Assembly: GCF_021556455.1 (NCBI RefSeq)
Contig: NZ_JAKGCV010000011.1
Span: 1 to 38,621, forward strand
Source: Streptomyces fuscigenes
GTDB taxonomy: Bacteria > Actinomycetota > Actinomycetes > Streptomycetales > Streptomycetaceae
Length of the DNA: 38,621 nt
Direction: 5' to 3'
This document shows positions 1 through 38,621 of this stretch, piece after piece. Made by a program: the position numbers and the translations under genes. Below the pieces are notes generated by a model. That model was given only the letters and a program-made list of their open reading frames with translations. It was not told the DNA's origin and did no database searches. Within the stretch, counting starts at the first letter, position 1; the number at the start of each line of letters is the position of its first letter.

Positions 1-409
1 TGCCGCCGGGCCGCCGGGCCGCGCGGCCGAGGGTCCCCAAGGTCGTCGGCCGTGGTGCCGCCGGGCCGCGAGGCCGGGTGGCCGGGTGCTCCGCCTCGGG
101 CCCGACAGGTCAGCGCACCAGGGTCGGTCCGGCCGGACCGGGCAGCGCACCAGGGTCGGTCCGGCCGGTCCGGGCAGCGCACCAGGGTCGGTCCGGCCGG
201 ACCGGGCAGCGCACCAGGGTCGATCCGGCCGGTCCGGGCAGCGCGCCAGGGCCGGTCCGGCCGGTCCGGGTGTCCAGGCACCTCGGCGTTCAGGGCACGC
301 GTCCATGCCGCGGCGCGTTTCCGGCCGGTCTCGCCGATGCCCCCTCGCGTTGCCCGGGGCATTCCGCTTACGGCCGTGCGGGCCACCTCGTGGGTCCCCC
401 GCGTGCGGT
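1..409. other. non-coding edge region 3' of the sensor kinase
   Basis: No convincing gene is visible. Open frames here are Arg/Pro/Gly-rich and are products of high GC and of the 32-bp repeat array at 111-270. The stretch between the array and the kinase stop codon (271-409) shows no clear terminator. A gene running off the left edge cannot be excluded. Confidence 0.5.
111..270. repeat. 32-bp tandem repeat, five units
   Basis: Five head-to-tail units of exactly 32 bp start at 111, 143, 175, 207 and 239. Units 1 to 4 differ at one or two positions and unit 5 is a little more diverged. Units 1 and 3 contain the perfect 14-bp palindrome GGTCCGGCCGGACC. There are no variable spacers, so this is not a CRISPR array. 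The array lies about 140 bp beyond the sensor kinase stop codon. Confidence 0.9.
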
Positions 410-1675
410 TCAGCGGACCGGGCGTTCCCGTTCTTCCCGGTCCTGCGTCTCGCGGCTCAGGAACAGTGCGAACACCGGCGGATTCGGCTGGAGCAGCTCC
501 AGCCGCCCGCCGTCCGCCTCCGCCAGGTCGCGGGCGACCGCGAGGCCGATGCCCGTCGAGTTGTGGCCGCTGATGGCCCGCTCGAAGATCCGCGCGCCGA
601 GGTCCGCGTCGACGCCGGGGCCCTCGTCCGTCACTTCGATGACGGCCTGGTTGCCCGTGACACGGGTGCGCAGGGCGACGGTTCCTCCGCCGTGCATCAG
701 CGAGTTCTCGATCAGTGCGGCGAGCACCTGCGCGATCGCGCCGGGCGTCGCCATCACCCATACGCCCTGCCGCCCGGAGCGCACGATCGCCCGCCCGGCA
801 CCGCGGTAGACGGGCTTCCACTCCTCTATCTGCTGCTTGATGATCCGGTCGAGATCGAGCGGGACGGCCGAGCCCGTGCGGGGGTCGCGTGCATTGGTCA
901 GCAGCCGCTCGACCACGTCGGTGAGGCGTTCCACCTGGTTCAGTGCGATCGACGCCTCGTCCCGGGCGGTGTCCAGATCCTCGGTGACGGTGATCTCCTC
1001 CAGCCGCATGGACAGGGCGGTGAGCGGGGTACGGAGCTGGTGCGACGCGTCGGCGGCCAGCCTGCGCTCGGCGGTGAGCATGCGGCCGATGCGCTCGGCG
1101 CTGGAGTCGAGGACGTCGGCGACCCGGTCGAGTTCCGGTACGGAGTACCGCTTGTGCCGGGGCCGGGGGTCGCCCGAGCCCAGTTTCTCGGCCGTCTCGG
1201 CGAGGTCCACGAGGGGCGACGCGAGCATGTTGGCCTGCCGTACCGCGAGCAGCACGGCGGCGATGATCGCCAGCAGGGCGACCCCGCCGATGATCAGCAG
1301 CGTACGGCCGACCTCGCGCGTGACCGAGGAACTCTGCTCCTCGACCGTGACGACCTCGCCCTGCTCGCCGTGCGCCCGGCCGCGGATGACGGAGCCCTTG
1401 GGCTCCTTGCCGACCTGGACGTCGGGACGGCCGGGCACGTCGATGCGTGCGTAGCGGTTGGCGGTGATCTGCTGCTTCAGGGCGCTCGCGCTGATCGACT
1501 CGCCGCCCAGCAGCCGTCCGTCCACGATGCTGACGACCCGCAGCGCCTCCGAGTCGACGCTCTCCTGCGCACTGCTCGTGATCGTCCGCGTCTCCACGAT
1601 GACCAGGGACACGCCGAAGACGGCGATCACGACGAGCACCACGGCCAGCGTGGAGTTGATCAGTCGACGGCGCAA
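410..1675 (-). CDS. sensor histidine kinase of a two-component system
   Basis: A membrane histidine kinase that should autophosphorylate and pass phosphate to the regulator encoded just upstream (2244-2921). From the TTG at 1675 it has 421 residues: TM1 about 8-27, an extracytoplasmic loop, TM2 about 124-145, a HAMP-like linker, the HisKA site SHQLRTPL with His212, the N-box LIENSLMH with Asn324, Asp350 in the G1 box and STGIGLAVA in the G2 box. I chose TTG 1675 because GGAGGG lies 7 bases before it and the basic MRRRL then leads directly into TM1. An ATG at 1804 (464 residues) has a weaker GGGG site and would add a low-complexity extension. The signal sensed cannot be read from the sequence. 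The long gap to the regulator gene suggests a separate or processed transcript. Confidence 0.9.
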   Translation of the reverse strand: MRRRLINSTLAVVLVVIAVFGVSLVIVETRTITSSAQESVDSEALRVVSIVDGRLLGGESISASALKQQITANRYARIDVPGRPDVQVGKEPKGSVIRGRAHGEQGEVVTVEEQSSSVTREVGRTLLIIGGVALLAIIAAVLLAVRQANMLASPLVDLAETAEKLGSGDPRPRHKRYSVPELDRVADVLDSSAERIGRMLTAERRLAADASHQLRTPLTALSMRLEEITVTEDLDTARDEASIALNQVERLTDVVERLLTNARDPRTGSAVPLDLDRIIKQQIEEWKPVYRGAGRAIVRSGRQGVWVMATPGAIAQVLAALIENSLMHGGGTVALRTRVTGNQAVIEVTDEGPGVDADLGARIFERAISGHNSTGIGLAVARDLAEADGGRLELLQPNPPVFALFLSRETQDREERERPVR

Positions 1676-2243
1676 TGTGGTGCCCTCCGGGCGGGGGTGA
1701 GCGCGGCCGGCGGCCGCTGTGACGGTGCTCGCCACCCAGCTTTTCAGTATGCGGGGCCCGGACGCGCCCGAGGGGCCCGTGTCCGCCACCGGGTCCAGCG
1801 ACATCGCGTCACCCCAACCCTGCGCGCGTAAAACCTTCCCCGCGCGCGCCCGCTCGGCTCCACGCGCCCGCCCGCCCGCGCGCCCCGCCCCGCGCGCGCC
1901 TGCCCCGTACCGGATCACCGGCACCCGCCCGATCCCGCCGCGTGTCGATGGGGGCCGCTCAAGGACGCGGGAAGCCCCGTCGGGCGAGGAGGGCGGATCC
2001 GTGGCAGTCCCGTGCCGCGGCATCGCGAGCGGGAAGGCGGCGGCCCGGGGCCTCACGGGTCGGCCACGCAAGTGAAGGGGAGCACCGCCCGGCTTCCCCC
2101 GCCGCGCGTCAGCTCTTCTCGGAGCGGGAAGCCGACCCTTGCGCGTCAGCTCTTCTCGAAGCGGGAAGCCGACCCTTGCGCGTCAGCCCTTCTCGGAGCG
2201 GGAAGCCGACGCCTCAGCTCTTCTCGAAGCGGAAGCCGACGCC
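1676..2243. other. unusually long gap between regulator and kinase genes
   Basis: About 570 bp (440 bp if the kinase starts at ATG 1804) separate two genes that are usually adjacent. The part next to the regulator gene is a repeat array (2109-2243); the rest is GC-rich with no credible ORF. A CATACT hexamer on the minus strand near 1746-1751 could be a -10 element for the kinase gene, but no -35 was found. Confidence 0.5.
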
Positions 2244-2273
2244 TCAGCTCTTCTCGAAGCGGAAGCCGACGCC
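2109..2273 (-). repeat. five-copy tandem repeat of the response-regulator 3' end
   Basis: Units on the plus strand are 2109-2145 (37 bp), 2146-2182 (37), 2183-2213 (31), 2214-2243 (30) and 2244-2273 (30). The last is the authentic end of the regulator gene, encoding GVGFRFEKS and the TGA stop. The unit at 2214-2243 is identical to it and keeps its frame, so read-through would repeat the same nine residues and stop. The farther units carry substitutions, an extra base, and in two cases a 7-bp extension. Confidence 0.93.
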
Positions 2274-2921
2274 CCGGACGGTGGCGATGTAGCGGGGATT
2301 GGCCGCGTCGTCGCCGAGCTTCTTGCGCAGCCACGAGATGTGCATGTCGAGCGTCTTCGTCGACGACCACCACGTGGTGTCCCAGACCTCGCGCATGAGC
2401 TGGTCGCGGGTGACGACCCGGCCCGCGTCCCGGACCAGGACCCGCAGCAGGTCGAACTCCTTGGCCGTGAGCTGCAGCTCGTCGTCGCCCATCCAGGCGC
2501 GGTGCGATTCGACGTCGATGCGTACGCCGTGGGTGGCGGGCGCGGGCGCGGGTTCGCTGGCGCCGCGCCGCAGCAGGGCCCGCACGCGCGCGAGCAGTTC
2601 GGCGAGGCGGAAGGGCTTGGTCACGTAGTCGTCGGCCCCCGCGTCGAGCCCGACGACCGTGTCGACCTCGTCGGCGCGTGCGGTGAGCACCAGGATCGGC
2701 ACCGCGTGCCCCTCGGCCCTGAGCCGGCGCGCGACCTCCAGGCCGTCCATGCCGGGCAGTCCGAGGTCGAGTACCACCAGGTCGACGCCGCCCTGGAGTC
2801 CGGCGTCGAGCGCCGTGGGACCGTCCTCGCGCACCTCGACCTCGTACCCCTCCCGCCTGAGGGCGCGGGCCAGTGGTTCCGAGATGGATGCGTCGTCCTC
2901 GGCGAGCAGTACACGGGTCAT
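2244..2921 (-). CDS. OmpR/PhoB-family response regulator
   Basis: A 225-residue DNA-binding regulator, the usual OmpR-family length. The receiver domain (about 1-118) has the acidic pocket E8-D9-D10, phospho-acceptor Asp52 in VVLDLGLPGMDG, Thr80 and Lys102 in DDYVTKPF. The C-terminal winged helix (about 130-225) has the typical LTAKEFDLLRVL and TVRGVGFRFE segments. The kinase gene downstream is the likely partner. No Shine-Dalgarno sequence precedes the ATG at 2921. A TACCAT hexamer ends 7 bases upstream, which would place the transcript start at or next to the ATG, so a leaderless mRNA is possible; this is inference. The final 30 bp including the stop codon are tandemly duplicated downstream. 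Confidence 0.95.
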   Translation of the reverse strand: MTRVLLAEDDASISEPLARALRREGYEVEVREDGPTALDAGLQGGVDLVVLDLGLPGMDGLEVARRLRAEGHAVPILVLTARADEVDTVVGLDAGADDYVTKPFRLAELLARVRALLRRGASEPAPAPATHGVRIDVESHRAWMGDDELQLTAKEFDLLRVLVRDAGRVVTRDQLMREVWDTTWWSSTKTLDMHISWLRKKLGDDAANPRYIATVRGVGFRFEKS

Positions 2922-3064
2922 GGTGGTGATGGTAGTCCGCGAGCGGTGTGCGACGGGCAGTGATGGGCCGAGCCTCTGGTACGGATCGAAGCGTAGGGTT
3001 TCACCTTCGAATCACGCCTTTCCGGGTGCCAGTAACCTGTGATTCATCTCTCAAGTCCTTCTAA

Positions 3065-3106
3065 ATGGCCCTATGGCGTGTCGTATGGTTATGCGGAAGC
3101 CTGTAG
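3065..3106 (+). other. possible leader peptide uORF-A (13 aa)
   Basis: ATG 3065 to TAG 3104-3106 would encode MALWRVVWLCGSL, with two Trp in 13 residues. It has no clear ribosome binding site and overlaps uORF-B in another frame. It is listed only because it sits in a leader ending in a strong terminator hairpin. Confidence 0.2.
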
Positions 3107-3132
3107 TACCAGTTGGGGACCTTTGGCGATGA
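3073..3132 (+). other. possible leader peptide uORF-B (19 aa)
   Basis: ATG 3073 (with in-frame ATGs at 3085 and 3091) to TGA 3130-3132 would encode MACRMVMRKPVVPVGDLWR. The stop codon falls inside the loop of the hairpin at 3118-3146, so a ribosome finishing this ORF would cover the 5' arm. That is the usual geometry of ribosome-mediated attenuation. No Shine-Dalgarno is visible, so translation is unproven. Confidence 0.3.
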
Positions 3133-3153
3133 CGCTGCCAAGGGTCTTCTTTT
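3118..3153 (+). terminator. intrinsic terminator in the POT transporter leader
   Basis: GACCTTTGGC (3118-3127) pairs with GCCAAGGGTC (3137-3146), giving ten base pairs including one G-U, with a 9-base loop followed by TTCTTTT (3147-3153). A real U-tract is uncommon in such GC-rich DNA. It lies 173 bp before the transporter ATG and is oriented to stop plus-strand transcription, so it either ends a small RNA or attenuates the transporter mRNA. Confidence 0.75.
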
Positions 3154-3325
3154 GTGTGCGGGCGGCATCCCCACGGATCACCGGGTCGCCGGCCTACCGG
3201 CCTGCGACGCACGGCGCACGGTCCGGCGGCCCACCGGCTGCCTGCCCGCGCGGCCGTCGACGGGTTCCGTGGCCCCCCGGCGTGCGGCCCCCCACGGCCG
3301 GCACCCCCCACGAGCAAGGAACACC

Positions 3326-4846
3326 ATGGCGACCACACTGATGAAGGACGCGTCGAGCCCTCCCGGCGGCGGCAAGACCTTCTTCGGCCACCCGCGCGGC
3401 CTGGCCACCCTGTTCATGACCGAGATGTGGGAGCGTTTCAGCTTCTACGGCATGCGGGCGCTGCTCACGCTCTATCTGCTGTCCGGCGGCCCGGACGCGT
3501 CGAAAAGCCTCCACGGCGGCGGCCTGGCCATGGACCTGGCCACCACCACCGCGATCTACTCGATCTACAACTCGCTCGTCTACCTTCTCGCCATGCCCGG
3601 CGGCTGGCTCGGCGACCGGGTGTGGAGTCCGCGCAAGACCGTGGCGATAGCCGCGGGCACGATCATGGTGGGGCACCTGACCCTGGCGCTGCCGGGCTCG
3701 GGCACGTTCTTCATCGGCCTGGCCCTCGTGGCGCTCGGCTCGGGCCTGCTCAAGGCCAACATCTCGACGATGGTCGGCCACCTGTACAAGGGCCCGAACG
3801 ACCCGCGACGCGACGGCGGCTTCACGATCTTCTACATGGGGATCAACACCGGCGCCTTCTTCGCCCCGCTGGTCATCGGGACCGTGGGCGAGAAGTACAG
3901 CTGGCACCTGGGCTTCGCGCTCGCCGCCGCCGGCATGGCGATCGGCCTCGCGCAGTTCCTGATCGGCACGCGTCACCTGAGCCCCGAGAGCAGCAGGGTG
4001 CCGCAGCCGCTGTCCCGCGAGGAGCGCACGTCGTGGCTGCGCAAGGGGCTGCTGTGGGTGATGGTCGCCGTCGTCGCGTACGGCATCATCGGGCTGAGCG
4101 GGCACTTCACCCTGAACTGGGCGATGGTGCCGCTGACCGTCGCGGGCCTCGTCATACCGGCCGGGGTGCTGTGGCGGATCAAGCGGGACCGCTCCCTGTC
4201 GGCCGGGGAGCAGACCAAGATGTCCGGGTACATCTGGTTCTTCGTCGCCGCGGCCGCGTTCTGGATGATCTACGACCAGGGCGGATCGACGGTCCAGGCC
4301 TTCGGCACCAACAAGGCGGCCGACAACGTGCTGGGCCTGGCGTTCCCGACGTCCTGGTACCAGTCGCTCAACGCGATCTTCATCATGGCGCTCGCGCCGG
4401 TGATGGCCTGGCTGTGGCTGTGGCTGAAGCGGCGCCAGAAGGAGCCGAGCACGGTGGTGAAGTTCGCCGTCGGGCTGGTCTTCATGGGCCTCTCGTTCTT
4501 CTTCTTCCTGATCCCGCTGTTCATGGCGGAAAACGGGACGCTGGTCAGCCCGATGTGGCTGGTGGGGATCTACTTCATCCAGACGGTGGGCGAGCTGTGC
4601 CTGTCGCCGGTCGGCCTGTCGGTGACGACGAAGATGGCGCCGGAGAAGTACGCGAGCCAGATGATGGGCGTGTGGTTCCTCGCGGTGACCGCGGGAGACT
4701 CCGTCACCGGGCTGCTGTCCATCGCCGACGTGGACCTCAGCGGCACCGGCGTGGTCGCCCTGGAGGCGGTGCTGGCGACGCTCGCCGGCCTTGCGGTGGT
4801 CATGTACCGCCGCCGCGTCCGGGGCCTGATGGGCGAGATCCACTGA
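3326..4846 (+). CDS. POT/PTR-family proton-dependent peptide transporter
   Basis: A 506-residue major facilitator superfamily protein predicted to import di- and tripeptides with protons across the cytoplasmic membrane. Family hallmarks are the N-terminal TEMWERFSFYGMRALLTLYL (the E-x-x-E-R-F-x-x-Y-G element), GGWLGDRVWSPRK between early helices, and the PTR2-type FYMGINTGAFFAPL. Some 12 to 14 hydrophobic segments run through the protein and the length is normal for bacterial members. The start at ATG 3326 follows AAGGA by 5 bases. The gene stands alone: a leader hairpin precedes it and a strong GC terminator follows, so it is probably monocistronic. Substrate range cannot be deduced from sequence. 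Confidence 0.93.
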   Translation: MATTLMKDASSPPGGGKTFFGHPRGLATLFMTEMWERFSFYGMRALLTLYLLSGGPDASKSLHGGGLAMDLATTTAIYSIYNSLVYLLAMPGGWLGDRVWSPRKTVAIAAGTIMVGHLTLALPGSGTFFIGLALVALGSGLLKANISTMVGHLYKGPNDPRRDGGFTIFYMGINTGAFFAPLVIGTVGEKYSWHLGFALAAAGMAIGLAQFLIGTRHLSPESSRVPQPLSREERTSWLRKGLLWVMVAVVAYGIIGLSGHFTLNWAMVPLTVAGLVIPAGVLWRIKRDRSLSAGEQTKMSGYIWFFVAAAAFWMIYDQGGSTVQAFGTNKAADNVLGLAFPTSWYQSLNAIFIMALAPVMAWLWLWLKRRQKEPSTVVKFAVGLVFMGLSFFFFLIPLFMAENGTLVSPMWLVGIYFIQTVGELCLSPVGLSVTTKMAPEKYASQMMGVWFLAVTAGDSVTGLLSIADVDLSGTGVVALEAVLATLAGLAVVMYRRRVRGLMGEIH

Positions 4847-4870
4847 CGATCCGGCTCACCGCGGGAACGG

Positions 4871-4907
4871 GGGAGGGCCGGCGCTCCACGTGAGCCCCGG
4901 CCCTCCC
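4871..4907 (+). terminator. GC-rich terminator after the POT gene
   Basis: GGGAGGGCCGG (4871-4881) and CCGGCCCTCCC (4897-4907) form a perfect 11-bp stem with a 15-base loop, 25 bp after the stop codon. Only CTT follows, so it is a GC-type terminator without a U-tract. Confidence 0.75.
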
Positions 4908-4940
4908 CTTCGCGTGAAGCGTGTCCCCGCGGCACCTCGT

Positions 4941-4985
4941 CACGTTCCACACGTCCCACACGTCCCACACGCCGCACACGCCGGC
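4941..4985. repeat. 9-bp tandem repeat, five units
   Basis: Five 9-base units close to CACGTCCCA start at 4941, 4950, 4959, 4968 and 4977. The two central units are identical and the outer ones drift. It lies in the intergenic region after the transporter terminator; no function is evident. Confidence 0.75.
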
Positions 4986-5156
4986 GTCGCGCTCGCGGGC
5001 CGGCTCGCCACAGTCACCAGGAGCACCCCCGGACAGCGAAACGCACCACGTCGGTCGGGACCGCGCGGTGCGTACGAGTCGCCGGTTGTGCCCCTGCGTG
5101 CAGGGGGCGGGAGGACCGGGTGAGGGTGCGGGGCGTAAGGGGACGGGCCGGCGCGG

Positions 5157-5639
5157 CTACGCCGGTGCCGCCAGTTCCGCCCACACCGTCTTGCCCTGCG
5201 TGTCGGGGAGGCGCTGCACGCCCCAGTCGAGGCAGAGCCGCTGGACGATGAACATGCCGTGGCCGCCCGGGCGCCCGGCCTGGTGCGGTGTGCGGGGGGC
5301 GGGCTGGCCCTCTCCGCGGTCGGTGACCTCGAGGCGCAGGACCTTCGCCGCCGTCGACACGCGCAGCCGCTCGGGGCCGTCGGCGTGCAGGCACGCGTTC
5401 GTCACCAGCTCGGACACGACCAGCAGCACGTCCTCGGCCGCCGCTCGGGTGTCCGGTGTGGAGGCCGGAAGCCAGCCCCAGTCGTAGAGAGCCTGGCGGG
5501 TGAAGTCGCGGGCGAGCGGGACCACCCCGCTGGCGCTGTCCAGCGTGAGCGTACGGTCCGTGCCGTCCGGCACCGACACCTGGTCCGTGCCGGGCTCGGG
5601 GCCGAGGTCGCCCGGCGATGGCTGCCGGGTGGTGCTCAT
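5157..5639 (-). CDS. prsI: RsbW-like anti-sigma factor (HATPase_c_2)
   Basis: A 160-residue GHKL-fold ATP-binding protein. The N-box ELVTNACLHA contains Asn81, Asp107 lies in EVTDRGEG, and GGHGMFIVQ (about 125-133) is the glycine-rich lid. Proteins of this type bind a SigB/F-family sigma factor and phosphorylate a STAS antagonist. The STAS gene lies directly upstream on the same strand and the sigma gene diverges from it, which fits a complete partner-switching module. ATG 5639 follows AGGTGA at good spacing. The symbol rests on remembered synteny with the S. coelicolor sigI-arsI-prsI cluster and is less certain than the family call. The first 30 residues are a flexible Pro/Gly/Asp-rich tail. 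Confidence 0.88.
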   Translation of the reverse strand: MSTTRQPSPGDLGPEPGTDQVSVPDGTDRTLTLDSASGVVPLARDFTRQALYDWGWLPASTPDTRAAAEDVLLVVSELVTNACLHADGPERLRVSTAAKVLRLEVTDRGEGQPAPRTPHQAGRPGGHGMFIVQRLCLDWGVQRLPDTQGKTVWAELAAPA

Positions 5640-5814
5640 CAGCGCTTCACCTCACCGATTCGCGGAAGTGGCATGGGAGCCGCACAGAAAGTGAGTGCAG
5701 GGATGAGTGCGGCCTGCGGGATTCTTCTGCCCGCAGGCGCCGGGACAACACCCCGCGCCGAGGCACAACACTCCGCGCCGCCACAGCACCCCGCGGGGAC
5801 CTCGACGCCCACGC

Positions 5815-6183
5815 TCACTCCGCCAGCGCGTCGTGCAGCGTCGCGTGCACGCCGAAGACCGCGTCCGCGCCGGTGATCTCGAAGACCCTGGCGACCACGG
5901 GCCGCATCGCGGCCAGGTGCACGCCGCCGCCGGCCGCATCCGCCTTGAGGCGGGCGCCGAGCAGCACATTGAGTCCTGTCGAGTCGCAGAATTCGAGCTG
6001 TGAACAGTCGATCACCAGGCGTGACCGGCCGTTGTCCAGTGCCTCGTCGAGTGGAACGCGCAGCAGCTCGGCCGTGTGGTGGTCGAGCTCACCGGCCGCT
6101 GTCACGACCTCGCTGCGGCCCTCGGTGCGAACCTCGACCCTGAGCCGGCCCCGGTTCGTACTGCCGACCGTCTGGCGGTCCAT
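5815..6183 (-). CDS. arsI: STAS-domain anti-anti-sigma factor
   Basis: A 122-residue STAS protein of the SpoIIAA/RsbV type, a normal length. It should bind the RsbW-like protein encoded downstream and release the sigma factor. The phosphorylation loop is FCDSTGLNVLL, with candidate phospho-Ser68 in D-S-T-G. ATG 6183 follows AAGGGA; longer readings of the frame run into Arg-rich non-coding sequence. The gap to the anti-sigma gene is 175 bp, so the two could be co-transcribed. The symbol rests on synteny as for prsI. Confidence 0.9.
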   Translation of the reverse strand: MDRQTVGSTNRGRLRVEVRTEGRSEVVTAAGELDHHTAELLRVPLDEALDNGRSRLVIDCSQLEFCDSTGLNVLLGARLKADAAGGGVHLAAMRPVVARVFEITGADAVFGVHATLHDALAE

Positions 6184-6528
6184 CCCGTCCCTTTTCGCCG
6201 TCGTTGCCCGTCTGGTGGTTGCTAGCCGTGCCCAGGTCGCAGCGCTCTGTACAAAAGCGCGGAACCTGTGTCGGAGTGGTGACCGCCGCGCCGTCGGAGC
6301 GGAGCGCGGACACCCGTCGAACATTACGCCTTCCAGACGCCGTGGGGTAGCCGAAGTAGCCAACAATGCATGCCAAAAGGGACAATTGACACTTGCAGCG
6401 GCCCGCGCCCAGCAGGTAGGGCTAGAGGGAGACACATCCGCACACGGCACCGGCCTGGGAGGCGCCGCACGCCGCAGTACATGCGCACAGGCATCGGCAG
6501 CCATATGCCGAGAACGATGGAGGAGACC
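6184..6528. other. divergent promoter region of the sigma-factor module
   Basis: The region between the STAS gene and the sigma gene is moderately AT-richer than its flanks. A plausible plus-strand promoter is TTGCAG (6393-6398), an 18-base spacer, then TAGGGC (6417-6422), about 105 bp before the sigma start. TTGACA (6386-6391) overlaps it but lacks a well-spaced -10. No unambiguous SigB-type GGGTAT element was found. Confidence 0.35.
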
Positions 6529-7524
6529 ATGTCACCCCGGCTCGACGAACCGCGTACCCCGATCGCGACGTCGGCATCAACGCACGAACCTTCTGTGGCC
6601 GACGTCACACTCAGGACGTACGGCCCCGACGCGGCGGCCCACGAGGCCCCCGCCCCGGCCGTCTCCCCCGAGACCCAGCCCCTTCCCGCGTCGGCGGCAT
6701 TCGCCGGCGTCGACGACCTGCCGCCGATCCCGCCGCAGGAGACCTTCGGCGACATGGACGCGGTCGACGCGCGCGTCCTGTCCAGGTCGCTCTTCGCGCG
6801 GCTGGAGACCCTGGAAGAGGGCACCCACGCGCACGCCTACGTCCGCAACACCCTGGTCGAGCTGAACCTCGCCCTGGTGAAGTTCGCGGCGTCCCGCTTC
6901 CGCACGCGCAGCGAGCCGATGGAGGACATCGTCCAGGTCGGCACCATCGGCCTGATCAAGTCGATCGACCGCTTCGAGCTCAGCCGCGGCGTCGAGTTCC
7001 CGACCTTCGCGATGCCCACGATCATCGGCGAGATCAAGCGCTTCTTCCGCGACACGTCCTGGTCGGTGCGGGTGCCGCGGCGGCTCCAGGAGCTGCGCCT
7101 CGACCTGGCCAAGACCAGCGACGAACTGGCGCAGCGACTGGATCGCGCGCCGAGCGTCTCCGAGCTGTCCGAGGCTCTCGGCATCTCGCGCGAAGAGGTC
7201 GTCGAGGGCATGACGGCGAGCAACGCGTACACGGCGAGCAGCCTGGACGCGCAGCCCGAGGAGGAGGACGGCGGCGAGGCCACCCTCGGGGACCGCATCG
7301 GCTACGAGGACCACGGCATCGAGGGCATCGAGTACATCGAGTCGCTCAAGCCGCTGATCGCGGGCCTCCCGCACCGCGACCGGCAGATCCTGTCGCTGCG
7401 CTTCGTGGCCAACATGACCCAGTCCGAGATCGGCGAGGAGCTCGGCATCTCGCAGATGCACGTCTCCCGGCTGCTGTCGCGGACCCTGGTCAAGCTCCGC
7501 AGGGGACTCACGCTGGACGAGTGA
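6529..7524 (+). CDS. sigI: SigB/SigF-family alternative RNA polymerase sigma factor
   Basis: A 331-residue sigma-70 factor of the SigB/F/G stress and sporulation type. Residues 1-70 are a low-complexity leader. Region 2 (about 105-175) contains ALVKFAASRF, MEDIVQVGTIGLIKSIDRFE and FPTFAMPTIIGEIKRFFRDT. Region 3 lies at about 180-260. The region 4 helix-turn-helix (about 270-325) includes LPHRDRQILSLRF and MTQSEIGEELGISQMHVSRLL. ATG 6529 was chosen because GGAGGAG precedes it at ideal spacing; in-frame ATGs at 6481, 6505 and 6517 lack comparable sites. The divergent anti-sigma and STAS genes should control it by partner switching. The family is certain; the symbol depends on remembered gene order. 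Confidence 0.9.
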   Translation: MSPRLDEPRTPIATSASTHEPSVADVTLRTYGPDAAAHEAPAPAVSPETQPLPASAAFAGVDDLPPIPPQETFGDMDAVDARVLSRSLFARLETLEEGTHAHAYVRNTLVELNLALVKFAASRFRTRSEPMEDIVQVGTIGLIKSIDRFELSRGVEFPTFAMPTIIGEIKRFFRDTSWSVRVPRRLQELRLDLAKTSDELAQRLDRAPSVSELSEALGISREEVVEGMTASNAYTASSLDAQPEEEDGGEATLGDRIGYEDHGIEGIEYIESLKPLIAGLPHRDRQILSLRFVANMTQSEIGEELGISQMHVSRLLSRTLVKLRRGLTLDE

Positions 7525-8060
7525 CGGGCCGCGGGCCGCCCACCGGGCGGCCCGGCCCTCCTCGCCCGCGTCCCGGGCTCGACTCTGTCGTCGGCGCCCG
7601 CGCCCTCAAGGCCTCGCCGGCATACCGGCCCCGGCAGTGTTCCGTTCGGATGCCGGCCCCTGCCCCGGGCGGCGTGCCGTCCAGATCGCCTGCCCCGGCG
7701 CCGGCGGTGTCGCGCCGGGATGCCGGTCCCGGTGCCGCTCCGTCACGCGGCCCGGCCGGCCCGTCACCCGCCACTCTTTCCGTGCCGCTCGCCGAGCGGG
7801 TCCACCAGCGTGCCGCGCCGCCCGGCGGCGCGACGAGGAATTCCACGCGCCGTACCGGTTCGTCGGCACGGCACGGTACGGCATGGCACTGGGCGCGCTG
7901 GGCGTCGAGAGCGCGGAGACCGTCGTCGTGGGGCGGGCGGTCAAGCGGCCGGGAGCCGCCGGGCGGCCCCTCTCCCGCCCGGCGGCGGGACGTTCCTGAG
8001 GCCTTATTGACGGGGCGTCCGGTATGGGCCACATTGAGCGCCGGGGGCAGGGGGGAACGC
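7525..8060. other. 536-bp intergenic region before the aminotransferase
   Basis: A hairpin after the sigma gene is followed by GC-rich sequence with no convincing gene. Plus-strand frame 7637-7999 has a short protein-like stretch near its end (about 7840-7960), but it matches nothing I recognise and has no good start. TTGACG at 8007-8012 could be the -35 of a promoter for the aminotransferase-flippase pair; the -10 is weak (CACATT, 17-base spacing). Confidence 0.4.
7533..7553 (+). terminator. hairpin terminator after the sigma gene
   Basis: GGGCCGCCC (7533-7541) and GGGCGGCCC (7545-7553) form a perfect 9-bp stem with a 3-base loop, 9 bp after the sigma stop codon. There is no U-tract. Confidence 0.6.
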
Positions 8061-9401
8061 ATGGCGCGCGGAAATGTCCGTGGTGGGGTCCGTCCGGACG
8101 GCAGTGCGGCGCTCGAGGGGATGATGGGCCGGCGTCTGGGCAGGGAGTGCCTGTACATGCCGTCGTGCAGGCTCGGCCTGTACGTGGCGTTACGGCACTG
8201 GTGCCCGCCCGGTGGCCGGGTCCTGATGTCCCCGGTCAACGACGACGTGATCTTCTTCGTGGTGCTGGCGGCCGGACTGCGCCCCGTGCAGGCGCCGTTG
8301 AACGCGCGCGACGGATCGATCGACATGTCCGCAGTGCCGGAGGACACATGGCGGGGGCTGTCCGCCGTCCTGACCACCAACCTGTACGGAAATCCCGATC
8401 CCGGACCGGAACTTCGCCTGAGATGCGACGCCCTGGGCATCCCGCTGATCGAGGACGCGGCCCACGCCATCGGCAGCACGCACGCCGACGGCAGCCCGGT
8501 CGGCGCGGTGGGCGACGCCTCGGTGTTCAGCCTCTCGAAGCACGTGGGTGCCAAGACGGGCGGCTTCCTCGCCTTCGCGGACCCCGGCCTGCGCGAGGAA
8601 CTGGCCGCCCTGCGAGACACGTTGCTGAAGCCGGCCCGGTTCTCCTCGGAGGCGCTGTACGCGATCCGCCCGTACGCGGAAGCGGGGGTGCGGGGGATGC
8701 GGCTCGTCGGCGCGGCGCGCGCGGCCCTGCGCGTGCTCGGTGCGCAGGAGCGCGAGGAGATCCGCATGCCCCTGCGCGTGGCCGAACTGGAGCGCGCCGT
8801 ACGGGCGGACGGCCACCCGGCCCGGGCGCGGGCGGCTGCACGGGCGGGCCGCGGCAACGGCACGGGTCCGGTCGCGGCGCCCCGGGAGGCCGGTCCGGCG
8901 GCGATGCCCCAGGAGGCCGGAGCGCCGGGGCCGCCCGGCGCTCCGGGGCTCGATCCGCTGGAGTCGTGGGTGCGCGTCGACATGCACCCCTACCGGATCT
9001 CGCCCGGCCGCGTCCGGCTGCGCCGAACCACCGGCCTGCTGGCGGGGCTCGACGGGAAGCTGGCGCGGCACGCGGCCGGCACGGCGCGGCTCCAGGGCGC
9101 GGCCCCGGACGCCGTGCAGCCGCTGTTCCGCGTCCCGCTGCTGGTCCGTGACCGCGACGCGGCCATCGCGGCCCTGGCGCGCCACCGGATCACCGTCGGA
9201 TACCTCTACGACCCGCCGCTGGACGCCTACGCGGGGGAGGCGTTCACCGACCCGTCGCCGTCGCCGGCGGGAGCCGCGTGGTTCGCGCGGCACGCGCTGC
9301 CGGTGGACCCGTGCCGCGCGGACGAGGTCCTCGGCGTGCTCACCGCCCTGCGGATGGAGCCCGTCGGCCCGCCCCCGGGGGAGGACGGGGCCGGTGGCTG
9401 A
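8061..9401 (+). CDS. DegT/DnrJ/EryC1-type PLP aminotransferase
   Basis: A 446-residue fold-type I PLP enzyme, of the family that usually aminates nucleotide-linked keto-sugars. IEDAAHAIG supplies the Asp that contacts the PLP ring nitrogen, and FSLSKHVGAKTGGFLAF contains the likely Schiff-base Lys. This glycine-rich stretch is divergent from the usual motif of typical sugar aminotransferases, so activity is less certain. Residues of about 250-295 are a Gly/Pro/Ala-rich insertion. ATG 8061 follows a GGGGGG-rich site. The next gene, a flippase, starts 8 bp before this stop codon, so the two are translationally coupled and probably serve one glycan pathway. The substrate is unknown. Confidence 0.75.
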   Translation: MARGNVRGGVRPDGSAALEGMMGRRLGRECLYMPSCRLGLYVALRHWCPPGGRVLMSPVNDDVIFFVVLAAGLRPVQAPLNARDGSIDMSAVPEDTWRGLSAVLTTNLYGNPDPGPELRLRCDALGIPLIEDAAHAIGSTHADGSPVGAVGDASVFSLSKHVGAKTGGFLAFADPGLREELAALRDTLLKPARFSSEALYAIRPYAEAGVRGMRLVGAARAALRVLGAQEREEIRMPLRVAELERAVRADGHPARARAAARAGRGNGTGPVAAPREAGPAAMPQEAGAPGPPGAPGLDPLESWVRVDMHPYRISPGRVRLRRTTGLLAGLDGKLARHAAGTARLQGAAPDAVQPLFRVPLLVRDRDAAIAALARHRITVGYLYDPPLDAYAGEAFTDPSPSPAGAAWFARHALPVDPCRADEVLGVLTALRMEPVGPPPGEDGAGG

Positions 9402-11001
9402 CGCGGCCGGCCCGCCCGTGCCGGAGGCCGCCCGGCCGGCGGGGCCCCGAACGGCGGGGTCTCGAACAGCGGGGTCTCGAACGGCGGGGCCTCGAACGGC
9501 GGGGCCTCGAACGGCCGGGGAGAGGACGACGGCCGCCGACGCCGACGCCGGGGCCCGCGAGGTCCACGAGGCCGACCGGGCCGCCGGGGCCGAAGGAGCC
9601 ATCGGGACGGACAGGGCCGAGGGGGCCCAGGGGACCCACGGGACGGACGGGACCCATGGGACCCACGGGACGGACGGGCACGACCCGAACGAAGGGAACG
9701 ACGGGAACGACGGGAACGACGGGCCGGCCGCTCACGACGGCGGTGACGCGCCCGGTCGGGCCCCGGCGGATCCGGGGTCGATGTTCCGCAACGCCTACGC
9801 GCTGATGCTCTCCACCGGCGTCTCCGCCGCGCTCGGACTCGGATTCTGGGTGGTCGCCGCCCGCTATTACACCGAGGAGGCGGTGGGCCAGGGCTCCGCC
9901 GCGATCGCCGCGATGAAGCTCCTCGCGTCGATCACCGCGACCACGATGATCGGCGCCGTGGTCCGGTACGTCCCGCGGGCCGGGCGCGGCACCGCGCGGC
10001 TGGTGCGGCGGGTGTACGGAGCCAGCTCGCTGGTGGTGTGCGCGGCCTCGCTGGTGTTCCTCGCGACGCTCGGACTGTGGGGGGACTCGTACGCGCCGCT
10101 CGGGGGGCTCGTGCCCGGCCTGGTCTTCACCGCGTCGTGCGTCGCCTGGGCCGTGCTGACGCTCCAGGAAGGGGTGTTGACGGGCCTGCGCCGGTCGTTC
10201 TGGGTGCCGATCGGCAACGCCGTCTTCTCGGTCGGGAAGCTGGTCCTGCTGGCGGTGTTCGCGGCGGCGCTGCCGGTGCTCGGTGTGTTCGTGTCGTGGG
10301 CCGCGGCGATCGCCCTGTCGGTGGTGCCGCTCGGCTGGCTCGTCTTCCGCCGCCTGATCCCGCGCCAGGCCGCCGCAGAGGGCGGGCGGGCGCCCCTGCG
10401 GTACGCCGACATCGGGCGCTTCATGGCGGGCGACTCCGTGGGCTCGCTGTTCAGCCTGGCGATGATCAACCTGCTGCCGGTCATGGTGGCCGTGCGCTTC
10501 GACGCCGCCCACAACGCGTTCTTCTACGCCGCCTACACCGTCGGCGGCACGATGGAGTTCATGGCCATCAACATGGCCTCGTCCCTCACCGCGCACGCCT
10601 CGTACGAGCCCTCCGCGCTCGCGGCCGGCGTCCGGGGCGCCCTGCGCCGGATGACCGTGCTCCTGGTGCCCGCGGTCCTGGTGATCGTGGCGTTCACACC
10701 CCTCGTACTGACGCCGTTCGGCGGCGCGTACGCGTCCCACGGCACCACGGTCCTGCGCCTGCTCGCGCTCGCCACGCTGCCCCGGGTCGTCGTGGAGCTC
10801 TACATCGGCGTGCTGCGCGTGCAGGGCCGCACCGGCATGCTCGCCCTGGTGCAGGGGGCGATGTGCCTGCTGACCCTGGGCGGCGCGGCGCTCCTCATGG
10901 GGCCGACGGGCATCTCGGGGGCCGGCACGGCCGTCCTCGGCTCCATGACCCTGGTCGCCGCCTGCGCGGCACCGGGGCTCCGGCGGGCGCTGCGGACGTG
11001 A
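9394..11001 (+). CDS. Wzx-like polysaccharide flippase with repetitive N-terminal extension
   Basis: A polytopic membrane protein of the MATE/MVF (Wzx-like) type, expected to move lipid-linked saccharide across the membrane. The membrane part starts at MFRNAYALMLSTG (residue 130) and has about 12 to 14 hydrophobic segments. I chose GTG 9394 because it overlaps the aminotransferase stop codon by 8 bp and follows GGAGGA; an ATG at 9781 would give only the 406-residue membrane core. The intervening 129 residues are low-complexity: repeated RTAG(P/S), then GTHGTDG and GNDGND runs. They are probably a disordered cytosolic tail, or an untranslated repeat if 9781 is used. The gene converges on the methyltransferase gene. 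Confidence 0.78.
   Translation: MADAAGPPVPEAARPAGPRTAGSRTAGSRTAGPRTAGPRTAGERTTAADADAGAREVHEADRAAGAEGAIGTDRAEGAQGTHGTDGTHGTHGTDGHDPNEGNDGNDGNDGPAAHDGGDAPGRAPADPGSMFRNAYALMLSTGVSAALGLGFWVVAARYYTEEAVGQGSAAIAAMKLLASITATTMIGAVVRYVPRAGRGTARLVRRVYGASSLVVCAASLVFLATLGLWGDSYAPLGGLVPGLVFTASCVAWAVLTLQEGVLTGLRRSFWVPIGNAVFSVGKLVLLAVFAAALPVLGVFVSWAAAIALSVVPLGWLVFRRLIPRQAAAEGGRAPLRYADIGRFMAGDSVGSLFSLAMINLLPVMVAVRFDAAHNAFFYAAYTVGGTMEFMAINMASSLTAHASYEPSALAAGVRGALRRMTVLLVPAVLVIVAFTPLVLTPFGGAYASHGTTVLRLLALATLPRVVVELYIGVLRVQGRTGMLALVQGAMCLLTLGGAALLMGPTGISGAGTAVLGSMTLVAACAAPGLRRALRT
9448..9522. repeat. 15-bp tandem repeat, five units
   Basis: Five 15-bp units close to CGAACGGCGGGGTCT start at 9448, 9463, 9478, 9493 and 9508. 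The period is a multiple of three, so in the flippase frame it encodes repeated R-T-A-G-P/S. The last unit is diverged. Confidence 0.85.
9601..9723. repeat. short-period GGGAC/GGAACGAC repeat tract
   Basis: Imperfect 9-bp periods (GGGACGGAC, GGGACCCAT and similar), followed by three copies of a GGGAACGAC-type unit. In the flippase frame these read GTDGTHG and GNDGND. The multiple-of-three period keeps the frame open. Confidence 0.7.
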
Positions 11002-11020
11002 TCCGCCGGGAGCCCGACCG

Positions 11021-11039
11021 CCGGGCCTGGCCGGCCCGG
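11021..11039. terminator. possible bidirectional hairpin between convergent genes
   Basis: CCGGGCC (11021-11027) pairs with GGCCCGG (11033-11039), a 7-bp stem with a 5-base loop, between the flippase and methyltransferase stop codons. There is no U-tract on either side. Confidence 0.4.
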
Positions 11040-11055
11040 TGACCCGCGACCCCGC

Positions 11056-11784
11056 TCAGGCCGGGCGACGCGCGACGAAGACGAACTCCCGGCCGGGCCG
11101 GTCCGGCGCGTCCAGCACCTCGTCCACCACGAAGCCGGCCGCCGCGAGATCCGCTTCGACCTCCTCGCGTTCCCGGAAGCGCAGGGTCGACTCGGAGGTC
11201 AGCACCCGCCCGTCCGCGGCGAACTCGTACGAACTGCGGAACGTCACCAACGGGCCTGTCACATCCAGCAGTTCGACCCAGTGCGCGACCGCTCCCGTGC
11301 CGGGCACGTCCGTGCGTGCATACGACGCGGTGCGGTTCCACGCCTCCCACGCCCGCACTGCCGGATCGCGGGTCTCGAACACCAGGCGGCCGCCGGGCCG
11401 CAGCGCCGCCCGGGCGCCCGTGAGCGTGACCTGCCAGTCGTTCGGGCCGGTGACGGCCTGAGCCACGTTGGCGGTCATGGTGGCCAGGTCGACCGTCAGG
11501 GGCGGCAGTTCGCCCGCGTGCCCGTGGATCCAGCGGACCCGCTCGGCCCCCGGCTTGGCCCGTGCGACGTCCAGTGAGGCACCGGCCGGGTCCACCCCGA
11601 CGACGTCGAGCCCGCGAGCGGCCAGCAGCAGTGCGAACACGCCCGTGCCGCAGCCGATGTCCAGCACCCGCCGCGCCCCGAACCGCTCCGCGAGTGCAAC
11701 GTATGCGTCGAGGTCGCCGCGGTCCGGATCGAGCGGATCGTAGAGCGGCGCGAGCCGGGGGTCGGCGAATTGAGCGTCGGGCAT
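11056..11784 (-). CDS. class I SAM-dependent methyltransferase
   Basis: A 242-residue methyltransferase with the Rossmann motif I VLDIGCGTG at residues 40-48, the acidic residue of motif II in VVGVDPAG, and ALRPGGRLVFETRDP as the later post-motif segment. This resembles small-molecule methyltransferases of the Methyltransf_25/11 type. The substrate cannot be inferred. ATG 11784 is preferred over TTG 11793; neither has a strong ribosome binding site. It is convergent with the flippase and does not obviously belong to the neighbouring regulatory module. Confidence 0.85.
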   Translation of the reverse strand: MPDAQFADPRLAPLYDPLDPDRGDLDAYVALAERFGARRVLDIGCGTGVFALLLAARGLDVVGVDPAGASLDVARAKPGAERVRWIHGHAGELPPLTVDLATMTANVAQAVTGPNDWQVTLTGARAALRPGGRLVFETRDPAVRAWEAWNRTASYARTDVPGTGAVAHWVELLDVTGPLVTFRSSYEFAADGRVLTSESTLRFREREEVEADLAAAGFVVDEVLDAPDRPGREFVFVARRPA

Positions 11785-11860
11785 GCGCCGCAACGTACAC
11801 GGCGCCGCAGAGGAACGGGACCGGATTTCCCGCGCGTGATACCTCTTCCGGCCAGGCGCT

Positions 11861-12070
11861 TCAGGCGCGGGTGAGGGACTGGTCCTTGATGCCGGTGACG
11901 AAGGCGGTGAAGGCGCGGGTGTTAGGGGTGAGGGTGGGGCCGTCGGGGTTCTTGGAGTCGCGGACGGGCACGATGCCGTGTGCCGCGGCGAGGTTGGCGG
12001 CGACCTCGACGCATGCGCCGCCGTTGTCGCTGTGGGAGGACGTGAACCACTGCGGGGACTGGGTCGTCAC
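11861..12070 (-). CDS. DUF397 protein of a WhiJ-type regulatory pair
   Basis: A 69-residue DUF397 protein: FTSSHSDNGGACVEVA near the N-terminus and VPVRDSKNPDGPTL in the middle are the family landmarks. Actinomycetes carry many such genes directly after an XRE regulator, as here. The GTG start (12070) overlaps the XRE stop codon by 4 bp and AAGGG lies just upstream, so the two are translationally coupled. Members of this family have been linked to developmental control (BldB and the WhiJ system), with the small protein thought to modulate its cognate regulator. The function of this pair is unknown. Confidence 0.92.
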   Translation of the reverse strand: MTTQSPQWFTSSHSDNGGACVEVAANLAAAHGIVPVRDSKNPDGPTLTPNTRAFTAFVTGIKDQSLTRA

Positions 12071-12894
12071 AAGGTGCCCTTTCTCGCCTGCTCGATCAGG
12101 TCCACGGACGCCGACTGGGACGGCGCCTCGGCCTGCAGTTGATGGTAGGCCGTCAACAGCGGCAGCACGAAGGGGATGTCGCGCTCCAGATGGCCCTGCT
12201 GGCTGGATTCCGCATACGACATGAGCGAGCGATCCGGCAGCGTCAGTATGTAGAGCGGCAAATTGAGCGGCCGTCGAGTCCCCATGGCGAAAGGGGCGAC
12301 CTGCAGCACCGTGTTCGGCATCGCGGCGAACGCGATCAACCGCTCGTACTGCGCGTCCATGACCGCGGCTGTGCCGATGGGCCGGCGCAGGCAGCTCTCG
12401 TCCAGCACCACGAACACCATGGGGGCGGGCGACCGGACCAGCGTGGCCTGCCGTTCAGCGACGAGGGCGACGCGCTCCTCGGCCTGCTCCCGGGTGACGG
12501 CACCTCTCCTCACCGCGCTCTCGGCGAGCACCGTCGCGTACTCCGGTGTCTGCAACAGCCCCGGCATGACGCCGACTTCATAGAGCCTGATCTCCGACGC
12601 GCGGGCCTCGTGCTCGACGTACTCCGGGAACCCCTCCAGCAGGGACCCGTGCCGCATGTCCCGCCAGTCACGTTCGAACGTGTCGCTCGTCCCGAGGGCC
12701 TCGTCGGCGCGGCGCGCGAGGCGCAAGGTTGGAAATTTGCGGCCGGTTTCCACCGACGAGACATGGGTGCTGGAGTACCCGATGCGAGTCCCGAGTTCCT
12801 CCTGCGTCCACCCGCGCTCGCTCCGCACCCTGCGCAGGCGTGCTCCGAATGCCGCCTGGGGCGAACTGTCGGGATCCAACTCCCGGATGTTCAA
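12067..12894 (-). CDS. XRE-family regulator with C-terminal DUF5753 (WhiJ-like)
   Basis: A 275-residue regulator from the TTG at 12894. The N-terminal helix-turn-helix (about residues 15-70) contains FGARLRRVRSERGWTQEELGTRIGYSSTHVSSVETG. The rest matches the DUF5753 region typical of Streptomyces WhiJ-like proteins, including EVGVMPGLLQTPEYA, VVLDESCLRRPIG and the LPLYILTLPD segment. I chose TTG because GGTGG precedes it and homologues start just before the helix-turn-helix; ATG 13002 would add 36 basic residues and overlap the divergent gene. It is coupled to the DUF397 gene. An imperfect 16-bp inverted repeat at 12971-12986, near the divergent start, is a candidate operator. Confidence 0.88.
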   Translation of the reverse strand: MNIRELDPDSSPQAAFGARLRRVRSERGWTQEELGTRIGYSSTHVSSVETGRKFPTLRLARRADEALGTSDTFERDWRDMRHGSLLEGFPEYVEHEARASEIRLYEVGVMPGLLQTPEYATVLAESAVRRGAVTREQAEERVALVAERQATLVRSPAPMVFVVLDESCLRRPIGTAAVMDAQYERLIAFAAMPNTVLQVAPFAMGTRRPLNLPLYILTLPDRSLMSYAESSQQGHLERDIPFVLPLLTAYHQLQAEAPSQSASVDLIEQARKGTL

Positions 12895-12970
12895 GGTGCC
12901 ACCACCGATCTTTCGTCCTTTCCCGACACGTTGATGGGGGATCGACTCTAGGCCACGCTGACTCCCCTTG

Positions 12971-12986
12971 GTAGTGGTATCGCTAC
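12971..12986. promoter_or_regulatory. candidate operator between the XRE gene and the divergent small gene
   Basis: GTAGTGGTATCGCTAC is an imperfect palindrome with GTAG/CTAC ends; 12 of 16 positions match the reverse complement. It lies 14 bp before the divergent small-gene ATG. Assignment to the XRE protein is inference. Confidence 0.35.
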
Positions 12987-13000
12987 GGAGAGGAGTTGAC

Positions 13001-13246
13001 ATGCTCGACGGGCAGAGTCATGAGGAGAGCGAGTTCCCGCCCCGCTCCCGGCGTCCGGTGCGCCGGCGCGGGGCGCCGGGTCCCGCGCCCGCCGCCGCAT
13101 GCCACGGCTGCCGGACCTGCGAAGAGTTCCGCCGCGCCGAAGCCGTCGCCCGTGCGCGGGGCGACCACAGCAAGGCGACGGACTGCCGGGTGCTGCTGCG
13201 GCGGCACCGGGGTTCGGGGGACTGTCCGGCGGGGGAGGCCGGATGA
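13001..13246 (+). CDS. small Cys-containing protein beside the WhiJ-like pair
   Basis: An 81-residue protein with a basic N-terminal half and a C-x2-C-x2-C cluster (CHGCRTC), followed by EEFRRAEAVARARGDHSKATDCRVLLRRH. The Cys and His residues could bind a metal but no family is recognised. ATG 13001 has AGGAG at 7 bases. Small proteins are common beside XRE/DUF397 pairs, so it may be part of that module. Its stop codon overlaps the next start codon by 4 bp. Confidence 0.65.
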   Translation: MLDGQSHEESEFPPRSRRPVRRRGAPGPAPAAACHGCRTCEEFRRAEAVARARGDHSKATDCRVLLRRHRGSGDCPAGEAG

Positions 13247-13575
13247 CGGGCGGGAGGGACGGAGATGGGGGCGGACGCGAAGTGCCGCGCACGTTCCCGG
13301 AGTTCAACCCGCTGCGCTTCCCGCCGTGCGCCTGTGTGCGCTGCCGGCCGCCGACGGCTGCGGAGGACTCGCCGCTGCTGCTTCGTCTCCGTGCGCGTGT
13401 CGCCGAGGAGAACGCGTTGCGCGACTCGCTCAGGAGGACCGCAGCTGACCCGGGCGCGGACCGCCGGGCCGGGGACCGACCGGTGGGGGGTCGCACGACA
13501 GGGGGCGCTCCGGCTGAGGATGGACCGGCCGGGGAGCGTCCCGCAGGGCCGGCCGCTCAGGCCGGCGGCGCGTGA
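13243..13575 (+). CDS. hypothetical protein coupled to the small Cys protein
   Basis: 110 residues from ATG 13243, which overlaps the previous stop codon and follows GGGGGAGG. Residues of about 14-75 look protein-like: FPEFNPLRFPPCACVRC has a C-x-C-x2-C group, then LLLRLRARVAEENALRDSLRR is probably a short helix. The last 35 residues are Gly/Pro/Ala-rich and could be a frame kept open by GC content. No family is recognised. Confidence 0.55.
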   Translation: MTGGRDGDGGGREVPRTFPEFNPLRFPPCACVRCRPPTAAEDSPLLLRLRARVAEENALRDSLRRTAADPGADRRAGDRPVGGRTTGGAPAEDGPAGERPAGPAAQAGGA

Positions 13576-13605
13576 ACCGCCCCGGTGCGGGCGTGCCGTG
13601 AGCGG

Positions 13606-13959
13606 TCAGCCGGCGTCCGCGGCCGTGCGCGCGTCGTAGGCGCGCTGGTGGCCGCGGATCTCCGTGTGCCGGTCGGCGGACCAGGCGGCCAGGTCCAGCA
13701 CCGTGGACAGCAGGGATGTCCCGAGGCCGGTCAGGGAGTACTCGACGCGGGGCGGGACCTCGGCGTAGGCGGTGCGTGCCACGAGTCCGCTGCGGGTGAG
13801 CTGCTTCAGGGTGAGCGTCAGCATGCGCTGGGAGATGCCCGGGATGGCGTCCGCGAGTTCGGAGTAGCGCACCGGCCCGTCGGAGAGGGTGCCGATGATC
13901 AGCACGCTCCACTTGTCGCCGACGAGATCGAGGATCTCGCGGATGAAGTCGGCGTCCAG
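13606..13959 (-). CDS. HxlR-family winged-helix regulator with unclear start
   Basis: The family match is clear: FIREILDLVGDKWSVLIIGTLSDGPVRYSELADAIPGISQRMLTLTLKQL, then a wing with PPRVEYSLTGLGTSLL. The difficulty is the start. The only standard start (GTG 13905) falls inside the conserved GDKWSVL, while the conserved frame stays open upstream to a TGA near 14001-14003 without any ATG, GTG or TTG. The CTG at 13957-13959 is the most plausible start and is used here (117 residues). A frameshift in the G-rich run at about 13965-13990, separating the gene from its true start, is the alternative. It diverges from the azoreductase gene, a common target of HxlR regulators such as YodB. No cysteine is present, so YodB-like thiol sensing is unlikely. 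Confidence 0.75.
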   Translation of the reverse strand: MDADFIREILDLVGDKWSVLIIGTLSDGPVRYSELADAIPGISQRMLTLTLKQLTRSGLVARTAYAEVPPRVEYSLTGLGTSLLSTVLDLAAWSADRHTEIRGHQRAYDARTAADAG

Positions 13960-14023
13960 GTCTCCCCAGCCCCGCCCCCGCCCCCGCTCCCGCCCGAACG
14001 ACCTTCAACGAAGGAGTACTTCC

Positions 14024-14713
14024 ATGTCCTATCTGCTGCGCATCGACGCCTCGGCCTCCGCCGAGTCCTCCTACTCCCGCCAGGTCGCCGATACGTTCAC
14101 CGCCGCGTGGAAGGGCGACGTCGTCACCCGCGACCTCGCCCGCGCCCCGCTCGGCCACCTGGACGGCGCCGGCATCACCACCCGCACCACAGAGCCCGCA
14201 CGACGCACCCCGGAGCAGCGCGCCGCGGCCCGCTTGCAGGACGAGTTGGCGGAGGAGTTCCTCGGCGCCGGCGCATACCTCTTCGCCGTGCCGCTCTACA
14301 ACTACTCGATCCCCTCTGCCTTCAAGGCGTGGCTGGACCACGTCATGATCGTCGGCAGGACGATCGGCCTGGGCGCCGCCGTGCCGAGCGCGGGCCGCCC
14401 CGCCGTCGTCGTGTCCGCCCGGGGCGGCGGATACGGTCCGGGCTCGCCCCAGCACGGCAAGGACTTCCTCGTCCCGGCCCTGACCACCATCCTCGGTGAC
14501 CCCAACCTGATGGCCCTCGACGTCCGCGTGATCACGCCCGAACTGACCTACGCGCCCACCATGGAGCCCCTGCGGCACCTGCTGCCGCAGCACCTGACCT
14601 CGCTGGAGGACGCCCACGACCAGGCGCGCCGCCAGGCCGAGGAGATCGCGCGGGACGTCGCCGGGACTCAGTCCACGCAGAGGCAGAACGGGTGCCCGGC
14701 CGGGTCGCGGTAG
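14024..14713 (+). CDS. FMN-dependent NADH-azoreductase / quinone reductase (AzoR family)
   Basis: A 229-residue flavodoxin-fold oxidoreductase that should reduce quinones and azo compounds with NADH and FMN in the cytosol. Evidence includes LLRIDASASAESSYSRQVADTF at the N-terminus (the phosphate-binding loop), VPLYNYSIPSAFKAWLDHVMIVGRTI in the middle, and VSARGGGYGPGSP. ATG 14024 follows AAGGAG. The last 15 residues are read from DNA that is antisense to the end of the VOC gene: the two convergent genes overlap by 46 bp. The divergent HxlR gene probably regulates it. Confidence 0.92.
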   Translation: MSYLLRIDASASAESSYSRQVADTFTAAWKGDVVTRDLARAPLGHLDGAGITTRTTEPARRTPEQRAAARLQDELAEEFLGAGAYLFAVPLYNYSIPSAFKAWLDHVMIVGRTIGLGAAVPSAGRPAVVVSARGGGYGPGSPQHGKDFLVPALTTILGDPNLMALDVRVITPELTYAPTMEPLRHLLPQHLTSLEDAHDQARRQAEEIARDVAGTQSTQRQNGCPAGSR

Positions 14714-15030
14714 ACGCGGAAGGAACGCCCCGCGTCCCCCGCGTCCAGCAGGGTGGCGCCGAGGCGCAGCACCTCCCGCTCGGCGGAATCGAGGTCGGGG
14801 ACGGTGAAGTCCAGATGGAACTGCTGGGACTTCTCGGCGGACGGCCACGCGGGCGGGACCAGCCCGGGGGCCGCCTGGAAGGACAGCGGGGTGCCCGCCG
14901 CGCCCTCCAGGTCGACCCAGCCGTCCCCGTCGTCCTTCACCTCTCCGCCGACGATCCCCGCGTAGAAGCCGGCGAGGGCGACGGGGTCGGGGGCGTCGAG
15001 GACGACGGCGCGTGCGCTGGCGATGGGCAT
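14668..15030 (-). CDS. VOC/glyoxalase-like superfamily protein
   Basis: A 120-residue protein with two beta-alpha-beta-beta-beta modules. ARAVVLDAPDPVALAGFYAGIVGGEV starts the first; QFHLDFTVPDLDSAEREVLRLGATLLD and YRDPAGHPFCLCVD form the second, the latter being the usual C-terminal strand. ATG 15030 follows GGAGGT at 8 bases; a longer reading to 15093 lacks such a site. Substrate and metal dependence are unknown. It diverges from the CGNR regulator, with an 18-bp palindrome between them, so the regulator may control it. Confidence 0.9.
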   Translation of the reverse strand: MPIASARAVVLDAPDPVALAGFYAGIVGGEVKDDGDGWVDLEGAAGTPLSFQAAPGLVPPAWPSAEKSQQFHLDFTVPDLDSAEREVLRLGATLLDAGDAGRSFRVYRDPAGHPFCLCVD

Positions 15031-15103
15031 GGCGGATACCTCCGGTCGGCTGCGGGGGCGGTCGGCTTCCTCGCGGAAGCGGGTCGCCGCCACCCCTCAC
15101 TCG

Positions 15104-15121
15104 GGTGTTACCGGTAACACC
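15104..15121. promoter_or_regulatory. 18-bp perfect palindrome, probable operator
   Basis: GGTGTTACCGGTAACACC reads the same on both strands. It lies 73 bp upstream of the VOC start and 31 bp upstream of the CGNR-type regulator start. Its symmetry and place between divergent genes fit a dimeric repressor site, most simply for the adjacent regulator. Confidence 0.7.
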
Positions 15122-15152
15122 ACTCAAGCAGTAACGAGGTACCGTCGCAAGC

Positions 15153-15644
15153 ATGACCGACCGACCGTCCGCGCCCGAGGGGCTGCGGCTGATCGAGGAT
15201 CTCGTGAACACGCGGGACGTCGAGGACGGCACCGACGCCCTGGACTCGCCGGAGGGCCGCCGGCCGTACGGGCTGGCCGCGGCGGCCGTGCCGGAGGCGA
15301 AGCGGCTGCGCGAGGCGCTGCGCGCGGCCCTGCTGGCGCACGCGGGGCACGGCTCGGCGGAGGAACTGGACGCGCTGCTCGCGAACGTGACCCTGCGGGT
15401 CCGGGTCGACGCGGCGGGGACGGCGGCGGTCACGGCCTCGGGCGGCGATCTGCGCGCGCGGGTCGCCCAGGCGGTCGCGACGGCCTCGCTCGACGGCACC
15501 TGGCAGCGGCTGAAGGCGTGCGAGGCGGACACCTGCCAGTGGGCGTTCTACGACCGCAGCCCCGCGGGACGGCGCCGCTGGTGCTCGATGTCGGTGTGCG
15601 GAGCCCGCAACAAGATGCGCACCTACCGCGCCCGCCGCGCCTGA
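15153..15644 (+). CDS. CGNR-type zinc-finger regulator (with CGAR)
   Basis: A 163-residue protein of the ABATE/CGNR zinc-finger family, presumed transcriptional regulators. The N-terminal domain starts GLRLIEDLVNTRD. The C-terminal finger reads CEADTCQWAFYDRSPAGRRRWCSMSVCGARNKMRTYRAR, with four cysteines in the family pattern. The signature CGNR is CGAR here, so the Asn is replaced by Ala. ATG 15153 has a modest GAGG site 13 bases upstream. It probably acts on the palindrome at 15104-15121; this is inference. Confidence 0.9.
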   Translation: MTDRPSAPEGLRLIEDLVNTRDVEDGTDALDSPEGRRPYGLAAAAVPEAKRLREALRAALLAHAGHGSAEELDALLANVTLRVRVDAAGTAAVTASGGDLRARVAQAVATASLDGTWQRLKACEADTCQWAFYDRSPAGRRRWCSMSVCGARNKMRTYRARRA

Positions 15645-15768
15645 GAGCGGCCGCACCCGCCGGAAGTTCCCCGAGTCCGGGCGCGTCGGGAAGACGGGGC
15701 GCCCCGTGGGGAGTTCAGTGGGTGACCGATCGCGGCAGAGCAGATCGCGGCAGAACAGGGGACGGACC

Positions 15769-16209
15769 ATGACGACGCTGGACGACTTCGCGGGCCTCGC
15801 CCGCTCCGAGCAGGGCCTCGGCGTGGTGTCGACCGTGCGCGCCGACCACACGATCCAGACCTCGGTGGTCAACCTCGGGGTCATGAGGCATCCCGGGACG
15901 GGCGCCGACGTCGCGGCCTTCGTGACGTACGGCAGGGTCAAGCTGGCGAACCTCCGGGTCCGGCCCCGCCTCGCGCTGACCGTGCGCTCCGGCTGGAAGT
16001 GGGCGGCCCTGGAGGGCGGCGCCGAGATCATCGGCCCCGACGACCCCCGCGGCGGATTCGACGCGGACAGGATCCGGCTGCTGCTGCGGGAGATCTTCAC
16101 CGCGGCGGGCGGCACCCACGACGACTGGGACGCGTACGACGCCGTGATGGCCGCCGACCGCCGCGCGGCGGTCCTGGTGACGCCGGAGCGGATCTACGGC
16201 CGGGCCTGA
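15769..16209 (+). CDS. PPOX-class split-barrel protein, possibly F420-dependent
   Basis: A 146-residue pyridoxamine-phosphate-oxidase-like split-barrel flavin/deazaflavin-binding protein. LGVVSTVRADHTIQTSVVNLGVM and GRVKLANLRVRPRLALTV are the usual first and third strand regions, and the length fits the small F420-binding TIGR03618-like group. ATG 15769 follows GGGGA. Genes for the late steps of F420 synthesis (cofD, cofE) are in the same window, so F420 is likely available in this organism. Whether this protein binds F420, FMN or heme cannot be settled by eye. Confidence 0.82.
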   Translation: MTTLDDFAGLARSEQGLGVVSTVRADHTIQTSVVNLGVMRHPGTGADVAAFVTYGRVKLANLRVRPRLALTVRSGWKWAALEGGAEIIGPDDPRGGFDADRIRLLLREIFTAAGGTHDDWDAYDAVMAADRRAAVLVTPERIYGRA

Positions 16210-16350
16210 GCCGACGCCCCCCCGGACGAGCCCGGCCCGGACGAGCCCGCCCCGGGGGAGCGCTCGGGGGAGCGCTCGCCCTCGCGGAAGCACCCGCCGG
16301 GCCTGCCGTTCCGGGCCTGCCGCTCCGAGCCCGCCGCTCCGGGCCGGCCC

Positions 16351-16364
16351 GGGCCGCGCGGCCC
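16351..16364. terminator. palindromic hairpin between convergent genes
   Basis: GGGCCGCGCGGCCC is a perfect 14-bp palindrome in the 185-bp region between the PPOX-class gene and the ugd stop codon. Direct repeats (CGGACGAGCCCG twice, CGGGGGAGCGCT twice) lie just before it. A terminator role for either strand is plausible, but there is no U-tract. Confidence 0.35.
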
Positions 16365-16394
16365 CCGGGCCACTGCCCCGGGGCCCCGGCGTGC

Positions 16395-17738
16395 TCAGGC
16401 GTTCGGGCGGCCCATCGCGCGGTACGTCCAGCCGGCCGCGCGCCACAGGGAGGCGTCCAGCACGTTGCGGCCGTCGAGCACCACGCGGGTCGCGGCGAGC
16501 GCGCCCAGCTCCTCGGGGTCCAGCTCGCGGAACTCGCGCCACTCCGTGAGGTGCAGCACCACGTCCGCGCCGCGCACCGCCTCGCGCGCGGTCGGCGCGT
16601 AGCCCAGCGTCGGGAAGACGCGGCGCGCGTTGTCCATGCCCTTCGGGTCGTAGACGGTGACCTGCCCGCCCTGGAGGTGGATCTGCCCGGCCACGTTCAG
16701 GGCCGGGGAGTCGCGCACGTCGTCGCTGTCCGGCTTGAACGTCGCGCCGAGCACCGCGACCCGCTTGCCGAGGAACGAGTCGCCGCCGACCGCCTCGCGC
16801 GCCATGTCGACCATGTGGCCCCGGCGGCGCATGTTGACCGAGTCGACCTCCCTCAGGAAGGTCAGCGCCTGGTCGGCGCCGAGCTCGCCCGCGCGGGCCA
16901 TGAAGGCGCGGATGTCCTTCGGCAGGCAGCCGCCGCCGAAGCCGATCCCCGCACGCAGGAACTTCTTCCCGATCCGGTCGTCGTGGCCGAGGGCCTCCGC
17001 GAGCGTCGCGACGTCGCCGCCCGCCGCCTCGCACACCTCGGCCATCGCGTTGATGAAGGAGATCTTCGTGGCGAGGAAGGAGTTCGCCGACGCCTTCACG
17101 AGCTCGGCCGTCGCGTAGTCCGCGACGACGAAGGGGGTGCCCTCTGCGACCGGCTGGGCGTAGACCTCGCGCAGGATCTTCTCGGCCCGCTCGCCGCGCA
17201 CGCCGACCACGATCCGGTCCGGGTGCAGGGTGTCGTCGACGGCGTAGCCCTCCCGCAGGAACTCCGGGTTCCAGGCCAGCTCGACCTGGTCGCCCGCGGG
17301 CGCCAGCTCCGCGATGCGCGCGGCGAGCCGCTCCGCGCTGCCCACCGGCACCGTCGACTTGCCGACGACGAGTGCGGGCCCCGTCAGGTGCGGCGCGAGC
17401 GAGTTGACCGCGCTGTCGACGTACGACATGTCGCAGGCGTACTCGCCCTGCCGCTGCGGCGTGTTCACGCAGACGAAGTGCACGTCGCCGAAGGCGGCCA
17501 CCTCGGCCCAGTCCATCGTGACCCGCAGCCGGCCCGAGGAGCCCTCGATCCCGGCGACGTGCTTGCGCAGCAGTTCCTCCAGGCCCGGCTCGTACATGGG
17601 GGCCCGGCCCTCGCGCAGGGCGTCGATCTTCGACTCGACGACGTCCAGTGCCAGCACCTCGAATCCGAGGTCCGCCATGGCCGCCGCGTGGGTCGCGCCG
17701 AGGTAGCCGGTGCCGATCACGGTGATCTTGAGGGCCAT
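16395..17738 (-). CDS. ugd: UDP-glucose 6-dehydrogenase
   Basis: A 447-residue enzyme oxidising UDP-glucose to UDP-glucuronate with two NAD+. The Rossmann motif VIGTGYLGATHAAAMADLGFEV is at the N-terminus, VGKSTVPVGS follows, then WNPEFLREG with Glu158, AELVKASANSFLATKISFIN with Lys215 and Asn219, and the catalytic Cys271 in GIGFGGGCLPKD. The C-terminal domain carries GATFKPDSDDVRDSPAL. ATG 17738 was chosen over 17750 because GGAG is well placed for it. The product is a precursor for acidic cell-wall or capsular glycans, which fits the LCP genes and glycosyltransferase that follow. It diverges from the acyl-CoA dehydrogenase gene. Confidence 0.95.
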   Translation of the reverse strand: MALKITVIGTGYLGATHAAAMADLGFEVLALDVVESKIDALREGRAPMYEPGLEELLRKHVAGIEGSSGRLRVTMDWAEVAAFGDVHFVCVNTPQRQGEYACDMSYVDSAVNSLAPHLTGPALVVGKSTVPVGSAERLAARIAELAPAGDQVELAWNPEFLREGYAVDDTLHPDRIVVGVRGERAEKILREVYAQPVAEGTPFVVADYATAELVKASANSFLATKISFINAMAEVCEAAGGDVATLAEALGHDDRIGKKFLRAGIGFGGGCLPKDIRAFMARAGELGADQALTFLREVDSVNMRRRGHMVDMAREAVGGDSFLGKRVAVLGATFKPDSDDVRDSPALNVAGQIHLQGGQVTVYDPKGMDNARRVFPTLGYAPTAREAVRGADVVLHLTEWREFRELDPEELGALAATRVVLDGRNVLDASLWRAAGWTYRAMGRPNA

Positions 17739-17837
17739 GTGCTGCTCCATATGCCTACGACGTCGGGACGCCGCCTGAGCATAGCCGCGCGCCCCGCTGT
17801 GCCCCGGCTCACCTATGCCATCGGGCCCGGAGCGCTC

Positions 17838-17843
17838 TAGTAT
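17838..17843 (+). promoter_or_regulatory. possible -10 element for the acyl-CoA dehydrogenase
   Basis: TAGTAT fits the -10 consensus and is followed by a conspicuously AT-rich stretch (GTTACTTAACGGTAGTTAGC, 17849-17868) that may hold an operator. No matching -35 is visible, so this is tentative. Confidence 0.3.
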
Positions 17844-17943
17844 CGGGGTTACTTAACGGTAGTTAGCATCCACGCAGAACCATCTCCGGAAAACCCCCTC
17901 TGGATACCGCCAGAGCGAGCAGCCTCCCTGGGAGTGAGAGACC

Positions 17944-19125
17944 GTGGCCGGATCGTCTGGGTCGTCGTCCTTTGACCTGTACCGCCCCGCCGAGGAGCAC
18001 GACGCGCTCCGGGAGGCCGTGCGCGGCCTCGCCGAGGCGAAGATCGCGCCGTTCGCCGCAGCCGTCGACGAGGAGGCCCGCTTCCCGCAGGAGGCGCTGG
18101 ACGCGCTCGTCTCGAACGACTTCCACGCCATCCACGTGCCGGAGGAGTACGGCGGCGCCGGCGGCGACGCGCTCGCCACGGTGATCGTGATCGAGGAGGT
18201 CGCCCGGGTGTGCGCCTCCTCCTCGCTGATCCCGGCCGTCAACAAGCTCGGCTCGCTCCCCGTCCTGCTCTCGGGCGGCGAGGAGCTGAAGCGCAGGTAC
18301 CTGGCGCCGCTCGCCGCGGGCGACGCGATGTTCTCGTACTGCCTGTCCGAGCCGGACGCGGGCTCCGACGCGGGCGGCATGAAGACCCGGGCCGTGCGCG
18401 ACGGCGACTCCTACGTGCTCAACGGCGTGAAGCGCTGGATCACGAACGCGGGCGTCTCCGAGTACTACACGGTCATGGCCGTCACCGACCCCGACAAGCG
18501 CACCAAGGGCATCAGCGCGTTCGTCGTGGAGAAGTCCGACGAGGGCGTGTCCTTCGGCGCCCCCGAGAAGAAGCTCGGCATCAAGGGCTCCCCGACGCGC
18601 GAGGTCTACCTCGACAACGTCCGCATCCCCGCCGACCGCATCATCGGCGAGGAGGGCACGGGCTTCGCCACCGCGATGAAGACGCTCGACCACACCCGCA
18701 TCACCATCGCGGCCCAGGCCCTCGGCATCGCGCAGGGCGCGCTGGACTACGCCAAGGACTACGTGCGCGAGCGCAAGCAGTTCGGCAAGCCGATCGGCGA
18801 CTTCCAGGGCGTCCAGTTCATGCTGGCCGACATGGCCATGAAGCTGGAGGCGGCCCGCCAGCTTACCTACGCGGCCGCCGCGCGCTCCGAGCGCGTGCAC
18901 CGCGGCTCCGCGAAGGAGGACCTGACCTTCTTCGGCGCCGCCGCGAAGTGCTACGCCTCCGACGCGGCCATGGAGATCACCACGGACGCGGTCCAGCTCC
19001 TCGGCGGCTACGGCTACACGCGGGACTACCCGCTGGAGCGCATGATGCGCGACGCCAAGATCACGCAGATCTACGAGGGCACGAACCAGGTCCAGCGCAT
19101 CGTGATGGCCCGCAACATCCCGTAG
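17944..19125 (+). CDS. acyl-CoA dehydrogenase
   Basis: A 393-residue FAD-dependent enzyme catalysing alpha,beta-dehydrogenation of acyl-CoA. The FAD/substrate loop reads YCLSEPDAGSDAGGMKTRA, followed by ITNAGVSEYY. The C-terminal helical domain has ERKQFGKPIGDFQGVQFMLADM and QLLGGYGYTRDYPLERMMRDAKITQIYEGTNQVQRIV, with the catalytic base Glu378 in YEGTNQ. This position is typical of short/medium-chain and branched-chain enzymes. The GTG start at 17944 has GGAG upstream. It sits alone between ugd and the LCP genes and ends at a bidirectional terminator. Chain-length preference is unknown. Confidence 0.95.
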   Translation: MAGSSGSSSFDLYRPAEEHDALREAVRGLAEAKIAPFAAAVDEEARFPQEALDALVSNDFHAIHVPEEYGGAGGDALATVIVIEEVARVCASSSLIPAVNKLGSLPVLLSGGEELKRRYLAPLAAGDAMFSYCLSEPDAGSDAGGMKTRAVRDGDSYVLNGVKRWITNAGVSEYYTVMAVTDPDKRTKGISAFVVEKSDEGVSFGAPEKKLGIKGSPTREVYLDNVRIPADRIIGEEGTGFATAMKTLDHTRITIAAQALGIAQGALDYAKDYVRERKQFGKPIGDFQGVQFMLADMAMKLEAARQLTYAAAARSERVHRGSAKEDLTFFGAAAKCYASDAAMEITTDAVQLLGGYGYTRDYPLERMMRDAKITQIYEGTNQVQRIVMARNIP

Positions 19126-19173
19126 TTCCCCGGCCCCCGGCCCCGGGGGGCCGCCGGCCGCGCACCGCACGGA

Positions 19174-19210
19174 AAGGGCCGCCGACCCCCCGAGGGAGCC
19201 GGCGGCCCTT
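19174..19210. terminator. bidirectional terminator between convergent genes
   Basis: AAGGGCCGCCG (19174-19184) and CGGCGGCCCTT (19200-19210) form a perfect 11-bp stem with a 15-base loop. A/T at the outer ends serve either direction: the acyl-CoA dehydrogenase from the left and the first LCP gene from the right. Confidence 0.8.
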
Positions 19211-19235
19211 CGACCCGCCGTTCGCCGTCCGCCGC

Positions 19236-20567
19236 TCAGTTGTCGGTGACGGTGACCTTGTCGCCGTTGTTCAGCTGGTTCACCAGCTCCTTGACCTTCG
19301 CCTGGTCCCACAGCAGGTTTCCGCCGCTGCTGCCGGAGATCGGCATCGTCATGGACACCCCGTCGCCGCCCGTGACGTCCTTCATCGCGAAGAACATCTT
19401 GGCCAGCGCGTACGGCGACATGTCCTTGTCGACGGTGAGCGTGTCCAGCCCCGCCCCGAGGGCCGGGTACAGGCGGAACGGGTTCAGGATCGTGCTCGGC
19501 GTCGCCGTCTGCGAAGCGAGCGCCGACAGGAACTTCTGCTGGTTCTTCTCCCGCTGCAGGTCGCTCGTAGCGAACGCGTGGCGCGTCCGGACGTACGCCA
19601 GGGCCTGCTGGCCGTTGAGCGTCTGCTCGCCGGCCTTGAAGTCGGCGCCCGAGTACTTGTCCTTGAAGCCCTGCGGCAGGTTCATGTCGACGCCGCCGAT
19701 CGCGTCCACGACGTTGGCGAAGCCGGAGAAGCCGATCTCGACGTAGTGGTCGATGCGCAGCCCGGTCTTCGCCTCGATCGTGCGGACGAGCAGCGTCGGG
19801 CCGTCCGTCGCGTACGCGGCGTTCAGCTTCATGTGCGTGTTCGGGTTGGCCGGGTACGTCTTGCCGGACTCGGCGCCCTGGAACGACGGGAGCGTTATGT
19901 CGGAGTCGCGGGGGAGCGAGATCAGCGTGGGACCGCCCGCACCCTCGTGCAGGATCATCATCGAGTCCGTGCGCTGGCCCTCGGCGCCGCCGGTGTGGAG
20001 CTGCTTCTCCTGCTCCTTCGTCATGCCCTTGCGGCTGTCGGAGCCGACGATCAGGTAATTGGTGCCGGCGCCCCCGTCGGGGCGGTCGATCACCTTCGAC
20101 AGGTCGACGTCCTTGTGCAGCTTGGAGTCGGCCCAGAAGTACGTGCCGATCGAGACGCCCAGCACCACGACGACGAGCGTGAGCACGCCGTACTTGATGC
20201 GGCGGCCCCAGTTCGCGGGACGCCGGGGCGCCGCGGCACGGCCGCCGGGGCCGTACGGGTCCGAGCCGTACGGGCCGCCGCCCGGGCCCCCGGGCCCGCC
20301 GCCCTGGTGGCCGTAGACCTGGCCGGTGTTGTAGCCGCTGTCGTAGCCCGGCGCGTACGACCCGCCCTGCCCGCCGTAGCCGTCGTCGTAGCCGGGGCCC
20401 TGCTGCTGCGGTACCCCGTACCGGCCGCGCTGGCGCGGCGGGACGCCTCCACGCTGGACGTGCGGCATCGAGCGAGCCCCCTCGGGCTCCGCGCTGGCGC
20501 TGCCGCGGCCGTAGCGCTCGGGGCGCTCGCCGCGTGCGCCGTTGAATCCTTCGGGCCACTCGTTCAT
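19236..20567 (-). CDS. LCP (LytR-CpsA-Psr) family glycopolymer ligase 1
   Basis: A 443-residue membrane-anchored LCP protein. Residues 1-120 are Gly/Pro/Tyr/Gln-rich and cytosolic, TM is about 125-146, and the LCP domain is extracellular. Catalytic and lipid-phosphate positions are present: VGSDSRKG, R199-T-D201 in RTDSMMILH, Arg220 in SLPRDS, and R327/R329 in VRTRH followed by QQKF. Such enzymes transfer lipid-linked glycopolymers to peptidoglycan. There is no LytR_C-like tail. ATG 20567 is used although no strong ribosome site precedes it. It is the first of five paralogues here, and with paralogue 5 it is one of two that keep the full R-x-D motif. Confidence 0.92.
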   Translation of the reverse strand: MNEWPEGFNGARGERPERYGRGSASAEPEGARSMPHVQRGGVPPRQRGRYGVPQQQGPGYDDGYGGQGGSYAPGYDSGYNTGQVYGHQGGGPGGPGGGPYGSDPYGPGGRAAAPRRPANWGRRIKYGVLTLVVVVLGVSIGTYFWADSKLHKDVDLSKVIDRPDGGAGTNYLIVGSDSRKGMTKEQEKQLHTGGAEGQRTDSMMILHEGAGGPTLISLPRDSDITLPSFQGAESGKTYPANPNTHMKLNAAYATDGPTLLVRTIEAKTGLRIDHYVEIGFSGFANVVDAIGGVDMNLPQGFKDKYSGADFKAGEQTLNGQQALAYVRTRHAFATSDLQREKNQQKFLSALASQTATPSTILNPFRLYPALGAGLDTLTVDKDMSPYALAKMFFAMKDVTGGDGVSMTMPISGSSGGNLLWDQAKVKELVNQLNNGDKVTVTDN

Positions 20568-20762
20568 GCGGACCAGTGTGCAGGCCCCGGCGGGGGCCCA
20601 TACAGATCATGGGTCAAATCGCACCGGCCCTGTTGCCAACCTGATGCAATGCCACCGGGATCCACACATCTGTGAGACGCGTCACCGAGCCGGAGCGAGC
20701 GAGGAGGGCCCGCCTCCTCCCGTACGCGGGGTCGCCGCGTGCCCACGGCCCGTCGATCCCCG

Positions 20763-20786
20763 GGCCCCGGAGAGGCCGCCGGAGCC
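20763..20786 (-). terminator. possible terminator after LCP gene 2
   Basis: GGCCCCGG (20763-20770) and CCGGAGCC (20779-20786) can form an 8-bp stem with one G-U pair, 29 bp beyond the LCP 2 stop codon. A second inverted repeat, TCAGGGGC/GCCCCTGA (20815-20822/20836-20843), overlaps the stop codon itself. Confidence 0.35.
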
Positions 20787-20814
20787 CCGGGACACGCTCA
20801 CGGGAGGGACGCGC

Positions 20815-22476
20815 TCAGGGGCAGACCACCGCGTCGCCCCTGATCGTGCCGAACGCGCCCTTCGGCGCCTCCTCGGCCCGCACCGGAGCCACCCCCGCGT
20901 ACTTCGAGCCCGCCACGACCCGCAGCGTCGCCCCCAGCCCCTTCACGGCCCTCAGCCGGCTGCCCGGCAGCGCCGCGGCCAGGGACCGGGCGGAGCGGTC
21001 CCAGCGCGGGTCGTACTCGACGACGGTCTCCGCGGCCTTCAGGGCGGGCTTCGTCGCCGGCCGGCGCGTGGTGTCGAAGCCGGTCGCCTTCAGCGCGTCG
21101 TCGACCCGCTTGCCGAGCCCGTCGGTCGCCGTGCCGTTGTAGACCTGCACGCGGATCCCGCCGGGCGCGACGTCCACGATCTTCCCCCGCTGCCGGGCCG
21201 GGGCCGCCGGGGCGCGCGGCGGGGCGAGGGGCCGGTCCGCGCGGACCTTCGCGAACAGCTGCTTCGCCCTGGCCGGGTCCCACCTGACCGCCGAGCCCAC
21301 CTCCTTGAGGTCGACGCCCTTCGCGGCCAGCGGCACGGAGGCGAACTCCGAGGAGGACGGCGAGAAGCCGCGCATCGCCCGGCCCAGGGCCAGCAGCTGC
21401 TCGGGCCCGAACCCGGCGTCGGCGCGCACCGAGTCCAGCGCCGCGGACACCACGCCCTGGAAGCGCACCGGGTTCAGCAGCACCCCGCTGTCCGTCGCCC
21501 GCGCGATCAGGGCGGCCACGAAGCGCTGCTGGCGCTGCATGCGCCCGAGGTCGGCGCTGCCGTCGCCGTCGATGTGCCGCGAGCGCACGTACTGCAGCGC
21601 CTCGCCGCCGTTCAGCCGGTGTGTGCCCGGGGCCAGGTCGAGACCGGTGTTGGTGTCCTTCAGCCGGCGCGGCGTGCAGATCTGCACGCCGCCGAGCGCG
21701 TCCACCGTCTTCATGAAGCTCGTGAAGTCGACCTCCAAGTAGTGGTCGACCTTCACGCCCGTCATCGACTCGACGGTCCTGACGGTGAGGGTCGGGCCGC
21801 CCTCGGCATAAGCCGCGTTGAGCTTCGCGGGATGCGTCCCCGCCGCCGCGCCGGAGCGGCCGGGGCGCGAGGGCAGCCGGGTGTAGCTGTCGCGGGGCAG
21901 GCTCACCACGCTCGCCCGCTTCCCGCCCTCCGACAGGTGCACCAGCATGATCGTGTCGGTGCAGTGGCAGGGCGCGCCGCCGAGCCGGTACCGCTGCTTC
22001 TGCGCCGGGCTGACCGTGGAGCGGTCGTCGGTGCCGACCAGCAGCAGGTTCATGCCGTGTCCCGGCGCCGGCCTGTTCTTCATGTCCTTGAAGGGGTCGA
22101 CGCGGCCGATCCCGTTGTCGACGCTCGTCACGACGGCGTGGCCGATGCCTCCGGCGCCGAGCACCAGCACCGAGAGCGTGGTCGCGAGCCTCGTACCCCA
22201 GCGGACCTTCCGGCCGGCGGGCATGCCGCGACGGCCGCCCGGACGCCGCCCCCGCGGCCCGGCGCCCCTCTGCGGCGGCGGGCCGCCGCGGCCGCCCGGC
22301 GGCCTGCCGCCGGTGACGCCGCCCCCGCTGCGGGGGGAGGGCGCGGCCGGGACGCCGCCCCGCGCGCGTTCCCCGCCCGGCGGCCGGCCTCCGCTGCGGT
22401 CGGCGCGGCGGGAGGGCCGGGGCGGGACGGGCACGGGTACCTCCGCGGGGCCGGTGGCGGACAGGGGGACGACCAC
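20815..22476 (-). CDS. LCP-family protein 2 with LytR_C-like tail
   Basis: 553 residues from GTG 22476. An Arg/Gly/Pro-rich cytosolic stretch (1-90) leads to TM about 95-116, then the LCP domain: LLVGTDDRST, C162-T-D164 in HCTDTIMLVH, Arg185 in SLPRDSY, and YVRSRH followed by RQQRF. Thus the R of the usual R-x-D motif is Cys. The C-terminal part (from about residue 440) contains VQVYNGTATDGLGKRVDDAL, the LytR_C pattern. The start is uncertain because the ribosome site is weak and the N-terminus is low-complexity. It diverges from the glycosyltransferase gene. Ligase activity is inferred from the family only. Confidence 0.88.
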   Translation of the reverse strand: MVVPLSATGPAEVPVPVPPRPSRRADRSGGRPPGGERARGGVPAAPSPRSGGGVTGGRPPGGRGGPPPQRGAGPRGRRPGGRRGMPAGRKVRWGTRLATTLSVLVLGAGGIGHAVVTSVDNGIGRVDPFKDMKNRPAPGHGMNLLLVGTDDRSTVSPAQKQRYRLGGAPCHCTDTIMLVHLSEGGKRASVVSLPRDSYTRLPSRPGRSGAAAGTHPAKLNAAYAEGGPTLTVRTVESMTGVKVDHYLEVDFTSFMKTVDALGGVQICTPRRLKDTNTGLDLAPGTHRLNGGEALQYVRSRHIDGDGSADLGRMQRQQRFVAALIARATDSGVLLNPVRFQGVVSAALDSVRADAGFGPEQLLALGRAMRGFSPSSSEFASVPLAAKGVDLKEVGSAVRWDPARAKQLFAKVRADRPLAPPRAPAAPARQRGKIVDVAPGGIRVQVYNGTATDGLGKRVDDALKATGFDTTRRPATKPALKAAETVVEYDPRWDRSARSLAAALPGSRLRAVKGLGATLRVVAGSKYAGVAPVRAEEAPKGAFGTIRGDAVVCP

Positions 22477-22665
22477 GGGAACCGTAGGCCCATACGATCA
22501 GCGGCAGCGGCCGTCGACCGGGCGGCACGCGCCCCTGTCCCCCGTTCGCGGTAACGTGACGCCCGCACCCCAGCTCCTGACCTCCGGTCCGCGCACCGAC
22601 CCGTCCGCCATGCCGCGTTTCGCGTTCCGCGCCGCCGAGGTCCCCATCAGGACCCGAAGGACCCC

Positions 22666-23709
22666 ATGTCTGACCACTCGCCCGCGGTCTCCGTGATCAT
22701 GCCGGTGCTCAACGAGGAACGTCATCTGAGGAACTCCGTCCGGCACATCCTGGAGCAGGAGTACGACGGCGAGATGGAGGTGGTCGTCGCGCTCGGCCCG
22801 TCCACGGACCGCACCGACGAGATCGCCGCGGAACTCGTGCGGGAGACCGCGGACGACCCCCGGGGCCGCCGCGTGCAGACCGTGCCGAACCCGACGGGCC
22901 GCACCCCCGCCGCCCTGAACGCGGCCATCGCGGCCTCCACGCACCCGATCGTCGTCCGCGTCGACGGCCACGGCATGCTCTCGCCGAACTACATCGCCAC
23001 CGCCGTCCGCCTCCTGGAGGAGACCGGTGCGCAGAACGTCGGCGGCATCATGCACGCCGAGGGCGAGACCTCCTGGGAGGAGGCCGTCGCCGCCGCCATG
23101 ACGTCGAAGATCGGCGTCGGCAACGCGGCCTTCCACACCGGCGGCGAGGCCGGCCCCGCCGAGACGGTCTACCTGGGTGTCTTCCGGCGCGAGGCGCTGG
23201 AGCAGCAGGGCGGCTACAACGTGGAGTTCATCCGCGCCCAGGACTGGGAGCTGAACTTCCGCATCCGCGAGGCGGGCGGCACGATCTGGTTCTCGCCCGA
23301 GCTGCGCGTCCAGTACCGCCCCCGGCCCTCGGTGCGCGCGCTCGCCACGCAGTACCGCAACTACGGGCGCTGGCGCCACGTCGTGGCGCGTTACCACGCG
23401 GGCTCCATCAACCTGCGCTACCTCGCCCCGCCGGTCGCGGTGTGCGCCATCGCGGCGGGCATCGTCGTCGGTGCGGCCCTGACCCCGTGGGCGTTCGTCG
23501 TGCCGGGCGCGTACGCGGCGGCCATCGTCGCGGGATCGGTGCCCGCGGGCAAGGGACTGCGGCTGCGCTCCCGCCTCCAGGTCCCGGTGGCGCTCGCCAC
23601 GATGCACATGGCCTGGGGCTACGGCTTCCTCACCAGCCCGCGCTCGCTGGCCAGGCGCGTGATCGCGAGCCGCCGCCCGTCCGCGCCGAAGGCCCCGACG
23701 GCCGCCTGA
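22666..23709 (+). CDS. family 2 glycosyltransferase (membrane-associated)
   Basis: 347 residues. The GT-A domain starts VSVIMPVLNEERHLRNSV, has the nucleotide-metal motif VRVDGHG and the acceptor region FIRAQDWELNFRIREAGG (an E/Q-D-x-E motif), then QYRNYGRWR, a relaxed Q-x-x-R-W. Two or three hydrophobic segments follow (about 250-320), so it probably works at the inner membrane face. It resembles ExoA-like succinoglycan transferases. ATG 22666 has AAGGA 5 bases upstream. Surrounded by LCP genes and near ugd, it likely builds a cell-wall glycopolymer. Sugar specificity is unknown. Confidence 0.92.
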   Translation: MSDHSPAVSVIMPVLNEERHLRNSVRHILEQEYDGEMEVVVALGPSTDRTDEIAAELVRETADDPRGRRVQTVPNPTGRTPAALNAAIAASTHPIVVRVDGHGMLSPNYIATAVRLLEETGAQNVGGIMHAEGETSWEEAVAAAMTSKIGVGNAAFHTGGEAGPAETVYLGVFRREALEQQGGYNVEFIRAQDWELNFRIREAGGTIWFSPELRVQYRPRPSVRALATQYRNYGRWRHVVARYHAGSINLRYLAPPVAVCAIAAGIVVGAALTPWAFVVPGAYAAAIVAGSVPAGKGLRLRSRLQVPVALATMHMAWGYGFLTSPRSLARRVIASRRPSAPKAPTAA

Positions 23710-23859
23710 GGGGCGCGGCGGGCCGCCTCGGGCGGGGTTTCGCCGGGGCCGGGCCGCACGCGAGAAGAGGCCGCGCCAGCGGCACACGACGCCCCGGCAG
23801 GACCCGGCCGCCAACAGCAAGCAGGACAGGCCGCCAACAGCAGCACGAGCCGTCACGAC

Positions 23860-23896
23860 GGAGAGGCCGCCCGACACCGAGCCGGGCGGCCTCTCC
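23860..23896. terminator. strong hairpin terminator after the glycosyltransferase
   Basis: A perfect 14-bp stem (23860-23873 with 23883-23896) encloses a 9-base loop and is followed by TGCTTCCT. It lies between convergent genes and can serve both directions. Confidence 0.8.
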
Positions 23897-23957
23897 TGCT
23901 TCCTACGCTCCTACGGCTTTCCCGGGCCCTCCCTGCGACCTGCCTGCGCCGCACGCT

Positions 23958-24013
23958 CCGGTGGCGCGGCCCCGGGCCCGGGCCCGGGCCCGAGCCCGGC
24001 GCCGCGCCACCGG
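23958..24013 (-). terminator. 56-bp near-perfect palindrome after LCP gene 3
   Basis: The outer arms CCGGTGGCGCGGC (23958-23970) and GCCGCGCCACCGG (24001-24013) are exact complements. The inner 30 bases are alternating CCC/GGG blocks that are also self-complementary, so 26 of 28 positions pair with no loop. It starts 3 bp beyond the LCP 3 stop codon (minus strand). A terminator is likely, but this size is extreme. Confidence 0.75.
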
Positions 24014-24015
24014 CG

Positions 24016-25860
24016 TCACCACCGGTACGGGGCGTACACGTCCATGCAGCCCGCCTTGCCGCCCTGGACGACCTGCGCGGTCTTCGGCACCGAACCGGCC
24101 TTCGGCTTCTCGTGCTTCGGGTACGTGGCGCCCTGGCGCCAGTCGGCACCCACGACCACCATGACGCCCGACACGTCCGCCGACTTCTTCACCGCGCTGC
24201 TGGGGATGCCCAGCGCCTTCGCGACGCCCTGCGCGTCGCCCTCCAGGTCCGCGCTCGGATAGAGGACCGTCGAGGTCTTCTCCGTCACCGGCGTGGTGTC
24301 CTTCACCGCGCGGCTGTAGCCCTTGCCCACCAACAGCTGGGCGATGTCGCCGGCGCGGCCGGGAACCGCCGCCTGCGCGCCGCCCGTGCCGTTGCGCACG
24401 CTGACCCCGGTCTGGGCCGGCGAGTCGCTCGGCGCGGGCACGCTCGGCTGCGGGGCCGACGACTTGCCGGCGGAGGCCGAGGCCGGCTTGCCGTTCTTGT
24501 CCAGCGCGACGTCGTCGCGCAGCAGCGACCACAGCTGGTCCGCGTCGGTCGCGTTCGGCAGCACGTGGGCGGTCGGGTTCTGCGGGTCGGGGACCGTCGG
24601 CATGGTCACCATCGTCATGCGGTTGACCGGCACGTCCTTGAGCTGCATCCCCAGGTCGAACAGCTTCTTCACCGAGCCGATCTCCTTGGAGACCTCGAGC
24701 GCCTTGGTCGCCGCCTCCGCGAGGCCGGTGAGCTTGCCCGGGCTGGTGAAGTAGTTCTCCGACTTCAGCTTGGTGAACATCGAGCTGAGGTAGAGGTGCT
24801 GGGCCTGGCTGCGGCCGAGGTCGCTCTCGAAGGCGTGGCGGGTGCGCAGCCACTGGAGCGCCTGCTTGCCCACGACGTTCGTGGTGCCCGCCTTGAGCTT
24901 GAGGCCGGAACCGCCGGGCACCGCCGGAGTCGGGTGGTCCCAGACGTTCTCCTTCACGCAGACCGGGACACCGCCGACCGCGTCGGCCATGTCCACGACG
25001 CCGGAGAAGTCGATCGTCATCCAGTGGTCGATGTAGACGCCGGTCAGCTTCTCCCACGTGGAGAGCGTGCAGCCCGGTCCGCCGCGCGCGAGCGTCGTGT
25101 TGATGATCGCGTTGGTCGGCGGGTACTGCTGCCCGGTCTTCGCGTCCTTGCAGGCCGGTATGTCGACGCGCGTGTCCCGGGGGACCGACACCATCGACGC
25201 GTTCTTCCGGTCCGCCGACACGTGCAGCAGCATCTGGACGTCCGCGAGCGGGGGGTCGCCGCGCAGGTCCTTGCCGCCGCCGAGCGCCACGTCCGCGTCG
25301 CTCGCCCGGCTGTCGGAGCCGATGAGCAGGATGTTCAGCGGGGTCTGGCCGGCGGCGTTGGCCTTCGGCTTCTCGACGCCCGTCGAGGACCCGGCCCGGG
25401 AGTCGCTGCGGAGGTTCCCGTTCAGGTGCCGGTAGTAGAGGTAACCCGCGCCGGCCGTGCCGAGGATCAGCACGGACAGCACGCCGGATATCCAGCGCAG
25501 CGCCCTGAATCTGCGGCGTTTCTTGCGCTGGCGCGAGCCGCCGCGGCCCCCGCCGTCGCCCGCGCCGCGTCTGCGGCGCCCGCCGTGGCCGCCGCCTCCG
25601 GCCGCACCGGGCTCGGGCCTGCGGCCCCGCTGCTCCGGCACCGTCGCCGTGCGGGCGGGCGCCGCGGCGACGGCCCCCGCGCCGCCGCCAGCGCTCTCGC
25701 CCGCGCCGTCCGCGCCGCTCTCGTAGAGGCTGTCGTCCCAGCCCAGCTCGTGGGCGTGCCGCTGGGGGGCGTCCGGAGTCCTCCGGTCGCCGTGCCCCCG
25801 CTGCGGACCCTGCGATCTGGGTCCCTTCGTCCTCGCGCGCCGTGCGCCGCCCTGACCCAC
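24016..25860 (-). CDS. LCP-family protein 3 with LytR_C-like tail
   Basis: 614 residues from GTG 25860, preceded by GAGGGGGAA. A basic low-complexity N-terminus leads to TM about 121-143. The LCP domain has LLIGSDSRAS, Arg228 in SVPRDTRVDIPAC and WLRTRH. The R-x-D motif is L205-A-D207, so the catalytic-site Arg is replaced by Leu, and the later QQ-x-F pattern is degraded (AQHLY). A Ser/Pro-rich spacer leads to TGVSVRNGTGG, the start of a LytR_C-like domain. Paired Cys in DIPAC and GPGC may form a disulfide. It lies 47 bp after LCP 4 on the same strand, so the two form an operon. Confidence 0.9.
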   Translation of the reverse strand: MGQGGARRARTKGPRSQGPQRGHGDRRTPDAPQRHAHELGWDDSLYESGADGAGESAGGGAGAVAAAPARTATVPEQRGRRPEPGAAGGGGHGGRRRRGAGDGGGRGGSRQRKKRRRFRALRWISGVLSVLILGTAGAGYLYYRHLNGNLRSDSRAGSSTGVEKPKANAAGQTPLNILLIGSDSRASDADVALGGGKDLRGDPPLADVQMLLHVSADRKNASMVSVPRDTRVDIPACKDAKTGQQYPPTNAIINTTLARGGPGCTLSTWEKLTGVYIDHWMTIDFSGVVDMADAVGGVPVCVKENVWDHPTPAVPGGSGLKLKAGTTNVVGKQALQWLRTRHAFESDLGRSQAQHLYLSSMFTKLKSENYFTSPGKLTGLAEAATKALEVSKEIGSVKKLFDLGMQLKDVPVNRMTMVTMPTVPDPQNPTAHVLPNATDADQLWSLLRDDVALDKNGKPASASAGKSSAPQPSVPAPSDSPAQTGVSVRNGTGGAQAAVPGRAGDIAQLLVGKGYSRAVKDTTPVTEKTSTVLYPSADLEGDAQGVAKALGIPSSAVKKSADVSGVMVVVGADWRQGATYPKHEKPKAGSVPKTAQVVQGGKAGCMDVYAPYRW

Positions 25861-25907
25861 CTGTTCCCCCTCGGTTCAGGACCTGCTCGTGCGCCGCTGC
25901 ATGGGCG

Positions 25908-27692
25908 TCACTTGGCGCAGACCTGCTTGTCGGCTTCGACCCGCTGCACGTTGTCCGACACCTTCGCCGGACCTGACAGGGGCACACCCGCGCCCTTGAA
26001 GTCCTTCCCCAGGGTCAGCTTCATCGCCTGGAGTCCCACAGCGTCCTTCGTGCCCTTCTTCAGCGCCGAGGCGGGCAGCCCCATCCAGGCGGCGACGGTG
26101 CGCGCCTGGTCGGCCTGGTTCGGCGCGTACTCCAGCGTCGTCTTGTCGACGGTGGTGCCCGCGTCGCCCTTGTTGGTCGTCTTGGGCGCCTGCTTGTCGT
26201 TCTGGAACCACGCCAGCGTGGACTGCGCGGAGCCGTCCGCTGCGCCGCCGTTGTACACGTCCACGCGGACGTCGTCCGCGGCGGCCTTGGTTCCCTTGAG
26301 CACACTGTCCGCCGGGGCGGACTTCTTCTTCACCTCGGTCAGCGACGAGTCGTTCTGCAGGTCGTCGAAGATCGGCTGCGCCTCGGCCTCGTTCACGACG
26401 ACCGTCGCGTGGACGATCTTCTCGGCCGGGTTGTCCACGACCGGGAGCGTGGCGAAGGTGATGTTCTTCGGGTTGACCTTGGACAGCTCGCGGGCGAGGT
26501 CGCTCAGCTTCTTGATCGACCCGATGCCGGTGTCCACCGTCAGCGCCTTCGTGGCCGCCTCGGCGAGGCTCGCCAGCTTCGTCGGGCTGCTGAGCGTGTC
26601 CTTCGACTTCAACTGCCGCAGCAGGGCGCTGAGGAACTGCTGCTGGACCTGGATGCGGCTCAGGTCGCTGCCGGTGCCGAAGCTGTGCCGCGTACGCACG
26701 AAGGCGAGCGCCTGCTCGCCCTCGATGGTGTGCTCGCCCGCCGTCAGCTTCAGGTGGGACTTCGGGTCGTCCACCGCGTGCGCCACGCAGATCGGCACGC
26801 CGCCGACCGCCGTCGACAGCGTCTTGACGGCGTTGAAGTCGGCCATCATGAAGTGGTCGACCTTGACCCCCGTGAGCTCCTGCACGGTCCGCATCGCGCA
26901 GCCCGGGTCGCGGCCGTCCTGGCCGAGGCTCGTGTTGAACCGCGTGTCGGGCGTCCCCGGGATGACCTTCGTCTCCCCGTTCGGCTCCTTGGTCTCGCAG
27001 TCCGGGATGTCGGTGATCAGGTCGCGGGGGATCGACAGCGCCGTCGCGTTGGTCCGGTCCGCGGACACGTGCAGCAGGATGTTCGTGTCGGCGTGCCCGA
27101 CGCTGCCCGCGTCGCCGTAGCCCTCGTTGCCCGCGCCGGTCCGCTTGTCCGTGCCCATCAGCAGGATGTTCACGGGCTTGCCGGCCGCGAAGCTGCTCTG
27201 GCTGCCCGCGCCGCCGACGTCGATCGTCGAGATGTTGCTGTTCAGGTGCTGGTAGTAGGCGTACGCGCCACCGCTGGTGGCGAGCACGAGGAAGCCGAGC
27301 ACGCCGCTGGTCCACAGCAGCGCCTTCTTCTTGCCGGACTTCTTCGCGCCCTTGCCCTTGCGGCGGCTGGGCGGGGGAGCGGCCGCGGCGCCCTTGCGCC
27401 GGCTGCGCTGGCCGGGCAGGTCCGCGGTGTCGGGCGCGCCTTTGCGGCGGGCCGGGGCGTCCGCGCCCCGCGCCGCCGCCTGCCGGCGCCCGGCACGCCC
27501 CCCGGCCTCGCCGGAGGAGTCGCGCGGCGCGCCGCCGGACGCGTCGCGACGGGGCGGTGCCTCACCGGAGCGAGGGGAGGGCGGCTGCGCTGCGGGGTTG
27601 TCCAGTCGCAGCTCGTAGTTGCCGGTTTCCGGGTTGAGGACCCACTGGTCGGCGGGGTCGATCTCGCCCTGCCCACGGTTCTGTGCATCCAC
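25908..27692 (-). CDS. LCP-family protein 4 with LytR_C-like tail
   Basis: 594 residues from GTG 27692 (GGAGGA lies about 13 bases upstream). The N-terminus begins IDPADQWVLNPETGNYELRL and then turns basic with Lys/Arg-rich blocks before TM about 124-147. The LCP domain has LLMGTDKRTG, Arg in SIPRDLITDIPDC and FVRTRH followed by VQQQF. The R-x-D position is H190-A-D192, so Arg is replaced by His. The C-terminal region contains VRVDVYNGGAADGSAQ, matching LytR_C. A minus-strand TAGTGT at 27803-27798 may be its -10 element. It is the probable first gene of an LCP 4-LCP 3 operon. Confidence 0.9.
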   Translation of the reverse strand: MDAQNRGQGEIDPADQWVLNPETGNYELRLDNPAAQPPSPRSGEAPPRRDASGGAPRDSSGEAGGRAGRRQAAARGADAPARRKGAPDTADLPGQRSRRKGAAAAPPPSRRKGKGAKKSGKKKALLWTSGVLGFLVLATSGGAYAYYQHLNSNISTIDVGGAGSQSSFAAGKPVNILLMGTDKRTGAGNEGYGDAGSVGHADTNILLHVSADRTNATALSIPRDLITDIPDCETKEPNGETKVIPGTPDTRFNTSLGQDGRDPGCAMRTVQELTGVKVDHFMMADFNAVKTLSTAVGGVPICVAHAVDDPKSHLKLTAGEHTIEGEQALAFVRTRHSFGTGSDLSRIQVQQQFLSALLRQLKSKDTLSSPTKLASLAEAATKALTVDTGIGSIKKLSDLARELSKVNPKNITFATLPVVDNPAEKIVHATVVVNEAEAQPIFDDLQNDSSLTEVKKKSAPADSVLKGTKAAADDVRVDVYNGGAADGSAQSTLAWFQNDKQAPKTTNKGDAGTTVDKTTLEYAPNQADQARTVAAWMGLPASALKKGTKDAVGLQAMKLTLGKDFKGAGVPLSGPAKVSDNVQRVEADKQVCAK

Positions 27693-27922
27693 GGTTGCCT
27701 GAATCCTCCGTCGGTGCCACGTGAAGCGCCTCCCCTCGGGCGCCAGGTCTTCGATCCGGCGGCGCGCGGCGGTCGGCCGAATGCACCGGATCGCGACACA
27801 CTATCCGTCCGGTTCGCCGGGGAGCGACGTCGGTGCCGGACGGGTGCGTACTTACAAGCGGGCAATACGCCCAATCGTCATGGGGCCCGCGGGTTACCGC
27901 CGTCACGGTTCACACACAGGCC

Positions 27923-29740
27923 TCACTCACACAGGCCGACACTGGCATTGGTTCCTGTGAACGTCGGCCCCGGCGTCGGGGAGCCCGAGGCTCCCGGGGA
28001 GGCCGGAGCCGACGCGCTCCCGCCCGCGGCGGATTTGCCGGAGTCTTTACCGCCGGACGCCGTAGGGGACTCCGCGGGCGCGTCCGACGGGCCGCCGGAG
28101 GGTGTGCCCGAGGACGTCCCGGCGCCCGCGCCCGGGTCCGTCGGCGAGCCGGACGTCCGCACCGTCACCGGAGCGTCGTCGCGCAGCTGCCGGAACAGCC
28201 GCTCCGCCTGGGACTGCACGAGCTCGTCCCGGTTGGGGTCCGGCCCGTAGGGCTGCTGGGGCACTGTGAGGAACTGCACCTTGTCGGCCGGGACGTCCCG
28301 CATCGAGTGCGCGAGGTTGTAGAGATCTCGCAAACTGTCGAGCCCGGGGTCCGTGGTGATGGCCTTGGTGGCCGCGTCGAGCACCGGGTAGAGCCGGGTC
28401 GGGTTCAGCAGCACGCCGTCGCTCTGGAGCTTCGTGAACAGCGAACCGAGGAACCCCTGCTGCCGCTCGATGCGCTCGGTGTCGCTGCCGTCTCCGATGC
28501 CGTGCCGCGCCCGGACGAAGCCGAGCGCCTGCTCGCCCTTCACCGTCTGTTCGCCCGCGGGCAGCTTGAGGTGCGCCTCCTGGTCGTCGACCGGCTTGTC
28601 GAGACACACCTGCACACCGCCGACCGCGTCGACCATGTCCTTGAACCCACTGAAGTCGATGACCATCTCGTGGTCGATCCGCACCCCGGTCAGATTCTCC
28701 ACGGTGCGTGTCGTGCACGCGGTGCCGCCGAACTGGAAGGCCCAGTTGAACTGGGCGAACTGCGCCGACGTGGTGGTGCCGCCCGGCTTGCCGCAGCTCG
28801 GTATGTGCACCATCAGATCGCGCGGTATCGACACCGCCGTGGCGCTCTTCCGGTCCGCGGCGAGGTGCAGCAGGATCGTGGTGTCGGAGCGCGCCGTGCC
28901 GCCCTCGTCGTGCCCGTACTTCGCGTTGCCCTTGCCCGAGCGGCTGTCGGAGCCGATGAGCAGGATGTTCAGCGCGTCCAGCGCGACGGGCGTCGGGCGC
29001 TCCTTCGCATACGTCTGGAGCTCCGAGGCGGCCTCGTGGTCGGTGGTGATGTTGCCGTCGAGCTTCTGGTAGAACCACCAGCCCGCTCCCGCCGTCGCGA
29101 GCACGACGACACCGACACCGCCCGCGACCCACCGCAGCCAGGTGCGCCGCCGGCGCGGTCGCCCGCCCTTCTCCGCCGCCGCGGCCCGCGCGCCGCGCCT
29201 GCCGGACGTCCCGGTGTGATCGCGGCCACGGGCCTTGCCCGGGGCGGGAGTTGCGGCGACCTCCGCCGCGCGTGCGGCGGTCTCGGAAGGGGCGGCGGCT
29301 GCGGCGCCGGCCGAGTCCGCGGAGCCCGTGGCGTCCGCCGTGTCGGTCGCTTCGGTCGTGTCGGCAGGGTTCCCGGCGCCGGCCGGTTCCGCGGCGTCGC
29401 CCGTGTCCGCACGGTTCGCGGTGTCCTCAGGCGTCGCGGAGTCCGCGGCGCCTGCCGCGTCCGCGGTGTCACCAGGGGCACCGTGGGCGTCGGAATCCTC
29501 GGCCGGCGCCGGGCCCCCGGTCTCCGCGGGGGCCGGGGAACCCTCGGCCTCGGCCGCGTCCTCGCGTGCGTCCCCGCCCGCGGATATGGCATCGATGTCA
29601 GAGTCTCCCGCGGCACCGGCACCGGCACCGGCTTCCGCGCCACCGGGGGCGTCCGGAGTCCCTGTACGGGACGGGTCCGTGCCGCCGCCGTCCGCGCCGC
29701 CCGCTCCGCCGCCCGTGGCGGCTTCGGCCCTCTCGCTCAC
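27923..29740 (-). CDS. LCP-family glycopolymer ligase 5
   Basis: 605 residues from GTG 29740. Residues 1-165 are Ala/Asp/Gly/Thr-rich with TAD/ATD-type repeats, followed by an Arg-rich patch, then TM about 201-225. The LCP domain has LLIGSDSRSG, R284-S-D286 in RSDTTILLH, SIPRDLMVHIPSC and FVRARH followed by RQQGF, so all catalytic-type residues are kept. The C-terminus is a Ser/Gly/Pro-rich tail without a LytR_C motif, perhaps a wall-spanning or disordered tail. 230 bp separate it from LCP 4, so it may have its own promoter. Which glycopolymer it attaches is unknown. Confidence 0.92.
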   Translation of the reverse strand: MSERAEAATGGGAGGADGGGTDPSRTGTPDAPGGAEAGAGAGAAGDSDIDAISAGGDAREDAAEAEGSPAPAETGGPAPAEDSDAHGAPGDTADAAGAADSATPEDTANRADTGDAAEPAGAGNPADTTEATDTADATGSADSAGAAAAAPSETAARAAEVAATPAPGKARGRDHTGTSGRRGARAAAAEKGGRPRRRRTWLRWVAGGVGVVVLATAGAGWWFYQKLDGNITTDHEAASELQTYAKERPTPVALDALNILLIGSDSRSGKGNAKYGHDEGGTARSDTTILLHLAADRKSATAVSIPRDLMVHIPSCGKPGGTTTSAQFAQFNWAFQFGGTACTTRTVENLTGVRIDHEMVIDFSGFKDMVDAVGGVQVCLDKPVDDQEAHLKLPAGEQTVKGEQALGFVRARHGIGDGSDTERIERQQGFLGSLFTKLQSDGVLLNPTRLYPVLDAATKAITTDPGLDSLRDLYNLAHSMRDVPADKVQFLTVPQQPYGPDPNRDELVQSQAERLFRQLRDDAPVTVRTSGSPTDPGAGAGTSSGTPSGGPSDAPAESPTASGGKDSGKSAAGGSASAPASPGASGSPTPGPTFTGTNASVGLCE

Positions 29741-29947
29741 GTCTGTGTCCGTCCTTCGGTACTTCGGTGGCGTGAGGCGCCGCCGGTCGTACGGGTAGAC
29801 GGGCGAAAGAGGCGGTTGGTTGTGCGCGTCCTTCCCCCGATCGGGCCCCGGCGCGCGGGCCGTTGGAGCCCGGAGGCCCGCCGCGCCGGGGCATGGGTCC
29901 GTCTGCCCCCGACGGCGCGGCGGGAACGGGGCCCGGGCGAACGGGTC

Positions 29948-30718
29948 TCAGAGCGCGCGGTCGGTGACCCGCTCGCTCGCCACGCGCTGCGCGAGGCTCT
30001 CGGCGGAGAGCTGCTCGATGTTGCGGCACAACACCACGGATCCGCCCGCCGCGAGCGGCGCGTACAGCCCGGCGGACAGCCCCTCCCACGTGCCGTACGG
30101 AAGTGCCGAGAGGATCCGAGAGCCCGCGCCGAGCCCGCGCTTGTCCGCGTCGGCGGCCGCCCGCGCGACGAGCGCGGCGGCCGTGAGCTCGATCGGCGCG
30201 CCGCCGTCCGGCTCCTGTACGCGCAGGGCCGCGCCCGCCGGGTCCACCGGCGCGTACGGGACGAACCGGTCGCCGTGCGAGGGGACTTCGACGGCGTAGT
30301 CGGCGAAGCCCTCGGGCGGCTGCGGGAAGCGGCCGCCGAGCGGGCGCAGCGCGAGTGCCACCCGCTCGCCGCCGCAGGCGCGTGCGGCGTCCAGCGTGCC
30401 GGGGCCGCTGACGACGACGTCCGCCTCCGCGGGGTCGCCGCCGATCTCCGCCGTCGCGCCGACCGACGCGCACGCCAGCAGCCACACGGCGGTCTGCCAG
30501 TGCGCGGGCAGCAGCAGGGCGACCCGGTCGCCGGGCCCCGCCGACAGGTCGTCCTGGAGCATGTTCGCGGTCTTGGCCACCCAGTTCGCGAAGGTGGCGA
30601 CGGACAGCTCGACCCGCTCCCCGGTCGCGTCGTCGTAGAAGGTGACCAGGGGCCGAGCGGGGTCCGCGGCGAGCGCGGAGCGCAGGAGATCGGCCGGAGT
30701 GCGTTCGCTGGCGTTCAC
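29948..30718 (-). CDS. TIGR03089-family protein (adenylation-domain relative)
   Basis: A 256-residue protein resembling only the N-terminal part of acyl/aryl-CoA synthetases: LVTFYDDATGERVELSVATFANWVAKTANML and GDRVALLLPAHWQTAVWLLACASVGATAEI. The P-loop and C-terminal lid of full adenylating enzymes are missing, so catalysis of AMP-ester formation is doubtful. The stand-alone short form is typical of actinobacterial TIGR03089 proteins. GTG 30718 is preferred over GTG 30739 because homologues begin near this position. It diverges from the sugar nucleotidyltransferase. Function is unknown. Confidence 0.85.
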   Translation of the reverse strand: MNASERTPADLLRSALAADPARPLVTFYDDATGERVELSVATFANWVAKTANMLQDDLSAGPGDRVALLLPAHWQTAVWLLACASVGATAEIGGDPAEADVVVSGPGTLDAARACGGERVALALRPLGGRFPQPPEGFADYAVEVPSHGDRFVPYAPVDPAGAALRVQEPDGGAPIELTAAALVARAAADADKRGLGAGSRILSALPYGTWEGLSAGLYAPLAAGGSVVLCRNIEQLSAESLAQRVASERVTDRAL

Positions 30719-30751
30719 GCCGGACAGCGTACTTCGCACCCTCCGAACGTC

Positions 30752-30775
30752 TGATCAGGTGATCGGGTGATCGGA
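30752..30775. promoter_or_regulatory. three tandem TGATC(A/G)GG octamers in a divergent promoter region
   Basis: TGATCAGG, TGATCGGG and TGATCGGA follow one another at an exact 8-bp step between the divergent TIGR03089 and nucleotidyltransferase genes. The position and spacing suggest a protein-binding site, but no known regulator is recognised. Confidence 0.4.
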
Positions 30776-30890
30776 ATGCTGGGTACCGGTGTACGAATGG
30801 AACGCCCCAAGACGGCGGCAACACATGGCAAACCCGTCGTGGCACGGACCACGGCCGCTCAGCGGCCCCGGCAGGAAGCAGAGACGACAG

Positions 30891-31973
30891 GTGACTGAGG
30901 CGATCCTCCTGGTCGGAGGCAAGGGCACCCGGCTGCGGCCGCTCACCGTGCACACGCCGAAACCGATGGTCCCGGCGGCCGGCGTGCCGTTCCTGACCCA
31001 CCAGCTGGCCCGGGCCCGGGCCGCGGGGGTCGAACACGTGGTGCTGGCCACCTCCTACCTCGCCGAGGTGTTCGAACCGTATTTCGGTGACGGCGCCTCA
31101 CTCGGCCTCCATCTGGAGTACGTGACGGAGGTCGACCCGCTCGGCACGGGCGGCGCGATCCGCAACGTCGCGCGGCGCCTGCACTCCGGCCCCGACGAGC
31201 CGGTGCTGATCTTCAACGGCGACATCCTCACCGGCCTGGACATCCCGGCGCTCGTGGACACCCACCGCGCGGCGGGCGCCGACGTCTCGCTCCACCTGAC
31301 CCGGGTCCCCGACCCCCGCGCCTTCGGGCTGGTGCCGACCGACGGCACCGGACGGGTGACCGCGTTCCTGGAGAAGCCCCAGACGCCCGAGGAGATCGTC
31401 ACCGACCAGATCAACGCGGGCGCCTACGTCTTCAGAAGATCCGTGATCGACGCGATCCCCGCCGGGCGGCCGGTGTCCGTGGAGCGGGAGACGTTCCCCG
31501 GGCTGCTCGCCGACGGCGCGCACCTCCAGGGCATGGTCGACTCCACGTACTGGCTCGACCTGGGCACCCCGGCCGCCTTCGTCCGCGGCTCGGCGGACCT
31601 CGTCCTCGGCCGGGCGCCCTCCCCGGCCGTGCCCGGCCGCTGCGGGGAGCGCCTCGTGCTGCCCACGGCCGAGGTGGCGCCGGACGCGAAGCTGACCGGC
31701 GGCACGGTGATCGGGGCGGGCGCGGTGATCGGCGAGGGCGCGCGGATCGCCGGCTCCACCGTCCTGGACGGCGCCGTCGTCGAGCCGGGCGCGGTCGTCA
31801 CCGACTCGATGATCGGGCGCGGGGCGCGGGTGGGCGCCCGCACGGTGCTGTCCGGCGTCGTCGTGGGCGACGGCGCGCGGGTCGGCGCGGACAACGAGCT
31901 GCGCGAGGGCGCGCGGATCTGGTGCGGCGCAGAGGTCCCGGACGCGGCGATCCGCTTCTCGTCCGACGCGTAG
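30891..31973 (+). CDS. NDP-sugar pyrophosphorylase (mannose-1-phosphate guanylyltransferase type)
   Basis: 360 residues. The nucleotidyltransferase domain starts EAILLVGGKGTRLRPLTVHTPKPMVPAAG, the consensus with the catalytic Arg and Lys, then LGTGGAIRN, the metal site FNGDILTG and FLEKPQ. The C-terminal part (about 265-350) is a hexapeptide-repeat left-handed beta-helix (VIGAGAVIGEGARIAGSTVLDGAVV and so on). It activates a sugar-1-phosphate, GDP-mannose or dTDP/UDP-glucose; the type cannot be decided by eye. GTG 30891 puts the catalytic domain directly at the N-terminus; an in-frame upstream start would add a non-conserved tail. It fits glycopolymer precursor supply for the neighbouring LCP and glycosyltransferase genes. 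Confidence 0.92.
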   Translation: MTEAILLVGGKGTRLRPLTVHTPKPMVPAAGVPFLTHQLARARAAGVEHVVLATSYLAEVFEPYFGDGASLGLHLEYVTEVDPLGTGGAIRNVARRLHSGPDEPVLIFNGDILTGLDIPALVDTHRAAGADVSLHLTRVPDPRAFGLVPTDGTGRVTAFLEKPQTPEEIVTDQINAGAYVFRRSVIDAIPAGRPVSVERETFPGLLADGAHLQGMVDSTYWLDLGTPAAFVRGSADLVLGRAPSPAVPGRCGERLVLPTAEVAPDAKLTGGTVIGAGAVIGEGARIAGSTVLDGAVVEPGAVVTDSMIGRGARVGARTVLSGVVVGDGARVGADNELREGARIWCGAEVPDAAIRFSSDA

Positions 31974-32284
31974 GGCGGGCCGCGGCGGCCGGCGGTGGCC
32001 GCGGCACGGCCGACGGGCTTCGCGGGAGCACCGGCGCCGGCACCAGCAGGAGGACCGGGGCAGGGGCGGCGCGGGGTGGGCGCGGTGTCCGGGCGCGCAC
32101 TTCCGGTGGCGGTGCGGCCGCTGGCGGCGGAGTGACCCGTGCTACGGACCGGGCGCCGCCGACGCCGTACGCTCGGTACGACCACCGGCGCACGTCACCC
32201 GTACGCGCGCCGTCCCGACCGACCGGACGGCCCCGCGGCCGGACCGCACCCGCCCGCACGCAGCAGCACACTCCCCGAGGATCC
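31974..32284. other. 311-bp intergenic region before the glycosylase
   Basis: GCCGCGGC occurs at 31979-31986 and 31998-32005; the two can pair as an 8-bp stem with an 11-base loop, a plausible terminator for the pyrophosphorylase gene. The remainder is GC-rich with no convincing gene and no clear promoter. Confidence 0.45.
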
Positions 32285-33256
32285 ATGGCCGGCCGTTTCG
32301 CCCCCCGCCCCAGGTCGGCCCTGCGCGTGCGCGCGGGCGCCGAACCGGGCCTCCGGCGGCGCTGGACCCCTCCCGAGGGCCCCTACGACCTGGGGCTCGT
32401 GCTCGGCCCGCTGCGCCGGGGACCGGCCGATCCGACGTTCCGGCAGACGGCCGACGGCATGATCTGGCGGGCGAGCCGCACCCCGGCGGGCCCGGCCACG
32501 ATCCGGCTCGCGCAGGGCGCCGACGGCAGCGTCGACGCGCAGGCGTGGGGACCCGGAGCGGATTGGCTGCTCGGCCAACTCCCCCAGATGCTGGGCGAGT
32601 CGGACGACCCGTCGGTGTTCGTCCCGCGCCACCGGGCAGTCCTCGCGGCGGGTCGCAGCAGGCCCGGTCTCAGGCTCTGCCGCACCGGCCTCGTGCTGGA
32701 GTCCCTGATCCCCTCGGTGCTGGAGCAGAAGGTCACGACGATCGCCGCCAACCGGTCCTGGCGCGCGCTCGTGCAGAAGTACGGCGAACCGGCGCCGGGG
32801 CCCGTCGAGGGCCTCCACGTCATGCCCGAGCCGGGGACCTGGGCCCGCATCCCCTCCTGGGAGTGGCACCGGGCGAACGTCGAGGAGAAGCGCTCGTCCA
32901 CGATCCTGCGCGCCGTACGCGTCGCGCGGCGTCTGGAGGAGGCCGCGGCGATGGAGCCGGAGGCGGCGGCGGAACGGCTGTGCCTCGTCGCGGGCATCGG
33001 CCCCTGGACGGCGGCCGAGGTCGTCCAGCGCACCAACGGCGCCGCCGACGCGGTGACGACGGGCGACCTGCACCTGCCGGGCATCGTCGGCCATGTCCTG
33101 GCGGGCGAACGCGACGCGGACGACGCGCGCATGCTGGAGCTGCTCGCCCCCTACGCGGGCCAGCGGCACCGCGCGGTACGACTGATCCTGCTCAGCGGAC
33201 GCGCCCCGGCCCGCAGGGCGCCGCGCATGGCGATCGGCGACATCTCGTCCTGGTGA
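32285..33256 (+). CDS. AlkA-like DNA-3-methyladenine glycosylase (HhH-GPD)
   Basis: A 323-residue base-excision repair protein. The helix-hairpin-helix-GPD region has VLEQKVTTIAANRSWRALVQKYG at the start and VAGIGPWTAAEVVQRTNGAADAVTTGDLHLPG at the core, with Asp251 in TTGDLHLP as the expected catalytic Asp. No 4Fe-4S cysteine cluster is present, which fits the AlkA rather than the Nth branch. ATG 32285 follows GAGGA; the open frame to the left is Arg/Gly-rich and non-coding. It is convergent with cofE and probably monocistronic. Confidence 0.92.
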   Translation: MAGRFAPRPRSALRVRAGAEPGLRRRWTPPEGPYDLGLVLGPLRRGPADPTFRQTADGMIWRASRTPAGPATIRLAQGADGSVDAQAWGPGADWLLGQLPQMLGESDDPSVFVPRHRAVLAAGRSRPGLRLCRTGLVLESLIPSVLEQKVTTIAANRSWRALVQKYGEPAPGPVEGLHVMPEPGTWARIPSWEWHRANVEEKRSSTILRAVRVARRLEEAAAMEPEAAAERLCLVAGIGPWTAAEVVQRTNGAADAVTTGDLHLPGIVGHVLAGERDADDARMLELLAPYAGQRHRAVRLILLSGRAPARRAPRMAIGDISSW

Positions 33257-33286
33257 GTCCGGTCCGTCCGGCGAGTCCGATGCGTC

Positions 33287-33313
33287 CGACGAGTGCGACG
33301 AGTGCGACGAGTG
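33287..33313. repeat. 9-bp tandem repeat, three units
   Basis: Three exact copies of CGACGAGTG start at 33287, 33296 and 33305. Degenerate related units (GAGTCCG, CGTCCGACG) lie between the glycosylase stop codon and this point. It sits in the convergent intergenic region with cofE. Confidence 0.7.
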
Positions 33314-33419
33314 CGGCCGGGCGGCTCCCGCCGCAGCGGCCCGAGCGCCGCCGGGACGGGGACGGGCCGACCACCGGGCCGGGGGCGGCCGTACGGCCGA
33401 TCCGCCCGGCCCGCGGCCC

Positions 33420-34901
33420 TCACCGCACGGCGACGAAGTCCTCCACGGCACGCGGAGCCCGCACCGGCGGCGGCGAGGCCGCGCGCCCCACCGCCACGGC
33501 GCCCATCGGGTCCCAGGTGCCGGGCAGGTCCAGCGTCTCGCGCACCACGTCGCGGCAGAACATCGTGGAGGAGACCCAGGCCGACCCGAGCTGCTCGCCC
33601 GCCAGCGCCACCAGGAAGTTCTGCACGCCGGCGCCCGCCGCCACCACGAACATCTCGCGCTCGGCCGCGTCGCGCCGGGCGTCGCCGTACGTGTGCGAGC
33701 CGTCCATCACCAGGCACGGCACGACCAGGTAGGGCGCGCGGCGCAGCACCTCGCCGCGCCGGACGCGCCTGGCGATGGAGTCGGGCGACTTGCCGTCGCG
33801 CCGCAGGTCCTCGATCCACGCGTCGCGCATCGCGTCGAGCAGCCGGGTCCGCGACGCGGGGGACTCCAGCAGCACGAAGCGCCACGGGGTCGTGTGGTGC
33901 GGGGCGGGTGCCGTGACGGCGGCGGCGACCGCGCGCCGGACCGCGCCCGGGTCCACGGGCTCCGCCGTGAACTCCCGCACCGTGCGGCGCAGGCCCACCG
34001 CCTCGCGGACGGCCTCCGAGGTGCCGAGCCGGAACATGTCGTCGGCCGCGACCCGCACCAGCGCGCGAGCGCCGTCCCCGTCTCCGTGCCCGTCCCCGGA
34101 GGGCCCGGTTCCGGGAGATCCGGCCGCGGAGGATCCGGTGGCCGCGGCGGCGCGTGCCACGCCCGCCGGGCCGGCCCCGGCATCGGTGCCGGCGCCCGTC
34201 GCGGGGCCCGCGGTCGTGCCGCGGGGGCGGGCGGTGCCGTCGGACGCGGACACCAGGTGCGCGAGTCCGCTGACGACCGCCACCGGCATCCCGGCGGACT
34301 TGCCCTTCACCAGGTCACCGGCCGAGGCGAGTTCGTCGGCGAGGGCGACCACCGTCGCCGACATCAGGTTTCCGTGGGAGTCCCGTTCGCCGCGCAGGTC
34401 CTCCAGCACCTTCACACCGGCGGCCCCGATCGCGACGTCCGTCAGGCCGTTGCGCCAGGGGCGGCCGAACGTGTCGGTGACGATCACCCCGACGTCCACG
34501 CCGAGCTCCTCGCGCAGGCGCCGGCGGAGCGCGCGGGCCGACGCGTCGGAGTCCTCCGGCAGCAGCAGGACCGTTCCCGCGGGGGTGTTCGACGCGTCGA
34601 CGCCCGCCGCCGCCATGACGAGGCCCTGCCGGTTCTCCACGATGCGCAGCGCTCCGCGCCGGGCGACCACCCGCACCGTCTCCGCGTCTATGGCCGCCTC
34701 GCGGTCGTCGGCCCGCACGATCCGTCCCTCGGCCTTGGAGACGATCTTCGAGGTGACGAGCAGGATGTCGCCGTCGGCGAGTCCCGGCCGGGCCGCGGCG
34801 GCGATGAGCTTCGCGAGGTCGTCGCCCGGCCGCACCTCGGGGAAGGAGGTGCCGAGGGCCCGTACCCCGTACGCGGCGGGGGCCTCGGCGCCGGCGGTCA
34901 T
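33420..34901 (-). CDS. cofE: coenzyme F420-0:L-glutamate ligase fused to nitroreductase-like FMN domain
   Basis: A 493-residue FbiB-type fusion that adds gamma-linked glutamates to F420 using GTP; the FMN domain is associated with reducing dehydro-F420. The ligase domain (about 1-220) includes [38 protein letters not shown] and [17 protein letters not shown]. The nitroreductase domain (about 285-490) has [21 protein letters not shown] and [13 protein letters not shown]. The two are joined by an unusually low-complexity linker (about 222-278). ATG 34901 overlaps the cofD stop codon by 4 bp, so the two are translationally coupled. Confidence 0.95.
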
Positions 34902-35854
34902 GCCCGCACCTCCTCGGCCAGCGCCAGCGCCTCGGCGGCCATCGCGGCCGCGGCCTCCAGGTCCGTCATCATCAGCGGGACGGCGCGGGCGCGGATGCCC
35001 GCGCTCTCGATCTCCGGCACCGCCGCCGCGTCCACCGTGTCCACCAGCCAGCCGTCGAGCAGGCCCGACCCGTAGTGCCGGGCGACCGCGGACGCGGTCG
35101 ACTCCACGCCGATCGCGGCGAGCACCTTGTCCGCCATGCCGCGCACCGGCGCGTCGCCGACGATGGGGGAGAGGCCGACGACGGGCACGCCCGCTTCCGC
35201 GATCGCCTCGCGGACGCCGGGCACGGCCAGGATCGTTCCGATGCTGACCACCGGGTTCGACGGCGGGAACAGGACGACGTCGCTCGCGGCGATCGCCTCG
35301 AGCACCCCGGGAGCGGGCTTCGCCTGGTCCGCGCCCACCGGCACGACGGCCTGCGCGTCGACGGAGGCGTGCATCTTCACCCAGTACTCCTGGAAGTGCA
35401 CCGCCTTGCGCTCCCCGTCGACGTCGACGGCCACGTGCGTCTCCACGCGGTCGTCCGACATCGGCAGCAGCCGCACGCCGGGCTGCCAGCGGGCGCAGAG
35501 CGCCTCGGTGACGGCGCTGAGCGGGTAGCCCGCCCCGAGCATCTGGGTGCGCACGATGTGCGTCGCGAAGTCGCGGTCGCCGAGCCCGAACCAGTCCGGG
35601 CCCACCCCGTACGCCGCGAGCTCGGACTTGACCGCGAACGTCTCGTCCGTGCGCCCCCAGCCCTGCTCCTCGTTGATGCCACCGCCGAGGGTGTACATCA
35701 CCGTGTCGAGGTCCGGGCAGATCTTCAGCCCGAACAGATGGATGTCGTCTCCGGTGTTGCCGATCACCGTGACGTCCGCGTCCGGCGCGGCCTTCTTCAG
35801 GCCACGCAGGAAACGGGCACCGCCGATGCCACCGGCCAGAACCACAATGCGCAT
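34898..35854 (-). CDS. cofD: 2-phospho-L-lactate (or phosphoenolpyruvate-derived) transferase, F420 synthesis
   Basis: A 318-residue CofD/FbiA enzyme that joins the activated three-carbon unit to Fo to form F420-0 or its dehydro form. [19 protein letters not shown] carries the N-terminal glycine-rich binding motif (about 8-15), [30 protein letters not shown] is diagnostic, and [22 protein letters not shown] is a further family block. The length is normal. It is coupled to cofE by a 4-bp overlap and begins 12 bp after the cysteine dioxygenase stop codon, so all three genes probably form one operon. Which three-carbon substrate is used cannot be told from sequence alone; actinobacterial enzymes are thought to use PEP. 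Confidence 0.96.
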
Positions 35855-35866
35855 GGTCCAAGTGTG

Positions 35867-36493
35867 TCAGCCGGGCAGGACGGACGGACCCGCGCCCGGC
35901 GACGCCTCCCCCGCGAGGGCCCCGACCGGCCCCCGGGCCACGGCCCCCGCCGGGCCCGGCGCGGTGTCCGCGCGCGTGTCCCGCGGGACGGCCGCCGACG
36001 GCGTCCCCGCCCGGCCCGTCGCGGCGTCCGGCACGGGCCGCATGGGCATGTCCGTCAGGCCCGGGTAGTACACGTGCAGGCTCACGGCGGGCTCCAGGGA
36101 CGCGTTGACCATGTCGTGCGCGTACCCGGGCGGGTACACGCGCTGCGTCCCGCGGCCGAGCGTCCTGTCGCCCGCGGCCGTACGCTCCGTCAGCTCGCCG
36201 TCCAGGACGCTCAGGACGCCGGCCGACCCGCCGTGCCCGTGCGGCCCGCTGCCCTGCCCGGGCAGCCACGACAGGAGCCACACCTCGTAGCCGGGGCCGG
36301 TGCGCAGCCGGTGGTACCAGCGGGTGGTCGCGTCGTAGCGGACGAGGGGCCCCCAGGTCTCGCGGTCCGCCGCGAGCGTCCGCGCCAGTCCGGCGAACTC
36401 GGCCACCGTCCCCGGGTGCTCCTTCGGCGGCAGGAGTAGGTGTTCGACCTCGAAGAGATCCCCGGCGATCTGCAGGTCACTGTCGCTGTTCAT
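35867..36493 (-). CDS. cysteine dioxygenase-family cupin
   Basis: A 208-residue member of the cysteine dioxygenase (CDO) type I family, oxidising cysteine to cysteine sulfinate with non-heme iron. The cupin metal site is H85-x-H87 in [19 protein letters not shown], with the third His at about 126 in PGYAHDMVN. The core ends near residue 150; the last 58 residues are Pro/Ala/Gly-rich and not part of the fold. ATG 36493 has only a distant AGGGA. It is the first gene of a likely operon with cofD and cofE, from which it is 12 bp away. The link between cysteine and F420 metabolism is unexplained. Confidence 0.92.
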
Positions 36494-37252
36494 GAAAGTG
36501 CGCGGTCCCTAGGTAAGGAATCGGTCAGAAAGTGTGCAGAAAAACGTCAGAGCTGCGGCGATTGCGACGTTCGATTCCGTCTCGCATTGGTGTGCGGACA
36601 GCCGTCGGATGCCGCGGCGCCGCTGTTTGCGGCGGGCCGTCCGACGGTGTTCCGGTGTTCGCGCGTGGGTGCCTGCCCGAAACCGCCGGCGTCTGCCTGC
36701 CGGTGCCGACGGCGGGCTCGTGGCGCCATCGCCCCTACCACCTGTGGTGAGTGGCCGGCCGCGACGCCGATTGCCGCGCGCGTTGCCCGCGACGGATCCC
36801 CTGTGGGGGAACCGGTCAGGGAAACCGATGAGGGAACCTGTGGGAAAAGCACATCGGCTCGCGAAACAGGCCGTTGGATGCCGCGCCCCCGGCCGCGGGC
36901 GCGGCGCGAAGTGCCGGGTGCCCTCAGGCGGAGACGGGACGCTCGGGGAGGACTCCCCGGTGAACCGCCGTCAACAACCGCTGTGCGCGCGACAGCAGGG
37001 ACGGCGCGAAGCGGTACGGCAACAGCCGGCCTGGACGGCACTGCGGTGTCCACGGAGGTGGGTCGCGGGGTGCGAGAAGGTCGCTGGCATGCCCCAAAGG
37101 TTGCGAATCGGCCGCGCCACTGTCAACTCGATGCCCTGTTTGAACGTATTTCTTCACCTTATCCGGCTACTGGTGCCGACTGGAGGTTTGAGGGTGTCCA
37201 GGCGGGGACACATGGCGCAGCAGCCGTGCGGGTAAACCCCGTCGCGCGTTCG

Positions 37253-37281
37253 TGATCGGGCTGTGATCCCGATCGCTTTGT
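37253..37281 (+). terminator. terminator-like hairpin within the whiB upstream region
   Basis: GTGATCGGG (37253-37261) and CCCGATCGC (37269-37277) pair over 9 bp with one G-U, with a 7-base loop followed by TTTG. Its polarity fits a plus-strand transcript that starts upstream of this point and ends before whiB. Confidence 0.5.
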
Positions 37282-37454
37282 CCGTCGGATTTCAACCACT
37301 CGGGCGTCGGTTACGTCTCTCTGTATGCAGGCAGCCGCGTCGGGAAAGGTGCGGGGCAGGCCAGTGGCATGTGTCAGGTTTTTGGTGATTTGAACACTTT
37401 CCGCATAGCCTTGGTTCCGCAGAGTGAATACCGGGCCCAATAGCAGACCTCCGC

Positions 37455-37484
37455 TTGACGGCCCGAGAGCTACACACCTGTAAT
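37455..37484 (+). promoter_or_regulatory. probable whiB promoter
   Basis: TTGACG (37455-37460), an 18-base spacer and TGTAAT (37479-37484) form a good vegetative-type promoter, about 75 bp before the whiB ATG. A GTGTC pentamer (37492-37496; GACAC on the other strand, the WhiA core motif) lies at the expected transcript start. WhiA control is inference. Confidence 0.6.
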
Positions 37485-37559
37485 TTCACCCGTGTCGTTC
37501 GACCGGAAAAGGCCGTTCGGCCGCCGCACGGGGAACGCGAAGACGGACGAGGGGCGCAC

Positions 37560-37823
37560 ATGACCGAGCTGTTCCAGCAACTGCTGGTCGAGGACGCGGA
37601 AGAGGAACTCGGCTGGCAGGAGCGCGCCTTGTGCGCACAGACCGATCCGGAATCCTTCTTTCCGGAGAAGGGCGGCTCGACGAGGGAGGCCAAGAAGGTC
37701 TGCCTCGCCTGCGAAGTCCGCTCGGAATGCCTGGAGTACGCGCTCGCCAACGACGAAAGATTCGGCATCTGGGGCGGTTTGTCCGAGCGGGAGCGCCGTC
37801 GCCTGAAGAAGGCCGCGATCTGA
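37560..37823 (+). CDS. whiB: WhiB sporulation regulator (Wbl Fe-S protein)
   Basis: An 87-residue Wbl protein that binds a 4Fe-4S cluster through Cys25, Cys48, Cys51 and Cys57. The G-[VI]-W-G-G turn is at 69-73 (GIWGG) and a basic C-terminal helix (RERRRLKKAAI) follows. Sequence and length match Streptomyces WhiB, which acts with WhiA to start sporulation septation in aerial hyphae. ATG 37560 follows GAGGGG. An upstream in-frame start at 37455 would overlap the promoter and is not used. It is monocistronic with a long upstream region; a hairpin follows. Confidence 0.97.
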   Translation: MTELFQQLLVEDAEEELGWQERALCAQTDPESFFPEKGGSTREAKKVCLACEVRSECLEYALANDERFGIWGGLSERERRRLKKAAI

Positions 37824-38621
37824 GCCGACGTACCGCGCCGCCACGGCACGGCAGGGCACGCCACAGCACGGCACGCCACGGCCCGGTGACCGGGCCCCCG
37901 GCGGGCCCGCCGACCCGGGTGCCTCATGGACACGGCCCGCCCGGCAGGGCGCCGCGCAGGACGCGCTGCGCGCCGCGGACGTGGCCACCGGTACCCGGCC
38001 GCCACCGGACACCGCCCGCTGCCGGCACCACCACCGGCGTGGCCGCGGACCTCGCGGCGACCGACCCGGCCAAGGGGTCCTCACCAGGACCGCCGGAGTC
38101 CCCTGAACCACGGGAGTCATCGGAAGCCCGCCGCGTCTCCGGGAGCCCCGCACCACCGGGAGCCCCCCGCATCGCGGAGATCCCCTGAGCCGTGGGAGTC
38201 CGTAGGACCCCACGCAGGCCCCACGCGGGAACCACACGGGCCCCACGCGGGCCACGGGGACGGGACCACCGGAACCACCGGGGCACTGAACGGCGAATCC
38301 GCCGCCTTCTCCCCGGCACCCGCCGCCCGAGCGCGACAGCGCCGCCGGCCGCACGACCTACGGCCCGTCACCCGCACCACCCGAGCGGGGGCGGCCCGCC
38401 GCGACGAGCGGCTCACCTTCCTCCCGGCCCGGCCCGGCCCGCCCGGTCGCCGCCCGAGGCCCGCACCCGCACCCCCGCACCCGCCAGTGCGCGGCGCGGA
38501 AGCGCCGAGCGCCGAGCGCCGAGCGCCGACGGGCGATCGCACCCGCGCTCACGCCGGCCACGGCGCACACCCGGCATACCCGCCGTACGCCCGCTCTTCC
38601 CGCCGTGCGCCGTGCGCCGTG
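37824..38621. other. ~800 bp after whiB with no convincing gene
   Basis: CGGGCCC (37891-37897) and GGGCCCG (37903-37909) can form a 7-bp hairpin with a 5-base loop, a plausible whiB terminator. Direct repeats of GGCACGCCAC-like sequence precede it. Beyond that the DNA is very GC-rich; frames on both strands are Arg/Pro/Gly-rich and resemble non-coding sequence. Short CCGGGAGCCCC-type repeats occur at 38120-38180. Confidence 0.5.

Follow-up and report, generated by a model that had tools for sequence, protein, structure and literature searches.

The intergenic region between the response-regulator gene draR and a divergent POT-family peptide transporter gene of Streptomyces fuscigenes carries a promoter-proximal transcription terminator, and comparison with relatives indicates that this leader terminator is real and conserved genus-wide. 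In Streptomyces and some close relatives, transcription of the small-peptide importer gene appears to begin at a highly conserved promoter, with a conserved early terminator no more than about 60 bases beyond it. We consider it fairly likely that the element comprises the POT promoter together with the first ~60 nt of the POT transcript, and that its terminator acts in cis as an attenuator; the peptide importer is probably throttled just after transcription begins. The features of the locus are collected in Table 1, numbered within the window, the 38,621-nt stretch of DNA that was analysed.

Table 1. Features of the draK-draR-POT locus, in window coordinates
Feature	Position	Strand	Basis or remark
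Kinase stretch	413-1885	-	DraK_HK_N domain, E 4.2e-25
draR, response regulator, divergent from POT	2244..2921	-	
ACCTTYGAAT box, conserved, draR side	3003..3012	.	alignments
Imperfect palindrome ACCTGTGATTCATCTCTCAAGT, draR-POT region; probable regulator site (predicted)	3035..3056	.	half-site conservation
13-codon ORF, MALWRVVWLCGSL then stop; judged accidental	3065..3106	+	start lies 5′ of the predicted transcription start
19-codon ORF, MACRMVMRKPVVPVGDLWR then stop; judged accidental	3073..3132	+	start lies 5′ of the predicted transcription start
-10 element TATGGT	3084..3089	+	TATGGT in 104/128 loci
Predicted transcription start	3096..3098	+	inferred, 7-9 nt 3′ of the -10 element
Conserved 5′ transcribed segment, family consensus ACGCCTGTWGCAC	3097..3109	+	alignments A1 and A2
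Terminator hairpin, ten pairs	3118..3146; arms 3118-3127 (GACCTTTGGC) and 3137-3146 (GCCAAGGGTC)	+	pairing 92.7% (A1), 91.8% (A2)
U-tract TTCTTTT	3147..3153	+	read from the sequence
Remaining POT leader	3154..3325	+	diverged here; relatives show another covarying hairpin plus a stem 5′ of the Shine-Dalgarno sequence
POT-family oligopeptide:H+ symporter gene	3326..4846	+	PF00854, E 1.2e-63; TIGR00924, E 5.2e-176; ATG at 3326

The locus is of the Streptomyces type, with the DraR and DraK genes leftward and the POT gene rightward of the intergenic region (2922-3325) that contains the element. DraK and DraR correspond to SCO3062 and SCO3063 in a table of PMC9739842, and from this numbering and the place beside DraR the POT gene is likely to be the ortholog of SCO3064. 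The SCO3064 promoter is described in the accessible text of PMC7157823 as bound and repressed by WblC; SCO3064 was not found in the main text of PMC4681348. According to the available portion of a review (PMC10345050), DraRK acts on antibiotic production at high amino-acid nitrogen, and DraR represses itself.

The original prediction described a hairpin with a U-tract and a local drop in GC upstream of the POT gene. The hairpin and U-tract lie exactly where it placed them, its other statements about the sequence are likewise accurate, and GC falls to 0.50 at 3001-3060 and 0.54 at 3061-3160, compared with 0.81 at 3161-3325 and 0.73 in the whole window. A separate scan returned the same hairpin with 14 pairs, outer G-U pairs included. 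When the intergenic region was dinucleotide-shuffled 500 times, no shuffle reached the terminator score of our own scan. The predicted 58-nt short RNA folds with -22.3 kcal/mol (z = -2.39), and 5 of 200 shuffles were equally stable; two longer stretches, 3030-3155 (z = -0.73) and the full-length predicted leader (3097-3325; z = -1.19), were not unusually stable. The element has the makings of an intrinsic (Rho-independent) terminator, with a U-tract directly after a GC-containing hairpin, and relatives show selection for the pairing.

A 246-base DNA query located the region in 144 of 199 genomes of the genus, as a single copy in 142 of the 144, and most of the matches started near position 3035 and stopped near 3163. 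In the family, R1, a covariance model of 133 positions spanning promoter and terminator between draR and POT, matched 114 of 249 genomes, 99 from the genus itself (the window's genome among them) and 15 from four other genera. In a sample of the class, R1 matched 22 of 246 genomes, comprising 21 from the genus and one partial match (locus L147, genome G633), which has neither draR nor POT beside it and was set aside as unrelated. Genomic context was read for 129 loci, a set that left out L147 and L091-L131; DraR was present at all 129 and POT at 128, the exception (L050) being at a contig end. In named records located by pattern, both genes accompanied 69 of the 80 matches listed, and the other 11 had one gene, with the element near an edge.

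The 20 genomes missed by R1 that were listed and examined included six from the genus, and six of the 20 gave no POT match. The palindrome was not found in several missed loci that have both draR and POT (L296, L300, L301, L304 and L309). Other missed loci, such as L299 and L306, retain draR, POT and a promoter-proximal hairpin. In these two the hairpin, recognised by eye, has an unrelated sequence and a U-rich tail (GAACCCCCGGT..ACCGGAGGTTC followed by TTTCT in L299), and in L298 and L303 a hairpin stands at the same place without a U-tract, again by eye.

Over 125 loci, pairwise identity averaged 0.73 from the palindrome to the -10 element, 0.56 in the transcribed part up to the terminator, 0.40 in the remaining leader and 0.63 in the final 60 bases; it was 0.38 in the 100 bases 5′ of the palindrome and 0.67 in a POT coding stretch.

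Covariation of the stem was assessed in two alignments. In alignment A1 (58 of 90 loci, thinned to less than 93% alike), 92.7% of the terminator-stem cells were paired and four pairs were changed on both sides. Of 500 shuffles, none matched the alignment in covariation score or in percentage of paired cells, and five matched the four doubly changed pairs; the count of further pair types was equalled in 217 of the 500 and so did not exceed the shuffles. Stems slid along A1 scored lower on percentage paired and covariation, and some equalled the true stem in double changes. Alignment A2 (76 loci, other genera included, thinned at 90%) gave 91.8% of stem cells paired and seven of the ten pairs changed on both sides, a pairing score raised by leaving out, before thinning, 13 loci whose terminators were absent or aberrant (L153, L077, L079, L154, L157, L159, L160, L162, L086, L164, L166, L169 and L167). 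For the three-helix structure in A2, none of 500 shuffles reached any of five measures. Conservation of the hairpin and compensatory changes in its stem, which the original prediction had proposed as its own test, were therefore found in both alignments.

The two arms evolve differently, the 5′ arm (GACCTTTGG) being almost invariant while the 3′ arm drifts, with many U-A to U-G changes. Such drift through G-U pairs opposite a nearly fixed arm could also be expected if the hairpin were not a terminator at all, serving instead as a protective 5′ stem-loop or, at the DNA level, as a palindromic binding site for a regulator, and the relatives whose hairpins have no U-tract by eye (L298, L303) would agree with that. 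We regard this explanation as improbable. In 110 of 128 loci, the nine bases after the stem include at least four U, by a scan whose score favours U, and against a DNA palindrome stands the finding that the sequence changes preserve pairing in the RNA, G-U pairs included. A stem of at least eight pairs with at least four U was present in 103 of 128 loci, compared with 8 of 128 mononucleotide-shuffled segments. In 22 of the 128, a simple scan did not find a hairpin of at least seven pairs with four U. Three loci (L153, L157 and L159) have kept the promoter, have no recognisable terminator and seem to have lost it. At L153 (genome G426, ~490-570), the promoter directly abuts a downstream GTGACCTGTGGCC box, which offers a natural terminator-less comparison.

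The sequence upstream of the terminator has the geometry of a promoter. The palindrome has the form TGTGA-N6-TCTCA, and the right half-site TCTCA was present in 122 of 128 loci, which had been located by a pattern requiring TGTGA and TC[TGC]C. With at most one mismatch, the palindrome occurred in 37 of 61 genomes of the genus (39 matches in total). In 111 of 127 loci, the distance from the start of TGTGA to a downstream TANNN[TC] hexamer is 46 nt, a count that is favoured by the procedure, since the hexamer nearest to 46 was taken wherever a 28-nt span held several. Binding by DraR was considered and not supported: the DraR consensus, which we take to be AMAAWYMAKCA, occurred in just 2 of 127 intergenic regions. 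A Crp site was also rejected. The palindrome matches Crp-type operators of S. coelicolor, given as GTG(N)6GNCAC in the accessible text of PMC10033298, in its left half and its length, but its right half is TCTCA, and not TCACA, in the 122 loci.

Besides the loci with TATGGT (Table 1), TANNNT with other middle bases was found in 21 further loci of the 128, of which roughly two thirds belong to other genera; the search pattern demanded TA at the start and T or C at the end. The variants were TAAAGT, TAAGGT, TACCGT, TACCTT, TATCGT, TACAGT and TAGAGT, and this variation, as read from the aligned loci, fits a -10 element; TAnnnT is the -10 consensus of S. lividans in the part of PMC8079986 available. 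No -35-like hexamer was seen by eye at the usual distance, and a sigma-70 consensus scan of 1500-6000, which needs a -35 element, found no promoter. The transcription start site is thus a prediction.

The original prediction proposed, as a candidate mechanism, that translation of a leader with two overlapping small ORFs controls the terminator, with a short RNA as the alternative. Both ORFs are present as described, the TGA of the longer one (3130-3132) falls in the hairpin loop, and no Shine-Dalgarno sequence was seen in the bases upstream of either. Ribosome-mediated attenuation is known in Streptomyces from the accessible text of PMC8079986 and PMC12421871, and the start position at 3073 is a GTG in 48 of 128 loci. 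Across these loci, fixed offsets from the -10 element were used to compare the ORFs. The 3073 position was further occupied by ATG in one locus and TTG in 10 (any start codon, 59), and the 3065 position by ATG in 25 and TTG in three (any start codon, 28). ORF lengths were erratic, ranging from 1 to 118 codons from the 3073 position and from 3 to 42 from the 3065 position when frames open to the fetched end were excluded. The ORF conservation that the original prediction had proposed to look for was not seen in the start codons or lengths of the 128 loci, and one-base indels between the -10 element and the conserved 5′ segment break the reading frames. Both starts fall inside the conserved promoter, 5′ of the predicted transcription start, from which ~21 nt to the hairpin leave no room for a leader ORF. 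Since neither starts nor lengths are conserved, indels break the frames, and the starts precede a transcript with so little space, attenuation by translation of the 13- or 19-codon ORF is very unlikely; no conserved, translated leader ORF of the kind that defines such attenuators emerged from the 128 loci. The ATG within TATGGT opens a further candidate ORF, which seemed conserved in a handful of sequences and was dropped because of one-base indels. Of the proposed attenuation leader, then, the conserved terminator in the POT leader stands and the mechanism driven by upstream ORFs does not, and the trigger for read-through is probably neither ORF.

Pairings of the conserved 5′ segment that might oppose the terminator were also considered. 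Two stems with sequence beyond the U-tract (P1a and P1b) were attractive by eye, as was a small 5′ hairpin (P0) in single sequences, and none clearly beat the shuffles, the percentage paired being reached by 41, 314 and 33 of 500 for P1a, P1b and P0, respectively. With these three lacking clear support, no antiterminator is known. Further downstream, relatives have a second covarying hairpin that begins shortly past the U-tract (84.4% paired in A2) and a stem just 5′ of the Shine-Dalgarno sequence. The latter was 91.6% paired in alignment A3 (44 of 62 non-redundant loci; 18 that were hard to align were left out by eye), a level reached by none of 500 shuffles, whereas its count of doubly changed pairs was reached by 120 of 500. 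In this window both structures are either lost or no longer recognisable. Their presence in relatives suggests, from covariation, that the read-through RNA matters; the hairpin after the U-tract may serve as a back-up terminator. Conserved boxes between the terminator and the POT start were noted in relatives' leaders, such as those of L007 and L133 (AGTGAAYGACCTGTSGGCCGG, GGGCGTGGATCCCGG and CCGGTGCCGG..CACCGGGCGCG..CGCGTCCC), which suggests a larger structured leader, mostly lost here.

The main rival to attenuation in cis is a stand-alone small RNA of ~57 nt that would act in trans through its 5′ segment ACGCCUGUWGCAC, with POT expressed mainly by other means. An own predicted promoter, a strong terminator, a conserved 5′ segment and the want of a clearly supported antiterminator pairing would all be in keeping with such an RNA. 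A stand-alone RNA would, nevertheless, be expected to occur independently of the neighbouring gene, and in the loci read for context, the partial match in G633 aside, the element lies beside POT. The covarying hairpin a few bases past the U-tract also speaks against it, as this hairpin implies that a read-through RNA is made. We judge the trans-acting RNA unlikely, though less so than the other alternatives weighed here.

In the favoured reading, a promoter-proximal terminator acting in cis, RNA polymerase would start near 3097 at a promoter of the activator type, with a palindrome at near-fixed spacing, a TANNNT -10 element and no clear -35 element, and would then meet the intrinsic terminator at 3118-3153. 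Most transcripts would then be expected to end at ~57 nt, leaving the transporter gene to read-through polymerase alone. At the level of sequence, the promoter geometry, the compensatory changes in the hairpin and the linkage in cis to POT are established by the comparison; we infer the start site, actual termination and regulated read-through. A more far-reaching version holds that the element is an undescribed regulatory RNA of the Streptomycetaceae, in which a terminator ~20 nt past the start is overridden without a leader ORF or an upstream antiterminator, for example through a factor that loads at the promoter palindrome with its fixed spacing, and in which a nitrogen signal linked to DraRK would be coupled to peptide uptake. 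This we put forward as a long shot.

Promoter-proximal terminators and premature units in Streptomyces 5′ leaders are reported from term-seq in the accessible text of PMC8269248 (S. clavuligerus, with 96 of its 150 premature units described as novel) and PMC8914203 (S. griseus). As in these leaders, the terminator of the POT leader follows the start site and precedes the start codon; unlike them, it is supported here by comparative evidence. The ribosome-mediated attenuators trpL and leuL (PMC8079986) and are5sc and wblC (PMC12421871), as described in the available portions of these papers, likewise place a leader terminator before the controlled gene, whereas the POT leader has no conserved upstream ORF, no space for one and no clearly supported antiterminator. 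No curated covariance model of a riboswitch, T-box or other Rfam RNA matched: the window gave no match at gathering level and 2900-3400 none up to E 10, and eight relatives' loci gave six sub-threshold miRNA or snoRNA matches alone (E 1.7-9.4). The POT leader was not named in the titles and abstract openings of the literature searched; the draR-POT region may be among the 606 conserved S. clavuligerus intergenic regions catalogued according to the accessible part of PMC11678152. The present analysis supplies base-level coordinates for a probable leader control, outside any Rfam family, of a peptide importer beside the DraRK two-component system, in a form that can be tested with Streptomyces start-site and term-seq data.

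Two further observations concern draR. On its side of the intergenic region, the ACCTTYGAAT box and a GGTTCC box are both conserved in the genus, GGTTCC being absent here, and together they are perhaps the draR promoter. Just 3′ of draR, at 2102-2270, lies a tandem array of about five copies, the unit of which resembles the last codons of draR and its stop (..GFRFEKS, then stop).
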